The position numbers and the translations under genes are program-made. The notes under the pieces are model-generated. The model saw only the letters and a program-made list of their open reading frames with translations, did not search any database and was not told the DNA's origin. A stretch of 64,000 nucleotides of DNA, from the NCBI GenBank assembly GCA_902520725.1, contig CABYPB010000001.1, positions 1 through 64,000 on the forward strand, read 5' to 3'. The DNA comes from an uncultured SAR86 cluster bacterium. GTDB taxonomy: Bacteria > Pseudomonadota > Gammaproteobacteria > Magnimaribacterales > D2472. Position 1 is the first letter of the stretch. The number at the start of each line of letters is the position of its first letter. Shown here one piece after another: positions 1-64,000 of the stretch.

Positions 1-2
1 TG

Positions 3-269
3 GGCTGGTTAGGATTGGGGGTTCTTGCAAGTGAATTTGAAAAAACAATGCTTGAAACAGACATTGGAATTCTTTCTGAGGTATTTCAAACTGAATTTGG
101 TTTTCATTTTCTAGAGGTTGTTGGAAAAAGAACTCATGAACTAACTGAAGAATTAATAAAAGATAGGGCCTACTCTATTCTCTACGCAAGAAAATTTGAA
201 GAAGAATTAGAAAATACTCTCAGAACAATGAGAGCAGAAGCTTTTGTCGAATTTAAAAACTTAGATTGA
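3..269 (+). CDS. surA: SurA-like periplasmic peptidyl-prolyl isomerase, C-terminal fragment (5' truncated by window edge)
   Basis: Frame open from base 3 (GWLGLGVLASEFEKTM..., parvulin-domain end); immediately upstream of pdxA-rsmA-apaH, the classical surA-pdxA-rsmA-apaH order. Confidence 0.8.
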   Translation, partial: GWLGLGVLASEFEKTMLETDIGILSEVFQTEFGFHFLEVVGKRTHELTEELIKDRAYSILYARKFEEELENTLRTMRAEAFVEFKNLD

Positions 270-1246
270 AAAAAATAATATATTCTCCTGGAGAGCCAGC
301 TGGTATTGGTCCAGATCTAATAATCCAATTAGCACTATCGAAAGAATGGGAAGCTCTAAAGGTCCCTGTTGTTGTTATTGGGGATCCAAAACTTTTTGCT
401 GATAGAGCTAATAAACTAAAAAAAAGACTTAAGATAGTTGAGTTAGATAATCTAGAAGAAATTAAAAAAAATAAAAAATCTGCAATACAGATAATCAAAG
501 TCTCCAATTGTAAAAACACTAACGCGGGTAAGCTAACAACACTTAATGCCCAATATGTTTTAGATGTTCTTGATTATGCTATTAAAAAAACTATTTATAA
601 CAAAGATGCAGCTTTGGTAACAGGGCCTTTGAATAAAGAAATGATCATATCTATTAGTAAAACATTTACTGGTCATACAGAATATATTCAAAAAGTTACC
701 AAAAGTAATGATGTTCTTATGATGCTTGCTTCTAATAAGCTAAGAGTTGCTTTGGCAACAACTCATATACCTTTAAAAAGTGTCCCAAAGAAAATTACAA
801 AAAATCTTATAAAAAATAAAATCAGGATTCTTAATAATGATCTTAAGGATAAATTTAATATTAAAAAACCAAACATAAAAATATTAGGATTGAATCCCCA
901 TGCGGGTGAAAACGGTAAAATTGGTAAGGAAGAATTAGAGCATATAAAACCAGCAGTTAAGGAATTAAGGAAAAGTAATATTAATGTTTCAATGCCTATT
1001 TCAGCTGATACTGCATTCTCGCATAAGATTTTAAAAGAAACTGATGCATATCTTGGAATGTATCATGATCAAGTTCTTCCGGTCTTAAAGGCATTAAGTT
1101 TTGGTAATTCTATTAATATAACTCTTGGAGTACCAATAATTAGAACTTCTGTTGATCATGGTGTTGCTCTAGATATTTCAGGAACTAACAAAGCTGACAC
1201 TTCATCTCTAATCCTTGCAATAAAGACTGCAAAAAAATTAATTTAA
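266..1246 (+). CDS. pdxA: 4-hydroxythreonine-4-phosphate dehydrogenase PdxA
   Basis: SPGEPAGIGPDL, TGPLNKE, GHTEYI, GMYHDQVLPVLK motifs; TTG start overlapping surA stop. Confidence 0.95.
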   Translation: MKKIIYSPGEPAGIGPDLIIQLALSKEWEALKVPVVVIGDPKLFADRANKLKKRLKIVELDNLEEIKKNKKSAIQIIKVSNCKNTNAGKLTTLNAQYVLDVLDYAIKKTIYNKDAALVTGPLNKEMIISISKTFTGHTEYIQKVTKSNDVLMMLASNKLRVALATTHIPLKSVPKKITKNLIKNKIRILNNDLKDKFNIKKPNIKILGLNPHAGENGKIGKEELEHIKPAVKELRKSNINVSMPISADTAFSHKILKETDAYLGMYHDQVLPVLKALSFGNSINITLGVPIIRTSVDHGVALDISGTNKADTSSLILAIKTAKKLI

Positions 1247-2013
1247 TGAGTTCAAGAGATATCAGGAGAAAATATGGTCAAAACTATTTAATAGATCCAG
1301 CTATATTATTTGAGATGGGTGAAGTGATTTCCCCAAATGACTCAGATAATTTTATTGAAATTGGTCCAGGTATTGGTGCTCTTACCAATCAAATAAATAC
1401 AGAAAACATTAATATTACTGCCATAGATATTGATGCAGACAATATTGAAACCCTAAAAAATAAATTTAAAGGTCCTGCTAATTTTAATTTTATAAATGAA
1501 GATATTCTTAAATTTAAGTTAGAAGACTTAAAGGTCGAAAAAAGAATAGTAGGCAACCTTCCCTATAATATTTCTACTCAAATAATCTTAAAGTTATTAA
1601 ATGACTATCAAAAGATAATAGATATGCATTTCTTAGTCCAAAAAGAAGTTGCGCAAAAAATTACTGGCCAAGTAGCATCAAAAAATTGGGGTAAACTTGC
1701 AATAAAGATCTCAGCATTTTTTAATAGTGAAATTTTATTTGATGTGCCACCCGAAGCATTTGATATAAAACCAAAAGTAAATTCAAGCTTTATAAGACTC
1801 CTTCCAAAGAAAGATTTAAATTATGACCTCTCCATAAAAGATAATCTTTATAAAATAATTGATCTAGCTTTTTCTTCAAAAAGAAAAAATATAAAAAATA
1901 ATTTAAAGAAGTTAGACATCGATTGGGATAAAACAAATATAGACCCAACTAAGAGATCTGAAGAAATTCCATTATCTGATTTTATTAATCTAGCAAAGGT
2001 ATATTCGGCCTAA
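1246..2013 (+). CDS. rsmA: 16S rRNA (adenine1518/1519-N6)-dimethyltransferase RsmA/KsgA
   Basis: RRKYGQNYLID, EIGPGIGALT, VGNLPYNIST motifs. Confidence 0.95.
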   Translation: MSSRDIRRKYGQNYLIDPAILFEMGEVISPNDSDNFIEIGPGIGALTNQINTENINITAIDIDADNIETLKNKFKGPANFNFINEDILKFKLEDLKVEKRIVGNLPYNISTQIILKLLNDYQKIIDMHFLVQKEVAQKITGQVASKNWGKLAIKISAFFNSEILFDVPPEAFDIKPKVNSSFIRLLPKKDLNYDLSIKDNLYKIIDLAFSSKRKNIKNNLKKLDIDWDKTNIDPTKRSEEIPLSDFINLAKVYSA

Positions 2014-2819
2014 TGGCACATTATGTTATTGGTGACGTTCAAGGTTGTTACGATGAGTTAAAATTACTTTGTAAGAAAATTAATTTCAATCCAAATAAAG
2101 ATTTACTAATATTTGCAGGAGATCTTGTAAATAGAGGCCCGAAATCACTTGAGGTGCTAAATTTCTGCCTCAAAAATAAAAAATCTGTAAGAGCTGTCCT
2201 AGGAAATCATGATTTTTACCTACTTTATCTTTTGGAGCACAAAAAGAAAAACGAGTCTCTAAAGAATATTCTTAACTCAAAAAATAGTAACAAGATTTAT
2301 AGCTGGTTAAAAAAACTTCCCCTCTTGCTAACGATCAAAATTAAATCATCAAAAGAATCATTTTGGATTAGTCATGCTGGAATACCATTTATTTGGGATC
2401 TAAAGAAAGCAAAAAATCTTTCAGATGAAATGAAAGTGGTTATGAAAAATGACTCTTTTAATGTTCTTGAGAATATGTGGGGTGATAGGCCAGCATTATG
2501 GAAGGATGATTTGGAGGGCTATGAAAGATATAGAACGATAATCAATTATTTCACAAGAATGCGGTATTTAGATAAAAAAGGAGGCTTGAAGCTTAAGAAA
2601 AAAGATTTAAAATCGGAGCACAATCATATACCGTGGTTTGTTCAAACTCATAATAATTTAAAAGATAAAGAAAATATTATTTTTGGTCATTGGGCAGCAC
2701 TTGAAGGTAAAACAAAATTAGATAATATAATCGGATTAGATACCGGATGTGTTTGGGGGAATAAACTTACAGCTTTGAGATTAGAAGATAAAAGGCTGAT
2801 TCAAGTCAAAAGAAAATGA
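2013..2819 (+). CDS. apaH: Symmetrical bis(5'-nucleosyl)-tetraphosphatase ApaH
   Basis: YVIGDVQGCYDEL, GDLVNRGPKSLEVL, GNHD motifs; gene order. Confidence 0.95.
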   Translation: MAHYVIGDVQGCYDELKLLCKKINFNPNKDLLIFAGDLVNRGPKSLEVLNFCLKNKKSVRAVLGNHDFYLLYLLEHKKKNESLKNILNSKNSNKIYSWLKKLPLLLTIKIKSSKESFWISHAGIPFIWDLKKAKNLSDEMKVVMKNDSFNVLENMWGDRPALWKDDLEGYERYRTIINYFTRMRYLDKKGGLKLKKKDLKSEHNHIPWFVQTHNNLKDKENIIFGHWAALEGKTKLDNIIGLDTGCVWGNKLTALRLEDKRLIQVKRK

Positions 2820-3835
2820 AAATTTATAAAGTTGGTGGCGCTGTGAGAGATTCTTTGCTGGGTGTAAGGTCAGCGGATAACGATTGGGTTGTCATTGGTT
2901 CATCTCCTGAAGAAATGCTGGCAAATGGCTTTAAGCCAATTGGTAAAGATTTCCCAGTCTTTTTGCATCCTGATACAAGTGAGGAATATGCTCTTGCAAG
3001 AACTGAAAAGAAATCTGGAACTGGATATCACGGTTTTACATTTTACTTTGGGAAAGATGTAACACTAGAAGAAGATTTATCTAGAAGAGATTTCACAATA
3101 AATGCTATTGCTGAAGATACAGAAGGCAACATTATTGATCCGTTTAACGGTCAGCACGATATTAAAAATAAACTGTTTAGGCATGTTTCAGATGCTTTCT
3201 ATGAGGACCCGTTAAGAGCTATAAGACTAGCAAGACTATTTACTTATGAGCATTTAAAAGATTTCAATATTAACGACACAACTATAGATAGTATTAATAA
3301 GATAGTTTCAAACGATGAGATAAAAAAATTATCTACTGACAGGATATGGTCAGAAACTGCAAGAGCTTTAAATAGTTCTTATCCGAATATTTATTTTGAA
3401 AAAATAATAACACTGAATTTAAAAAATCCATTCTTTAAAAATTTAAATATTGCCAGTTGCCATTCGCATAAAGATCCTGAAGTAAGATGGGCAGAACTTC
3501 AAATAAATAATGATTTTGAAATAGGAGAGCAGCTGCCAATACCTAATGAATTTAAACATGCGTCTAATATATTAAAAAACATATCAAAAATTGATATGAA
3601 AATTAATGATAACGATTTGATTTCAATTTTGATAACATCAAATTTTAAGAGAAATGAGGATCTTATTAATAAACTAGTTACATTACCGAATCTAGAAAAG
3701 ACTAAAGATTTCATATTAAAACTGGTTAAAGAAATCAGAAATACTAATTTTTCTACCTTATCAAGAACACCAAAAGAGAAAGTTGAGCAAGAAAAGTTTA
3801 ATATGTACAAAAATATTATATTTAAGTGCAAATGA
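2816..3835 (+). CDS. cca: CCA-adding tRNA nucleotidyltransferase
   Basis: MKIYKVGGAVRDSLLG, RRDFTINAIA, DPLRAIRLARL motifs. Confidence 0.93.
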   Translation: MKIYKVGGAVRDSLLGVRSADNDWVVIGSSPEEMLANGFKPIGKDFPVFLHPDTSEEYALARTEKKSGTGYHGFTFYFGKDVTLEEDLSRRDFTINAIAEDTEGNIIDPFNGQHDIKNKLFRHVSDAFYEDPLRAIRLARLFTYEHLKDFNINDTTIDSINKIVSNDEIKKLSTDRIWSETARALNSSYPNIYFEKIITLNLKNPFFKNLNIASCHSHKDPEVRWAELQINNDFEIGEQLPIPNEFKHASNILKNISKIDMKINDNDLISILITSNFKRNEDLINKLVTLPNLEKTKDFILKLVKEIRNTNFSTLSRTPKEKVEQEKFNMYKNIIFKCK

Positions 3836-4557
3836 ACAAGACTATATTTATAACAGGGGCTGCTAAAAGAATTGGTAAAGAAATAGCTCTTACTTTTAAA
3901 GAATTAGGTTGGAATATTATCATTCATTACAACTCATCTAAAAGTGATGCTGATAATCTAGCTGATCAAATTAATAAAGATAATCCTAATTCTGCTAAAA
4001 CTGTTCAAGGTAATCTTGATGTAAAAGAAGATGTTCAGAAAATTTTAAATGAAGTAAATGATGCATTTCCCTCAATAGACCTATTGATAAATAATGCTTC
4101 TACTTTTTATCCAACACCTATTGATGAAATTTCGGAAGATCATTGGGAAAAACTAATTGGAAGTAACTTAAAAGGTCCACTTTTTCTAATACAAGGCCTT
4201 AAAGAAAAACTAAAAAAATCTAATGGATCAATTATTAATATAACTGATACAAATTTAACAAAAGGAGTTGCAAATTATTCTATATATTCAGCAGCAAAAG
4301 CCGGTTTGGAGGCAATAACTAAAGGGCTTGCAAGAGAGTTAGCGCCTGAAATAAAAGTTAATGCAATTGCGCCTGGCGCTATGCTTGAACCTCCAGATGT
4401 TACTTGGACTGAAGAACAAAAAAATAAGGTTATTGAAACAATACCTCTTAAGAGAATGGGTTCAGAAAAGGATATTGCTAATGCGGTGAAATTCCTTGCC
4501 AACTCTGAATATATTACTGGCCAAACTATCAAAGTGGATGGGGGAAGATCTTTATAA
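3832..4557 (+). CDS. SDR-family pteridine/dihydromonapterin reductase-like (FolM-like)
   Basis: TGAAKRIGKEIA (TGxxxRxG variant typical of pteridine reductases), YSIYSAAKAG, near folK/folB. Confidence 0.75.
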   Translation: MNKTIFITGAAKRIGKEIALTFKELGWNIIIHYNSSKSDADNLADQINKDNPNSAKTVQGNLDVKEDVQKILNEVNDAFPSIDLLINNASTFYPTPIDEISEDHWEKLIGSNLKGPLFLIQGLKEKLKKSNGSIINITDTNLTKGVANYSIYSAAKAGLEAITKGLARELAPEIKVNAIAPGAMLEPPDVTWTEEQKNKVIETIPLKRMGSEKDIANAVKFLANSEYITGQTIKVDGGRSL

Positions 4558-5606
4558 TGGAGCCACTCGACGATGCAAAATTTTCTGGTACAAAAGAAGT
4601 TGCTGAACATTTAACAATTGAAGTATCAAACTTACAGCCATGGATTGACGAATTTGTGCATGAAGCTGGAAGAATTAACTCTATTGAACAATTTAAAGGC
4701 GGCCAATCTAACCCAACTTATAAAATTGTTACTGATTCTAAAAATCTTGTTTTAAGAAGAAAGCCACCAGGCAAGCTTTTACCATCAGCGCATGCCGTTG
4801 ATAGAGAATATAAAGTTATAACAGCTTTGTATGAAACTGATGTTCCAGTGCCAAAAACATATGGGCTCTGCGAAGATGATGAAGTAGCAGGTACAGCTTT
4901 TTTTGTTATGGATTTTTTAGATGGAGATCTTTTTTGGAATCCTATGATTCCATCACTTTCAAATAAAGATAGAACAGAGATATATCGAAACAAAAATAAA
5001 ACTTTAGCTTTGCTTCATGGGGTTGATTATAAAAAGATAGGATTGGAAGACTATGGTAAGCCTGGAAATTATGTAGCTAGACAGGTTGCTAGATGGTCAA
5101 AACAATATAGGGCATCTGAAACGGATGACATTGAAGCTATGAATAACTTAATTGATTGGTTGCCAAAAAATATTCCCGATGATGATGAGACATCAATAGT
5201 TCACGGAGATTATCGACTAGATAATATGATATTAAAAAATAATCAGGTTATGGGCATCTTGGACTGGGAACTATCAACCTTAGGACATCCTATTGCAGAT
5301 TTTAGTTATCATTGTCTTTCATGGAGAACTCAAGAGGCATTTTGGGATCAAGCTAAATTAAAAGAACTTGGTGTTCCCTCTGAGAAAGAGTATATGGATA
5401 TGTACTGTGAAAATACTGGTAAAGACCTATCAAAAAATTGGGAATTCTATATGGCATTTAATATGTTCAAAATTGCAGGAATCTTGCAGGGGATACTAGG
5501 TCGAGTAAGAGATGGAACAGCATCAAGCAAACATGCTGAAGATAGAGGTATGATGGTTTACCCTTTATCTGAAGCAGCATGGAATACAATTAAAGAAAAT
5601 TTTTAA
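4557..5606 (+). CDS. Phosphotransferase family protein (APH/choline kinase fold, ACAD10/11-like)
   Basis: LVLRRKPPGKLLPSAHAVDREY, SIVHGDYRLDNMI, GILDWELSTLGHP motifs. Confidence 0.85.
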   Translation: MEPLDDAKFSGTKEVAEHLTIEVSNLQPWIDEFVHEAGRINSIEQFKGGQSNPTYKIVTDSKNLVLRRKPPGKLLPSAHAVDREYKVITALYETDVPVPKTYGLCEDDEVAGTAFFVMDFLDGDLFWNPMIPSLSNKDRTEIYRNKNKTLALLHGVDYKKIGLEDYGKPGNYVARQVARWSKQYRASETDDIEAMNNLIDWLPKNIPDDDETSIVHGDYRLDNMILKNNQVMGILDWELSTLGHPIADFSYHCLSWRTQEAFWDQAKLKELGVPSEKEYMDMYCENTGKDLSKNWEFYMAFNMFKIAGILQGILGRVRDGTASSKHAEDRGMMVYPLSEAAWNTIKENF

Positions 5607-5610
5607 TCAC

Positions 5611-6216
5611 CTATCTTTTAACAAAAAATAAAGTGATTCCTGATATAGAGGTAACTAATGCAAGTATTGATAAGACTTTTAGTAAAATATTATTGATATT
5701 GTCTCTTTCCTTGTAATCCATTATATGCAGGCTCCACATCAAGTCCCAGATTCTCCAGGAATCCGATCTTATTGAACCAATATCACCAGTCATATAACCA
5801 ACGTAGACATTTATATCATCTTTGGTATCTGTTTTAACTTTGTATACTGGCAGACTTCCTCTATATTCACCACCTGGATAAAGTTGTGTAACCAATATAA
5901 CTTCTAGAGGATTTAAAGTAGTTTTTTGAGATGTTATTTCTATAGCCTCTTCTTTTGAAAGAGGTTTAACAATATTTCCCTCTGGATAAGTTTTATAAGA
6001 TTTTTCTCCATTTTCATTTGTCTCAATAATAGAAGTTCCAAGTCTGTCAAAAATTCTTAATTCGACATCTTTAGGTAAACGATACTGCTCTCCTCTAACC
6101 AATTCAATTTTGTTATAAGCAAAATAAATACCAGATACAGTCCACAACAAAAGCTGAATGGATACAAATATACTTAAATATCTGTGAAGATTTCTTGTGA
6201 ATTTTTTTGTTTTCAT
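5611..6216 (-). CDS. PepSY-domain membrane protein
   Basis: N-terminal RNLHRYLSIFVSIQLLLWTVSGIYFA, C-terminal TM; PepSY-TM-like layout. Confidence 0.65.
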   Translation of the reverse strand: MKTKKFTRNLHRYLSIFVSIQLLLWTVSGIYFAYNKIELVRGEQYRLPKDVELRIFDRLGTSIIETNENGEKSYKTYPEGNIVKPLSKEEAIEITSQKTTLNPLEVILVTQLYPGGEYRGSLPVYKVKTDTKDDINVYVGYMTGDIGSIRSDSWRIWDLMWSLHIMDYKERDNINNILLKVLSILALVTSISGITLFFVKR

Positions 6217-6596
6217 TTTAATAATTCTTTTAATGGCTCAGATACAAAAGTATATTTTTCTATTTCATCACTTTCAAATAATATTTCTTCATCTTCGTCA
6301 ATTTGAAGAACTATATCGATATCTAAAGTCCTTGCACTAAATTTAGGAGCACTTCTATTTCTTCCAGCAGCATCTTCAATGGACTTAAGTTTGTTATTAA
6401 GTTCATCAAAAGAATCTTTAGTTTCACCGCATATAATTGAATTTAAGAAATCATCTCCCTCAAATCCCTCAGCTTTAGTTTTGTGTATTGAGGAAGATTT
6501 GGTATTGATTAAGATTTTATTAAGCTCTGATTGTGCGAAATCTAGATTCTCTTTTGCGTTTATATTGCTTCCAAGTGATAAAAAATATGTCATCAT
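6213..6596 (-). CDS. folK: 2-amino-4-hydroxy-6-hydroxymethyldihydropteridine pyrophosphokinase
   Basis: FLSLGSNINAKENL, RTLDIDIVL; adjacent to folB. Confidence 0.88.
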   Translation of the reverse strand: MMTYFLSLGSNINAKENLDFAQSELNKILINTKSSSIHKTKAEGFEGDDFLNSIICGETKDSFDELNNKLKSIEDAAGRNRSAPKFSARTLDIDIVLQIDEDEEILFESDEIEKYTFVSEPLKELLK

Positions 6597-6940
6597 CTAT
6601 GAATAATCAATCCAACATCTTTAGCGCCCCTTAGAGCGCCTGGCTTTGAAACTCTTAATTTTATTGATTCAACTTGAAACTCATCTTTGACTAAAGATGC
6701 AATGCCTTCAGCAAGAGACTCTTGTAGCTGAAAGGATGATTCCTCAACAAATTTTATAACAGCTTTACAGATAGTTTTGTAATCAACTGTATCTTCAATT
6801 GAATCGGTTTTAGCTGCTTTTTTGCAATCAAATGGAAACTCCATATCAATACTTACTTCTTGCTTAACTTTTCGTTCCCAATCAAAAATACCTATGATTG
6901 TTTCAACTCTTAAATCTTTTATATAAATTATGTCTTTCAT
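6593..6940 (-). CDS. folB: Dihydroneopterin aldolase FolB
   Basis: DIIYIKDLRVETIIGIFDWERKVKQ; ATG at 6940 gives ATGA-type overlap with tsaD. Confidence 0.88.
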   Translation of the reverse strand: MKDIIYIKDLRVETIIGIFDWERKVKQEVSIDMEFPFDCKKAAKTDSIEDTVDYKTICKAVIKFVEESSFQLQESLAEGIASLVKDEFQVESIKLRVSKPGALRGAKDVGLIIHR

Positions 6941-7941
6941 TGCGTTAATTCGTTTAGGGGCCATCTTGCCCTTACTTTTGACCTAATGTTTTGTTCCTTG
7001 GGAGGTGACATCATTGAGCCTACAAAGGCAATCATAGCTGCATTATCTCCACAATATTTTAAATCAGGATAATAAACTTTAATGTTAAGTATACCTTCAA
7101 GATTTTTAAATTCTTCTCTTATATATTTATTTGCAGCAACTCCTCCAGCAACAATAAGATCAGATCGATTAGTTTCTTCAATAGCCTTTTTAATCTTAGC
7201 TATCAAAACATCTGTAACAGCTTTTTGAAAAGATGCTGCGATATCAGCCTTGATTTTGTCATTTAAATTCCCAATTTTTTGGATCGTATACAAAACTGCT
7301 GTTTTTAAACCGCTAAGACTCATGTTTAAATTATCGCTATGAATCATTGGTCTTGGGAAATCATAAGCTAAAGGATTCCCTTTAAGAGCCAATTTTTCAA
7401 TATGAGGTCCTCCAGGGTAAGGTAGTCCTAGTAATTTACCCACTTTATCAAATGCTTCACCAACAGCATCATCTTGAGATTGTCCAAGTATTTCATAATC
7501 AGCTTTTGCTTTCACATCAACAATCATACTGTGACCACCTGAAACTAATAGACATATAAAAGGCATAGAGATTTCAGGAAATTCCATCATAGGAGACATC
7601 AAATGACCTTCTAAATGATTGATCGGAATAAGTGGAACATCTAATGCAGTAGATAAGCCTTGTGCAAAGCTTTCACCAATCAGCAGTGCTCCAAGTAAAC
7701 CAGGCCCAGATGTATAAGCTATTTTATCAATACTCTCTAATGTATCTTCCCCAAGAGCGTCTTTTAATACATCAATTATTTTCACGCAATGATCTCTAGA
7801 AGCCAACTCAGGAACCACACCGCCATATTCGGCATGCATTTTCATTTGGCTATAAACGGATTCACCAACAATTCCTTTGTTACTATCGTATACAGCAATT
7901 GCTGTTTCATCACATGAAGTTTCTATACCTAAAGTTTTCAT
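6937..7941 (-). CDS. tsaD: tRNA N6-adenosine threonylcarbamoyltransferase TsaD
   Basis: MKTLGIETSCDETAIAVYD, HLEGHL, LVSGGHS motifs; divergent to rpsU. Confidence 0.97.
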   Translation of the reverse strand: MKTLGIETSCDETAIAVYDSNKGIVGESVYSQMKMHAEYGGVVPELASRDHCVKIIDVLKDALGEDTLESIDKIAYTSGPGLLGALLIGESFAQGLSTALDVPLIPINHLEGHLMSPMMEFPEISMPFICLLVSGGHSMIVDVKAKADYEILGQSQDDAVGEAFDKVGKLLGLPYPGGPHIEKLALKGNPLAYDFPRPMIHSDNLNMSLSGLKTAVLYTIQKIGNLNDKIKADIAASFQKAVTDVLIAKIKKAIEETNRSDLIVAGGVAANKYIREEFKNLEGILNIKVYYPDLKYCGDNAAMIAFVGSMMSPPKEQNIRSKVRARWPLNELTQ

Positions 7942-7991
7942 AAAAAAGTTTTGCAAAAATGTTAATAAAAGCCTAAACTACGCGTCACATT

Positions 7992-8207
7992 ATGCCTTCA
8001 ATTATTATAAAAGATACAGAACATTTTGATATTGGTTTGAGAAAATTCAAGCGTGCTTGTGAGAAAGCTGCAATAGTTCCAGAAATCAGAGCTAGAGAAT
8101 TTTATGAAAAACCAACTGAAAAAAAGAAACGTTTAATGGCTGCAGCCGTCAAAAGAGCAAGAAAAACTAATAGAAAATTTTCTTTTTCTAGGCAAAGACA
8201 TAGATAG
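7992..8207 (+). CDS. rpsU: 30S ribosomal protein S21
   Basis: 71 aa, basic; [17 protein letters not shown]...[13 protein letters not shown]. Confidence 0.97.
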
Positions 8208-8209
8208 TT

Positions 8210-8653
8210 TTGGCACTGTTATCTGATATCAAAAAAGATCTTAAACAAGCAATGCTTGATAAAAATGATTTGGAAAGAGATACCATTCGTATGTTTCTTG
8301 CCGAAGTTCAACGTTTTGAAATAGATAATCAAGAAGAAGCAGATGATTCCAAAGCTCTTCAAATTGTAAATAAAATGATTAAACAGAGAAATGATTCCAT
8401 TACTCAGTTTAAAAGCGGTGGAAGAGATGATCTAGCTGATAAAGAACAAAAAGAAGTGGATATTCTTTCAAAATATAAGCCTGCTCAACTAAGTGAAGAA
8501 GAAGTCACTCAAAAAGTAAAAGAAGCAATCGAAAGTGCAGGAGCATCCTCCATGCAAGATATGGGCAAAGTCATGGGAATATTAAATTCATCACTGGCTG
8601 GATCAGCTGATATGGGAATGGTTAGTAAAATTGTCAAAGATAATCTTGGTTAA
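8210..8653 (+). CDS. yqeY: GatB/YqeY domain-containing protein
   Basis: [28 protein letters not shown]...; TTG start; after rpsU. Confidence 0.92.
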
Positions 8654-8670
8654 GCTCTAATAATTATCTA

Positions 8671-9375
8671 ATGGAAAGAAACCAGAATCGTAATCATAAT
8701 CAACTTAGAGATATCTCTATAGAACCAAATGTGAATATCCATGCAGAAGGTTCTGTTTTAGTAACTTTTGGGAATACAAAAGTTATATGTAATGCATCTT
8801 TAGAAAATAATGTGCCTCGATGGATGAAAAATTCTGATAAAGGTTGGGTCACAGGTGAGTATGGAATGTTGCCTAGATCGACAAATGAAAGAATGAGCAG
8901 AGAGGCAGCTAGAGGAAAACAAAGCGGAAGAACCCAAGAGATTCAGAGATTAATTGGAAGATCATTGCGTCAAGCTGTAAACCTTAAATATTTAAAAGGA
9001 AAAACGATAAATGTTGATTGCGATGTGATACAAGCAGATGGTGGAACTAGAACTGCAGCTATTACTGGAGGTTGCGTTGCTATGTTTCTAGCAATTAAAA
9101 ATCATCATGATGATCAAAGAGCTATAAACGCATTTGTAGCTGCGGTGTCTCTCGGAATTAAAGATAATAAAATACTATTAGATTTGGACTATGATGAAGA
9201 TAGTTCAGCCGATACCGATTTAAATATTGTGATGAATGAAAGTGACGAACTTATTGAAATACAAGGTACCGCTGAAGATGCTCCTTTCTCAAAAACTGAA
9301 CTTAGTGATATGCTTAATATAGGTAGTTCGGCGATTGCTGAAATTATAAAAAAACAAAAAGCCTGTATTGAGTAA
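8671..9375 (+). CDS. rph: Ribonuclease PH
   Basis: [45 protein letters not shown]. Confidence 0.97.
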
Positions 9376-10014
9376 GTGAAAGATTATCAAAAATCATTCT
9401 TAAATTTAGCAATAGAATCAAAATCACTGGAGTTTGGTAACTTTACCTTAAAATCAGGTAGATCAAGTCCATATTTCTTTAATGCTGCAAAAATGCTTGG
9501 TGGGTGCAGCTTATATCAATTAGCAAAATGTTATGTTGATGCAATTCAAGATAAAGAAATAGAGTTTGACTGTATCTATGGTCCTGCATATAAAGGTATC
9601 TTTCTTGGCTCAATAGTAGCTACACTTTTTAGTGAAAAAGGAGAAAACTATCCGCTATCCTTTAATAGAAAAGAAGAAAAAGATCATGGAGAAGGAGGAA
9701 ACATAATTGGCATAAAGCCTGAGGGAAAAGTTTTAATAATTGATGATGTTTTATCTGCTGGTACTGCTGGTAGAGAGTCTATTGAATCAATTAAAGATCT
9801 ATCAGCAACGCCCTCTTCTTTTATTGTTGGCTTAGATAGACAAGAAAGAGGATTATCAGATTTGTCTTCCAGCAAAGAGCTCGAAATAGATTATGGTTTA
9901 AAAGTTGAATCTATTGTCAACTTAGATTCATTAATTAGTTTTGTAGAAAACGATTCATCTTTCAAAGATCATCTTGATGATTTAAATAAATATAGAGAAA
10001 CCTGGGGAGCCTAA
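9376..10014 (+). CDS. pyrE: Orotate phosphoribosyltransferase
   Basis: GNFTLKSGRSSPYFFN, KVLIIDDVLSAGTA; GTG start; follows rph. Confidence 0.97.
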   Translation: MKDYQKSFLNLAIESKSLEFGNFTLKSGRSSPYFFNAAKMLGGCSLYQLAKCYVDAIQDKEIEFDCIYGPAYKGIFLGSIVATLFSEKGENYPLSFNRKEEKDHGEGGNIIGIKPEGKVLIIDDVLSAGTAGRESIESIKDLSATPSSFIVGLDRQERGLSDLSSSKELEIDYGLKVESIVNLDSLISFVENDSSFKDHLDDLNKYRETWGA

Positions 10015-10629
10015 ATGTTTTCAGGAATAGTTCAATGTATTGGTAAAGTAACTAAAGTAACAAACAAACAGGGTAATCTAGCTATTGAGATAGCTCCTCC
10101 AAAAAGTTTTAATAAAGGCTTAAAAAAAGGTGCAAGCATTTCAGTGGATGGTATATGTCTTACATCATTAGATAACGGAATTAATAAATTAAAATTTGAT
10201 GCCATTGAGGAAACACTTTTACGAACTAATCTAAAAAATATAGCAAAAGGTTCTATGGTAAATTTAGAAAGATCTATCAAGGCATCTTCAGAAATTGGTG
10301 GTCACCTGATGTCAGGACATATTCACTTTACAGGAACAGTAAAAAAAATTGTTGAAAAGTCTAATTCAAAAGATCTTATTATTAGCTTCCCAAAAAAATA
10401 TCATGAATTTATATTTGAGAAGGGTTATATAGGTGTTAATGGATGTAGTTTAACTTTGGGCAAAGTTAATAAAAATACTTTTAATATTCACTTAATACCG
10501 GAAACTCTTTCAGTTACAAATCTTGATGGCCTTTCTAAAGGTTCTAGTGTCAATGTTGAAATTGATCAGAGTACTATTTCAATTGTTGAAACAGTAAAAA
10601 GAACTTTAGCCACTCAAAAATTGAGATAA
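10015..10629 (+). CDS. ribE: Riboflavin synthase alpha chain
   Basis: MFSGIVQCIGKV, ISVDGICLTS, GGHLMSGHIHFTG, IGVNGCSLTLG duplicated lumazine-binding domains. Confidence 0.95.
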   Translation: MFSGIVQCIGKVTKVTNKQGNLAIEIAPPKSFNKGLKKGASISVDGICLTSLDNGINKLKFDAIEETLLRTNLKNIAKGSMVNLERSIKASSEIGGHLMSGHIHFTGTVKKIVEKSNSKDLIISFPKKYHEFIFEKGYIGVNGCSLTLGKVNKNTFNIHLIPETLSVTNLDGLSKGSSVNVEIDQSTISIVETVKRTLATQKLR

Positions 10630-11511
10630 AACAGCCATTCTTATTGCAACTCCATTAGCTATTTGCTGTCTGATAACTGAGTTTTCAGAATCATATACTG
10701 CTTCAGTTATTTCAACATAGTTTACTGGACCAGGATGCATAATAATTGCATCACCCTTTGCATTTTCTAGTTTTTCTGAAGAGAGTTGATATGACTCTTT
10801 ATATGTATCTAAATCTAAATTTAATTCTTCTTGGAATCTTTCATACTGTATTCTCAAAGTCATAACTACGTCTGCATCTTTCAACGCTTTTTCTAAATCC
10901 GGCTCATAATTTCCAATTTTAGGGCTTTGATAGTTGGTACACATTTCTGGATGTCCTGAAAATGTTAAAGATTCAATTGGAAAATTTGAAATACCTTCTA
11001 CAAAAGATGATGTAACTCTTGAATGATCCAGATCACCAACAATAACAATCTTTAGACCATCCAGCGATTTTTTATGATCAATAATTGTCTTCATATCTAA
11101 CAATGCTTGAGTTGGATGCGAAATTGATCCCTCTCCTGCATTTATAAAGACCATTTTGGGGAGAGAAACTGCTAATTCTTGTATTACTGACTCTGGATGT
11201 CTCAAAACACAGAGATCAACTCCCATTAGATTTAAAGCATCAACGGTTTCAAATATTGATTCTCCTTTTTGGATAGAAGAATTATCAATATTAAAATCTA
11301 AAACAGAGCATCCTAAATTCCCAGCTGCTATAGCAAATGAAGATTTTGTTCTAGTACTAGGCTCACAAAAGACGTTTGCGACTGTTTTATCAGGAAAAAG
11401 GTCTTCTTTTCTAAAATTTCCCTCATTATCAATAAAATTGTTAGAGAATGTAATTAAATCTAAAATCTCATTTTTTGAAAGATCTTGAATTGATAATAAG
11501 TTTTTAGCCAT
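10606..11511 (-). CDS. pyrB: Aspartate carbamoyltransferase catalytic subunit
   Basis: FCEPSTRTKSSFAIAAGNLG, ISHPTQALLDMKTI, HPGPVN motifs. Confidence 0.95.
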   Translation of the reverse strand: MAKNLLSIQDLSKNEILDLITFSNNFIDNEGNFRKEDLFPDKTVANVFCEPSTRTKSSFAIAAGNLGCSVLDFNIDNSSIQKGESIFETVDALNLMGVDLCVLRHPESVIQELAVSLPKMVFINAGEGSISHPTQALLDMKTIIDHKKSLDGLKIVIVGDLDHSRVTSSFVEGISNFPIESLTFSGHPEMCTNYQSPKIGNYEPDLEKALKDADVVMTLRIQYERFQEELNLDLDTYKESYQLSSEKLENAKGDAIIMHPGPVNYVEITEAVYDSENSVIRQQIANGVAIRMAVLSQFLSG

Positions 11512-11890
11512 CTGTTCCTACAATTGCTTCAATTTCTACATTCACACCAAGAGGTAGTCCTGAGACTTCAATGGTCGCTCTTGCAGGATATGGTTCAGAA
11601 AAATGTTTAGTCATTACCTCATTGACGGTAGCAAAGTTACCTAAATCGGTTAAAAAAATAGTAATTTTTACTACGTCTTCCAGTGTATGGCCAGCTGCCT
11701 CACAAATACTACTTATATTTTGCATGACTTGATCTGCTTCATCTTCTATTGAGCCATTTACTAAGTCCCCTGTCTTAGGATTTAAGGGAATTTGTCCAGA
11801 GATAAAAATTAGATTACCAGTTTTCACTGCTTGCGAATATGGTCCAATAGCTTGTGGGGCGTTATTTGTTGAGATTATTTCTTTTGACAT
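11504..11890 (-). CDS. ridA: RidA family reactive intermediate/imine deaminase
   Basis: APQAIGPYSQAVKTGNLIFISGQIPLNP, YPARATIEVSGLPLG; ATG at 11890 preferred over ORF-track start 11971. Confidence 0.93.
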   Translation of the reverse strand: MSKEIISTNNAPQAIGPYSQAVKTGNLIFISGQIPLNPKTGDLVNGSIEDEADQVMQNISSICEAAGHTLEDVVKITIFLTDLGNFATVNEVMTKHFSEPYPARATIEVSGLPLGVNVEIEAIVGTDG

Positions 11891-11960
11891 ATTAATTGGT
11901 TCCTTGGTGAAAATGAAGTTACTTATTAGGGGGATTGTACATAAAAAAAGAAATGTTTTT

Positions 11961-14144
11961 TTACTTTTCATTAATATTTCTTTTGCAACTCGTAGTTAAT
12001 TTCATTGATCTAACTTTTTGCATTATGTTTTGTAATTCTTCTTTATCTTTTACTTCTATTTCAATTTCAAATCCAGCAAATTTCTTATCAATAGTCATTG
12101 TATTAACAGATCCTATATTGATAGCAGATCTTGCAAAAACAGAACCAAGATCTGACAGGACTCCAACCTTATCTTCTGTATTTATATCTATTTTTGCTTT
12201 GTATTGATGTTCTTTTTTATTTTCACCCCATATGGCAGGTAGATATCGTGAGTCTTTCTTAAGAAATTGGCTTACCTGTTTACATCTCTTGTGATGAATA
12301 ACTATACCTCTTTCTGTATCAGAATGAGCTACGACATCATCTCCATAAACAGGCATGCAGCACTTTGCGAATCTAACAGTAACACTTTCAATTTTATTAT
12401 CTAAAATTAAGACAGGATTTATTTCCTTAATATCTTCTCTTATCTTTAGCCCTGAATAAAATCTTTCTGCAATAATGCTTCCGGTTCTTTTACCCAGTCC
12501 TAAATCTGTAAGAAGTTTATTTAGTGAGGTGACACCGATGGAATCAAGTATTCTTTTGAGCGGAGTTCCCCTATATTCAGAGAGACTCTTACCACCTCTT
12601 TTTAATTCAGTTTCAAGCAAGACCTTGCCAGCTTTTCTGGCATCAGAAGTTTTTTGTTTTCTTAATCTTGTTCTAATGGCGCTTCTGGCTTTACTTGTTA
12701 CAACATAATTTAACCAAGACGGATCTAATTCAAAATCTTTTTTTGATGAAATAATCTCAACTGTTTGTCCGGTTTCCAATTCGATATTTAATGGCACATC
12801 ATTTCTATTTACTCTGCAACCAATTATTGTATCGCCGAGGTCAGTATGAACCTCATAAGCAAAGTCAATCGGAGTAGCTCCTTTTCTAAGTGCATATATA
12901 TCTCCTTTTGGAGAAAATAAGTACACTTCGTCTGAGCTAAGATCTGTCTTAACTGATTGTGCAAATTCAGCTGGAGTATTGGTCTTTTTTTGAAGATCAA
13001 CTAGACCAGTTAACCATTTTGTAGCTCTCAGACCAGAGCTAATATTTTCCTCTTTAGTTTTATATTGCCAATGTGCAGCTATCCCAAAACTTGCAATTGA
13101 AGACATATTTCTTGTTTGTATTTGAACTTCAATTGGAAATGCATTTAAAGCTAATAAACTGGTATGAAGCGCCTGATAACCATTACTTTTTGGTATTGCT
13201 ATGTAATCTTTAAACCTATTTTCTATTGGAGAAAAGTAATTATGAATAATTCCAAGAGATCTATAACAGTCATCAACAGAATCAACTAGAATTCTAAAAC
13301 CATATACATCTAAAATTTCAGAAAAAGGTTTATGCTTAGATTTAATTTTTCTGTAAATACTATAAATGTTCTTTTCTCTTCCCTTCACTGCTACATCTTC
13401 AATACCGTTTGACTTGAGGCGTCTTTTTAATTCTTTTCTTATTTTTGTAACTATCTTTTTTCGACCTCCACTTGATTTCTTGATTGCACTTTCAAGCATA
13501 GATGCTCTTAATGGATGTATGCATCTAAAAGCTAGATCTTCTAGTTCAGATCTAATATCTTGCATGCCGATTCTTAATGCCAAAGGTCCGTACAACTCGA
13601 TTGTTTCTTTTGATTTCTGAATTTGCTTGAATCTGGGTAAATGTTCAATTGTTCGCATATTATGCAAACGATCACAAATTTTTACTAAAACAACTCTTAC
13701 ATCTTTAGACATAGCGAGCATCATCTTTTGCAAATTATTGACTTCTCTTTCAGTTCCGCTTTTTATGTCAAGCTTACCAAGCTTGCTTACACCATCTACT
13801 ATCTCGGCAACATCTGGTCCAAATAAGTTTTGTAAATTGTTTTTTGTCACATCACAGTCTTCTAAAACATCATGCAATAGAGCTGAACATATTGAGTCGG
13901 TATCCATTTTAAGATCTAAAAGAATCATGGCTACCTCTTCTGGATGAGAAATATACTTAGATCCGTCTCTTCTTTTTTGATTTAGATGAGCATAAAAGGC
14001 AACAGAATATGCTTTTTGAATTTTCTTTAAAGATCTTTTATCAAGATAAGATCTTGCTGTTTTATAAAAGTTTGATGGGAGTTTTAAAAGGTTATCACCT
14101 GAAAAATCATTTAGTAACAAATTTGGGAGTGCATGGTCACTCAA
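11961..14144 (-). CDS. spoT: Bifunctional (p)ppGpp synthetase/hydrolase SpoT/Rsh
   Basis: HD motif SALLHDVLED, synthetase YRSLGIIH, TGS and ACT domains; adjacent to rpoZ and gmk. Confidence 0.95.
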   Translation of the reverse strand: MSDHALPNLLLNDFSGDNLLKLPSNFYKTARSYLDKRSLKKIQKAYSVAFYAHLNQKRRDGSKYISHPEEVAMILLDLKMDTDSICSALLHDVLEDCDVTKNNLQNLFGPDVAEIVDGVSKLGKLDIKSGTEREVNNLQKMMLAMSKDVRVVLVKICDRLHNMRTIEHLPRFKQIQKSKETIELYGPLALRIGMQDIRSELEDLAFRCIHPLRASMLESAIKKSSGGRKKIVTKIRKELKRRLKSNGIEDVAVKGREKNIYSIYRKIKSKHKPFSEILDVYGFRILVDSVDDCYRSLGIIHNYFSPIENRFKDYIAIPKSNGYQALHTSLLALNAFPIEVQIQTRNMSSIASFGIAAHWQYKTKEENISSGLRATKWLTGLVDLQKKTNTPAEFAQSVKTDLSSDEVYLFSPKGDIYALRKGATPIDFAYEVHTDLGDTIIGCRVNRNDVPLNIELETGQTVEIISSKKDFELDPSWLNYVVTSKARSAIRTRLRKQKTSDARKAGKVLLETELKRGGKSLSEYRGTPLKRILDSIGVTSLNKLLTDLGLGKRTGSIIAERFYSGLKIREDIKEINPVLILDNKIESVTVRFAKCCMPVYGDDVVAHSDTERGIVIHHKRCKQVSQFLKKDSRYLPAIWGENKKEHQYKAKIDINTEDKVGVLSDLGSVFARSAINIGSVNTMTIDKKFAGFEIEIEVKDKEELQNIMQKVRSMKLTTSCKRNINEK

Positions 14145-14164
14145 AATAACACCCCTATAGTCAT

Positions 14165-14434
14165 TTATCCCGTGTTTTCGTCTTCTTTATTAGTTGGAAA
14201 CGCAAACTCATCCAACAATACATCTTCTTCAAGAGTCTTTTCAAGCGTTTCTTGATCAAGAAGTCCTTGCTCAATTTCTCTTAAAGCTACTAGGGTAGGC
14301 TTATCGTTATCCCAATCTACTAATGGATCTCTGCTAGTTGTTGATAGTTGCCTTGCTCTTTTTGATGCCATTAAGATGAGATCAAATCTACTAGGTATTT
14401 TTTCTAAACAATCTTCTACTGTAATTCTTGCCAT
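14165..14434 (-). CDS. rpoZ: RNA polymerase omega subunit
   Basis: [30 protein letters not shown]. Confidence 0.97.
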
Positions 14435-14477
14435 TTAATATTCTCCTGGGACACGTATTCTAATTGCAATTATCCCA

Positions 14478-15101
14478 TTAATCCAATAAATCTTTTAATA
14501 AATTAGTATAGGTATTTTTATTATATTTATAATTTTCATCATAAATAATAGAAACTAACTCATTTAACGTATTTTCAAAAATATCGTTTAAAACAATATA
14601 ATCGTATTGTTCAGCATATTTTAGTTCAGTACTAGCATTTGTTAATCTTTTTTCTATTACATCACATGAATCTAATCCCCTAGAAATTAGCCTTTTTCTT
14701 AGTTCTTTTATCGAAGGAGGAATTATAAAAATTGATAAATTATGTTCCATAGATTTTTTTATAAGATTAAATCCTTGCACATCGATATCTAAAATAATAC
14801 TTATACCATTTTGAATTTTTTCATGTACAAATGATTTTAACGTTCCGTATTGATAACCATGAACATTTGCGTGCTCTATAAAAGAATCGCTATCTTTTAA
14901 TTTGTTAAATTCTTCATCGGATATAAAAAAATAATCCCTACCGTGTTCTTCTCCTTCTCTTGAAGGCCTTGTTGTTGCTGATATAGATAATTCAATGTCA
15001 CCATTGCCTTTTTCAATAATATTTTTTATGAGAGTTGATTTTCCAGCACCTGAAGGAGCCGAGAATATAATCAACTTTGATTTAGTTATTTTATTCAACA
15101 T
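14478..15101 (-). CDS. gmk: Guanylate kinase
   Basis: IIFSAPSGAGKSTLI, ISATTRPSREGEEHGRDYFFI. Confidence 0.96.
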   Translation of the reverse strand: MLNKITKSKLIIFSAPSGAGKSTLIKNIIEKGNGDIELSISATTRPSREGEEHGRDYFFISDEEFNKLKDSDSFIEHANVHGYQYGTLKSFVHEKIQNGISIILDIDVQGFNLIKKSMEHNLSIFIIPPSIKELRKRLISRGLDSCDVIEKRLTNASTELKYAEQYDYIVLNDIFENTLNELVSIIYDENYKYNKNTYTNLLKDLLD

Positions 15102-15936
15102 TTTGAATCTGCTCTCGCATTTCCTCGATGTATAGCTTCATATCAAGGGCATGATTTTTTAAGTTAGGATCATCCAGCTTAACCGATAAAGTATTAGATT
15201 CTCTAAACAGTTCTTGCAAGATAAAGTCAATTTTTTTTCCACTACAAGTTTTTTTATTTAGCTCTTTTATTAGAGAATTTGTATGAAAAAAAATTCTATC
15301 TATTTCTTCACTAACATCAAACTTTAACGCGAGCAATAATGCTTCTTGTTCAAGACGTCCCTCATCAAAACTATCAATAAGTTTCAGTGCTTTTTTCTTA
15401 AATTTAATTAATCTTTTGTTTAAGTTTTTATTATTAAGCTTTTGAATTTTCTTCGTTGCATTCTCGAGCTGTTTAATCTTTTTCAAAATCACATTACTTA
15501 TTTTGTAACCCTCTTCATTTCTCGATAAAACAAAATTTTTCATAGCTTCACTAAAGGCTTTCTTAATGAGATTATTATTTATTTTTTGCGTGGTTTCAGA
15601 TTTAAAAATACCTGGGATATCTTTTATGTCCTTAAATTGAACATCATTCATAAGTTTAGAATCTTTTAGAGAATTTTGAAGTTTTTTTAAAAGTTTTGAA
15701 TCTATTGAGTAATTTGTTTTATAGGAAGTTTTAAGTTTTATTCTAATATCGACTCTGCCTCTAATAACGTTCTTTGTAACTGATTTCCTTATAAACTCTT
15801 CTATTTCATTATTTAGGTCGTTGGGCTTAACAGATATTTCTAAAAACTTGTGATTTACCCCTTTAATCTCTATATAAATTTCAGATCCTGGGGAAATGGA
15901 ACTCGATAAACCAAAGCCTGTCATACTGCTTGCCAT
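15091..15936 (-). CDS. yicC: YicC family protein
   Basis: MASSMTGFGLSS N-terminus and HALDMKLYIEEMREQIQNVE C-terminus; upstream of gmk. Confidence 0.92.
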   Translation of the reverse strand: MASSMTGFGLSSSISPGSEIYIEIKGVNHKFLEISVKPNDLNNEIEEFIRKSVTKNVIRGRVDIRIKLKTSYKTNYSIDSKLLKKLQNSLKDSKLMNDVQFKDIKDIPGIFKSETTQKINNNLIKKAFSEAMKNFVLSRNEEGYKISNVILKKIKQLENATKKIQKLNNKNLNKRLIKFKKKALKLIDSFDEGRLEQEALLLALKFDVSEEIDRIFFHTNSLIKELNKKTCSGKKIDFILQELFRESNTLSVKLDDPNLKNHALDMKLYIEEMREQIQNVE

Positions 15937-15976
15937 TTATTTATTGTATTTGGCAATAGGTTTTAGTTCTAGTGTA

Positions 15977-16624
15977 TCAATCAAAAATAAATCCAACTTT
16001 TTTTAATCTTTCATTGGATATATTAATAGAACCATCTTCGCAACAATTAAATATTTGATGTGTCGTTGTACTTAAATCATTTTCTATAAAAAATTTTATT
16101 ATTTTTGCAGCATTGTCTCTATGAAGATAATTTTTTAGTTTCATTTCAGTTTTTGAGTTATATAAGCCTGAAAACCTAAGTATTATTAATTTTTCTGCAT
16201 ATCTTTTAATTTGGCTTTCCTCATATTTTAGAATAGTTCTTCCTCTAAATTCATTAGGATTAGAGTCGTTCTCAGTAACTGAATTATTTTCTTTTTCTCC
16301 ATATATTCTGGTTGATGAGATAGTTATGAAATTTTTAAATGAGATGGTGTTACACAAATTAAAAACGTTTCTAGATGAATTGATAAATCCATCGACATAA
16401 CCATTTTGATTAGTATCACTCGGCTTAGGAAAAAAAACTATGCTGCTGTATTCTTTATTTTTTAATTTAGGAAGATCTGATGATAACCAGTCCCAAATGA
16501 TAGAATTGCTTGCATTATTTTCTTGTCTTGATATTCCAAAAACATCAAAAGCACTTCTGTCTAGCTGATGATTAAGCCTTTCTGCGATATCTCCATAACC
16601 TATTACTAATATTTTAGTTTTCAT
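15977..16624 (-). CDS. NAD(P)-binding epimerase/SDR-like protein (YeeZ-like)
   Basis: ILVIGYGDIAERL, ISSTRIYGE. Confidence 0.65.
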   Translation of the reverse strand: MKTKILVIGYGDIAERLNHQLDRSAFDVFGISRQENNASNSIIWDWLSSDLPKLKNKEYSSIVFFPKPSDTNQNGYVDGFINSSRNVFNLCNTISFKNFITISSTRIYGEKENNSVTENDSNPNEFRGRTILKYEESQIKRYAEKLIILRFSGLYNSKTEMKLKNYLHRDNAAKIIKFFIENDLSTTTHQIFNCCEDGSINISNERLKKVGFIFD

Positions 16625-16642
16625 TAACTTAATTTAGTTAAA

Positions 16643-16672
16643 AAAAATCCAGGGATATAGCCCTGGATTTTT
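16643..16672 (-). terminator. Rho-independent terminator downstream of hppA (possibly bidirectional)
   Basis: Perfect 12-bp inverted repeat AAAAATCCAGGG-ATATAG-CCCTGGATTTTT; T-run follows on the minus strand. Confidence 0.9.
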
Positions 16673-16689
16673 AGTATTCAATATTCTTA

Positions 16690-18672
16690 TTAGATGCTTA
16701 AAAGTGGTGCTATAACTAAACTAACTATAGCCATTACATTTATAAGGATATTCATGGAGGGTCCAGAAGTATCCTTAAAAGGATCTCCTACAGTGTCTCC
16801 AACTACTGCAGCTGCATGAGTGTCAGAGCCTTTACCACCTAAGTTTCCTTTTTCTACAAACTTTTTTGCATTATCCCAAGCTCCACCAGCATTTGCCATC
16901 ATAAGAGCTAAAGAAACGCAGCCAAGCAGACCACCAGCAAGCATTCCACCTAAAGCTTGTGCACCTAGCCCAAAACCTACAATAGCTGGCATTGATACAG
17001 CAATTACCCCAGGTAACATCATTTTCTTCAAAGCAGCAGTAGTAGCAATTTCAACACATTTTTCAGAATCTGGTTCTGCTGTTCCTTCCATCAATCCCGG
17101 AATCTCTTTAAATTGTCTTCTTATTTCATTAATCATTTCAAAAGCTGCATCTCCAACTGCTGTCATAGTTATTGATGAGACTAAAAAAGGTATACAGACA
17201 CCGATAAACATTCCAACTAAAACAATTGGTTCTGTAAGTGCTAAAGAAAACTCAGGATTTGCATCTGCCACTACAGCTGAAAAAGCTGAAATTATTGCTA
17301 AAGCAGCTAAAGCTGCAGCTCCAATTGCAAAACCTTTTCCAATTGCAGCAGTTGTATTCCCTAATTCATCAAGAGAATCAGTAATTTCTCTTACCTCTTC
17401 GCCCATACCCGACATTTCAGCGATACCACCTGCATTATCTGCAACTGGACCATATGCATCTATTGCCATTGTTATTCCAACGGTTGCAAGCATCCCAACA
17501 GCAGCAATTCCTACACCATATATGCCTGAAAGTTGTGTTGAGGCAAGAATTATCCCTGCTAAAATAACAATAGGAATTACAACCGATTGCATACCAACTG
17601 AAAGTCCTGAAATCATAACAGTTGCTGGTCCGGTTTCTCCAGATTCAGCAATCTTTTTAACTGGATTTCCACCTGTATAATATTCTGTGATTAAGCCAAT
17701 CAATACTCCTCCAACAGCTCCAGCTATCACACACCACCATACATTCATTCCAACTCCTTCAAAAGAGTCAATAATGAAAAAGGCCATAGCCACAAATATT
17801 ACTGGTGCTAAAAGAGTTCCAGATCTTAGTGCGCTTGCAGGTGCTTTTGCAGACTGAAGCTTAACTATAAATATTCCAATTATTGAAGCTATTAAACCAG
17901 TCGATGCTAAAGCCAAAGGCAACAACATCATATCTTTATTTCCTAACGTATAAGCTATGGCTATAGATGCAATCATTGAGCCACAATATGATTCAAAGAT
18001 ATCTGAGCCCATTCCTGCAACATCACCAACATTATCACCAACATTATCTGCTATTACACCAGGATTTCTTGGATCATCTTCAGGAATTCCAGCTTCAATC
18101 TTACCAACAAGATCAGCTCCCACATCTGCGCTTTTTGTGAAAATTCCCCCACCTACTCTTGAAAAAAGAGCTACTACAGATGCTCCCATTGCAAAACCTT
18201 CAAGCTTATGAGGATCTACTTCAGCGGGTATATAGAAGAAATATAAGCCTCCTAATCCAATTAAGCCTAATGAAGCTACACACAAGCCCATAATTGAGCC
18301 TCCATAAAAGGAAACTGTTAAAGCTGCTGCTGAGCCATCTTTTTGAGCAGCTGTTGCTGTTCTTACATTTGCTTTAGTTGCAGCATACATTCCAATGAAT
18401 CCAGCGATTGATGAACATAAGGCACCTACTACCACTGCTATTGCTGTATAAGGCCCTAAGGCATACCATGCCAATAGAACAATTACAGCCATGAACATGG
18501 TCAAATATTTATACTCTGTCTTCATGAAAGTTAATGCCCCAGTGTGTATCTGATCACCAATTTTCTTGACCTTATCTTCACCATCAGGATATCGCATTAC
18601 AAGCATATAAATTGCGAATGCCATGACCATACCTAACAAACCTAGAATTGGTGAAATCATTAAATTATCCAT
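16690..18672 (-). CDS. hppA: Membrane-bound ion-translocating (H+ or Na+) pyrophosphatase
   Basis: [44 protein letters not shown]; ~16 TM segments. Confidence 0.97.
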
Positions 18673-18738
18673 AGAGAATCCCCTTAATTTTAATAAAGCA
18701 TTCTAGCAAATTATTGAAAAGAAAACGTATATTTTGAG

Positions 18739-19989
18739 CTATTTCTTAAATATGTTTTTATCCAAAAGATTTTCAGAATCTGCAACAATACATGCTATAG
18801 CAGCATCGCCTGTTACATTAACAGAAGTCCTAATCATATCTAGAATCCTATCGACAGCTAAAATGATGCCAATTGCTTCTAAAGGAAGGCCAAACTGTTG
18901 AAGAATAATAACTAGGGTAATAGTGCCAGCTGATGGAACAGCTGCAGTTCCTATAGATGTAACAACTGCAAGAATAACTACTTGTATATACTGAATCAGG
19001 GTTAAATCAATTCCAGACATTTGAGCTATAAAGACTGTAGCCATTCCTTGCATAATTGCTGTGCCATCCATATTTATAGTCGCTCCAACTGGAATCACAA
19101 ATGATGAAACATTTTTATTAACTCCTAAATCATTTTGAACAGTCTTAAGAGTTACTGGAATAGTAGCTGCACTTGAAGATGTTGAAAATGCAAAAATAGC
19201 TACCTCTTTCATTTTCTTATAAAAGGTTGTAATAGATAGATTTGTAAATATCTTTAAAAACAACGAATAAGTTACTAGGGCATGAAAAATTAAAACAGAT
19301 ATTAAGAGGACAACATACTTAAATGCCTCTTGGAAAATATCAAGTCCATCAGTTATAACAAATTTACCTATTAAACAAAATACACCAATTGGTGCAAAAG
19401 AAATTATCATAATTACAAGCTGCATAAAAACCGTATTAAGTTTTTCAAATGCATTACTAAAATTACCCGTTAGGTGGTTAGTCTTATTTAAGGCCATTCC
19501 AAATAAAATACTGAAAAATACTACAGCAAGCATTTGATTTTGAGCCATTGCTTCAATAATATTTGAAGGAAAAACTCCTAAAATTGTTTCATAGATGCCC
19601 TGACCCTCTGGAAGTTTATCTGGCGGTGCTATGTTCGATGAGTAGCCCGATCCTGGTTTAAAAATCGATCCAATCATCAATGATAAACTCACAGCAATTG
19701 CTGTGGTTGAAAGATATAAAGTTACTGTCTTTAATGTTATGTTCCCAAGACTTTTCATACTTGTTAAAGAAGATATTCCTGAAACAAGAGAAAAGAAAAC
19801 CAGTGGTATGATTAACATTTTTAGAAGATTGATAAATATTGAGCCACCAAGACTAAAAATATATATCTCTAGAAAACTTGTTAAGGGTTCAGGTAAAAAA
19901 TCTACATAATAAAAAATAGCTCCAACAACAAAACCTAAAAACATGCCCAATAAGATATTTTTGGTAAGATTTTTTGGTGTTTCTATCAT
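18739..19989 (-). CDS. Dicarboxylate/amino acid:cation (Na+ or H+) symporter, DAACS family
   Basis: [30 protein letters not shown] motifs. Confidence 0.9.
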
Positions 19990-20159
19990 GTAATCTCAAT
20001 CATATCAAAATCTTCTTTGCCAACGCCACATTCTGGACATAGCCAATCCTCCGGAACATCATCCCAAGCTGTTCCAGGTTCGATCCCATCTTCCGGCCAT
20101 CCATGCTCCTCATCATAAATCAGTCCACAGACAATACATTCCCATTTCTTATATTTCAT
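19986..20159 (-). CDS. Rubredoxin, 57 aa (not in supplied ORF track)
   Basis: Hand translation of minus strand: [57 protein letters not shown]; two CxxC motifs; stop overlaps symporter ATG (ATGA). Confidence 0.96.
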
Positions 20160-20232
20160 AGCTACTAAATTAAATTAACTTATTTGGTTTAATGCAACGA
20201 GGCTATAATATCAGATTTGGAAAATTAAATTA

Positions 20233-20730
20233 ATGAAGCTCAAACAAATATCATCATGGATTACGTCTAGCGAATTACAAAATGAACCTATTGATTCAAA
20301 TACTAGATCTTGGCTGCTAGAGTTAGGTCCTATTACCGAAAGAATTAAAGCTAGTGGTTCGTTTAAATTAGATCTTATAAAAGATGAATTGGGGATAGTA
20401 AATGAGTTAGATTCAGATTTTCTTGGGAAAAATATAGGAGAAATAAAAATAAGAGAGGTTCTGCTTTTAAGTGATAATAATCCATGCGTTTTTGCAAGAT
20501 CACTCATTCCAATAAGCACTATCAAGAAAGGATTATCGAAACTAGGAGAGCTTGGAACAAAGCCTCTTGGTGATATCCTTTTTGAAAAAGAAATATTCGT
20601 GAAAGTTGAAACTATATTTGCAAGGTTTTCTCAATCTGAGAATCTATATTGGGGTAGAAAATCTAAATATCTTGCAAAAGGTTATCCATTATCAGTTATG
20701 GAAATTTTTTTAATAAAATCAAATGAATAA
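20233..20730 (+). CDS. ubiC: Chorismate lyase
   Basis: SWLLELGPITERI, LGDILFEKEIF..YWGRKSKY; adjacent to ubiA, divergent from rubredoxin. Confidence 0.88.
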   Translation: MKLKQISSWITSSELQNEPIDSNTRSWLLELGPITERIKASGSFKLDLIKDELGIVNELDSDFLGKNIGEIKIREVLLLSDNNPCVFARSLIPISTIKKGLSKLGELGTKPLGDILFEKEIFVKVETIFARFSQSENLYWGRKSKYLAKGYPLSVMEIFLIKSNE

Positions 20731-21580
20731 AAAAATAATTTCATTTATTGAACTTGCTAGGTTGGATAAACCAATAGGTATTTATCTTCTTTTATGGCCA
20801 TCACTATTGGGATTATTATTGGCAGCCATTCAGTCAGAAACTATAGATTTTATAAATTATTTAATTGTGATTATTGGTTCTATATTGGTAAGGTCATGTG
20901 GTTGCGTAATAAATGATATTAGTGATTCTAAAATAGATAAACAGGTATCAAGAACTTTGAATAGGCCCCTTGCAAATGGTTCAATTTCCATAATTGAGGC
21001 ATGGTTATTTTTTATATTATTGGGTATTTTATCAACTTCGTTACTGATATTTACTAATTCTTTAACTGTTAAAATTTCTATATTTTTTGCACTATTGATT
21101 ATGTTGTATCCATTAACAAAAAGATTTCTTAAGGCTCCCCAGTTTTTCTTAGGAATAACATTTGGGTCTGGATCATTAATTGCATATTCTTTGCAGTCTT
21201 CAGTGTTTTCAATATCACTAGCAATTTTATATTTAGGCATAATTGCTTGGATTATAAGTTTTGATACCTACTACGCCTTAGAAGATAAAGATGATGATCT
21301 TAAAATCAACATAAATTCAACTGCAATTCTTTGGGGCGACGATGCAATTAAATATGCCCAAATACTTCAAATATTCTTTTATGTATCTTTGTTTCTTATA
21401 GCGGTAATAAATGAATTTTCATTGTATTTCTACTCAGTCTTCGGAGGGTTATTAATCCTTTTTATACATCAAACAAAATTGATCAAAGAAAATAAATTTA
21501 TTAAGTGTTTTAAGATCAATAATTGGATTGGTATTTTGGCTGTCCTGGGATTTTCATTTCAAATATTTTATTTAAGTTGA
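20723..21580 (+). CDS. ubiA: 4-hydroxybenzoate polyprenyltransferase
   Basis: ARLDKPIGIYLLLWP, CGCVINDISDSKIDKQVSRTLNRPLA, DTYYALEDKDDD. Confidence 0.95.
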   Translation: MNKKIISFIELARLDKPIGIYLLLWPSLLGLLLAAIQSETIDFINYLIVIIGSILVRSCGCVINDISDSKIDKQVSRTLNRPLANGSISIIEAWLFFILLGILSTSLLIFTNSLTVKISIFFALLIMLYPLTKRFLKAPQFFLGITFGSGSLIAYSLQSSVFSISLAILYLGIIAWIISFDTYYALEDKDDDLKININSTAILWGDDAIKYAQILQIFFYVSLFLIAVINEFSLYFYSVFGGLLILFIHQTKLIKENKFIKCFKINNWIGILAVLGFSFQIFYLS

Positions 21581-21581
21581 T

Positions 21582-22721
21582 ATGACCAAAGGCTTGAGAT
21601 TCGTTGAAAATATATCTTCTTTAAGTAAATCGGAGTTTGAAACTTTAACAAAAGATCTTAATTCGCCATTTATAAATTATGATTTTTTATCATCTCTAGA
21701 ATTATCAAAATGTGTGACATCTCTTACAGGGTGGCAACCAAATCATCTAATTTCAAATGAGAGTAATAAACTAAATGGATTTATGCCTCTTTATCTCAAA
21801 GATAACAGTCAAGGCGAGTTTGTTTTTGATCATTCTTGGTCGTACGCTTTAAATAGAGCTGGTCGAAAATATTATCCAAAACTTATATCTGCAATACCTT
21901 TTACACCATGTGAATCTGAAAAAATTATTGGAAATAAACTCAATAACTTATTTATAAAAGAAGTTGTTGAATTTATGAATCTTAATAAGATTGAAACTTG
22001 GCATATCTTATTTCCTGACAAAAATTTAAAAGGTGATCTGAGGGAAAATAATTTTATTGAGCGAAATGGATATAAATTTGTATGGAAAAATAAAGGTTAT
22101 GATACTTTTGAAGATTACCTTAATATTTTTAAGTCACGTCAAAGAAAAAATATTCGAACAGAAAGGAGAAAGATTTCTGAGCTTAACATTGATTTTGAAA
22201 TCAAGGATGCAAAAAATCTTAGTCATGATGATTGGGACAAATTTTATATATTCTATAAAAATACATATGAGCAAAGATTTCAAAGGCCCTATCTTAATAG
22301 AGATTTTTTTAGAATGATTCATGACGCTAGAGATTCTGTAAAGCCAATTATTTTCTTTGCAAAGATCAAGGAAGAAAAAATTGCAGGATCATTATGTTTC
22401 AAGGGTGGAGACACCTTATATGGAAGACATTGGGGTTCAATGTATAGTATTGATTCACTTCATTTTGAATGTTGTTACTATCAGGGCATAGAGTATTGTA
22501 TTAATAATAATATTTACAACTTTGATCCTGGAGTTCAAGGAGAACATAAGATTAGAAGAGGATTTGAACCAGAAATAACTTGTTCATATCATTATATTAA
22601 AGAGAGAGATTTCTATAATGCTATTAATGATTTTTGCAAGAAGGAAAGAGAAGAGATTAAAACTTATCTAAGAGCATGCGAGAGATATACACCTTTTAAG
22701 AAAGAATATAAAATTGAATAA
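21582..22721 (+). CDS. GNAT-superfamily (FemAB-like, DUF482) N-acyltransferase
   Basis: SRQRKNIRTERRKI, GRHWGSMYSIDSLHFECCYYQGIEYCI, FDPGVQGEHKIRRGFEP. Confidence 0.85.
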   Translation: MTKGLRFVENISSLSKSEFETLTKDLNSPFINYDFLSSLELSKCVTSLTGWQPNHLISNESNKLNGFMPLYLKDNSQGEFVFDHSWSYALNRAGRKYYPKLISAIPFTPCESEKIIGNKLNNLFIKEVVEFMNLNKIETWHILFPDKNLKGDLRENNFIERNGYKFVWKNKGYDTFEDYLNIFKSRQRKNIRTERRKISELNIDFEIKDAKNLSHDDWDKFYIFYKNTYEQRFQRPYLNRDFFRMIHDARDSVKPIIFFAKIKEEKIAGSLCFKGGDTLYGRHWGSMYSIDSLHFECCYYQGIEYCINNNIYNFDPGVQGEHKIRRGFEPEITCSYHYIKERDFYNAINDFCKKEREEIKTYLRACERYTPFKKEYKIE

Positions 22722-23143
22722 TGTTAAAAAAATTACCTAAAACCTCTCATCAGCTTTCAATTTGCGAGGCGAATTTTTTACGACTTAAAAAAATATTAAA
22801 TGGTTTTAATGAAGATAGATATTTGTTTGAAACTATAAACCCAAATTCTTCATCTAACTCAATTTCTTTTAATGTTTTACAAAGATCAAGACATACCATA
22901 ATGGTCGAAGCAAAACAGAATGTTAATTATGGAGTTTATAATTCGTTCATTCTAAGACTTCAAATTTGTATTGATGCGAAAGTGGCTGAAGTAATTTCAT
23001 ATCAAGGAGAAAAAGCAATACCATTTTTTGTTGGAATTACTAAGTCTCAATCCAAAGATGAAAAATTACAGCAAAATAGATTTTTAACTGAGTGGTTAGA
23101 AAGTATCTTCATAACAGGAATTAATCCAAATATTAATTTTTAA
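22721..23143 (+). CDS. DUF1249 family protein (YqiB-like)
   Basis: LRLQICIDAKVAEVISYQGEKAIP; next to yqiA-like esterase. Confidence 0.75.
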   Translation: MLKKLPKTSHQLSICEANFLRLKKILNGFNEDRYLFETINPNSSSNSISFNVLQRSRHTIMVEAKQNVNYGVYNSFILRLQICIDAKVAEVISYQGEKAIPFFVGITKSQSKDEKLQQNRFLTEWLESIFITGINPNINF

Positions 23144-23715
23144 TGATCAAAACTATTTTTTATTTTCATGGTTTTGCGTCTTCATCACAATCTGACAAAG
23201 CGAAGTTATTTAAAAAGTATATTTCTTCAAAAAGAAATATAGAGATCCTAGTGCCAGACTTAAATAATAATTTTGAAGATGCCATTAATGGAATTAATAA
23301 TCTAATAAATTCCAATATAAAACCGATGGCTTTTGTGGGTAGTTCTTTGGGTGGTTACTATGCTGCTTATTTTTCAAGTTTACATAAAACAAAGGCTATT
23401 CTTATTAACCCAGCTATTCCACCTTTAAGTGGTTTTGATATTTATTTAGGTGAGAACGAAAATTATTCAACAGGCGAGAAGTTTAATTTAACAAAGGCTG
23501 ATATAAATTTTATTAGATCTTTTTCATATAAAAAATATCCAAACAAAGAAAATACGCTGGTTTTTCTAGAATCTGGTGATGAAGTCCTTAATTACATAGA
23601 AACATGTTCTTATTTTATGGGTTCTACTATTGATATAACTTTTGGCGGAAGTCATTCCTATGAATCTCTGAATAAGAATCTTGAAAAAATAGGAAAATTC
23701 TTAGAAATTTCATAA
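23143..23715 (+). CDS. YqiA/YcfP family alpha/beta hydrolase
   Basis: FYFHGFASSSQSDKA, FVGSSLGGYYA, GGSHSY. Confidence 0.88.
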   Translation: MIKTIFYFHGFASSSQSDKAKLFKKYISSKRNIEILVPDLNNNFEDAINGINNLINSNIKPMAFVGSSLGGYYAAYFSSLHKTKAILINPAIPPLSGFDIYLGENENYSTGEKFNLTKADINFIRSFSYKKYPNKENTLVFLESGDEVLNYIETCSYFMGSTIDITFGGSHSYESLNKNLEKIGKFLEIS

Positions 23716-23747
23716 AATGTTTTAAATTTGAGCAAAAAACTTTATTT

Positions 23748-23764
23748 TGCACATAAATAATGCA
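23748..23764. promoter_or_regulatory. Candidate NtrC (NRI) binding site upstream of glnA
   Basis: TGCACATAAATAATGCA: TGCA-N9-TGCA dyad close to TGCAC-N7-GTGCA; further TGTGCA half-site at 23781-23786. Confidence 0.6.
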
Positions 23765-23804
23765 TAATAAAGTCAATATATGTGCAAATTTAGATTTATA
23801 AGTA

Positions 23805-23818
23805 GGCACATAAATTGC
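23805..23818 (+). promoter_or_regulatory. Candidate sigma54 -24/-12 promoter of glnA
   Basis: aGGCACataaatTGCA: GG-N10-GC spacing, close to TGGCAC-N5-TTGCW; ~37 nt upstream of glnA ATG. Confidence 0.8.
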
Positions 23819-23854
23819 ATAAATTTTATTGATAAATAATTTTAGGAGAAATTA

Positions 23855-24826
23855 ATGAATACTTATGAATATATATGGCTAGATGGATACAAGCCTGAAC
23901 CATCAATGCGAAGTAAAGTTAAGGCCACAAGGGATGAAACACCGCCTGATTGGTCTTTTGATGGTTCATCAACAGAACAGGCTGAGGGAGGAAGTTCAGA
24001 TTGTTTACTTTTACCAGTTCAAACATATGAAAATCCAAATGGGCACGATTTAGTTATGACACAAGTTCAGGCGGCAGATCACACTACTCATCCCTCTAAC
24101 TTCCGAGCAGCTGCTGCTGAAGTTGTTACCGATGAATGGTGGTTTGGTTTTGAACAAGAATATTTCTTTACAGATCCTGAAACAGGTGAACCATTGGGTT
24201 GGGAAAATGGTGTGCCAGGTCCTCAAGGCCCATACTATTGTGCAGTTGGCTCCGGGAATGTTTCTGGTAGAGAGATCTCTGATGCTCATCTATTAGCATG
24301 CCTAGATTTAGGTATTGAACTTACTGGTACAAATGCTGAAGTTGCATTAGGTCAATGGGAATACCAATGCTTTGGGAAAGGAATAAAAGCTGCTGATGAC
24401 CTATGGGTAAGCAGATATTTACTATATAAGATTGCTGAAGAATTTGGTGTTGGTGTCAACATTCATCCAAAACCAAAGACTGGTGATTGGAACGGTTCTG
24501 GCATGCATTGTAATTTTTCTAATGAGGCAATGAGAACTGCGGGTTCTGAGGAACTATTCAACTCTATGTGTGATAAGTTGGGTGAAGTTCATCAAGAGGG
24601 AATTGCATCATATGGTTCTGACAACGATATGAGATTGACTGGTCTCCATGAAACTCAAAGTATTGATCAATTCTCATATGGTATAAGTGACAGAGGCGCA
24701 AGTATTCGTATACCTGTATACACTGTTGAACATAATTGGAATGGGTATTTAGAAGATAGAAGGCCTGCATCAAATGCTGATCCATACAAAATCTTAGCTC
24801 ATATAGTAGGTACTCTTACTAAATAA
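23855..24826 (+). CDS. glnA: Glutamine synthetase, type II (eukaryote-like GSII)
   Basis: YEYIWLDGYKPEPSMRSK, WSFDGSSTEQAEGGSSDCLLLPV, GVPGPQGPYYCAVG, TGTNAEVALGQWEYQ, GDWNGSGMHCNFS; 323 aa; TAGGAGAA SD. Confidence 0.95.
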   Translation: MNTYEYIWLDGYKPEPSMRSKVKATRDETPPDWSFDGSSTEQAEGGSSDCLLLPVQTYENPNGHDLVMTQVQAADHTTHPSNFRAAAAEVVTDEWWFGFEQEYFFTDPETGEPLGWENGVPGPQGPYYCAVGSGNVSGREISDAHLLACLDLGIELTGTNAEVALGQWEYQCFGKGIKAADDLWVSRYLLYKIAEEFGVGVNIHPKPKTGDWNGSGMHCNFSNEAMRTAGSEELFNSMCDKLGEVHQEGIASYGSDNDMRLTGLHETQSIDQFSYGISDRGASIRIPVYTVEHNWNGYLEDRRPASNADPYKILAHIVGTLTK

Positions 24827-24841
24827 TTTTGTATTCATTAA

Positions 24842-24873
24842 TCTGCCTCATTCTATGAAAAGCTTGAGGCAGA
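24842..24873 (+). promoter_or_regulatory. glnA-ntrB intergenic hairpin overlapping ntrB Shine-Dalgarno
   Basis: Perfect 9-bp inverted repeat TCTGCCTCA-N14-TGAGGCAGA; GAGG (24866-24869) lies in the 3' arm, ~10 nt before ATG 24880; no T-tract. Confidence 0.65.
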
Positions 24874-24879
24874 CAAATT

Positions 24880-25965
24880 ATGCCAAATATAGATAAAACA
24901 CAGCTATCATTCCTTAACCAGCTTACGTCTGAGATTGTTTTGTTAGACAGAAATTTGAAAGTAATTTGGTTAAATGACTCAGCTTTAAATAAAGGCTGGG
25001 TTCTTAACTCAAAAAGTAAAGACAACATAATAACTGATCAATTTTCAGAAATTACCAATGGACCTCTTATAAATTTATTAAAGAAAACCATTGAGAGAAA
25101 TGGTACCAAAACTAAAAGAGATTTTGAGTTAACTACTTCTGCAAATACTAAAAGAATAATAGATATAACTGTATCTTGGAGTAATGATTTTGATTGCTTA
25201 ATATTGGAGATCTTGTGTGTTGATAACCTTAATAAAATTATTGATTCTACAAAAACATTTTCAACTCAAAAAATTGCAGCAAATCTTGCAAGAACATTAG
25301 CACATGAAGTAAAGAATCCTTTATCTGGCATTAGAGGCAGTGCTCAAATTTTAGATAAAAAGTTAAATGACAATTTTTCCTCTAAATTTCTTAACATTAT
25401 TATAAATGAAACAGATAGATTAAATTCTATAGTAACCAAGATTCTGACTCCACCATCAAAACCAAATTTTGGAAACTTTAATATCCACTCTGCTCTAGAA
25501 AAAGTGTATGCACTTGCAGATGCAGATGAAACCAGTCAAATAAATCTAACAAGAGATTACGATCCCAGTATTCCTGAAATTAATGGTGATGAAAATTTAT
25601 TTGTTCAGGCACTTTTGAACATTGTTAAAAATGCTCAACAAGCTATCGAGAAAACGGAAGATGCATCTATAACAATTAAATCTAGAATCGAGTATGGCAC
25701 TCCAATTAATGGCGTAATACACCAAACTATTTGTTGTATAGAAATAAAAGATAATGGCCCCGGAATACCGGAAGATATGCATGACCAAGTTTTTTTCCCA
25801 ATGGTTTCTGTTAAAGAGAATGGATCAGGACTAGGACTTACGATAGCACAAGACATAATCAGAATTCATGGAGGCAGTATAGTTTTTGATTCGAAGCCTG
25901 GTAAAACAGTCTTTGCTATTCATATACCAATTAGGATTGAAAATAGGGAGTCTCAAATTGCATAA
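24880..25965 (+). CDS. ntrB: Nitrogen regulation sensor histidine kinase NtrB/GlnL
   Basis: H-box ARTLAHEVKNPLSGIRGSAQIL, EIKDNGPGIPEDM, GSGLGLTIAQDII. Confidence 0.93.
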   Translation: MPNIDKTQLSFLNQLTSEIVLLDRNLKVIWLNDSALNKGWVLNSKSKDNIITDQFSEITNGPLINLLKKTIERNGTKTKRDFELTTSANTKRIIDITVSWSNDFDCLILEILCVDNLNKIIDSTKTFSTQKIAANLARTLAHEVKNPLSGIRGSAQILDKKLNDNFSSKFLNIIINETDRLNSIVTKILTPPSKPNFGNFNIHSALEKVYALADADETSQINLTRDYDPSIPEINGDENLFVQALLNIVKNAQQAIEKTEDASITIKSRIEYGTPINGVIHQTICCIEIKDNGPGIPEDMHDQVFFPMVSVKENGSGLGLTIAQDIIRIHGGSIVFDSKPGKTVFAIHIPIRIENRESQIA

Positions 25966-27334
25966 AATATGGATTGCAGATGATGACGAGGCCATAAGAG
26001 TTGTTTTAGAAGAAAGTCTATCAAGCAATGGATTTAAAACTACTAGCTTTTCTTCTGCGGACGAACTTGTCAAAAGTCTTAAAGATACTCAGCCTGATTT
26101 AATTATCACCGATGTACAAATGCCTGGCATGCTTGGCTATGACTTACTCAAACATATCAATAATAATTATGAGGATTTGCCTGTAATAATTATGACTGCT
26201 TTTGCTGATATGCAAGCTGCTGTTGAATCTTTTGGAGGTGGTGCATTTGAGTACATGCCAAAACCTTTTGATTTAGAGGATGCTATAAAAATAATTGAAA
26301 GAGCTCTAGAAGAAAAGCCTAAAACCAAAGGTCTCAAAAAGGAATCAAAATTAGATATTATTGGTGAATCTCAAGCAATGCAAAATGTTTTTAGATCTAT
26401 TGGTAAGCTCTCCTCAACAATTGCTACTGTTCTTATTCAAGGTGAGTCTGGAACTGGTAAAGAGTTAATTGCAAAGTCACTCCATAAAAATAGTCCAAGA
26501 CACGATATGCCGTTCATAGCGCTAAATATGGCTGATATTCCAAAAGAGCTTGTTGAATCAGAACTATTTGGCCATGAGAAAGGTTCTTTTACTGGTGCTG
26601 TTGATAAAAGAATTGGAAGATTTGAGCAAGCAAATGGAGGCACGTTATTTTTAGATGAAATTGGTGATATGCCTCTCGATTCTCAAACAAGGCTTTTGAG
26701 AGTTCTATCGAACAAAGAATTTTATAGAGTGGGTGGTGACAAACCTATAAAAGTTGATGTAAGAATAATTGCTGCAACACATCAAAATCTTAATAATCTT
26801 GTGTCACAAAAAAACTTTAGGGAAGATTTATTTTATAGATTAAATGTTATAAAAATTGAAGTCCCTGCGCTAAGAGAAAGAAAAGAAGATATTACAGATC
26901 TTTCAAAATTTTTCTTAAAAAACTATTCAGACTCTCTCGATGAGGATTTAAGAGTTATATCTGATGAAGCAATGACTTCATTGAATAAATATAACTGGCC
27001 AGGAAATGTTAGACAGCTAGAAAATGTCTGTTATTGGTTAACATTAATGTCTCCATCACAAAGTGTAAAGGTTCAAGATCTTCCTTCGGAAGTGAAAGAA
27101 TTTGAGTTAACAGATATACCCTCTTCCTCTTGGGAAGATGGGATGCAGAATTGGTTAAAAAATGTTTCTATGAATATAGATTCTGGGCTTTCTGAAATTG
27201 CTATAACTAAAATAGAAAAAATGCTTATAAGAACAGCATTAGAAAAATCTAATGGAAAGAAAAACGATGCTGCTCAAATCTTAGGTTGGGGAAGAAATAC
27301 TCTATCAAAAAAAATGAAAGAGCATGGTATTTAG
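25958..27334 (+). CDS. ntrC: Nitrogen regulation response regulator NtrC/GlnG (sigma54 activator)
   Basis: IWIADDDEAIR receiver, GESGTGKELIA Walker A, GSFTGA sigma54 motif, Fis-type HTH C-terminus; TTG 25958 overlaps ntrB end. Confidence 0.95.
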   Translation: MHKIWIADDDEAIRVVLEESLSSNGFKTTSFSSADELVKSLKDTQPDLIITDVQMPGMLGYDLLKHINNNYEDLPVIIMTAFADMQAAVESFGGGAFEYMPKPFDLEDAIKIIERALEEKPKTKGLKKESKLDIIGESQAMQNVFRSIGKLSSTIATVLIQGESGTGKELIAKSLHKNSPRHDMPFIALNMADIPKELVESELFGHEKGSFTGAVDKRIGRFEQANGGTLFLDEIGDMPLDSQTRLLRVLSNKEFYRVGGDKPIKVDVRIIAATHQNLNNLVSQKNFREDLFYRLNVIKIEVPALRERKEDITDLSKFFLKNYSDSLDEDLRVISDEAMTSLNKYNWPGNVRQLENVCYWLTLMSPSQSVKVQDLPSEVKEFELTDIPSSSWEDGMQNWLKNVSMNIDSGLSEIAITKIEKMLIRTALEKSNGKKNDAAQILGWGRNTLSKKMKEHGI

Positions 27335-27735
27335 ACTAAAGGTAAATTATCCATTCTCCATTGATTAATGCCGCCCTTTAACAGATAGATATCTTCGAAC
27401 CCCTCTTTCTTCAATGCTTCGCCAGCATTAGGCGAAATATTACCCATATCACAAACTAATATAATCGACTTATCGATATTAGTAATTTCATTAATTCTTC
27501 TGGTCAGCTCATTTTGCGGTATATTCTTTGAGGCCGTAATATGTCCAGCATTAAATGATTCAGAATCTCTAATATCTATTATTAATGCACTATTTTGATT
27601 GGACATGCTAATTAAAGTTTGACAAGAAATTTTTTTGCCGCCCTTCTTTGCATTTGAAAGAATAAGTAAAACTAATATCGTCAATAAAGGAATTGATAGA
27701 TAGTAATGTTCAATTAAGAAATTAATTATTTCCAT
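27331..27735 (-). CDS. Rhodanese-like domain membrane protein (YibN-like)
   Basis: N-terminal TM; ALIIDIRDSESFNAGHITASKNIP. Confidence 0.85.
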   Translation of the reverse strand: MEIINFLIEHYYLSIPLLTILVLLILSNAKKGGKKISCQTLISMSNQNSALIIDIRDSESFNAGHITASKNIPQNELTRRINEITNIDKSIILVCDMGNISPNAGEALKKEGFEDIYLLKGGINQWRMDNLPLV

Positions 27736-27780
27736 TAGTATATTATCTATTAAAATAGGTTGGATTAATTAAAAAATATA

Positions 27781-28404
27781 ATGAAAACAAGAAATTTAAT
27801 AATAGTCCGGCATGGTCAAAGTGAGTGGAATGAAAAAAATCTTTTTACTGGTTGGGAAAACCCCGGCCTAACTAAAAAAGGTGCTGACGAAGCAATGCAT
27901 GCAGGTGAGTTGATTAAGGAACTTAATATTGATTTTGATCGGATGTTCACTTCTGCATTAATAAGAGCCCAATTAACTGGGTCTATTATTTTAGAAAAAA
28001 TTAGTCAGTCGGATATTATCATTATCAAAGATGAGGCCTTAAATGAGAGATTTTATGGAGATCTGCAGGGTTTGAATAAAGATGAGTGTAGACAAAAATG
28101 GGGTGATGATATGGTTCAGATGTGGAGACGATCATATGATAAAGGGCCTCCAGGTGGAGAAACTCTTAAAGAAACTGGTGAAAGAGTTCTTCCATATTAT
28201 TTGAAAAATATTTTTCCATTAATAAAAAAAGATATGAATATTTTAATAGCTGCGCATGGAAACTCTCTAAGATCCCTAATAAAATATTTAGATGGTATCT
28301 CAGACATAGATATTGTTAAATTAGAGATTCCAACTGGTGCTCCAATACATTATTCATTTGATAAAGATGGAAACGTGATAAGCAAAATAAACTTAATTGA
28401 ATAA
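27781..28404 (+). CDS. gpmA: 2,3-bisphosphoglycerate-dependent phosphoglycerate mutase
   Basis: IIVRHGQSEWNEKNLFTGW, ALNERFYGDLQGLNK, AAHGNSLRSLIK. Confidence 0.96.
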   Translation: MKTRNLIIVRHGQSEWNEKNLFTGWENPGLTKKGADEAMHAGELIKELNIDFDRMFTSALIRAQLTGSIILEKISQSDIIIIKDEALNERFYGDLQGLNKDECRQKWGDDMVQMWRRSYDKGPPGGETLKETGERVLPYYLKNIFPLIKKDMNILIAAHGNSLRSLIKYLDGISDIDIVKLEIPTGAPIHYSFDKDGNVISKINLIE

Positions 28405-29419
28405 TACCGAATTACAGAATAAAAAATTTTCACAAGACATTTCAACTTGGTATCTTTCATTAGGAAGAGATAACTTACCTTGGAGAAAAAATATATCTCC
28501 ATACAGAATTTGGATTTCAGAAATAATGCTTCAACAGACTCAAGTTAAAACTGTGATCCCTTTCTTTAACAATTTCATAAAAACATATCCAAACATAAAA
28601 TCAATTGCATCTGCATCTGAAGATGACATTCTCGCATTATGGACAGGGCTTGGTTTTTACAGAAGAGCAAAAAATATATATAAGACAAAGGAGATAATAA
28701 AAAATGAATTTAATAATAAATTTCCCAAAACATTCGAACAACTTCTGCTTCTTCCAGGTATCGGAAGATCAACTGCTGGAGCAATTATGTCAATTGCCTA
28801 TCAAGAATCTTATCCAATCATGGATGCAAATGTTAAAAGAGTAATATCAAGATATAAAGACATAGATGTTCACAATAAGGGGTCTATAAAAAAACTATGG
28901 TTACTATCTGAAGACCTCACTCCAAAAAAAAATATTTTTGAATACACCCAAGGAATAATGGATCTAGGTGCAACTGTATGTACTCCTAAGTCACAAAATT
29001 GTTCAAAATGTCCTATAAATATTACTTGTAAAGGTGCTTTTAAAGACTTTCAAATAGAAAATAAAGTTAGAAAAGGTAGAACAAAGAAAAAAATATATTT
29101 TACTTTGGCTCATTCGAAAGAATCTTTCTTATTATTTAAAAAAAATGAGAACAGTTTTTGGGAAAGTCTTTGGGTCCCATACAATAGAGACAATTGTGAA
29201 AAAACTAACTTGTTTAAAAAACCAGCAAAAAAAGAAGTTATAACTATTAACCATCTTTTATCACATATGGAATTAGAAATAACTATTGAAATCTTTGATT
29301 ATAAGTCTCCATTTAAAATTGAAAGTAATCTTGAACATCGGTGGATAAATAAAAATCAAATTCATAATTATGGTTTACCTAAACCCATTAAGACTATAAT
29401 AGATAACTATGTCTGCTAA
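28397..29419 (+). CDS. mutY: A/G-specific adenine glycosylase MutY
   Basis: LPWRKNISPYRIWISEIMLQQTQV, LLPGIGRSTAGAI, 4Fe-4S ligands CTPKSQNCSKCPINITC. Confidence 0.95.
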   Translation: MNNTELQNKKFSQDISTWYLSLGRDNLPWRKNISPYRIWISEIMLQQTQVKTVIPFFNNFIKTYPNIKSIASASEDDILALWTGLGFYRRAKNIYKTKEIIKNEFNNKFPKTFEQLLLLPGIGRSTAGAIMSIAYQESYPIMDANVKRVISRYKDIDVHNKGSIKKLWLLSEDLTPKKNIFEYTQGIMDLGATVCTPKSQNCSKCPINITCKGAFKDFQIENKVRKGRTKKKIYFTLAHSKESFLLFKKNENSFWESLWVPYNRDNCEKTNLFKKPAKKEVITINHLLSHMELEITIEIFDYKSPFKIESNLEHRWINKNQIHNYGLPKPIKTIIDNYVC

Positions 29420-29678
29420 GATTTTATGTAAAAAGCTCAAAAAAGATTTACCAGCTTTATCATCACCACCAATGCCAGGACCAAAAGGTCTTGAAATTAT
29501 GAACTCTATTTCTGAAGAGGCATGGGAAATGTGGAAGTCACATCAAACTACATTGATAAATGAAAAGCATTTAGATATGTCTAATGCTGAGAATAGAAAA
29601 TGGCTTATTGAGCAAATGGACAAATTCTTTAATAATGAAGACTATGAAAAAGCTTCTGGTTTTAAAGCTTTAGATTAA
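29409..29678 (+). CDS. yggX: Fe(2+)-trafficking protein YggX
   Basis: PALSSPPMPGPKGLEIMNSISEEAWEMWKSHQTTLINE; after mutY. Confidence 0.93.
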   Translation: MSAKILCKKLKKDLPALSSPPMPGPKGLEIMNSISEEAWEMWKSHQTTLINEKHLDMSNAENRKWLIEQMDKFFNNEDYEKASGFKALD

Positions 29679-29820
29679 AGTATTACTCATCCTCTTTACT
29701 ATTTTTTACTGATTTAAATTGCTCACTTTTACACTTATAAATGTTAGTAAATTTTGATTTACAAAGTAAATAAAATAACGTTTAATTTAGGAAGTTTTAT
29801 ATCTCTAAGGGGCGAGAAGT

Positions 29821-32424
29821 ATGACCGACAAAAAAAATTCTAATTTCCCAGCTGAGGCAGAAGTCGTCATTGTAGGTGTTGGTGGTATTGTTGGCTCTAT
29901 GCTCGCATATTGGTTAGCAGAATTTGGTCAAAAAAATATTATTGGCTTAGAGAAATCTTCTGTCATTCCATCAGATATAGCCTCGACGGCTCATGCTTCT
30001 GATTTTGTTTACAACACAACACATGACAAATTAGGCTGTTGGACAACTGATTTTAGTAGGAAATTTTATGAAGATAACGGCTTTTTCTTAAAAAAAGGTG
30101 GTTTAGAAATTTGTAGAAAAGATGATGATGCTCGATGGGAAGAGCTTAAAAGAAAAGTTTCCTCAGGAAAAGCTTTTGGAACAAACATCAGGCTTATTTC
30201 TGCTGCTGAAGCTAAAGAAAAATTTCCTTTATTAGATGAAGAATCAATTCGCGGCGCTATGTGGGACCCGGATGCTGGTCTTGTTACACCTCGCTCACAA
30301 GACGTAGTCAGTTTTGCTGTAGAAACTGCAAAAGATAAAGGTGCTCTGAGAACATTTACTGATACTCCTGCAATTGATTTTGAAATTGAAAACGATCGTA
30401 TTGTTGGAGTAAAAACTGATAAAGGTACAATTAAAACTAACAAAGTTGTTATTGCATCAGGAATTTGGGGCCCATTAATGGGTAAAAAAGCTGGAGTTCC
30501 TGTTCCATTGATGCCTCTAGAACATCCTCTTTTATTCTTTGGTCCACTTCCTGAAGCTCAAGGTGCTGAAGATTTTTTAGTATACCCATTGCTTAGAGAT
30601 CAAGGTAATTCTGCTTATGTTAGAGATACAGGAAGACTTCATGGCGGAATGCTTGAATGGGGATTTTATGAAGATAAAAATCCTAGATTAGTGGATCCTG
30701 AAGATATTGGAAATCCCGAAAAAACAATGGGCTCAGATTCAATGAGGTATTTAGATCTTGAAGAGGTGGCTGAACCTTTGGAAAAAGCATTTGAGACAAC
30801 TCCAATATTAAACGAGTTAGGTTGGGATGAAAAAAGTTCATTTAATGGTCTCTTGTCTGTCACGCCTGACGCTGGATCTCTAATAGGCGAAAGCCCTGAA
30901 GTAAGAGGGTTTTGGTTATGTGAAGCGGTTTGGGTTAAAGACGGTCCAGGGTGCGCAAGATTGTGCGCTGAATCTATGGTTTATGGAAAAACGCAAGTAG
31001 ATATGCATTCTTTTGATATAGCTAGATTCTATCCAGAACAAAAAGAAAAGGAATTTGTTAAAACAAGAGCTTTTGAAAATTCTCAAACTATTTATACACC
31101 AGCTGTTCATCCAAGAGAACCTTACATAAGCAGTAGAGAAAAATATGTAAGTCCTTTTTATGAAAGAGAAAAAGAGCTTGGTGGTTTCTTTGATAACGAA
31201 GTTGCTTGTTGGGAAAGAGCACTCGCTTATAAAAGCAACGAACAAAAGCTAGATAAGTATTTAAAAGAAGTTCCTATAAGGGAGGATGAATGGGATCATC
31301 GTCATGTACCTTATGAAATTGCTAATGCAGAACATCTTGCTATGAGTGATTCAGTTGGCATGATAAATCTTTCTCATTTTCCTATTATGGATATCAAGGG
31401 ACCAGATGCAGAACGTATGCTGGAATATCTTTCTGTTGCTAAAGTTGGTAGCAATACTCCTGAAGGCAAAGTTATATATACTAATTTTCTTGACGAGGAT
31501 GGGGGTGTTCATGCAGACCTAACAATCTCACGATTAGGTAAAGATAGCTATCGAATAGTTACAGGAGGTGCTGATGGAAATCGTGACTGGGTATTATTAC
31601 GAAATTATCGTGATGATAATGGACTAAATGCTGATATAAATATTAGAACTCATGATATTGCGACTTTAGGTCTTTGGGGTCCTGAGGCTCAGAAGGCTTT
31701 AGGTAATTTCATTGATCCTAATGAAATCAACATTGAGAACTTCCAATTTGTTAGCGCCAAAAATCTTACTTTAAATTTATCTGGTGGAAGGAAGGTTGAC
31801 GTTTGGGCAGCACGTATTTCCTATGTTGGGGAAAGTGGATGGGAGATCTATTTAAATAATAATAGTGAAGATGGTTTGGCTTTGTATGATTCCCTGCTTG
31901 AAGTTGGTGTTGTTCCTGTTGGAATTGAGACCTATGCAAATAGTAGACGACTTGAAAAAAGCTTTAGACTTCAAGGTGCAGATCTTGAAACTGAATATAA
32001 TGCTATCGAAGCTGCTATTCAAAGACCATTGGTTAAAGAAGCTGATTTTCATGGTAAGGCAGCTCATCTATCTCATAGAGAAGAAGATCCATGCGCTGTT
32101 CTTTGTACAATGACACTAGATGATCTGAATGTATCCGGCAAGACTAGATATCCTGTTGGAATCTCGCCAATTGTTGATCCTGCTACAGGTGAAGTGCCAA
32201 TAGACAGCAAAGGTCGAAGATCTTATACAACAGGTATGTCTTATTGTCCTTCTATCAAAAAATTTGTAGTTATGGGTTATCTACCTAAAGAAATTGCTAT
32301 TAAAGGAAAGTCATTGTTAATTGAATACTTTAATGAAGATGGTGATGGTTTATATCCAATGACGGTTCAAATAGTTGGCAAGGGATCTCTATATGATCCC
32401 ACTAACGAAAGAGTTCGTGCTTAG
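29821..32424 (+). CDS. FAD-dependent oxidoreductase/GcvT fusion (dimethylglycine/sarcosine dehydrogenase-like)
   Basis: VVIVGVGGIVGSMLAYWLAE dinucleotide fold; STAHAS (possible flavinylation His); C-terminal aminomethyltransferase (GcvT) region GYVGESGWEIYL-like. Confidence 0.87.
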   Translation: MTDKKNSNFPAEAEVVIVGVGGIVGSMLAYWLAEFGQKNIIGLEKSSVIPSDIASTAHASDFVYNTTHDKLGCWTTDFSRKFYEDNGFFLKKGGLEICRKDDDARWEELKRKVSSGKAFGTNIRLISAAEAKEKFPLLDEESIRGAMWDPDAGLVTPRSQDVVSFAVETAKDKGALRTFTDTPAIDFEIENDRIVGVKTDKGTIKTNKVVIASGIWGPLMGKKAGVPVPLMPLEHPLLFFGPLPEAQGAEDFLVYPLLRDQGNSAYVRDTGRLHGGMLEWGFYEDKNPRLVDPEDIGNPEKTMGSDSMRYLDLEEVAEPLEKAFETTPILNELGWDEKSSFNGLLSVTPDAGSLIGESPEVRGFWLCEAVWVKDGPGCARLCAESMVYGKTQVDMHSFDIARFYPEQKEKEFVKTRAFENSQTIYTPAVHPREPYISSREKYVSPFYEREKELGGFFDNEVACWERALAYKSNEQKLDKYLKEVPIREDEWDHRHVPYEIANAEHLAMSDSVGMINLSHFPIMDIKGPDAERMLEYLSVAKVGSNTPEGKVIYTNFLDEDGGVHADLTISRLGKDSYRIVTGGADGNRDWVLLRNYRDDNGLNADINIRTHDIATLGLWGPEAQKALGNFIDPNEINIENFQFVSAKNLTLNLSGGRKVDVWAARISYVGESGWEIYLNNNSEDGLALYDSLLEVGVVPVGIETYANSRRLEKSFRLQGADLETEYNAIEAAIQRPLVKEADFHGKAAHLSHREEDPCAVLCTMTLDDLNVSGKTRYPVGISPIVDPATGEVPIDSKGRRSYTTGMSYCPSIKKFVVMGYLPKEIAIKGKSLLIEYFNEDGDGLYPMTVQIVGKGSLYDPTNERVRA

Positions 32425-32435
32425 CCAATAGACTA

Positions 32436-32464
32436 ATGACAATGCCTGTAAACTTGCCTATAAT
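32436..32464 (+). promoter_or_regulatory. Sigma70-type promoter for tRNA-Phe
   Basis: ATGACA-N17-TATAAT ending 16 nt before the tRNA 5' end. Confidence 0.65.
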
Positions 32465-32480
32465 CCGAAGTTCATTTTAA

Positions 32481-32556
32481 GCCCAGATAGCTCAGTTGGT
32501 AGAGCAAAGGACTGAAAATCCTTGTGTCGGTGGTTCGATCCCACCTCTGGGCACCA
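32481..32556 (+). tRNA. tRNA-Phe (GAA anticodon), CCA encoded
   Basis: 76-nt cloverleaf GCCCAGA...GGACTGAAAATCC...GGTTCGATCC...TCTGGGCACCA. Confidence 0.98.
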
Positions 32557-32635
32557 TTATTAAAGCATTTCAGTAATTTTAGTTTTACGAATAATATCAA
32601 AAGTGCTCATAGAAAATCATTACTATATTCAATCT

Positions 32636-32782
32636 TTATCCTAATGCAGTTCTCTTATTGAGACTATCTACTAATGCCTTGATTAACTTATCATTTCTTT
32701 TTTTTAGTTCTGGATTCACTATCTGTTTAAGTTTAGATAGATCTCTTGTTGAGTCTTTTACATATGAAGTTTTCTTTTCCAT
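32636..32782 (-). CDS. Small hypothetical protein, 48 aa (not in ORF track)
   Basis: Hand translation MEKKTSYVKDSTRDLSKLKQIVNPELKKRNDKLIKALVDSLNKRTALG; directly downstream of 32793-33107. Confidence 0.4.
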   Translation of the reverse strand: MEKKTSYVKDSTRDLSKLKQIVNPELKKRNDKLIKALVDSLNKRTALG

Positions 32783-32792
32783 ACTTAAAAAG

Positions 32793-33107
32793 TTATCTCC
32801 AATGATCAGTTAAGTATTCAATTTCATATTCATCACATAACTTTCTTAACTCAGCAACAGAAAATCTTTCTTCAAAAGTAAAACCTTTCCAAAAAGAACA
32901 AAGGACAAATTTTGCGACATCTTTTTGATGAATCATCATAAAGTACTCGTATTCATCAGTTCCCCAAAATTCTTTCACACCATCTCCAAGATCGTGTTCA
33001 CAAAAATGTAAGTTACCTTGATCATCCCAATCAACATGAACATTATGATTAATTTTTCCTTGAGGCAGGTTAAATTCGCATTTAAATACTTGCATATCTT
33101 TCTCCAT
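32793..33107 (-). CDS. Hypothetical protein
   Basis: MEKDMQVFKCEFNLPQGKINHNVHVDWDDQGNLHFCEHDLGDGVKEFWGTDEYEYFM...; protein-like composition, no family recognised. Confidence 0.65.
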   Translation of the reverse strand: MEKDMQVFKCEFNLPQGKINHNVHVDWDDQGNLHFCEHDLGDGVKEFWGTDEYEYFMMIHQKDVAKFVLCSFWKGFTFEERFSVAELRKLCDEYEIEYLTDHWR

Positions 33108-33204
33108 AAAAAACACACCCAAAATTAGGTATGTTGATGTGAGTAATGGAATCTGAAATAAGGAATATATTTCTTTCTTTACACTTATTTATATTGGGAT
33201 TTTA

Positions 33205-33235
33205 TTGAGAAATTCAACTCAATAATTAGTATAAT
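33205..33235 (+). promoter_or_regulatory. Candidate sigma70 promoter with ATTGAG/CTCAAT dyad
   Basis: TATAAT at 33230-33235; TTGAGA at 33205 (19-bp spacer, suboptimal); ATTGAG-N8-CTCAAT inverted repeat spans the -35. Confidence 0.55.
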
Positions 33236-33250
33236 AAAAGTTCATCAAGA

Positions 33251-33327
33251 GTGAGATTGGGTTCTCCTCCAACCTGCCAACTTCGGCAAGGTGGAAAAGC
33301 GATGTGGTTAGCCAACAATTAAAGGAG
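33251..33327 (+). ncRNA. Candidate structured 5' leader RNA upstream of 33333-33545
   Basis: Hairpin CCaACCTGCC-AACTTC-GGCaAGGTGG (33269-33294); TTGG 33257-60/CCAA 33312-15 closing pairing; CTCCT 33264-68 complementary to SD AGGAG 33323-27. Confidence 0.45.
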
Positions 33328-33332
33328 TAAAA

Positions 33333-33545
33333 ATGAAAAATTATAAAAGAACCGATATCAATAAAGATCTTTGGATAAATGACTATGGAAATAATACTTT
33401 TGATTTATTTTTAAGGGCATCTGGACCAACTGGTGCAGTTGTCTATAGATATGAAGAAGGAAGGCTTAAATGGTGCCAAAGAAGAAGTTATGGTGGTGGA
33501 TCAACACCAAAGCACTTTAACTTTTTTAAATCAGATTGGTCATAA
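33333..33545 (+). CDS. Small hypothetical protein (70 aa)
   Basis: SD AAAGGAG at 5-11 nt; MKNYKRTDINKDLWINDYGNNTFDLFLRASGPTGAVVYRYEEGRLKWCQRRSYGGG... Confidence 0.65.
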   Translation: MKNYKRTDINKDLWINDYGNNTFDLFLRASGPTGAVVYRYEEGRLKWCQRRSYGGGSTPKHFNFFKSDWS

Positions 33546-33594
33546 CTATGTCACTGGTATGAAATTTTTATTTTAAAGAAGTTACAATATACGC

Positions 33595-34572
33595 ATGATT
33601 TCAAAACTACAAAAACCTATAGATTCAGGATTTAATTCTAAATCAAATGCTCACGAGATAACAAAAGATGTGGATCTGAATGGGAAAATTTCTATTGTGA
33701 CTGGGGGTTACTCTGGCATTGGCCTTGAAACTACAAGAGAGTTGGTTTCATCAGGAGCTGAGGTGATTATTCCTGCTAAAAGATTAGAAATAGCTATTAA
33801 AAATCTTGAGGGAATCGTTCCTAAAGAGAACGTTATTGAAATGGATTTAAGTGATTTAAATTCTGTTAAAAATTTTACTGACGGTTATAAAGAAAACTTT
33901 AATAGATTAGATTTATTAATTAATAATGCTGGAATTATGGCCTGCCCTGAAACAAGAATTGGTGATAACTGGGAGAGTCAAATTGCGATTAATCATTTTG
34001 GTCACTTCATACTTACTAAAGAGCTAATGGATATGATGGCCGGCAACGATGGAGCAAGATTTGTAAGTCTATCTTCATCAGCTCATTCACTTACAGGAGT
34101 ACTGTGGGATGATATTCATTTTCTTAGTAATCCATATGATAAATGGTTGGCATATGGGCAATCAAAAACAGCATCTTCGTTAATAGCAATAGAATTTGAT
34201 AGATTGATGAAAGATAAAGGTGTTCGAGGTTTCTCTGTTCATCCAGGTGGAATTATCACACCTCTTCAACGTCATCTACAAAAAGAGGAAATGGTAGCAC
34301 TAGGTTGGATGAAGGAAGATGGTTCTCCAACGGAACTTACAAAAAACTTCTTTAAAACAACCAGTCAAGGGGCTTCAACTACTGTCTGGTGTGCAACCAG
34401 CTCTAGCCTAAATGAAATAGGTGGTGTGTTTTGTGAAGACTGTGATATTGCAAAAAGAAAAAATGAAGTTGATGAATCAATGCAAAGATACTTCGGTGTT
34501 GCTGATTGGGCTGTTGATATAGATGAAGCATCGAAGCTTTGGGAACTAACTGAAAAGACGCTTAAATCATGA
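33595..34572 (+). CDS. Short-chain dehydrogenase/reductase (retinol dehydrogenase/WWOX-like)
   Basis: KISIVTGGYSGIGLETTRELVSSGAEV, LLINNAGIMACP, YGQSKTAS. Confidence 0.9.
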   Translation: MISKLQKPIDSGFNSKSNAHEITKDVDLNGKISIVTGGYSGIGLETTRELVSSGAEVIIPAKRLEIAIKNLEGIVPKENVIEMDLSDLNSVKNFTDGYKENFNRLDLLINNAGIMACPETRIGDNWESQIAINHFGHFILTKELMDMMAGNDGARFVSLSSSAHSLTGVLWDDIHFLSNPYDKWLAYGQSKTASSLIAIEFDRLMKDKGVRGFSVHPGGIITPLQRHLQKEEMVALGWMKEDGSPTELTKNFFKTTSQGASTTVWCATSSSLNEIGGVFCEDCDIAKRKNEVDESMQRYFGVADWAVDIDEASKLWELTEKTLKS

Positions 34573-35531
34573 ACGAAACCTTAAGCTTATATCCTCATAT
34601 AGAACCATATAACCATGGTTTTATAGAAGTTGATGAGCATAAAATATACTATGAAGAATGTGGTAACCCGAATGGTAAGCCAGCTGTATTTCTTCATGGA
34701 GGTCCCGGTGGTGGTGGCAGTACAAGCGTAAGAAAATTTTTTAATCCTAAGAGTTATAGAATAATTATTTTTGATCAAAGGGGTTGTGGAAGAAGCGAAC
34801 CTCATGGATGCCTAACAAATAATACTACTTGGGATCTTGTTGATGATATTGAGAAATTAAGAGTCAAGTTGAATGTGGATAAATGGCTAGTGTTTGGTGG
34901 GTCTTGGGGAAGTACTCTTTCTCTAGCTTATGCCCAAACCTATCCTGATTCAGTTTCTGAGCTTGTCTTGAGAGGCATATTTATGCTCAGAAAAAAAGAG
35001 CTAGATTGGTTCTATCAATATGGTGCAAGTAAGATATTTCCTGAAGCATGGGAAAAATTCTTAGAGCCAATTCCTGAAGATGAAAGAAATAGTCTTATGA
35101 ATGCTTATCATAAAATATTTTTAGGAGACGATGAAAATAAGAGACTGAAAGCAGCAATTGCATGGTCAACATGGGAAGGTTCTACAAGTTCAATGAGCTA
35201 TAAACCTGAAATGGTTTCTTCTTTTTCTAATCCAAAGTTTGCTCTTGCATTTGCATTGATTGAAAATCATTATTTTATGAATTTAGGATTTCTAGAAAAC
35301 GAAGATCAACTCATTAAATCATCCAGCATAGATAAAATAAGGCATATTCCTGCAAAAATTATACAAGGAAGATACGACATGATTTGTCCAGTTGAAACAG
35401 CTTGGGAGTTATCTAAGAATTGGCAAGAAGCAGAATTAATCATTGCGCCCTCTTCCGGTCATTCTGCTTTTGAGAAGGAAATAACACATCATCTAATAAG
35501 TGCAACAAATGAGTTTAGTGAACATGTTTAA
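34569..35531 (+). CDS. pip: Prolyl aminopeptidase (proline iminopeptidase)
   Basis: VFLHGGPGGGGSTSVRKFFNP, IIFDQRGCGRSEPHG, FGGSWGSTLSLAYAQ. Confidence 0.95.
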   Translation: MNETLSLYPHIEPYNHGFIEVDEHKIYYEECGNPNGKPAVFLHGGPGGGGSTSVRKFFNPKSYRIIIFDQRGCGRSEPHGCLTNNTTWDLVDDIEKLRVKLNVDKWLVFGGSWGSTLSLAYAQTYPDSVSELVLRGIFMLRKKELDWFYQYGASKIFPEAWEKFLEPIPEDERNSLMNAYHKIFLGDDENKRLKAAIAWSTWEGSTSSMSYKPEMVSSFSNPKFALAFALIENHYFMNLGFLENEDQLIKSSSIDKIRHIPAKIIQGRYDMICPVETAWELSKNWQEAELIIAPSSGHSAFEKEITHHLISATNEFSEHV

Positions 35532-36018
35532 TATTTCTTTTATCGGAATGCCTGGATGTGGAAAATCAACTCTAGGCAATGCTATCTCAAAAGAACTTAA
35601 TTTGAGTTTCGTAGATACTGATCTACTCATCGAAAAAAAATTTGAGATGACATTAGAAGATGTAAAAAATAAATTTGGTTATCAGTTTGTTAGATCATCA
35701 GAAGAAGAAGTAATTCTCAGCTTAGACTCTTCTTCACAAATAATCTCAACAGGTGGCAGTGCAGTATATTCAAGTGTATCAATGGGGCATCTTAAGTCTT
35801 TTGCTAGAATTATTTATATTGATACATCGCTTGATACTATTATTAAAAGAATTGATCTAGGTCAAGAGAGAGGTCTTGCTGTTCCAGATAACGTTTCGAT
35901 TTCGGATGTTTATTCCGAGAGGAAACCTCTTTACGAAAGATTTGCGCAAAATACAATTGATGGCTCTATGCCAATTGATGCTTTGGTCAAATTAACACAA
36001 GAAATCATTAATGAGTAA
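35524..36018 (+). CDS. aroK: Shikimate kinase
   Basis: MFNISFIGMPGCGKSTLGNAIS, FVDTDLLIE, STGGSAVYS; ATG 35524 preferred. Confidence 0.82.
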   Translation: MFNISFIGMPGCGKSTLGNAISKELNLSFVDTDLLIEKKFEMTLEDVKNKFGYQFVRSSEEEVILSLDSSSQIISTGGSAVYSSVSMGHLKSFARIIYIDTSLDTIIKRIDLGQERGLAVPDNVSISDVYSERKPLYERFAQNTIDGSMPIDALVKLTQEIINE

Positions 36019-36682
36019 AAATATTCTGGTAGTTGGAGCTTCTGGTCTTGTCGGAAGCAATATTTTAGAACATCTTGAAAATGGAGATTCAAAAATAACT
36101 TTATTATTGAGAAGAAGGCTTGAAGATAAAGCCCACCTTAAACAAATCATTACTGAGTTTAACAATATTGATAATCTAGATGAAATCCAGGCCGTTGATG
36201 AAGTCTATATAGCAATTGGAAAAAAACTTTCATTATTTGAACTTTTATATCTGCAGAAGAGTAAAAGAAAAGAATTTGAGTTAGTAGATTTTGATTACAT
36301 TAGGAATATAGCATTATTTGCTAAAAAACTTGGCGCAAAATCATTAGGTTTAATTTCTGCAGTAGGTGCAAATGAAAATTCAAGAAATATATATCTTAGT
36401 GTCAAAGGAAAAATTGAAAAAGAAATAATCTCAATGGGTTTTGAAAAAATTGTAATTGCACAACCTGGTCATTTGTTAGGCAAAAGAGAAAAGGAAGATT
36501 CAAAATTTTTAATATATGTATTTGAAAAAATTACAAATATTCTAGGTTATATAATGATTGGTCCTTTAAAAAAATTTAGAAATATAGATGCATCATTGGT
36601 AGCAAAAACTCTCATATCTAAAATGGGTGATAATCATGGGGGAATAGATTTTCTAAACTTCGATAATTTTAAAAACCTGTAG
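36011..36682 (+). CDS. NAD(P)-binding protein (NmrA/HTATIP2-like)
   Basis: ILVVGASGLVGSNILEHL, LGLISAVGANENSRNIYLSVKGKIEKEI. Confidence 0.8.
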   Translation: MSKNILVVGASGLVGSNILEHLENGDSKITLLLRRRLEDKAHLKQIITEFNNIDNLDEIQAVDEVYIAIGKKLSLFELLYLQKSKRKEFELVDFDYIRNIALFAKKLGAKSLGLISAVGANENSRNIYLSVKGKIEKEIISMGFEKIVIAQPGHLLGKREKEDSKFLIYVFEKITNILGYIMIGPLKKFRNIDASLVAKTLISKMGDNHGGIDFLNFDNFKNL

Positions 36683-36941
36683 AATTTTTTCTTTGATTTT
36701 TTATAATTTTTTTAATTCCGTTGCTAGCATTTAACAACCAAAAAGCATTTGCAAAAACAAAATAATAAAGACCAAGATAAATCTGGACAATAATTGCAAA
36801 AATGCTTCCAGCAATGACTGCCGATAGTCCTATTAATCTCTTTTTTGCTTTCTTTGAAACAATAAGAGGTGCGGCTACCAATGTGCCAAAAAAGACGCTC
36901 AATATCTGGATAATTTCTAACATACTCATACTGATAAGCAC
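36669..36941 (-). CDS. Hypothetical small membrane protein
   Basis: Hydrophobic segments; convergent overlap with upstream gene. Confidence 0.6.
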   Translation of the reverse strand: MLISMSMLEIIQILSVFFGTLVAAPLIVSKKAKKRLIGLSAVIAGSIFAIIVQIYLGLYYFVFANAFWLLNASNGIKKIIKNQRKNSTGF

Positions 36942-37067
36942 TCAGAATATGCTCATTAGTATAAATATCGACGCATTATGAATACTTAAATTTAAAAGTA
37001 AACATTTTTTTGAACTTTATTAAAAAAAATGTAATCTAATAGGTATGAATTAAATTTTGGAGAACCT

Positions 37068-37439
37068 ATGAGGAACTTTTTTTTAATAGTCGTAGTATTT
37101 TTATCAGTAGGAATTACTGCTGACGGTCATAAACCTTCAGAAAAGTCTACTAAAGATAAATATGATAATAATCCAAATCATCTTATGGATTTTAAAGAAT
37201 GCAGGGAATTAAAAGATGGTATTGGAGGTCTACTGGCTCTAAATGGTGGTATCTGGAAAGAAATAGAGATGAATCCAGAGAATGAGGAAAAATGGTTGGA
37301 GGTAGCTTTGATTGCTGATCTTGCTGCTAATTATTCAGAAATTTATGATGTTTTCTGCAAAGATATGATTGCTCAAAGAATGAAAATGAGAATCATGGCA
37401 GACAAAAAGAAACATAAGCACCATAAAAAAGAAGAATAG
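37068..37439 (+). CDS. Hypothetical secreted protein
   Basis: N-terminal signal MRNFFLIVVVFLSVGITADGH; SD GGAG; basic His/Lys-rich tail. Confidence 0.6.
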   Translation: MRNFFLIVVVFLSVGITADGHKPSEKSTKDKYDNNPNHLMDFKECRELKDGIGGLLALNGGIWKEIEMNPENEEKWLEVALIADLAANYSEIYDVFCKDMIAQRMKMRIMADKKKHKHHKKEE

Positions 37440-37446
37440 GAGATAA

Positions 37447-37671
37447 CTAAAATTTTCCTCTTTGGAATCTCATTCTAATTGCATATACTCTTAGAAGTGC
37501 TACTACAGTAATAATTATCTGTATAAATATAGATATTTTTAAAGGATCGGACCATTCCCAGTTATCAATTGTTAGCCATAGAAGATAAGTTTGAAGTGGA
37601 AAATTTATAGCTGCTCCCATAAGAACAACAATAATTGATTCCCTTAAGGCAACTTTTTCCGTTTTATTCAT
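37447..37671 (-). CDS. Hypothetical small membrane protein
   Basis: Two hydrophobic segments, 74 aa. Confidence 0.6.
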   Translation of the reverse strand: MNKTEKVALRESIIVVLMGAAINFPLQTYLLWLTIDNWEWSDPLKISIFIQIIITVVALLRVYAIRMRFQRGKF

Positions 37672-37679
37672 AATTTTTC

Positions 37680-38006
37680 CTATTTAATTTTTACTGCTGT
37701 TCCATATGCTAAGATTTCTGCTGCGCCCTGAGCAACTGTTGAGGTCTGAAATCTGAATCCTAAAATCGCATTTGCTCCTTTGGATTGAGCGTCTTCTATC
37801 ATTCTTGCATATGCCTGGTCTCTAGAGGTTTTCAATAGTTTTGAATAGCCAACTAATTCACCACCTACAATATTCTTTAGAAATGCGAACATATCCGATC
37901 CAACATTTCTTGATCTCACTGTACTTCCTTGGACAAGACCAATATGTTCTTGAATATCAACATTGGCTATGTCGTATGTTGTAAAAACTTTGATATCTTC
38001 ATTCAT
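37680..38006 (-). CDS. YbjQ family (UPF0145, heavy-metal-binding domain) protein
   Basis: HIGLVQGSTVRSRNVGSDMFAFLKNIVGGEL, ANAILGFRF; ATG 38006 preferred. Confidence 0.87.
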   Translation of the reverse strand: MNEDIKVFTTYDIANVDIQEHIGLVQGSTVRSRNVGSDMFAFLKNIVGGELVGYSKLLKTSRDQAYARMIEDAQSKGANAILGFRFQTSTVAQGAAEILAYGTAVKIK

Positions 38007-38042
38007 GACATTTTCCTGATAATGGTTTAAGTTATAAATATA

Positions 38043-38375
38043 ATGCAAGAATTAGTAGAAGCAAAGTTTTCAATTGGAAATATTGTAAAACACAAATTTT
38101 TAAACTTTAGAGGTGTTATTTTTGATCTTGATCCAAGTTTTAATAATACAGATGAATGGTATAACGCAATACCAAAAAAATTTAGACCAAACAAAAATCA
38201 ACCCTTTTATCACTTATTCGCAGAGAATGAAGAAATTTTTTATATCGCATATGTTTCTGAACAGAATCTCCTTGATGATTTAGAACGAGGTCCTGCCAAC
38301 CATCCGGATATCAAGATGATTTTTTCTCACTTTAATGGAAAAAATTATGTCCCTCACGAGAGATCAAAAAATTAA
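38043..38375 (+). CDS. hspQ: Heat shock protein HspQ
   Basis: FSIGNIVKHKFLNFRGVIFDLDP, QPFYHLFAEN, YVSEQNLL. Confidence 0.92.
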   Translation: MQELVEAKFSIGNIVKHKFLNFRGVIFDLDPSFNNTDEWYNAIPKKFRPNKNQPFYHLFAENEEIFYIAYVSEQNLLDDLERGPANHPDIKMIFSHFNGKNYVPHERSKN

Positions 38376-39583
38376 ATATTTATATCTAAGTGAGCAATTT
38401 CTACAGATGTTATAAAAACTTCCATTGCAACTTCGAGCTCTTCTTTTGAGACATATGTTGGTGCTAATCTTATAACGCTGTCTTTTGGATCATGGTTTTT
38501 TGGGAACGTTGAGCCAGCAGGAGTAATTAATACACCCAATTCTTTGCATAATTCAACAACTCTTGTAGCGATAGGCTTTGCAGTTGAGTAAGTAATAAAG
38601 TAACCCCCAGTTGGTTTGGAAAAGCTGCCGCAATCTGCAGATAATTTTTCTAAATATGAGTAAGCTATTTCAAATTTTGGTCTTATTAAATCTGCATGCT
38701 TATTCATATGCATTTTGATGCCATCTACGTTTTTAAAGAACTCTGTATGTCTTTTTTGATTTAACTTATCAGGGCATATAATCATCGTAGTTCTAACTCT
38801 TTTAATAAGTTCCAGTGAGTGGCCTGCTGTTGCCATAAATGAGATGCCTCCTCCACCAAAACTTATTTTTGAAAATGAGGTAGTTATAACTGTTTGATCT
38901 TGAACTTTTTGTTCAGTTGCAATTTGCCATAATGGTTTTTGTTCAGGTGTAGGCAGAAAATCATGAACTAAATACGCATGATCAAAAAGAAAAAGAAATT
39001 TTTCAGAAAAATTAGATCCAATTTGAAACATTTTGCTTAAATTTTCATCTGAATAGACTTCGCCTGATGGATTAGAATGTTTTGGAACACACAAAATTCC
39101 AATAATTTCATTATCCTTGTTTAATTCTTCTTCAAAGGCAGCTAAATCAATACCATCATCATTTAGAGGGATTGGTACTGCATCAATTCCAAAATCTTCA
39201 AGCATCATAAAATGCCTATCAAAACCAGGAACAGGACATATAAATTTTGGATTTTTTAAATCTTTCCATGGTATCGGCTCAGCAAAAAGAAAATTTGAGA
39301 GTACTGTTTGATATGTTAATAGTAAACTAGATTGCTCTCCAGCAAGAATATTCTCAATTGGCGCATCAAGCAGTTCAGATCCAAGTCTTCGTGCTTCTTT
39401 AATACCAAATGGTTCTCCATAATTTCTTAGATCAACCCCCTCTTCAGAAAAAGAAGGTATTGATATATCAACTATTTCATTTGATAGATCTAGTTGATCT
39501 GAATCAGGCTTTCCTCTTGTGATATCTATTGATATCTGCCTTTCTTTAAGCAAATTAAACTTTGTAATGATTTCTTGGTGCAT
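38372..39583 (-). CDS. Aspartate aminotransferase-like, subgroup I-gamma
   Basis: IDITRGKPDSDQLDLSNE, RNYGEPFGIKEARRL, FICPVPGFDRHF, SFSKISFGGGGISF. Confidence 0.85.
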   Translation of the reverse strand: MHQEIITKFNLLKERQISIDITRGKPDSDQLDLSNEIVDISIPSFSEEGVDLRNYGEPFGIKEARRLGSELLDAPIENILAGEQSSLLLTYQTVLSNFLFAEPIPWKDLKNPKFICPVPGFDRHFMMLEDFGIDAVPIPLNDDGIDLAAFEEELNKDNEIIGILCVPKHSNPSGEVYSDENLSKMFQIGSNFSEKFLFLFDHAYLVHDFLPTPEQKPLWQIATEQKVQDQTVITTSFSKISFGGGGISFMATAGHSLELIKRVRTTMIICPDKLNQKRHTEFFKNVDGIKMHMNKHADLIRPKFEIAYSYLEKLSADCGSFSKPTGGYFITYSTAKPIATRVVELCKELGVLITPAGSTFPKNHDPKDSVIRLAPTYVSKEELEVAMEVFITSVEIAHLDINI

Positions 39584-39615
39584 AATATAATTGATATTCT
39601 ATAGGAGATTTAATA

Positions 39616-40698
39616 ATGTGGGATACTTTTTTAATCATTGTATTGGGCTTTTCGACTGTCTTGTTTGGCCTTATTACAATTTATTTATTTAAACAGAGTA
39701 ATAATCAGAATAAACAATTAGAATTTGAAGAATTTTCTAAAAAGTTAAATGACTCTAATAAAGAAGAGATTGATAAAACATGGAAGCCTTATAAAGAACA
39801 ACTCCAAAGAGATTTAGATATTCTTAAAAATAGCATTGAGCAACAAAAAGCTACTGCTATAAAAAACAGCGAAAGATTCAACTCAAAAATTGAAGATTTA
39901 CTAAACGCAACTTCTGGCATGCAAGAGGATGCCCAAAATCTTACAAGAGCCCTAAAAGGAGATACTAAACAGCAAGGAGATTGGGGTGAACAAATACTAA
40001 AAAGGGCACTTGAGGATGCTGGTTTAATTGAAAGCTTGGAATATGAGTTACAGCCTAGTTACAAGGGTAAAGATGGAAATCAATTAAGACCTGATGCTGT
40101 TATTAAACTCAGTGATGGTAGAAACATAATAATCGATTCAAAAGTCTCACTTACAGCTTATGAAAGGTATGTTAGAAGTGATAATGATGAAGATATGAAA
40201 GATTTACTTAAGGAGCATATCAATTCAATAAAAAATCATGTAAAACAACTTTCAGAAAAAGGTTATTCTGAAATAGAAGAATTAGATTCTCCAGATTTTA
40301 TCTTCATATTTGTGCCAATTGATTCAGCACTTTCTTTAGCTTTATCTAATGATTGGAGTGTTCAAGAATTAGCAAATGAAAAGAAAATTGCTTTTATGAC
40401 ACCAATTCACTTAATTTCTATATTAAAGATGACAGCATACATGTGGAGAGTTGATAAACAACAGAAACATGCTGAAGAAGTTGCTACCAGAGCTGGTCTA
40501 TTGCTAGATAAGTATTCAAATTTTTCTGAAGCTTTTTCAAATATTGCTGAAAAATTAGAGGATGCGATGAATTCATATGACATTGCCCACAAAAGATTAA
40601 CAGAGGGCAAAGGAAGTCTTCATACACAAATGGAGTTACTTGAAGAAGTAGGAATGAAAGGAAAAAAATCCTTATCAAAACCAAAATCACTTGAGTAA
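39616..40698 (+). CDS. rmuC: DNA recombination protein RmuC
   Basis: GDWGEQILKRALEDAGL, RPDAVIKLSDGRNIIIDSKVSLTAYERYV, MTPIHLISILK. Confidence 0.94.
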   Translation: MWDTFLIIVLGFSTVLFGLITIYLFKQSNNQNKQLEFEEFSKKLNDSNKEEIDKTWKPYKEQLQRDLDILKNSIEQQKATAIKNSERFNSKIEDLLNATSGMQEDAQNLTRALKGDTKQQGDWGEQILKRALEDAGLIESLEYELQPSYKGKDGNQLRPDAVIKLSDGRNIIIDSKVSLTAYERYVRSDNDEDMKDLLKEHINSIKNHVKQLSEKGYSEIEELDSPDFIFIFVPIDSALSLALSNDWSVQELANEKKIAFMTPIHLISILKMTAYMWRVDKQQKHAEEVATRAGLLLDKYSNFSEAFSNIAEKLEDAMNSYDIAHKRLTEGKGSLHTQMELLEEVGMKGKKSLSKPKSLE

Positions 40699-40718
40699 AA
40701 ATATCTAGTTAGTAATTT

Positions 40719-42272
40719 ATGCAAAACTTAAAAATATGGAACTATCTTTCATTGCCTTGGCTTAGTTTCGCTTTAGTTTTCTTTTCTGCTTTCTTCTTTG
40801 TAGCATTCTTTATGGAAATAGAGTCAACGTATATTTCAAATAATTATCTATCAAGTCTATTTTTTAATACCATAATGTTATCAATAGGATCGGCGTTAAT
40901 ATCATCTTTCATAGCAATTCCACTAGCAATTTTAGTCACATTCTATAAATTTCCTGGACAAAAATTTTTTAATTGGGCTCTTAGTTTGTCTATTGCTTTC
41001 CCAGCATATGTATATGCATTCATATTTGTTGGAATCTTTGAGTATGCAAGTCCAATATCTGAGTACCTAAGAGAGATAAATATTAATTTACCTTCCATAA
41101 AAAATATATATGGTGCTTCTGTAATAATGTCTATGGCTTTATTTCCTTACATTTACTTATTAACAAAGGCTCAACTTTCGCATGTTGGAGTTGGCCTTTT
41201 TAAAGCAGCGAAATCTTTAGGTAATTCAAACTTAACAGCCATTCGAAGAGTAATCATTCCATCAACAAAGCCTGCAATATATGCAGGAATAGCTCTAGTT
41301 ATTTTTGAAACAATTTCAGATTTTGGCGGTGTTTCCACTTTGCGCATTGAAACTTTTACAGTAGGTATATATGACGCATGGTTTGGTTATCAAAGTTATT
41401 TTTCAGCGGCAAGGTTAGCTGGATACCTGCTTATATTTGTTCTATTTATAATTTTCCTAAATAAATATCTTGGTGCTAAGTCTGCAACTTTAGCTTCAAA
41501 AACCTCTGAAAGGTTTGAAAGAATTCAATTGAGCACTTTCAGTCAATATATATTTACAATTCTGTGTTCACTGATATTTTTTATGGTGTTTTGTGTGCCT
41601 TTAGTTCAATTAATGATGTGGCATTTTAGCGATATAGGGTCAAATTTCTATGGAAGTTTTGATATATTAATTAACTCAATGTTAATTGGTATATCTGCTG
41701 CAATATTGACAGTTTTTTTTGCAATATCTTTATCATTAAGCTATAAAAACTCAAAATTTCTTAGGCCTCTGATTTCTTTATCGTCTTCAGGATACGCTGT
41801 TCCAGGTTCCGTAATTTCTGCAGGTTTATTGGTTGGTTTTGATTACTTGTTTAATATTTCTATTACTTTATATGGAATATTAGGATTAATTTTATGTTTA
41901 AGTTTGAGATTTATGACACCAGCATTTAATTATATTTCATCATCATTAACTAACATTTCAAATTCTGCAGAAAATGCTCTTACAACATACCCTAAGAATT
42001 CCATCAAGGCATTTTCATTGTTTTATTTACCACAAATAAGGCCAGCTATATCTCTTGGAATAATGATTGTTTTTATAGAATCGATTAAAGAACAGCCGGC
42101 AACATTATTACTAAGGCCTGTTGGATTTGATACTCTTTCAACAAAAATTTACAACTATACTAGTGAAGGTCAATGGGAGATGGCTTCAGGACCAAGTTTA
42201 CTATTAATATTTCTTAGTCTAGTTTTTGTTTATTTAATAAATAAAAATTTAGATTTAAATAAAAATATTTAA
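40719..42272 (+). CDS. Iron(III) ABC transporter permease (FbpB-like, two permease domains)
   Basis: FFNWALSLSIAFPAYVYAFIFVG, FETISDFGGVSTLRIETFTVGIYDAWFG. Confidence 0.9.
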   Translation: MQNLKIWNYLSLPWLSFALVFFSAFFFVAFFMEIESTYISNNYLSSLFFNTIMLSIGSALISSFIAIPLAILVTFYKFPGQKFFNWALSLSIAFPAYVYAFIFVGIFEYASPISEYLREININLPSIKNIYGASVIMSMALFPYIYLLTKAQLSHVGVGLFKAAKSLGNSNLTAIRRVIIPSTKPAIYAGIALVIFETISDFGGVSTLRIETFTVGIYDAWFGYQSYFSAARLAGYLLIFVLFIIFLNKYLGAKSATLASKTSERFERIQLSTFSQYIFTILCSLIFFMVFCVPLVQLMMWHFSDIGSNFYGSFDILINSMLIGISAAILTVFFAISLSLSYKNSKFLRPLISLSSSGYAVPGSVISAGLLVGFDYLFNISITLYGILGLILCLSLRFMTPAFNYISSSLTNISNSAENALTTYPKNSIKAFSLFYLPQIRPAISLGIMIVFIESIKEQPATLLLRPVGFDTLSTKIYNYTSEGQWEMASGPSLLLIFLSLVFVYLINKNLDLNKNI

Positions 42273-42275
42273 AAT

Positions 42276-42761
42276 ATGAAAGAAGATGGTTACAGGTTGA
42301 ATGTTGGCCTAATAATTTCAAATAATGAAGGTAAATTATTGCTTTGTAAAAGAAAAGGTATGAATAGCTGGCAATTTCCTCAGGGTGGTATTGATAAGAA
42401 TGAAAGTACATTAAATGCTGCTCAAAGAGAATTATTTGAAGAAGTTGGCATCCAATCAAAATCAACAAAGCTAATTTCAAGTATAGACGGATGGCTAAAG
42501 TATGATGTGCCAAAGAAAAGTCGTCGCAGAAGGTTCCTTAACAAAAAATTTAAGGGTCAGAAACAAAAATGGTTTCTCTTTAGACTAAAAAAGGATGTCA
42601 AAATATCATTTGAGAATGATCCTGACAATGAGTTTGAGGATTATAAATGGGTTTCTTATTGGTATCCTTTAAGTGTGATTATTTCATTTAAAGAAAAAGT
42701 TTATCGCAAGGCACTTAACGAACTGAAGCATTCATTTTGCAACGAATTTAATAATGTTTGA
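42276..42761 (+). CDS. rppH: RNA pyrophosphohydrolase RppH
   Basis: YRLNVGLIISN, WQFPQGGIDKNESTLNAAQRELFEEVG Nudix box. Confidence 0.93.
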   Translation: MKEDGYRLNVGLIISNNEGKLLLCKRKGMNSWQFPQGGIDKNESTLNAAQRELFEEVGIQSKSTKLISSIDGWLKYDVPKKSRRRRFLNKKFKGQKQKWFLFRLKKDVKISFENDPDNEFEDYKWVSYWYPLSVIISFKEKVYRKALNELKHSFCNEFNNV

Positions 42762-43545
42762 TGAAATTATAATCTTTGGGGCACTTGGAATTCTGGCTGG
42801 CTTGTTGGCAGGAATGTTTGGCATTGGAGGAGGCTTAATTATTGTTCCAGTTCTCATTGGAACATTTTTAAGCCTGGGGTTTGAAAATGAAATAATTGTT
42901 CATCTATCTATTGGTACATCTATATCGTGCATTATATTTACAGGCTTAGCATCAGCAAATGCGCATAGTAAAAAAGAGTCTATTGATTTTAATCAGTTTA
43001 AGCCTGTCGCAATTGGTATTGCATTTGGAGCACTTGGTGGTGCCCTTTTTGCTGTTGAGATTGAAGGCTTAATTCTTAAGTTTTCTATTGCAGTATTTAT
43101 TTTGTTAGTGGGTATACAAATACTTTTTGATATAGAAATTTCTTCTAAAAAAATTAGCTCGACTAAACCTAAATCAATTTTTGCTGGTTCTGTCATTGGA
43201 TTTCTATCATCAATACTTGGTATAGGTGGTGGTACTTTTTCAGTTCCTTACTTTAGATCATTAGGACTAAAATTAACTTCTGCAATCGGAACATCGGCTG
43301 CTTGTGGTGTTCCTATAGCAATTTTTGGAACAATAGGTTACATCATAGCTGGATCTAATGTTATTGAACTTCCTTATTTAAGTCTAGGTTATGTATACTT
43401 ACCTGCGCTATTTGGTGTTTCAATAACAAGTATATTTGCAGCAAAGTACGGAGCTGATCTTGCACATTATTTGTCGCAAGAGGCTTTAAGAAAACTCATG
43501 TCTGCATGGTTTTTTATAATATCAATCTATATGTTTTTAGTATGA
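42754..43545 (+). CDS. TauE/SafE family sulfite/anion exporter
   Basis: GILAGLLAGMFGIGGGLIIVPVL, GFLSSILGIGGGTFSVPYF. Confidence 0.92.
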   Translation: MFDEIIIFGALGILAGLLAGMFGIGGGLIIVPVLIGTFLSLGFENEIIVHLSIGTSISCIIFTGLASANAHSKKESIDFNQFKPVAIGIAFGALGGALFAVEIEGLILKFSIAVFILLVGIQILFDIEISSKKISSTKPKSIFAGSVIGFLSSILGIGGGTFSVPYFRSLGLKLTSAIGTSAACGVPIAIFGTIGYIIAGSNVIELPYLSLGYVYLPALFGVSITSIFAAKYGADLAHYLSQEALRKLMSAWFFIISIYMFLV

Positions 43546-44339
43546 TTATCGAGTTATCAGATTTTTTTAATAACCCAAGCTTAGTAGAATTGGGTCCAAT
43601 AAAAATTCAGTATTATGCTGTTACATGGCTTTTATCTGCTGTTTTAATTTATCTATTCTTAAGAAACAACAAAATTGTTAAAGAGATTGGGCTTAGTAAT
43701 GAAGAAGTGAATGATATGGTATTTTTATATGGTTTATTTTTTGGTGCTATGTGTGGTGGTAGGATTGGGTACATGCTTTTTTATGGTACTGATCAATTAA
43801 TTAATGACCCATTTTCTTTATTTTATATTTGGCAAGGAGGTCTTAGTTTCCATGGTGGTCTCTTAGGAGTAATTGTTAGTCTTATAATATTTTGTAAGAA
43901 AAAGAATATAGAGTTCCTTAGACTAACGGATGGTGTTGCATTATCAATGCCTATTGGTCTTGGACTCGTAAGAATAGGCAATTTTTTAAACGGTGAATTA
44001 TTTGGTAAGGCCACAAATGCAGAGTGGGGTTTTATATTTCCAACGGATCCTTTTGGGATCACAAGGCATCCTTCTCAACTATACGAAAGTTTAGGTGAAG
44101 GATTATTGCTGTTTCTAATACTTTTATTCATAAGTCAAAAGACTAATATTAAAGGTATTGTTTCTTCATCATTTCTTATCTTTTATGGCTCAATAAGATT
44201 TATAATTGAATTCTATAGACAGCCTGATACACACATAGGTTACGTAGCTTTTGATTTTATAAGCATGGGTCAATTATTATGCTTGCCGATGATTGTTATT
44301 GGTTTTGTAATATTACTCTATTCTAGGAAGAACGCATGA
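43542..44339 (+). CDS. lgt: Prolipoprotein diacylglyceryl transferase
   Basis: GGRIGYMLFYG, IWQGGLSFHGGLLG, RIGNFLNGELFG, RHPSQLYES; ATG 43542 gives ATGA overlap. Confidence 0.96.
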   Translation: MIIELSDFFNNPSLVELGPIKIQYYAVTWLLSAVLIYLFLRNNKIVKEIGLSNEEVNDMVFLYGLFFGAMCGGRIGYMLFYGTDQLINDPFSLFYIWQGGLSFHGGLLGVIVSLIIFCKKKNIEFLRLTDGVALSMPIGLGLVRIGNFLNGELFGKATNAEWGFIFPTDPFGITRHPSQLYESLGEGLLLFLILLFISQKTNIKGIVSSSFLIFYGSIRFIIEFYRQPDTHIGYVAFDFISMGQLLCLPMIVIGFVILLYSRKNA

Positions 44340-45199
44340 AAGCATATTTAGATCTTTTACAATTCATACTTGATAATGGTGAAGAAAGAGATGACAGAAC
44401 TAATACTGGAACGATATCTTCTTTTGGACATCAATTAGAATTTGATTTAACTCATGGATTTCCTGCTGTTACAACAAAGTCCCTTGCATGGAAAGGTGTG
44501 GTTTCAGAATTATTATGGTTCTTGGAAGGATCTAATGATGAAAGAAGGTTAGCAGAAATTAGATTCAATAAAGATAGATCTGAACTTACTGATCTAGACA
44601 AATATTCAACAATTTGGACTGATAATGCAGACAAACAAGGCAAGGAGCTGGGTTACGAAAACAATGATTTTAGAAAGATTCTTGGTCCAGTATATGGGGT
44701 GCAGTGGAGAAACTGGGCTGGGATAGATCAAATTAATGACTTAATAAAAGGATTGAAAAATAATCCATATAGCAGAAGACATATCCTATCAGCTTGGAAC
44801 GTTGGTGAAATTGATAGAATGGCGCTTCCTCCATGTCATGTTGTGACTCAATTTTATGTAAATAAAGATTCTATTAGTTGTCATATGTATCAAAGAAGTG
44901 CAGATATGTTTTTGGGTGTTCCCTTTAATATTGCAAGCTATGCCCTGCTTCTATCAATATTAGCTGAAATTTTAGATCTGAAACCGAAGAGGTTTATTCA
45001 TTCATTTGGAGATGCTCATATTTATAAAAATTCTTTAGATCAGGTTAAAGAACAAATCTCAAGGACTCCAAAATCGTTACCTAAATTAGTTATTCCAAAG
45101 CTTAATTCTCTTGATGATCTTAAAGAATGTGTGATAGATGATTTTAGCTTAGATGGATATGATCCACATCCTGCAATTAAAGCGAAAATGGCTGTATAA
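44336..45199 (+). CDS. thyA: Thymidylate synthase
   Basis: DRTNTGTISSFGHQLEFDL, LPPCHVVTQFYV, YQRSADMFLGVPFNIASYALL. Confidence 0.97.
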   Translation: MKAYLDLLQFILDNGEERDDRTNTGTISSFGHQLEFDLTHGFPAVTTKSLAWKGVVSELLWFLEGSNDERRLAEIRFNKDRSELTDLDKYSTIWTDNADKQGKELGYENNDFRKILGPVYGVQWRNWAGIDQINDLIKGLKNNPYSRRHILSAWNVGEIDRMALPPCHVVTQFYVNKDSISCHMYQRSADMFLGVPFNIASYALLLSILAEILDLKPKRFIHSFGDAHIYKNSLDQVKEQISRTPKSLPKLVIPKLNSLDDLKECVIDDFSLDGYDPHPAIKAKMAV

Positions 45200-45706
45200 A
45201 TGAAAGTAATATCTCATGTAGTTGCTCTATCAAATAACAGTGTTATTGGTGTTGATAATAACCTTCCGTGGAATCTTAAGACTGACCTGTTGCATTTTAA
45301 AGAATATACAACAAATAAGATTATTATAATGGGAAGAAAAACATATGAGTCTATTGGCAAGCCATTACCTAATAGAGTTAATTACGTAGTATCAACTACT
45401 ATTGATCAAATTGAGGGTGCTTTTGTATTTAAAAGTACGCAGGATGCTATTGATGATGCAATCGATTATTGTGAAAAAGAAAACAAAAAAGAAATTGTGA
45501 TAATTGGAGGCGGCTTTCTTTTTAAAGATACCCTGCCCGTAACCAATAAATTAGTTTTAACGAAAGTCGATTGCGATATTGCAGGTGATGTATTTTATCC
45601 TGATATTGATTTTAGCGAATGGCAGGAGTTAAGTTCTGAAAGATTCTCAAAGGATTCAAATAACGATTATGATTTTATTGTATCGACCTACGAGAGAGTT
45701 ACGTAG
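45200..45706 (+). CDS. folA: Dihydrofolate reductase
   Basis: VIGVDNNLPWNLKTDLLHFKEYT, IIMGRKTYESIGKPLPNR. Confidence 0.97.
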   Translation: MKVISHVVALSNNSVIGVDNNLPWNLKTDLLHFKEYTTNKIIIMGRKTYESIGKPLPNRVNYVVSTTIDQIEGAFVFKSTQDAIDDAIDYCEKENKKEIVIIGGGFLFKDTLPVTNKLVLTKVDCDIAGDVFYPDIDFSEWQELSSERFSKDSNNDYDFIVSTYERVT

Positions 45707-47105
45707 AATTCATTTGGATATAATCTCTTCTTAGAGCTAAATTTTTAACTCTAATTTCCTCATTCTCTGTATACTTAATCCAATTATTTGCTTGTTGTTT
45801 AATCTTCTTATCTTTATCCCTTGCAGCTATTCTAAAATTTTTCTTAGCATTATCAAACTCTTGCAACTCAAAATATACTTGTCCAAGTGTTAGATAGACA
45901 GGAGATAATTTTTTAATCTTCCCTTTTTCAAGTCCTTTGTTTATTGCCCCGGCTGCCTCTTCAAGTCTGTCTTCTGATAAATATAAGTTACCTAACAAAA
46001 CATATGATTCGCCATCTTTAGACATCTTTGCTGCCTTCTCAAGAATAGGTATTGCTCTATCAATTTCCTGAGCCATTCTCCAAGCATCAGCTAAAAGTTT
46101 TAAATTTTTCTCAGTATCCTTAACAACAGGAACTATTTTTTCTTCCTCAGTTTTTTCATCAACTATTGTTATCATTTTTTTCTGGCCATTTTCAAAAACT
46201 TCAGCAGCCCAATATGGATTTTGGTTTAAAAGAAGTAATTGAGTAAGTGCCAAATATTCTGATTCTCTGTTTAGAAAATCTTTTTGATAAGCAGCTTTCA
46301 ACGTGATCATATAATCTCTTTCTCTTCCTAATTGGCCATAGCCTCCACCAAGTTGAATGAAATATTGTTTTTTAGGGAATAAATTTACAAGAATTTCATA
46401 GATGTCTATTTGTCTTAATAAAGATTCTTTTTCTCCTATTTCTTCTTTCATCTCTCCTATGCTAGCAGCCATAATCACATACCAATTTTCTCTTGGTTTA
46501 TAGCCTTCTTCTTCTGCCATAGTTACAGCAGTTTCCATTGATGATAAAGCTTTTTTAAAGTTTCCTGTTTGATAATATGCTTGTCCAAGAAGTGAATATG
46601 ATTGTGCGGTTACTGTTTCAACCTCACTCATCCACTGAAGAATTAACTCAATCCCTTTTGCATAATTTTCTTGTAATAGATTAAGCTGAGCAAGAGAAAG
46701 AAGTGCCTGGACTCTCAAACCTATGGTTACTTCTGGCTCATTAATTAATCTTGAATAAGCATCCATGGCCTTTGGATAATCTCCGTCTTGAAAGTAAACA
46801 AATGCCCAAGCGTTCCACATTACAGAACGGTCATAGCTTTTTAAGTTAGCCATATCATTTCTTAGCTCAGTAAGAATAGATAAAACAATCTGCATATCTG
46901 GTGCTGGCTCACCTTTTTCGTCGACAACTTCAAGAGCTTCATAGACTTTTGCCATTTTTTTTGCAGTAGAGCTTTGAAGAGCCCTAGCTTTTTTATACTT
47001 TATGGGTTTTTTATCTGTTTGAGATTGAGCTTCAATAGAAATAGGAGTTACTATAAAAAATGCTGCTAATAGTGAAAATAAACAAATTGAAATCTTATTA
47101 TTCAT
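45699..47105 (-). CDS. Tetratricopeptide-repeat protein, TonB2-type operon
   Basis: Signal peptide; multiple TPR units; last gene of ttpC/exbB/exbD/tonB cluster. Confidence 0.83.
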   Translation of the reverse strand: MNNKISICLFSLLAAFFIVTPISIEAQSQTDKKPIKYKKARALQSSTAKKMAKVYEALEVVDEKGEPAPDMQIVLSILTELRNDMANLKSYDRSVMWNAWAFVYFQDGDYPKAMDAYSRLINEPEVTIGLRVQALLSLAQLNLLQENYAKGIELILQWMSEVETVTAQSYSLLGQAYYQTGNFKKALSSMETAVTMAEEEGYKPRENWYVIMAASIGEMKEEIGEKESLLRQIDIYEILVNLFPKKQYFIQLGGGYGQLGRERDYMITLKAAYQKDFLNRESEYLALTQLLLLNQNPYWAAEVFENGQKKMITIVDEKTEEEKIVPVVKDTEKNLKLLADAWRMAQEIDRAIPILEKAAKMSKDGESYVLLGNLYLSEDRLEEAAGAINKGLEKGKIKKLSPVYLTLGQVYFELQEFDNAKKNFRIAARDKDKKIKQQANNWIKYTENEEIRVKNLALRRDYIQMNST

Positions 47106-47110
47106 AACTT

Positions 47111-47812
47111 TTAACCATCATCTAATACATATGTAAATCTATGCAATACGCCATCAACTGGAACTGCCTTGCCATCTACTATCTTAGGTTTATATTTTAA
47201 TTTTAAAGCAGCTCTTGCTGATGCACTATTAAACATTGTGCAAGGCCTAAATTCAGTAGCAGGATCATTTGGATCACTATTTGCACAGTATCCTTCTAGT
47301 GCAACAGCATTCTCAACACTTCCTGTATCTGTGATGGTAAATTCCACCAAAGCATATCCCATTGTGCCTCTCTCCTGAGCTCTTCTTGGATATATCGGAA
47401 CTACTTTAAATAGAGGTATATATTCGCCGTCTCTGAAGAAAGACCCACCTGCATTAAAGTTTGCTTTAGGTTTAGCAATAGAAACATCTAATCCAGTCAA
47501 AGGTGCTAAATCTAATTCAGGTTGTGCAATATCTTCTGGTTGTTCATCAGGCTTATCTGGTTTATCAATTTCTGTCATAAAAGTGTCGATTTCTCTTTCA
47601 GGCATTACAACATCTGCTAGTTTTACCGATGTATCTTCCTTTAGACCGCTATCTCCTAGAGAAATCAATATAACCATTATAAAAAATAGTGCTAATGTAA
47701 TTAAAGATGAAAAACCTATGCCTGCTGCATATCTATTAGCATTAAATGCTTTAACATAAACCGCATGAATTGGTTTAGTAAAGGTGTTAATAGCTGCAAA
47801 AACTTGTTCCAT
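47111..47812 (-). CDS. tonB: TonB family protein
   Basis: Single N-terminal TM, VPIYPRRAQERGTMGYALVEFTITDTGSV C-terminal domain. Confidence 0.9.
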   Translation of the reverse strand: MEQVFAAINTFTKPIHAVYVKAFNANRYAAGIGFSSLITLALFFIMVILISLGDSGLKEDTSVKLADVVMPEREIDTFMTEIDKPDKPDEQPEDIAQPELDLAPLTGLDVSIAKPKANFNAGGSFFRDGEYIPLFKVVPIYPRRAQERGTMGYALVEFTITDTGSVENAVALEGYCANSDPNDPATEFRPCTMFNSASARAALKLKYKPKIVDGKAVPVDGVLHRFTYVLDDG

Positions 47813-47815
47813 AAA

Positions 47816-48226
47816 TTATTTAGGTTCTGATGCTAATGATATTGCGCTAACTCCAGCTTCTCTAGCTCCATCCATAACTTTAATTATCGTATCAGCAACT
47901 GCTTTTTCATCGGCCTGAATAACAACTGACCCCTTTGGATTATCTGCTAGCATTTTTACAACATTAGCTTTTACCTGTCTTACATCAATTCTTCTTCCAT
48001 CCATCCACACCTCATCATTCGCACCAACAGCAATTAGGATTGCTGCGTTTTCTTGTGTTTCGGCAGTATCAGAATCAGGTCTGTTAATCTCAAGACCAGG
48101 TTCTTTTATAAAATTTGCTGTAACAATGAAGAAAATAAGCATGATGAAAACAACATCAAGCATTGGAGTTAAATTTATTTCACTTTCTTCATCTTTTACT
48201 GCAGTGCTTATTGCATTTCTTCTCAT
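47816..48226 (-). CDS. exbD: ExbD biopolymer transport protein
   Basis: EINLTPMLDVVFIMLIFFIVTANFIKEPGLEI. Confidence 0.95.
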   Translation of the reverse strand: MRRNAISTAVKDEESEINLTPMLDVVFIMLIFFIVTANFIKEPGLEINRPDSDTAETQENAAILIAVGANDEVWMDGRRIDVRQVKANVVKMLADNPKGSVVIQADEKAVADTIIKVMDGAREAGVSAISLASEPK

Positions 48227-48236
48227 TTAATATCTC

Positions 48237-48767
48237 CTATAGTTCTCTTTTAATTAATTCTCTTAAATCATTTGTATGTCTATCTGATGCACTACTTAGG
48301 TATATACTAGCAAAAACTCCTGAAAGCGCGACAACCATTCCTGCCATAGTAGGAAGTGTTGCTTTAGAAACTCCGCCTGCCATTGCCCTTGCATCGCCCC
48401 CACCGTTAAAAGCCATCACTTGGAATACTTCTATCATCCCAGTTACTGTTCCTAAAAGTCCAAACAGCGGGGCTAAGACTACGCATGTCTGAATTATTGA
48501 AAGATTGCGATTAATCTCTACCTTGGCTTGAGAAACCATCTTTTCACGTATTTGAAGAGCATGCCAAGAAGTTTTGTCAGCTCTATTATTCCATTTACTT
48601 GCAAGATCTTGAACATAAAATTCATGTCCATGAGAAAAATACCATATTCTTTCGAATATCATTGCCCACATAAAAAATACTAGTATAGCAATTAACCAAA
48701 GCACGCTACCGCCAGCTTCCATAAAGTCCCTTATGGAAGAGAATGCTTCAGAAATAGCAAATAGCAT
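48237..48767 (-). CDS. exbB: ExbB/TolQ/MotA proton channel family protein
   Basis: VLAPLFGLLGTVTGMIEVFQVMAFNGGGDARAMAGGVSKATLPTMAGMVVAL. Confidence 0.95.
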   Translation of the reverse strand: MLFAISEAFSSIRDFMEAGGSVLWLIAILVFFMWAMIFERIWYFSHGHEFYVQDLASKWNNRADKTSWHALQIREKMVSQAKVEINRNLSIIQTCVVLAPLFGLLGTVTGMIEVFQVMAFNGGGDARAMAGGVSKATLPTMAGMVVALSGVFASIYLSSASDRHTNDLRELIKREL

Positions 48768-48776
48768 GATTAATTA

Positions 48777-50168
48777 TTAATTATTGCCTTCTGCACGCTC
48801 AGCAAGAATACCAGTACTTTGTTCCTCAAGAACACTGATTATTCCCTTAGCGGATGAAGCAGTAAATGAGTGCAATAACGTTGTAGGAATAGCAACTAAT
48901 AAACCTAGAACAGTTGTCACAAGAGCTTGTGAAATACCACCAGCCATTAATTTTGGATCTCCCGTTCCGTATAGAGTAATCATCTGGAATGTTACGATCA
49001 TACCAGTAACTGTTCCAAGCAAACCAGCTAGAGGAGCAACCACAGAAATAATCCTTACTGCGCCAATCCCCCTTTCAATTGAGGGCCTTTCAGCCATGAT
49101 TGCTTCTGCAAGTTTTAACTCTAATGTATCTATATCTTTATTAAAGTTTTCTTCTCCAACCTTTAGAACTCTGCCTAAAGGATTTCTTTCATCAACAGTT
49201 TTAGAATTAGATTGAGCTTTAACAGATCTGCCTAGGACATATAAACTCCAAAGTTTCCAAAAAGCTATTCCAATACCTATTAAACCAACGAATATGATTG
49301 CATAACCTACCTCTCTACCCTGAGCTGCTCTTTCAGCCAAAGATGGAGTTTGTATTAGATTAGCTAAGAGGCTTCCACCAGTTGGTCCCGTTGGATCTAC
49401 ACCAAATTTAACTTCTTCACCAACTTCAGCTTGTCCAACTTTTTTAGCAGTCTTTGTATAACGACCAGCAGGTTGTCTTGGTAAGAATGCGTATTGGCCA
49501 GATGCTGATACATATTCAAGATATTTACCATCACATACAGCATTAAATAGACCTACTCTTGTTACATTACACATAGATGATTCTCCATCTACATCAATAA
49601 CCGTTGTCTCAAAGGAAACTACTTGACCACTAGCTACCATTTCTCTTTGAAGTTCATACCACAGACCTTCTATTTCTCTGATGGTTGGTAATTCTGTTGT
49701 TTCAGACATCTTAGAGGTTAGGTCATTTAAAAAACTAACTCTTTCAAGACCGTATTGCGCACTAGTTAGAGAGCCTGAAAATTGAACAGCTGCCTCACCA
49801 GCAGAGCTTTGTAGGTGCCCAAATAATTCTACTAAAGAACCTAGTTCTTTCTGATAAGCTTCTTCTTTAACTCTAAGGATTTCTTCATTCTTTTTGTACT
49901 CTGCTTCTAGTTGATCGGCAATTCTTTCCTGTCTTGCAAGCTCTCTCTTTTCAGCTGCAAGAATTTCAGCTTGCTTATTTTTATTTGCCATAAATCTGGC
50001 TTCTCTTTTAGAATTTTCTGTTTGTTCTGCTGTCTTTCCTTCTTTAACAAGCATTAACAAAGCTTCAACTGTTGAAACTTCAACAGCCTCATCTTCTGAA
50101 TCTTGAGCAAAAATAAAAGTATTAAAAGTTAAGGAAAGTATAAATAGTATTGATAAATAATTTCTCAT
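48777..50168 (-). CDS. MotA/TolQ/ExbB protein with long periplasmic N-terminal domain (TtpC-like)
   Basis: Signal peptide, coiled coil, then VVAPLAGLLGTVTGMIVTFQMITLYGTGDPKLMAGGISQALVTTVLGLLVAIP. Confidence 0.9.
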   Translation of the reverse strand: MRNYLSILFILSLTFNTFIFAQDSEDEAVEVSTVEALLMLVKEGKTAEQTENSKREARFMANKNKQAEILAAEKRELARQERIADQLEAEYKKNEEILRVKEEAYQKELGSLVELFGHLQSSAGEAAVQFSGSLTSAQYGLERVSFLNDLTSKMSETTELPTIREIEGLWYELQREMVASGQVVSFETTVIDVDGESSMCNVTRVGLFNAVCDGKYLEYVSASGQYAFLPRQPAGRYTKTAKKVGQAEVGEEVKFGVDPTGPTGGSLLANLIQTPSLAERAAQGREVGYAIIFVGLIGIGIAFWKLWSLYVLGRSVKAQSNSKTVDERNPLGRVLKVGEENFNKDIDTLELKLAEAIMAERPSIERGIGAVRIISVVAPLAGLLGTVTGMIVTFQMITLYGTGDPKLMAGGISQALVTTVLGLLVAIPTTLLHSFTASSAKGIISVLEEQSTGILAERAEGNN

Positions 50169-50929
50169 TATACTTCTCCCTTGACAACAGGCATTAATAA
50201 CATGTCAGTTGGAATTAATTTTTTAGCCATTCTTATCCCATCTCTTATAGGCTTTCTGTAAGTGGAGGATAGTTCTTCCCATGTTCCAGTTTCGTTGTCC
50301 CATCTGCCGCTAGATCTTTCATCTTTTGTTTGATAGAACATACCAATTCTTCCAATTACTAGAATATTTACAACTGTTCCATCAGCAAGTTTATCTTCAT
50401 AGGTATCTATCTTTCTTCCATACTCTGCTTCAATGTTATAAGCTTCTAGCACTTGTCTTACTTGCTCTGAAGCAGTGACCTTAGGTTTTGCCAATGAAGA
50501 TCTAACTAAGTCTACTCGACCCCTTCTTTCTTCTTGTCTAAATGGAGTATCTAACGTTATTAGAGTTTCTAAAGTATCCAACATTTTCTGAGCTAGAGGA
50601 GGTATTTGTCTCTGCATTACAACAACGTTAACAAGTTGTTCATCAAGTTTATCCATCAAATCAAGCTGTGCTTGTATTTGGATTCTTTTTTGTTCGTTAT
50701 AAAGTTTAAGGCCTTCGACTTGTTTTGAGACAACTTTATATTCATTGACAATTTTGTCTGTTTGTCTTTCTGTTTGATCAATATTGTTTTGTGATGTTGC
50801 TGAAAGAGTTTGATTTTCTCTACCAACTTCTAAAACATTTTCCATATTTACTTCAATTTCATTTGCAAATACAGATGAACTGAAACAAATAATACCAGGC
50901 AAAAGTATGCCTATAATTAATTTAAGCAT
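50168..50929 (-). CDS. DUF3450 family periplasmic protein
   Basis: Signal peptide, coiled coil, start of TonB2-type operon. Confidence 0.85.
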   Translation of the reverse strand: MLKLIIGILLPGIICFSSSVFANEIEVNMENVLEVGRENQTLSATSQNNIDQTERQTDKIVNEYKVVSKQVEGLKLYNEQKRIQIQAQLDLMDKLDEQLVNVVVMQRQIPPLAQKMLDTLETLITLDTPFRQEERRGRVDLVRSSLAKPKVTASEQVRQVLEAYNIEAEYGRKIDTYEDKLADGTVVNILVIGRIGMFYQTKDERSSGRWDNETGTWEELSSTYRKPIRDGIRMAKKLIPTDMLLMPVVKGEV

Positions 50930-50950
50930 TATATATACTCCCTAAAGTTC

Positions 50951-50962
50951 GTTAATATTAAC
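50951..50962. promoter_or_regulatory. 12-bp perfect palindrome upstream of the TonB2-type operon
   Basis: GTTAATATTAAC, 22 bp upstream of DUF3450 start. Confidence 0.4.
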
Positions 50963-51068
50963 AGTCTGTGCTAAATAAATAAAACAATTTTGTATTTTTT
51001 TTGTATCGTTTAAATAAGAAAAACAAAGGCATTAAATTATATATTTCTTCTCAAATGAGCTAATTTGT

Positions 51069-51920
51069 TTAGAAAAATTTGAAGAATAAGGTAGGAGTAT
51101 TTTTCTTATAATCTTGATAATCAGGATTATCTCCCCATTTTATATCTCCTCTTGCTTCAAGCATTCTGACGCCACTTACATATACAAGCAGAAGATAAGT
51201 AAAAATCGGGGATATTAATGTTAAATATTGAAGTCCCTCCAAAGAAGAAAATGACATTACTGCTATGCCAGTCCATAAAACGATTTCTCCAAAATAGTTT
51301 GGATGTCTTGATCTTGCCCATAATCCGGAAGTTATAAACTTATCTTTATTTTCTTTATTTGCTCTAAACGCTGATTTCTGCTTATCCGCTATTACCTCAA
51401 CAACAAAGCCAAGAATAAATAAAGCTAGGCCAATATAGAAAAATGCATTCATAACCACGCCAGTAGTTGACGAAATAGCAGTTAATGCACACATGGAACA
51501 AAGTGAAACCCATAAACCTTGAAGAGTCCATGTCATAAAAAATTGTGAAGCAGATGGTTTGATAGATCTAAATCTTTTATCTTCACCATCATGATGAATT
51601 CTCATAAACAAAAAACTGCCCAGTCTTAACGCCCATAGCGAGATTAGTAAAACAATAGCAATATTCGCGACATTTAGGTTGGTGAATTGATTTGAAGAAA
51701 AGACTAATGAATACCAAATTACTGATAAATATGTCAGGCTACCTGTAAGATCATAAAACTTTTCTGTTTGAAAAACATATGCAGGTATAAATGCAATCCA
51801 TTGAATTGCAAAAGCCAGAAAAACCGAGTTATATACCAACTCAATGCCGGTTGCTACAGCTATGGAGATTGCTATAAAAAAAGCTGTTAGTGATATTAAT
51901 AAATTAGTTACTATCTTCAT
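51069..51920 (-). CDS. DUF1295 / steroid 5-alpha-reductase-like membrane protein
   Basis: LWARSRHPNYFGEIVLWTGIAV; multiple TMs. Confidence 0.9.
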   Translation of the reverse strand: MKIVTNLLISLTAFFIAISIAVATGIELVYNSVFLAFAIQWIAFIPAYVFQTEKFYDLTGSLTYLSVIWYSLVFSSNQFTNLNVANIAIVLLISLWALRLGSFLFMRIHHDGEDKRFRSIKPSASQFFMTWTLQGLWVSLCSMCALTAISSTTGVVMNAFFYIGLALFILGFVVEVIADKQKSAFRANKENKDKFITSGLWARSRHPNYFGEIVLWTGIAVMSFSSLEGLQYLTLISPIFTYLLLVYVSGVRMLEARGDIKWGDNPDYQDYKKNTPTLFFKFF

Positions 51921-51922
51921 AT

Positions 51923-53737
51923 TTAGTTCCATCCACATGTTCTATTTTTATTCTGCTCATCTAGCCATTCTTTTAGAGGTGCATAATAATTTAATATTGA
52001 TTTTCCACTTAATTTTCTTGAGCCTGTAAGATTTTCAAAAGCTTCTTGCCACGGCAAACTTTCGCCCATTGCCATAGTCGAAATTATCTTTTCTCCAGCA
52101 ACTTTGTTTCCATATATTGAACATTCATGCAGATAACCATCAAAGTTTATTTCATTACATAAAGCCTCATGAAATTGATATTGCATAATTCTTGCTAAAT
52201 AGTATCTAGTATAAGGGGTATTACCAGGAATATGATATTTTGCTCCTGGATCAAAGTATTCTTCAGATCTTTCTTCGCTTGTACTTATGCCTTGATATTC
52301 TTCTCTTAACTGCCACCAAGATGAATTTAATTGATCTTGTGTTATTTCGCCATTAAAGACACCTGATCTCCATTTATCCAACATTAGCGCCCATGGAACT
52401 ACAACAACTCCCTCTAGAGCTTGTTTCATTAATAAGCCAATTGGGTCTTCTTTGGCAAGATTTGCTTCCTCCTCTGAAATAAAATTTATTTCCTTTAAAT
52501 AATCAGGAGTAATCGATAGTGTCAAGAGATCTCCAAATGCTTCATGGAATCCATCATTTGCGCCCCCCTGAAATAAAGTTGGAAGATGGTTGTATGCTTG
52601 ATAATAAAAAATATGTCCTAATTCGTGATGAATTGTTATAAAGTCCTCTTCATTTTTCTCTATACACATTTTTATTCTTAGATCATTGGTTGTAGGATCT
52701 AGATTCCATGCTGACGCATGACAAACTACTGATCTGTCTCTTGGTTTAACGAATAAAGATCTTTCCCAAAATGTCTCAGGCAAAGATTCAAATCCAATAG
52801 ATAGAAAGAAATCCTCTGCATATTCAACCATTTCAATTTCATCAATTTCTTTTTCTTCAATTATTTTAGTCACATCAATAGAGTTAGAATTTAATTCTTC
52901 TGTGTAAACTAAATCATATATATTTGACCATGACTGTCCCCACATGTTTCCAAGCATATGCACAGGCAATGGCCCAGATTCTGGAATAACTTCATCACCA
53001 TAATGGTCATTTAATTTAGCTCTAACATGACAATGGAGTGCATCATATAAGGGTTTAACTTCTTCCCATACTCGGTCAGTTTCGTCTAAAAAATCATTTG
53101 CTGGCATATCGTATTTACTAAACCAAAGGTCACTTAAACCATCATATCCAAGGTCTTTTGAGCCTTTATTACCAATATCCACCATTCTTAAATAAAGAGG
53201 TTTCATAGGTTTTCCAATTTCATGCCAGCCTTTCCAAGCACTTAATAATTTATCAGGGTCTCTTGATTTATCAATAATCCCTTCAAATGCCTCTAAATCA
53301 AAGCAATTTCCATCTTCATAACAATATTCTCCAGCACCATACATAGCTTCGAGGCTGGTTGTTATTTCAGATAATTCACTTGCTAACTCTTCATCTAATG
53401 GAGGTGGCATAACAAAAGAACTTTTTAAAATGTTTAACATTCTTTTATTTTCTGGGGTTGTTGCTAGATCATTAAAAGCTGAGGCTTGTCTTGAGCGCTC
53501 TAGTGAATTTAGGGTATATCTAGTCCCATAATCTGCAATTATTTTTTGAGAATCATATGTAATAAAATTTGAGCTTATCCACGATGCTGAATATATAACA
53601 GGGCCATTCTTTTTATTTTCTTCCTCTACCATCATCAAAAAGTCTTCTAAATCTTTTGTTTGTTCAGTTTGTTCGCTACCTGGAACACAAGAAGTTACAA
53701 TTATCGATAATAAAGTTATATATAAAAAATTTCTCAT
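51923..53737 (-). CDS. M2 family (angiotensin-converting enzyme-like) peptidyl-dipeptidase, predicted lipoprotein
   Basis: Zinc motif TIHHELGHIFYYQAY; lipobox IVTSC near N-terminus. Confidence 0.92.
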   Translation of the reverse strand: MRNFLYITLLSIIVTSCVPGSEQTEQTKDLEDFLMMVEEENKKNGPVIYSASWISSNFITYDSQKIIADYGTRYTLNSLERSRQASAFNDLATTPENKRMLNILKSSFVMPPPLDEELASELSEITTSLEAMYGAGEYCYEDGNCFDLEAFEGIIDKSRDPDKLLSAWKGWHEIGKPMKPLYLRMVDIGNKGSKDLGYDGLSDLWFSKYDMPANDFLDETDRVWEEVKPLYDALHCHVRAKLNDHYGDEVIPESGPLPVHMLGNMWGQSWSNIYDLVYTEELNSNSIDVTKIIEEKEIDEIEMVEYAEDFFLSIGFESLPETFWERSLFVKPRDRSVVCHASAWNLDPTTNDLRIKMCIEKNEEDFITIHHELGHIFYYQAYNHLPTLFQGGANDGFHEAFGDLLTLSITPDYLKEINFISEEEANLAKEDPIGLLMKQALEGVVVVPWALMLDKWRSGVFNGEITQDQLNSSWWQLREEYQGISTSEERSEEYFDPGAKYHIPGNTPYTRYYLARIMQYQFHEALCNEINFDGYLHECSIYGNKVAGEKIISTMAMGESLPWQEAFENLTGSRKLSGKSILNYYAPLKEWLDEQNKNRTCGWN

Positions 53738-53779
53738 TTGGATACCTCGCTATTAAAATAACATAAAAATATATTTATT

Positions 53780-54346
53780 ATGAAAATTTCAACAAACCAA
53801 TTTAAAAATGGAACCAAACTCATAATTGATAATGCTCCCTGCTCTATTGTGGAACATGAGTTCCACAAACCAGGAAAAGGACAAGCAGTTATGCGAGTTA
53901 AATATAAAAATCTTTTAACTGGCAATACAAATGATAAAACATTCAAATCTGGAGAAAGTGCTGAAGCTGCTGATATCAATCATGCAGAAATGGAATTTTT
54001 GTATCACGACAATGACTCATGGCATTTTATGAATACAGTAACCTTTGATCAAATTGAAATAAATTCTTCGCAAATGGGAAATGCAAAAAAATTTTTAGTT
54101 GGGCAGGAAGTTTGTGAAATAATTTTATGGGATGGGCAGCCTATTTCTGTCAATCCACCGGCAATCGTTGAATTAAAAATTACAAATGCTGAGCCAGGTG
54201 TTAAAGGTGACACTGTTTCTGGAGCAACTAAGAATGCAACTCTTGAAACTAATATTGAAATTCAAGTGCCATTATTTGTTAACGAGAATGAAATTATAAA
54301 AGTTGATACAAGAGATATGGCCTATGTTGGGAGATCGAAATCTTGA
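53780..54346 (+). CDS. efp: Elongation factor P
   Basis: EHEFHKPGKGQAVMRVKYKNLLTG, VKGDTVSGATKNATLETN. Confidence 0.96.
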   Translation: MKISTNQFKNGTKLIIDNAPCSIVEHEFHKPGKGQAVMRVKYKNLLTGNTNDKTFKSGESAEAADINHAEMEFLYHDNDSWHFMNTVTFDQIEINSSQMGNAKKFLVGQEVCEIILWDGQPISVNPPAIVELKITNAEPGVKGDTVSGATKNATLETNIEIQVPLFVNENEIIKVDTRDMAYVGRSKS

Positions 54347-56085
54347 TAAAAACAATCAACCAAAAAATAGAAATATTCATATCGTCACTTGATGAGATTA
54401 ATGATGATTTGGTTAAAACTATTACAAATAAATCTTCAACAACAATTTCTGAAAATTTGAAAAATGGCCACCTTACAACGAATGTATGTATGGTTGCAGC
54501 AAGTTTATTAAAGCTTGATTCAAAAGAGCTAGCTAATAATCTTGAGAAAAATCTTAGCGAATTAGGACTTTATAAAGACGTTAAGGCGGCTGGTCCAGGA
54601 TTCATTAATATTACTCTTCATAGGAAGGATTTTGCTTTAGTTCTTCACCAAATAATTGAAGAAAAACAAAACTTTGGCGAATCAAATATTGGAGACAATA
54701 GAAAAGTCCAAATTGAATTTATATCTGCTAATCCAACAGGCCCTCTGCATGTTGGCCATGGGAGAGGAGCAGCTTATGGAGATGCGATTGGTAGGATATT
54801 ACAAGCAACTGGATCATCTGTTGAAAAAGAATATTACATTAATGATGCGGGTAGACAAATTGATATCCTAACCGCAAGTGTTATTGTAAAAATAATTCAA
54901 AAAGAACTTGATAATTTTTTTCCACAAAATGCATACAAAGGTGCATATATTGAATCTATTGGCAAAGAGTTTACTCTAAAAAATATAGTTAAATATAATG
55001 ATGTTGGGTCTATTCTAAAAGACTTACCCTCAGATCCTGAAGAAGAGATTGATCAGATCATATCTAATCTAAAAAGGTCAGATGAGAAAATATGGCATTT
55101 GGTAAAATCCTTTTCTCTTGAAAGCATAATAAAGTCTATAAAGGATGATCTGAGAGATTTTAATGTTGATTTTGATAGTTGGTTTAATGAGTCTTCCCTT
55201 GGCAAACTTAATGATAATTCCTCTGAAATTTCTAAATCAATAAATAAATTAAAAGATGACGGTATGGCTTATGAAAAAGATGGAGCTGTATGGCTTAATA
55301 CCGATAATAGTGGTGATGATAAACATAGAGTTTTAGTTAGAGATGACGGCAGAGCTACATATTTTGCATCTGATGTTGCTTATCACAAAAATAAAGTCGA
55401 TAGAGGTTACGATGATTTAATAAATGTTTGGGGTGCAGATCATCATGGTTACATTAAAAGAATTGAGGCTTCTATAGATGCCCTAGGCTCAAGTAAAGAA
55501 AAATTAATTGTTAAGCTTGTTCAATTTGCAAATCTATTTAAAGAAGGAAAGAAAGTAAAGATGTCTACCAGAACAGGAGAATTTTTTACTTTAAAAGATT
55601 TGATTGAAGAAATTGGAGCTGATGCTGCAAGATTTTATTATTTATCAAAACAAGCTGACCAACATTTAGATTTTGATTTAGATTTAGCAAAATCAGATAG
55701 TAAAGAAAATATCTTTTATTACATTCAATATGCGCATGCTCGTATATTTTCTCTTGAGAAAAAGTTTAAAGAAATGAATCCAGGATTAGATACCAATATT
55801 GAAGCAATTGAAAAAAATATATACAAAGAATGTGATAACTTAATCCATGAAATATCTAAATATCCAAATGTTGTCAATAAGTCTGCTATTACTCTTCAGC
55901 CTCATCTAATAATTTTCTATTTAAGAGACTTAGCACAGTCATTCCATAGTTTTTACAATGATAATCATGTGCTCTCTGAGTCAAAAGATAATATGCAATC
56001 AATAGTATTTTGTTTATCAGCAGTAAGACAGACAATTTCAAATGGCCTAGAACTTCTGGGTATTAAACCTATGAAAAAAATGTAG
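54343..56085 (+). CDS. argS: Arginyl-tRNA synthetase
   Basis: IEFISANPTGPLHVGHGRGAAYGDAIGRIL, WGADHHGYIKRI, KMSTRTGEF; TTG start overlapping efp stop. Confidence 0.96.
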   Translation: MIKTINQKIEIFISSLDEINDDLVKTITNKSSTTISENLKNGHLTTNVCMVAASLLKLDSKELANNLEKNLSELGLYKDVKAAGPGFINITLHRKDFALVLHQIIEEKQNFGESNIGDNRKVQIEFISANPTGPLHVGHGRGAAYGDAIGRILQATGSSVEKEYYINDAGRQIDILTASVIVKIIQKELDNFFPQNAYKGAYIESIGKEFTLKNIVKYNDVGSILKDLPSDPEEEIDQIISNLKRSDEKIWHLVKSFSLESIIKSIKDDLRDFNVDFDSWFNESSLGKLNDNSSEISKSINKLKDDGMAYEKDGAVWLNTDNSGDDKHRVLVRDDGRATYFASDVAYHKNKVDRGYDDLINVWGADHHGYIKRIEASIDALGSSKEKLIVKLVQFANLFKEGKKVKMSTRTGEFFTLKDLIEEIGADAARFYYLSKQADQHLDFDLDLAKSDSKENIFYYIQYAHARIFSLEKKFKEMNPGLDTNIEAIEKNIYKECDNLIHEISKYPNVVNKSAITLQPHLIIFYLRDLAQSFHSFYNDNHVLSESKDNMQSIVFCLSAVRQTISNGLELLGIKPMKKM

Positions 56086-56089
56086 TGAT

Positions 56090-56623
56090 ATGAAAGATTT
56101 TGCAAACAGAAAAACAGCTAAAAAAGTAAAAAATAAGTCTAGGCGAACATTCAGCTCAAAGAGGCCTAACGCTGACGTAATATCAAATAGTACAATTTTC
56201 TATTTGGTATTAGTGAGTTTTTGCCTTGCTTTTATGTCTTTCTTTTATTTTAAAACTGAAATTTCATCAATAAAGCTAGAAACTGCTGCAAACTCTGTAA
56301 CTATTAATTTTCCTACATCATTAATGGATGACTCTGTATTAATAGAGGAGGAGCAAGAACAAGATTTTTTATCTTGTAAATATTTTGTTCAAGTTGGGGC
56401 TTATGGCAATAAAAAATATGCAATCGAAGCAAAAGATATGCTCAAAATAGACATTCAAAATATTTCTATTAATGAGGTCTATAGTTCTCTTAATCCAGGA
56501 AAGTTACTGAATAGTGTTATATCTGGGCCTTATGAAAATCGATCTGCTGCAAATAATGCAAAAGAAAAAATTACCAGAAAAGGCTTTGATCCTCGAATGA
56601 GAACTATATGCAAACAAATATAG
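56090..56623 (+). CDS. SPOR-domain membrane protein
   Basis: N-terminal TM; YFVQVGAYGNKKYAIEAKDML... SPOR repeat. Confidence 0.85.
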   Translation: MKDFANRKTAKKVKNKSRRTFSSKRPNADVISNSTIFYLVLVSFCLAFMSFFYFKTEISSIKLETAANSVTINFPTSLMDDSVLIEEEQEQDFLSCKYFVQVGAYGNKKYAIEAKDMLKIDIQNISINEVYSSLNPGKLLNSVISGPYENRSAANNAKEKITRKGFDPRMRTICKQI

Positions 56624-57294
56624 ATCAAAATATAAAGGATATTCAAAATAAGATTAAATTAGCTTGTGAGGCTATTAATAAGAGTCCTGACGAAATTACC
56701 CTTATAGCTGTTTCAAAAAAGAAAGAGCATTTTATGATAGAAAGTGCTCTAGAAAATGGGATATATAATTTTGGTGAAAATTATGCTCAAGAGCTTCAGG
56801 AAAAGGTTTCAAAAATTCATTCTGATAATATAATTTGGCATTTTATTGGGCCAATACAATCTAATAAAGTAAAAATAATTGCTAGGAACGCTGACTGGGT
56901 TCATACCCTTTACAGAGAAAAAATAATAAGAAAACTAAATGCGGAATGTGAAGAGATTCAAAAAAAAATTAATGCATGTATTCAGATAAATATTTCATCT
57001 GAAGAAACTAAAAGTGGATGCAGCCCCCATGAAGTTATAGAAATTGCTAAATTGATGAAATCTATGAAAAATATAAATTTACAAGGCATAATGGCTCTCC
57101 CAAAATTAACTGAAAATAAAAGTAAACGAAAAGAAATGATGGATTCAATATTAAAATGCAGTCTTGATCTTCAGGATTTTTTACCTGAGGCTAGATCTAT
57201 TTCATTAGGAACAACATCCGACTTTGAAGACGCAATCATGAATGGTTCTACAATGGTTAGAATTGGTGAGTCTATTTTTGGTAAACGAGTATGA
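56608..57294 (+). CDS. yggS: YggS family PLP homeostasis protein
   Basis: LIAVSKKK, NFGENYAQELQEKV, WHFIGPIQSNKVK, MVRIGESIFGKR. Confidence 0.94.
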   Translation: MQTNIDQNIKDIQNKIKLACEAINKSPDEITLIAVSKKKEHFMIESALENGIYNFGENYAQELQEKVSKIHSDNIIWHFIGPIQSNKVKIIARNADWVHTLYREKIIRKLNAECEEIQKKINACIQINISSEETKSGCSPHEVIEIAKLMKSMKNINLQGIMALPKLTENKSKRKEMMDSILKCSLDLQDFLPEARSISLGTTSDFEDAIMNGSTMVRIGESIFGKRV

Positions 57295-58082
57295 AAAATA
57301 TTGTTTTGTTCGGTGGCGGCAACATTGCTCAAGCGGTTGTGGAAGGACTAATTAATGCAGACTTTAAAGCTGATAATATATTTTATATTGAAAGGAATTT
57401 AAGAAATCAAAAAGCACTTAAAAAGCTTAAAGTTAAAAATCTCAAAAAAAATGCTTCAATTAAAATCGATTTGTTTATTCTTGCTGTAAAGCCAAAAGAT
57501 GCAATCGATGCCTATAAACAAATACTGAATGAATATAAAGATCCAAAAATTGTAAGTTTTGTAGCTGGAATAAAATCAAAAAAGTATATAAAACTTAATC
57601 AAGATATACAGTTTCTCAGAGCAATGCCAAATACATCTGCAAGATTTAACTTAGGCATTACAGCTATATATAATTCAAGTTTTAGCAAGAATAATCTTGC
57701 TAAGGTATCTAAGCTTTTCAAAAAAATCGGTATTGTTATGAATCTTGATAGTGAAGCAAAAATTGATACATTCACAGGTATGATTGGAAGTGGACCTGCA
57801 TACTTCTTTTATTTATTAAAATCCTATGAAAAGAAATTAATGAGTTTGTGTAATCAAGATAGGAAAAAAGTAAATGCTGTCATGGTTAATCTTATTAAAG
57901 GCGTTGGATTTTCTATTGAAAATAATGATAATCTTGATGAACTAATCGAAGCAGTAGCATCCAAAAAAGGTACAACTGAAGCTGGGCTAAAATCTTTTAA
58001 ATCTGGCAAATTAGATAAGACATTTGAGAAGGGAATTAGTGCTGCAATTAAAAGATCAAAGGAAATTTCTAATGAATTCTAA
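57291..58082 (+). CDS. proC: Pyrroline-5-carboxylate reductase
   Basis: IVLFGGGNIAQAVVEGL, RAMPNTSARFNLGITAIY, GSGPAYFF. Confidence 0.94.
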   Translation: MKNIVLFGGGNIAQAVVEGLINADFKADNIFYIERNLRNQKALKKLKVKNLKKNASIKIDLFILAVKPKDAIDAYKQILNEYKDPKIVSFVAGIKSKKYIKLNQDIQFLRAMPNTSARFNLGITAIYNSSFSKNNLAKVSKLFKKIGIVMNLDSEAKIDTFTGMIGSGPAYFFYLLKSYEKKLMSLCNQDRKKVNAVMVNLIKGVGFSIENNDNLDELIEAVASKKGTTEAGLKSFKSGKLDKTFEKGISAAIKRSKEISNEF

Positions 58083-58596
58083 TCTTGAAATAGCTATTCT
58101 TTTATTAAATATAACAAACTATCTTTTTGTATTTTTATTAATTTTCAATCTTCTTAAGGTTAACTATTTCAATCCTATTGTTGCTATTTTTGTAAAAGTC
58201 TATGAACCTATTTCTAAAGTGCTTGGCATATTTCCCAGCCAAGTGATAAACATTTTTATTATTGCAGTGGCTTTAAAACTGCTTTCTTTAATTATTGCTT
58301 TTGGTAGTCAGTATGAAACTTTAACTTTAGTTGGTGTAGCAATAATACAAACTCTCATGATAATGCTAAGGATAATTTTTTTTGGAGTAATCGGGGGTGT
58401 GATTTTAAGCTGGGTTTCTCCAGAAAAATCAAACCCTTTTATAGAGCTGGTTGAAGAGATATCACACAAAACACTATCTCCTGTAAGAAAGTATATTCCT
58501 TCTGCTGGAGGTCTAGATTTCTCGCCACTATTTATTCTCATACTAATAAATCTACTTGAGAGTTTCCTTGCTGATATTTTAAGGTCTATTGTATGA
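58072..58596 (+). CDS. yggT: YggT family membrane protein
   Basis: Hydrophobic; YEPISKVLGIFP, SWVSPEKSNPFIELVEEISHKTLSPVRKYIPS; after proC. Confidence 0.9.
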   Translation: MNSNLEIAILLLNITNYLFVFLLIFNLLKVNYFNPIVAIFVKVYEPISKVLGIFPSQVINIFIIAVALKLLSLIIAFGSQYETLTLVGVAIIQTLMIMLRIIFFGVIGGVILSWVSPEKSNPFIELVEEISHKTLSPVRKYIPSAGGLDFSPLFILILINLLESFLADILRSIV

Positions 58597-59681
58597 AGAC
58601 AAAAACAGAATTGATGTTTTTTACTGATGGAATAGATTTAGAGTCTGGAGACAGACTGGATGCTTTTGAATTAATGGTTGAAAGTTATGGAAAATTGAAT
58701 GAATCAAAATCTAATGCTGTACTAGTTTGTCATGCTTTTTCTGGCAATCATTTCGCTGCAGGAAAAAATGATGATGGCGAGACAGGCTGGTGGAATCAAA
58801 TAATTGGACCTGAAAAGGCAATTGATACAAACAAATTTTTTGTTATATGTTGCAACAACTTAGGTGGGTGTTCAGGTTCTAGTGGTCCAAAAAGTATTAA
58901 CCCCAAAACAAATAAAGCATACGGAAGTAGTTTCCCTCAAGTAAGTGTTTCTGACTGGGTAAACTCGCAAAAAATACTTATGGATAAATTGAATATACCC
59001 TCTTGGGAAATGGTTCTTGGAGGAAGTCTAGGCGGCATGCAAGCTCTTCAATGGTCAATTGCATATCCTGAAAAAATTAAAAAAGCTGGAATCTTTGCAG
59101 CAGCTGCAAAATCAAGTACTCAAAATATTGCAATGAACGAAGTGGCTCGTGAATCAATTAGAAAGGATAAAAATTTTCATGACGGTAACTATATTGAACA
59201 AGGAGTCATTCCTAAAAATGGTATAAAAACTGCAAGGATGTTAGGCCACATTACATATCTATCAGAAAAGCATATGAATTCCAGATTTGGTAGAAAATTT
59301 CAGGATGATGATTCAAAAGTTGATCAAGATGTAGACTTTGAAGTTGAAAATTACTTGCGGTACAAAGGCGAAAAATTTTCAGAAGTTTTTGATGCGAACA
59401 CATACATATTAATGACAAAGGCTATGGACGGATATGACGCTGCAGGAAAGTTAAATGGTCTTGAGAATGCTTTAGAAGGAGTTGCTGCAGAATTATTGAT
59501 CATTGGTTTTTACTCAGACTGGCTATATCCGCCTGAAAGAGGAAAAGAAATACAAATTGCTGCAATGAACAACAATATTAAATCATCTTACGTAGTCTTA
59601 GATGGTGATCATGGACATGACAGTTTCTTGTTTCATAATGATCAATACTCACAAATTATAAGAAAATTTATTCAATCATAA
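58593..59681 (+). CDS. metX: Homoserine O-acyltransferase MetX
   Basis: NAVLVCHAFSGNHFA, LGGCSGSSGPKSINPKT, LGGSLGGMQALQWSIAYP. Confidence 0.94.
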   Translation: MKTKTELMFFTDGIDLESGDRLDAFELMVESYGKLNESKSNAVLVCHAFSGNHFAAGKNDDGETGWWNQIIGPEKAIDTNKFFVICCNNLGGCSGSSGPKSINPKTNKAYGSSFPQVSVSDWVNSQKILMDKLNIPSWEMVLGGSLGGMQALQWSIAYPEKIKKAGIFAAAAKSSTQNIAMNEVARESIRKDKNFHDGNYIEQGVIPKNGIKTARMLGHITYLSEKHMNSRFGRKFQDDDSKVDQDVDFEVENYLRYKGEKFSEVFDANTYILMTKAMDGYDAAGKLNGLENALEGVAAELLIIGFYSDWLYPPERGKEIQIAAMNNNIKSSYVVLDGDHGHDSFLFHNDQYSQIIRKFIQS

Positions 59682-60274
59682 TGGCTAAGAAACTCACAAA
59701 AATTATAACCGCATGGGTCCCTCAAGATAGCAAAGTTATAGATTTTGGTTGTGGAGATGGCTCTTTATTGAAAGAGCTCATAGATTCAAAAAAAATCCTG
59801 GGGTACGGAGTAGAAATTAACAATAAAAAAATTGAAGAATGCATAGCTAAAGGTGTTCCAGTTATAAAACAAGATATTGACAAAGGCTTGCATGAATTTG
59901 AATCATCAAATTTTGATATCTCAATAATGGCAAGGTCTATTCAGTGTCTTAAAGATCCAAGTCTTGCTTTAAATAGAATGCTCAAGCTTTCAAAAAGATG
60001 TGTCGTAACTCTTCCAAATCTTGGATATTGGAAATGTAGAATAAATTTAGCATCTGGCAAAATGCCAGTTACGCCAGAGCTGCCTTCAAGTTGGCATGAA
60101 ACTGAAAATATTCACCTATGCACAATTAAAGATTTTGAAAGTCTTTGTAAGGAAGAAGACATTAAAATTAAAGACAAGGTATTCTTAAACTCGAAAGGAA
60201 AACAAAGTAAGGTCGTTTCAATCAGCCCTAACCTTCTTGCGACTGAGGGAGTTTATTTGCTTGAAAAGGAATAA
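59681..60274 (+). CDS. metW: Methionine biosynthesis protein MetW
   Basis: WVPQDSKVIDFGCGDGSLL, NLGYWKCRINLASGKMPVTPELPSSWHETENIHLCTI. Confidence 0.95.
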   Translation: MAKKLTKIITAWVPQDSKVIDFGCGDGSLLKELIDSKKILGYGVEINNKKIEECIAKGVPVIKQDIDKGLHEFESSNFDISIMARSIQCLKDPSLALNRMLKLSKRCVVTLPNLGYWKCRINLASGKMPVTPELPSSWHETENIHLCTIKDFESLCKEEDIKIKDKVFLNSKGKQSKVVSISPNLLATEGVYLLEKE

Positions 60275-60860
60275 AGAGATCTTAGTAGCAACTTCTAATA
60301 TTGGTAAAGTTAAAGAATTTAATAAGCTATTTGATGGTCATCAATTGTTTTGTTTAAAAGATTTAGATATAGAAGATGCAATAGAAAATGGTTCTTCATT
60401 TCTTGAAAATGCCCTGATTAAGGCCAAGCATGGAGCGGCTAAATCTGGAAAATATACTATTGCAGATGATTCTGGTCTTGTTGTTCCTGGATTAAACTGT
60501 GAACCTGGAATTTACTCTGCAAGATATGCCGGAAATCATGCAAGTGATAAAGATAATAGAGATAAGATAATCGATAAGTTAAATGAACTTAAATTAGAAG
60601 AACTTGATGCTTATTATGTTTGTGTTTTAGTTGGTATTAAGAGTCATGATGATCCAATGCCCATTATTGCTCAGGGTGAAATTCATGGGAAGGTATCTAT
60701 TAGTAGTTCGGGCGAGGGTGGTTTTGGTTATGATAAGATCTTTTATCCTGAAAATTATGACTGCTCAATGGCTTCCATAGAAGCTTCGATTAAAAATAAA
60801 ATTAGCCATAGAGCGATAGCTTCTGAAAAATTATTAGCTTTGTATAAAAAAAGTTACTAA
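60261..60860 (+). CDS. rdgB: dITP/XTP pyrophosphatase RdgB/HAM1
   Basis: ILVATSNIGKVKEFNKLF, IADDSGLVVPGL, GIYSARYAG, GGFGYDKIFYPE; TTG 60261 plausible start. Confidence 0.93.
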   Translation: MKRNKEILVATSNIGKVKEFNKLFDGHQLFCLKDLDIEDAIENGSSFLENALIKAKHGAAKSGKYTIADDSGLVVPGLNCEPGIYSARYAGNHASDKDNRDKIIDKLNELKLEELDAYYVCVLVGIKSHDDPMPIIAQGEIHGKVSISSSGEGGFGYDKIFYPENYDCSMASIEASIKNKISHRAIASEKLLALYKKSY

Positions 60861-61507
60861 TCTTTTTTCTGAAAATTAAACTCAAAGATTTCTCTACCTT
60901 CATCTTTCCCTCTTTGTTCAAATTTTGTTAGGGACTCTTTTTGTATGAAGAAATCCTTAGATGATTCAAAAAGAGTGCTTTGATCTAAAGTTTCTTTAAT
61001 GTTTTCTGCATAATCTGCCCAATCAGTTGAAATATAAAGATTTCCATCAGCCTTTATTGAATTGTGAAGTAATTTGAGAAAATCAGCATTAATTAGTCTT
61101 CTTTTATGATGTCTTTCCTTTGGCCAAGGGTCAGGGCATATGATCTTTACGGCATCGAAAATTTGTTTATCTTTGTTTTCATCAAGCAAAATTCTGATGT
61201 CATCTGGAAAAATTTTAATGTTGCTGATTTCTTCTTTTTGAATGTTTCCTATTAGAGTACCAATTCCTGACATATATACTTCTGAGCCAATAAACAATAC
61301 TTCTGGATTATTTATGGCTTGAAAAAAAAGGTGCTCAGCATTACCAAAGCCAATTTCTAAACAACAATGTAAAAATTTAGATAAATGGAACTCAATATCA
61401 TCAAGGGTATTTATAGAGTAATCAGATAATGATTTTAAATTTTCTTCTTGATTGTTGGTTATTCGCCCTCTTCTTTTCACGAAAGACGGCAAGAATTTAA
61501 GGCGCAT
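60857..61507 (-). CDS. trmB: tRNA (guanine-N7)-methyltransferase TrmB
   Basis: CLEIGFGNAEHLF, IICPDPWPKERHHKRRLI. Confidence 0.95.
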   Translation of the reverse strand: MRLKFLPSFVKRRGRITNNQEENLKSLSDYSINTLDDIEFHLSKFLHCCLEIGFGNAEHLFFQAINNPEVLFIGSEVYMSGIGTLIGNIQKEEISNIKIFPDDIRILLDENKDKQIFDAVKIICPDPWPKERHHKRRLINADFLKLLHNSIKADGNLYISTDWADYAENIKETLDQSTLFESSKDFFIQKESLTKFEQRGKDEGREIFEFNFQKKD

Positions 61508-61522
61508 TAATTATATTTGAAT

Positions 61523-62383
61523 CTAAGCGAAATCTACCATTACGGACTTGAGTTTTTTAAGGGCGGTGTTTTCAATTTGTCTTACTCTTTCAGCAGAAAT
61601 TTCATACTCTTCGGCAAGATCATGGAGGGTTGCTTTCTTATCAGCCAGATATCTCCTTTGGAGGATGTCTTTACTTCTATCATCTAAAACTTTTAAAGCA
61701 TGAGCTAAATCTTGGCTATTAACATTAGCAGCCTGTTCATTTGCAACAATAACTTCCGGATCATATCTTTTGTCTTCTAAGTATTGAGACGGTGACATCA
61801 TCTGCTCATCATCACCTGTTGAAACTGGAGCGTCAAAAGAGGAATCATTAGAAGAAAGTCTGTTTTCCATATGCAAAACATCTTTTACCTCAACATTTAA
61901 ATCTTTAGCAATTTTCTCAGCTTCCTCTTTCGTTAACCAATCTAAGGATTTCTTTTTACTTCTTAAATTAAAGAAGAGCTTTCTTTGAGCTTTTGTAGTT
62001 GCTATTTTTACCTGTCTCCAATTTCTTAGAATATATTCATGGATTTCTGCTTTTATCCAATGAACTGCAAAAGAAACCAATTTAACACCTCTATGTGGAT
62101 CGTATTTATCAACTGCTTTCATTAAACCAACATTTCCCTCTTGAACGATATCTCCTAGGGGTAATCCATACCCTTGGTATGATCTGGCAATATGAACAAC
62201 AAATCGCAAGTGATGGATAACCAGCTGTCTAGCCGCATCTAAGTCATCTTCTTCATAAAGCTTTAATGCAAGTTCCTGCTCCTGTTCTTTTGTAAGAATC
62301 GGGATAGCATGCACAGAAGATAGGTAGGATTCTATATCCTTTCCCGGACTATTAAGCTGTGACGGTTGTAATTGTGTGCCCAT
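61523..62383 (-). CDS. rpoH: RNA polymerase sigma-32 factor
   Basis: LVIHHLRFVVHIARSYQGYGLPLGDIVQEGNVGLMKAVDKYDPHRGVKLVSFAVHWIKAEIHEYILRNWRQVKIATTKAQRKLFFNLR. Confidence 0.97.
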   Translation of the reverse strand: MGTQLQPSQLNSPGKDIESYLSSVHAIPILTKEQEQELALKLYEEDDLDAARQLVIHHLRFVVHIARSYQGYGLPLGDIVQEGNVGLMKAVDKYDPHRGVKLVSFAVHWIKAEIHEYILRNWRQVKIATTKAQRKLFFNLRSKKKSLDWLTKEEAEKIAKDLNVEVKDVLHMENRLSSNDSSFDAPVSTGDDEQMMSPSQYLEDKRYDPEVIVANEQAANVNSQDLAHALKVLDDRSKDILQRRYLADKKATLHDLAEEYEISAERVRQIENTALKKLKSVMVDFA

Positions 62384-62437
62384 GTTATATAAATAAATTA
62401 TAATTAATTATACTGATTAATTATGAATAATAGAAAA

Positions 62438-63262
62438 TTATACCAACTTTTTAAAAAAATCTCTCAAAATAGGCAAAAATTCACTCTTTAATGCGTTATT
62501 TCTGAACGCAATAAAGTATGGATTAAGAATAGATGACTCTTTTGCGTAGTCTAATTCTTCATTATCCTCTATCTTTACCACGCTACCACCACAAGAAGCT
62601 AAAACAGCATGCGCTGCAGCTATATCCCATTCAGAGGTTGGCCCAAACCTTGGATAAATATCAGCCTCATTGTCTGCAAGGCTGCATAATTTTAGTGAAC
62701 TCCCCTTCTCAACAATTTGATAAGATACTTTATTTATATCTAAAAATTCTAAAAACTTTTTATCATTTTCATTTTTATGACTTTTACTCACAACGATTCT
62801 AATATTGCCTAAACCTGCTTTAGTTTCAGCTTCATTATCAAACTTAGAGCCATGCCAAATTTTTCCAGTAACTGGAGCTGCAACAATTCCAAATACAGAA
62901 CTTTTACCATTGATTAAGGCAATATTTACAGTAAATTCATCTGTTTTATTTATAAATTCTTTAGTTCCATCAAGGGGATCAACAAGCCAATAGGTATCAC
63001 TTAAACTATTTAGTGAAGATAGTTCAAAGGTCTCCTCTGAAATTATGGGTATATCTGGGGTTAACTTATTTAATCTATTTAAAATAATTTCATTTGCATT
63101 TTTGTCAGCGACTGTTAAAGGAGATCCATCATTTTTGTTAATCTCACCAAAATCACCACTTTCATAAACATCTAATATTGCTTTTGAAGCATCTTTAACA
63201 CATTCTTTGAGACTATCTAGATGAGAATCAATAAATGTTTTATCAATCATTGTTCTCACCAC
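62438..63262 (-). CDS. cysQ: 3'(2'),5'-bisphosphate nucleotidase CysQ
   Basis: DGSPLTVADKNANEIIL, YWLVDPLDGTKEFINKTDEFTVNIALI; start may be ATG 63250. Confidence 0.93.
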   Translation of the reverse strand: MVRTMIDKTFIDSHLDSLKECVKDASKAILDVYESGDFGEINKNDGSPLTVADKNANEIILNRLNKLTPDIPIISEETFELSSLNSLSDTYWLVDPLDGTKEFINKTDEFTVNIALINGKSSVFGIVAAPVTGKIWHGSKFDNEAETKAGLGNIRIVVSKSHKNENDKKFLEFLDINKVSYQIVEKGSSLKLCSLADNEADIYPRFGPTSEWDIAAAHAVLASCGGSVVKIEDNEELDYAKESSILNPYFIAFRNNALKSEFLPILRDFFKKLV

Positions 63263-64000
63263 ATGTTGAGTTTTTTAAATTTTGATAATCTAAGACCTCT
63301 AAAATCTTATAGAAAATATCAGTATTATCCATCATGCCATTAAAGTTTTGACTTCCTGGTCCGTAGGCATAGACGCCAACAGGTACACCAGTATGACTGC
63401 CTGTTCCCCATTGAACTATAAAAGAATCATCTTTTTGCTTCATAAGTTGAAGTCCGCCTGTCTCATGATCAGCTGTTATTATTAAAAGTGTATTCTTATC
63501 AGCTGATACAAAATTAATTAAATCTTTAATGGTTAAATCAAAATCTTTGAATTCCCTGATCATGTACTCGACATCATTACTGTGTCCTGCCCAATCTATC
63601 TGGCTACCTTCAGTCATTAAAAAAAATCCATTACACTTATCATCTAAGTAATTCAAAGCAAAGTTTGTCATTTCTCTTTGAGTTGGCATATCAGGACCTC
63701 TCTCCATCCCATCTTCATCAAATAAACCAACTATATTTTTTAAGCCATCATAATTCTTTTCTAAAGATGCTTTTTGAGTAAGAAGATAATGGTTTTTTTC
63801 TACTTCCTCTAAATTAAAAAATTCTTGACCTCCGCCTAGTGCTAGATCTACTGAAGAGTTGAGCAATTGAGCAGCTATTTCTTTTTCTTCATATCTTGAA
63901 TCAATATGAGCATAAAATGCAGCTGGCGTCGCATGAGTAACCGAAGATGTAGCCACTATTCCTTTTAGATATCCTTTGTTATCTAACATTTCAAATATAG
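63243..64000 (-). CDS. phoA: Alkaline phosphatase (PhoA superfamily), 5' truncated by window edge
   Basis: EGSQIDWAGHSND, LLIITADHETGG, WGTGSHTGVPVGVYAYGPG; frame stays open to 64000. Confidence 0.9.
   Translation of the reverse strand, partial: IFEMLDNKGYLKGIVATSSVTHATPAAFYAHIDSRYEEKEIAAQLLNSSVDLALGGGQEFFNLEEVEKNHYLLTQKASLEKNYDGLKNIVGLFDEDGMERGPDMPTQREMTNFALNYLDDKCNGFFLMTEGSQIDWAGHSNDVEYMIREFKDFDLTIKDLINFVSADKNTLLIITADHETGGLQLMKQKDDSFIVQWGTGSHTGVPVGVYAYGPGSQNFNGMMDNTDIFYKILEVLDYQNLKNSTCGENND

What the first reader, a model, noticed from the sequence alone, without database searches (positions are those of the whole stretch)
33201..33545. Riboswitch-like structured leader before a 70-aa orphan protein
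A TATAAT promoter would start a ~90-nt leader holding a bulged hairpin (33269-33294), a possible long-range TTGG/CCAA closing stem (33257-60 with 33312-15), and a CUCCU tract (33264-68) that can pair with the AGGAG SD (33323-27). TTGG can alternatively pair with a local CCAA (33269-72), giving mutually exclusive folds. The leader looks more GC-rich than its surroundings, a common sign of structured RNA. I do not recognise it as a named riboswitch class.
Basis: partly seen in the sequence, partly recalled or inferred. Interest (0 to 1): 0.6.

Follow-up and report, generated by a model that had tools for sequence, protein, structure and literature searches.

The report
SAM-I/IV riboswitch before mobile orphan gene
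The leader is a known type of RNA switch that senses S-adenosylmethionine (SAM); in the marine SAR86 bacteria it sits in front of an uncharacterised small gene that moves between genomes beside tRNA-Phe and often lies next to DNA-methylating restriction systems.

Summary
The leader is real, but it is not a new riboswitch class. Window 33237-33332 (+) matches Rfam RF01725 (SAM-I/IV, S-adenosylmethionine) end to end at 72.2 bits against a cut-off of 41.1. Its two proposed pairings (TTGG/CCAA, CUCCU/AGGAG) are not well supported by homologues from SAR86 genomes. What covaries is the class's known pseudoknot PK-2, between the P3 loop and the Shine-Dalgarno (SD) sequence. This points to translation being off when SAM is high. 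The less ordinary part is the gene. The 70-aa protein (p70) is a real gene under purifying selection, in a family found only in SAR86 here. It sits in a cassette between tRNA-Phe and a dehydrogenase gene. In relatives the cassette ends in a duplicated 50-nt tRNA-Phe 3' end. Leader plus gene are 97-99% identical between two genera whose flanking genes are 71-77% identical. Five of 12 riboswitch loci of this family lie within 2 kb of diverged cytosine-5 DNA methyltransferases, against 0 of 17 riboswitch loci with methionine/SAM-metabolism or OmpW genes. A SAM-gated accessory of restriction-modification is a testable but unproven idea.

The parts
33230..33235 (+). TATAAT -10-like box; transcription would start close to P1
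   Evidence: sequence; a TATAAT-like box precedes the aptamer in many homologues; the window promoter scan is at chance level
33237..33332 (+). SAM-I/IV riboswitch aptamer (RF01725)
   Evidence: cmscan 72.2 bits, gathering score 41.1, model 1-99/99
33242..33305 (+). P1: 33242-33246 pairs with 33301-33305 (outermost pair U-U in the window)
   Evidence: three of five pairs change on both sides, 94% of cells paired
33251..33267 (+).
   Evidence: four of six pairs change on both sides, 88% of cells paired
33268..33295 (+).
   Evidence: five of nine pairs change on both sides, 99% of cells paired
33280..33328 (+). PK-2 pseudoknot: P3 loop ACUUC 33280-33284 with GGAGU 33324-33328, which contains the Shine-Dalgarno sequence
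   Evidence: changes on both sides in all six columns; own-tail pairing above all 5000 reshufflings
33307..33316 (+). short hairpin after P1 (P5 in SAM-IV naming): 33307-33309 with 33314-33316
   Evidence: two of three pairs change on both sides
33333..33545 (+). p70: 70-aa protein of unknown function, start codon directly after the aptamer model
   Evidence: ORF; relatives; dN/dS 0.05-0.24
32793..33107 (-). p109: divergent gene, 104 aa from the ATG at 33107 (the ORF opens at 33122), part of the same cassette
   Evidence: next to the riboswitch in G116, G133 and G088; 83-88% identity across SAR86 genera and families
32481..32556 (+). tRNA-Phe (GAA), the anchor of the cassette
   Evidence: ARAGORN and Rfam
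32557..33574 (.). inserted cassette between tRNA-Phe and the dehydrogenase gene; right border approximate, right tRNA fragment lost in the window
   Evidence: empty sites in L062, L068, L069; flanking tRNA-Phe repeats in relatives; none in the window

Best explanation
Window 33237-33332 is a SAM-I/IV riboswitch (RF01725) in a SAR86 (Gammaproteobacteria) genome. It controls translation of the 70-aa gene whose start codon follows directly. Shown by sequence: class membership, the covarying P1, P2, P3 and post-P1 hairpin, and PK-2 between the P3 loop and the Shine-Dalgarno sequence. Inferred from the class and from this anatomy: SAM binding stabilises P1 and PK-2, hides the SD and switches translation off, so p70 is made when SAM (that is, methionine or reduced sulfur) is scarce. 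Riboswitch and gene are cargo of a horizontally moving cassette at tRNA-Phe. What p70 does is not known.
For: RF01725 at 72.2 bits over the whole model. 36 homologues in 32 of 203 genomes of the order, some before homocysteine-methyltransferase-like, metK-like and metY-type genes, as expected of a SAM sensor. Covariation score 0.344 against 0.169 in shuffles; PK-2 changes on both sides in six of six columns and its own-tail pairing beats 5000 of 5000 reshufflings. p70 is under purifying selection. Cassette identity 97-99% between two genera against 71-77% for flanking genes; flanking tRNA-Phe repeats and empty sites.
Against: Ligand binding and regulation were not measured. The window copy has a divergent P2 loop (UUGGG where most relatives have UUAAR), a U-U at one end of P1 and a G-U in PK-2. 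Predicted folding energy is not unusual.
Confidence: 0.9

Rival explanations
1. One reading: the CUCCU tract pairs with the AGGAG SD in one state and is released in the other, an anti-SD switch (possibly ON with ligand, because CUCCU lies in P2 when the aptamer is folded).
For: The complementarity exists in the window and part of it in relatives (68% of cells pair).
Against: No covariation: shuffles do as well (296 of 500). Both strands are constrained by other helices or by the ribosome. PK-2 instead covaries with the SD.
Confidence: 0.06
2. A degenerate or re-specialised aptamer that no longer senses SAM (pseudo-riboswitch or another ligand).
For: Divergent P2 loop, a U-U in P1 and a G-U in PK-2 in the window copy.
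Against: All columns invariant across the 31 homologues are kept; the score is 31 bits above the cut-off; the downstream gene is under purifying selection.
Confidence: 0.05
3. About the gene: p70 is an ordinary low-SAM or low-sulfur response protein, and its methyltransferase neighbours only reflect shared insertion hotspots.
For: The same riboswitch controls methionine- and SAM-related genes in other SAR86. Islands at tRNA-Phe gather unrelated cargo. Five of the 12 loci, the window among them, have no cytosine-5 methyltransferase within 10 kb. In Pelagibacter SAM riboswitch genes lie in a hypervariable region and two small unknown genes respond to sulfur limitation (PMC5069961).
Against: Other small-gene riboswitch loci (0 of 7 within 5 kb) and metabolic ones (0 of 17) do not show the neighbourhood, and the five nearest methyltransferase systems differ from each other.
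Confidence: 0.5
4. About the gene: p70 is a SAM-gated accessory of restriction-modification (for example it restrains restriction when SAM is too scarce for methylation) or a defence effector set off by SAM depletion.
For: Five of 12 p70-family riboswitch loci within 2 kb of a C5 methyltransferase, 5e-10 under uniform placement conditional on genome. The methyltransferases are mostly 25-35% identical between loci. In G143: riboswitch, 41 aa, 64-aa p70 relative, methyltransferase, MutH-type endonuclease on one strand.
Against: The null does not model island hotspots. Five loci lack a nearby methyltransferase. No PADLOC, Pfam or NCBIfam match.
Confidence: 0.2

Closest known systems
SAM-I/IV riboswitch (Rfam RF01725; SAM-I-IV-variant of Weinberg et al. 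2010, PMC2864571; crystal structure 4L81)
   Same: Whole covariance model, core sequence, P2 without an internal loop, P3 loop to 3' tail pseudoknot PK-2.
   Different: No P4 helix between P3 and P1, unlike the crystallised RNA as described in PMC6890682; the Rfam consensus structure printed has none either. The PK-2 tail is itself the SD, directly before the start codon, and the gene is an uncharacterised small protein.
SAM-IV riboswitch
   Same: PK-2 and a hairpin after P1, as in the cryo-EM structure (PMC6890682).
   Different: P2 is not split into P2a and P2b; RF01725, not the SAM-IV family, is the reported match (related families of one clan are reduced to the best).
SAM-V riboswitch of Pelagibacter (PMC5069961)
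   Different: Different RNA family; controls bhmT, mmuM, metY and osmC rather than a p70-type gene.
tRNA-anchored genomic islands (tycheposon-like elements and other integrative islands)
   Same: Cargo between an intact tRNA and a duplicated 3' part of that tRNA, with empty sites in relatives.
   Different: No recombinase gene was noticed in the small cassettes examined; the window copy has lost its right-hand tRNA fragment.

Membership tests
SAM-I/IV riboswitch (RF01725) | Covariance-model score above the gathering threshold | tested here: met
   72.2 bits against 41.1, model positions 1-99
SAM-I/IV riboswitch (RF01725) | P1-P2-P3 core with P2 lacking the internal loop | tested here: met
   cmscan alignment and covariation; description of the variant in PMC2864571
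SAM-I/IV riboswitch (RF01725) | PK-2 between the P3 loop and the 3' tail | tested here: met
   five pairs in the window including one G-U; changes on both sides in all six columns across homologues
SAM-I/IV riboswitch (RF01725) | Binds SAM and regulates the downstream gene | not testable with these tools
   needs in-line probing and a reporter assay; indirect support from metK-, metY- and homocysteine-methyltransferase-type genes downstream of relatives
tRNA-anchored integrative island | Cargo between an intact tRNA and a duplicated tRNA 3' end, absent in relatives | tested here: inconclusive
   met in G116, G133, G088 and G067, with empty sites in L062, L068, L069; in the window the right repeat is missing
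tRNA-anchored integrative island | A linked site-specific recombinase | not tested
   none noticed among the ORFs of the islands read; no recombinase profile was searched across the genomes
Known restriction-modification or defence protein (p70) | Match to a defence or R-M protein family | tested here: not met
   no PADLOC, Pfam or NCBIfam match for the p70-family sequences tested; proximity to methyltransferases is an association only

The most novel reading that the evidence does not exclude
A SAM riboswitch has been recruited into mobile SAR86 cassettes to gate a small protein that works with SAM-dependent restriction-modification: when SAM, the methyl donor, is depleted, the switch makes p70, which protects the host from its own restriction enzymes or acts as a defence effector.
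Probability: 0.2. Interest if true: 0.8.

Novelty: new member of a known kind. Interest (0 to 1): 0.42.

Why it matters
The RNA itself adds a well-placed member to a known class. What would matter is the gene it controls. In uncultivated, streamlined ocean bacteria a metabolite switch travels with an uncharacterised small-gene family and sits repeatedly beside diverged DNA methyltransferases that use the same metabolite. If the link is functional, it would directly connect SAM supply with restriction or phage defence, and it could be tested in laboratory strains. If not, it still shows riboswitch-controlled genes moving as cassette cargo.

Tried and rejected
Rejected: a new riboswitch class (RF01725 match); the CUCCU/AGGAG switch; the TTGG/CCAA closing stem as a conserved element. 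Led nowhere: homologues of p70 in viral contigs, phages, plasmids and a sample of other Gammaproteobacteria and in a single-protein scan of genome contigs; p109 in phages and viral contigs; PDB by sequence; fold searches with the p70 model (no hit with E below 0.07); AlphaFold of p109 (mean pLDDT 56, too poor to use); PADLOC, PHROGs and NCBIfam. p70 relatives without a riboswitch (G092 contig 5, G019, G015) show no degraded RF01725 copy; the G094 copy is interrupted by an assembly gap. A pattern scan of viral contigs for the leader found nothing. A first pair count had P1 and the last hairpin one column off and was replaced.

Full report
What was checked. The leader 33201-33335 was read, folded, compared with all Rfam families and aligned with relatives. 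The surroundings were compared across 203 genomes of the same order and with named public genomes.

Identity of the RNA. cmscan places RF01725 (SAM-I/IV riboswitch aptamer) at 33237-33332, + strand, 72.2 bits against a gathering score of 41.1, covering the whole 99-position model. No other family matches this stretch at E up to 1. The published description of this variant (PMC2864571) says that it shares features of SAM-I and SAM-IV but lacks the internal loop in P2, as here. Free energy alone would not have found it (z = -0.11). GC content does stand out: 43.8% against 32.5% for the window.

Homologues. The window's genome belongs to the SAR86 cluster: the closest homologues of the neighbouring dehydrogenase are in records titled SAR86. 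RF01725 occurs 36 times in 32 of 203 genomes of the order, against 2 of about 366 genomes sampled from the rest of the class. Genes downstream fall into two groups, assigned by reading the translations. The first group, called metabolic below, has 17 loci: seven homocysteine-methyltransferase-like genes, one metK-like gene, one metY-type gene and eight OmpW-type outer-membrane genes (some followed by a metY-type gene). The second holds 19 loci with small genes, 12 of which carry the family of the window's 70-aa gene, counting longer 119-121-aa relatives.

Structure support. On 31 distinct sequences (alignment A3) the named structure has 89.3% of cells paired and a covariation score of 0.344, against 0.169 +/- 0.010 in shuffles and at most 0.106 when the partner is slid. 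PK-2, between the P3 loop and the 3' tail, has changes on both sides in all six columns. Loop/tail examples are CTCC/GGAG in most, CTCA/TGAG in two, CCCA/TGGG in two, GACTAT/ATAGTC in one and AATACCA/TGGTATT in one. The mean own-tail pairing exceeds all 5000 reshufflings of loops and tails. In the SD-type copies the tail of PK-2 is the Shine-Dalgarno sequence and the start codon follows within a few bases. The SAM-I/IV crystal RNA shows the same kind of loop-tail complementarity in its printed sequence (PMC5393176), and the SAM-IV cryo-EM paper describes PK-2 as connected to P5 (PMC6890682).

Mechanism. Shown: the class, PK-2, and an SD inside PK-2. Inferred: SAM stabilises P1 and PK-2 and hides the SD, so p70 is translated when SAM is scarce. 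From memory, not read here: the SAM-I/IV crystal-structure paper (Trausch et al. 2014) reports that SAM stabilises a pseudoknot that is part of the switch. The OmpW, metK and metY copies have PK-2 tails that are not SDs, with start codons about 25-65 nt further on, so they probably switch in another way.

The gene. p70 is a real gene: codon differences concentrate at third positions and dN/dS is 0.05-0.24. Relatives occur in 12 of 203 SAR86 genomes and in no other genome, phage or plasmid searched. Nothing in Pfam, NCBIfam, PHROGs, PADLOC or the PDB matches significantly. A single-sequence AlphaFold2 model is a five-strand beta protein (mean pLDDT 74.6) without a significant fold match.

The cassette. 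In L062, L068 and L069 tRNA-Phe is followed directly by the dehydrogenase gene. In the window about 1 kb lies between them: the divergent p109 gene, the riboswitch and p70. In G116, G133 and G088 the same unit is followed by a second copy of the last 50 nt of tRNA-Phe, 98-100% identical; the window has lost this repeat. Other SAR86 genomes carry other cargo at the same place, including type I and cytosine-5 restriction-modification genes, with 46-50-nt tRNA-Phe copies in several. In another genus (G067) a riboswitch with a 121-aa p70 relative lies inside a tRNA-Phe island in the opposite orientation. Leader, intergenic region and p70 are 97-99% identical between G116 and G133, which belong to different genera and whose flanking genes, a dimethylglycine-dehydrogenase-like and a mutY-like gene, are only 77% and 71% identical. 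The unit has moved horizontally.

Restriction-modification neighbours. Of the 12 p70-family riboswitch loci, 5 lie within 2 kb and 7 within 10 kb of a PF00145 cytosine-5 methyltransferase; none of the 17 metabolic riboswitch loci and none of 7 other small-gene loci lies within 5 kb. Under uniform placement conditional on genome content, 5 of 12 has probability 5e-10. The methyltransferases of the five near loci are mostly only 25-35% identical between loci, so one travelling system does not explain it. In G143 the order on one strand is riboswitch, 41 aa, 64-aa p70 relative, methyltransferase, MutH-type endonuclease. The caution is that islands gather such genes. The null does not model hotspots, and five of the 12 loci, the window among them, have no methyltransferase within 10 kb. 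I therefore rate a functional link at about 0.2.

Verdict. The riboswitch is a new member of a known kind. The interest lies in the mobile, SAM-gated, uncharacterised gene family and its repeated restriction-modification neighbours.

Noticed in passing
window 32481-33594; L061, L063, L071, L088, L095, L096, L106, L111: The stretch between tRNA-Phe and the dehydrogenase gene is an insertion hotspot in SAR86: empty in some genomes, elsewhere holding one or two cargo units that end in 46-50 nt of tRNA-Phe.
   Followed up: partly
window 32793-33107 (-): p109 is 83-88% identical across SAR86 genera and even families but patchy (38 of 203 genomes with any relative), and 4 of 26 close copies lie within 2 kb of a cytosine-5 methyltransferase. 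It is acidic (22 D+E, 11 K+R) while p70 is basic; a paired function is possible.
   Followed up: partly
L007, L016, L024 (G092, G070, G143): A second riboswitch-associated micro-protein family of 41-45 aa follows SAM-I/IV aptamers; in G143 it precedes a p70 relative.
   Followed up: no
L099, L101 (G092 contig 1, G020): Two SAM-I/IV plus small-gene loci lie 1-2 kb downstream of a glmS-like gene, possibly another insertion hotspot.
   Followed up: no
L096 about 7950-7985 (minus strand): The right-hand tRNA-Phe fragment begins with GACACAAGGACTGAAAATCCTTGTGTC, an inverted repeat longer than the anticodon stem, possibly a recombinase core site.
   Followed up: no
L063 (SAR86A, JH611157.1) about 4560-8250: The dehydrogenase gene occurs twice with a tRNA-Phe fragment before the second copy, and the C-terminal part of a p70 relative follows an assembly gap; rearrangement or misassembly.
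   Followed up: no
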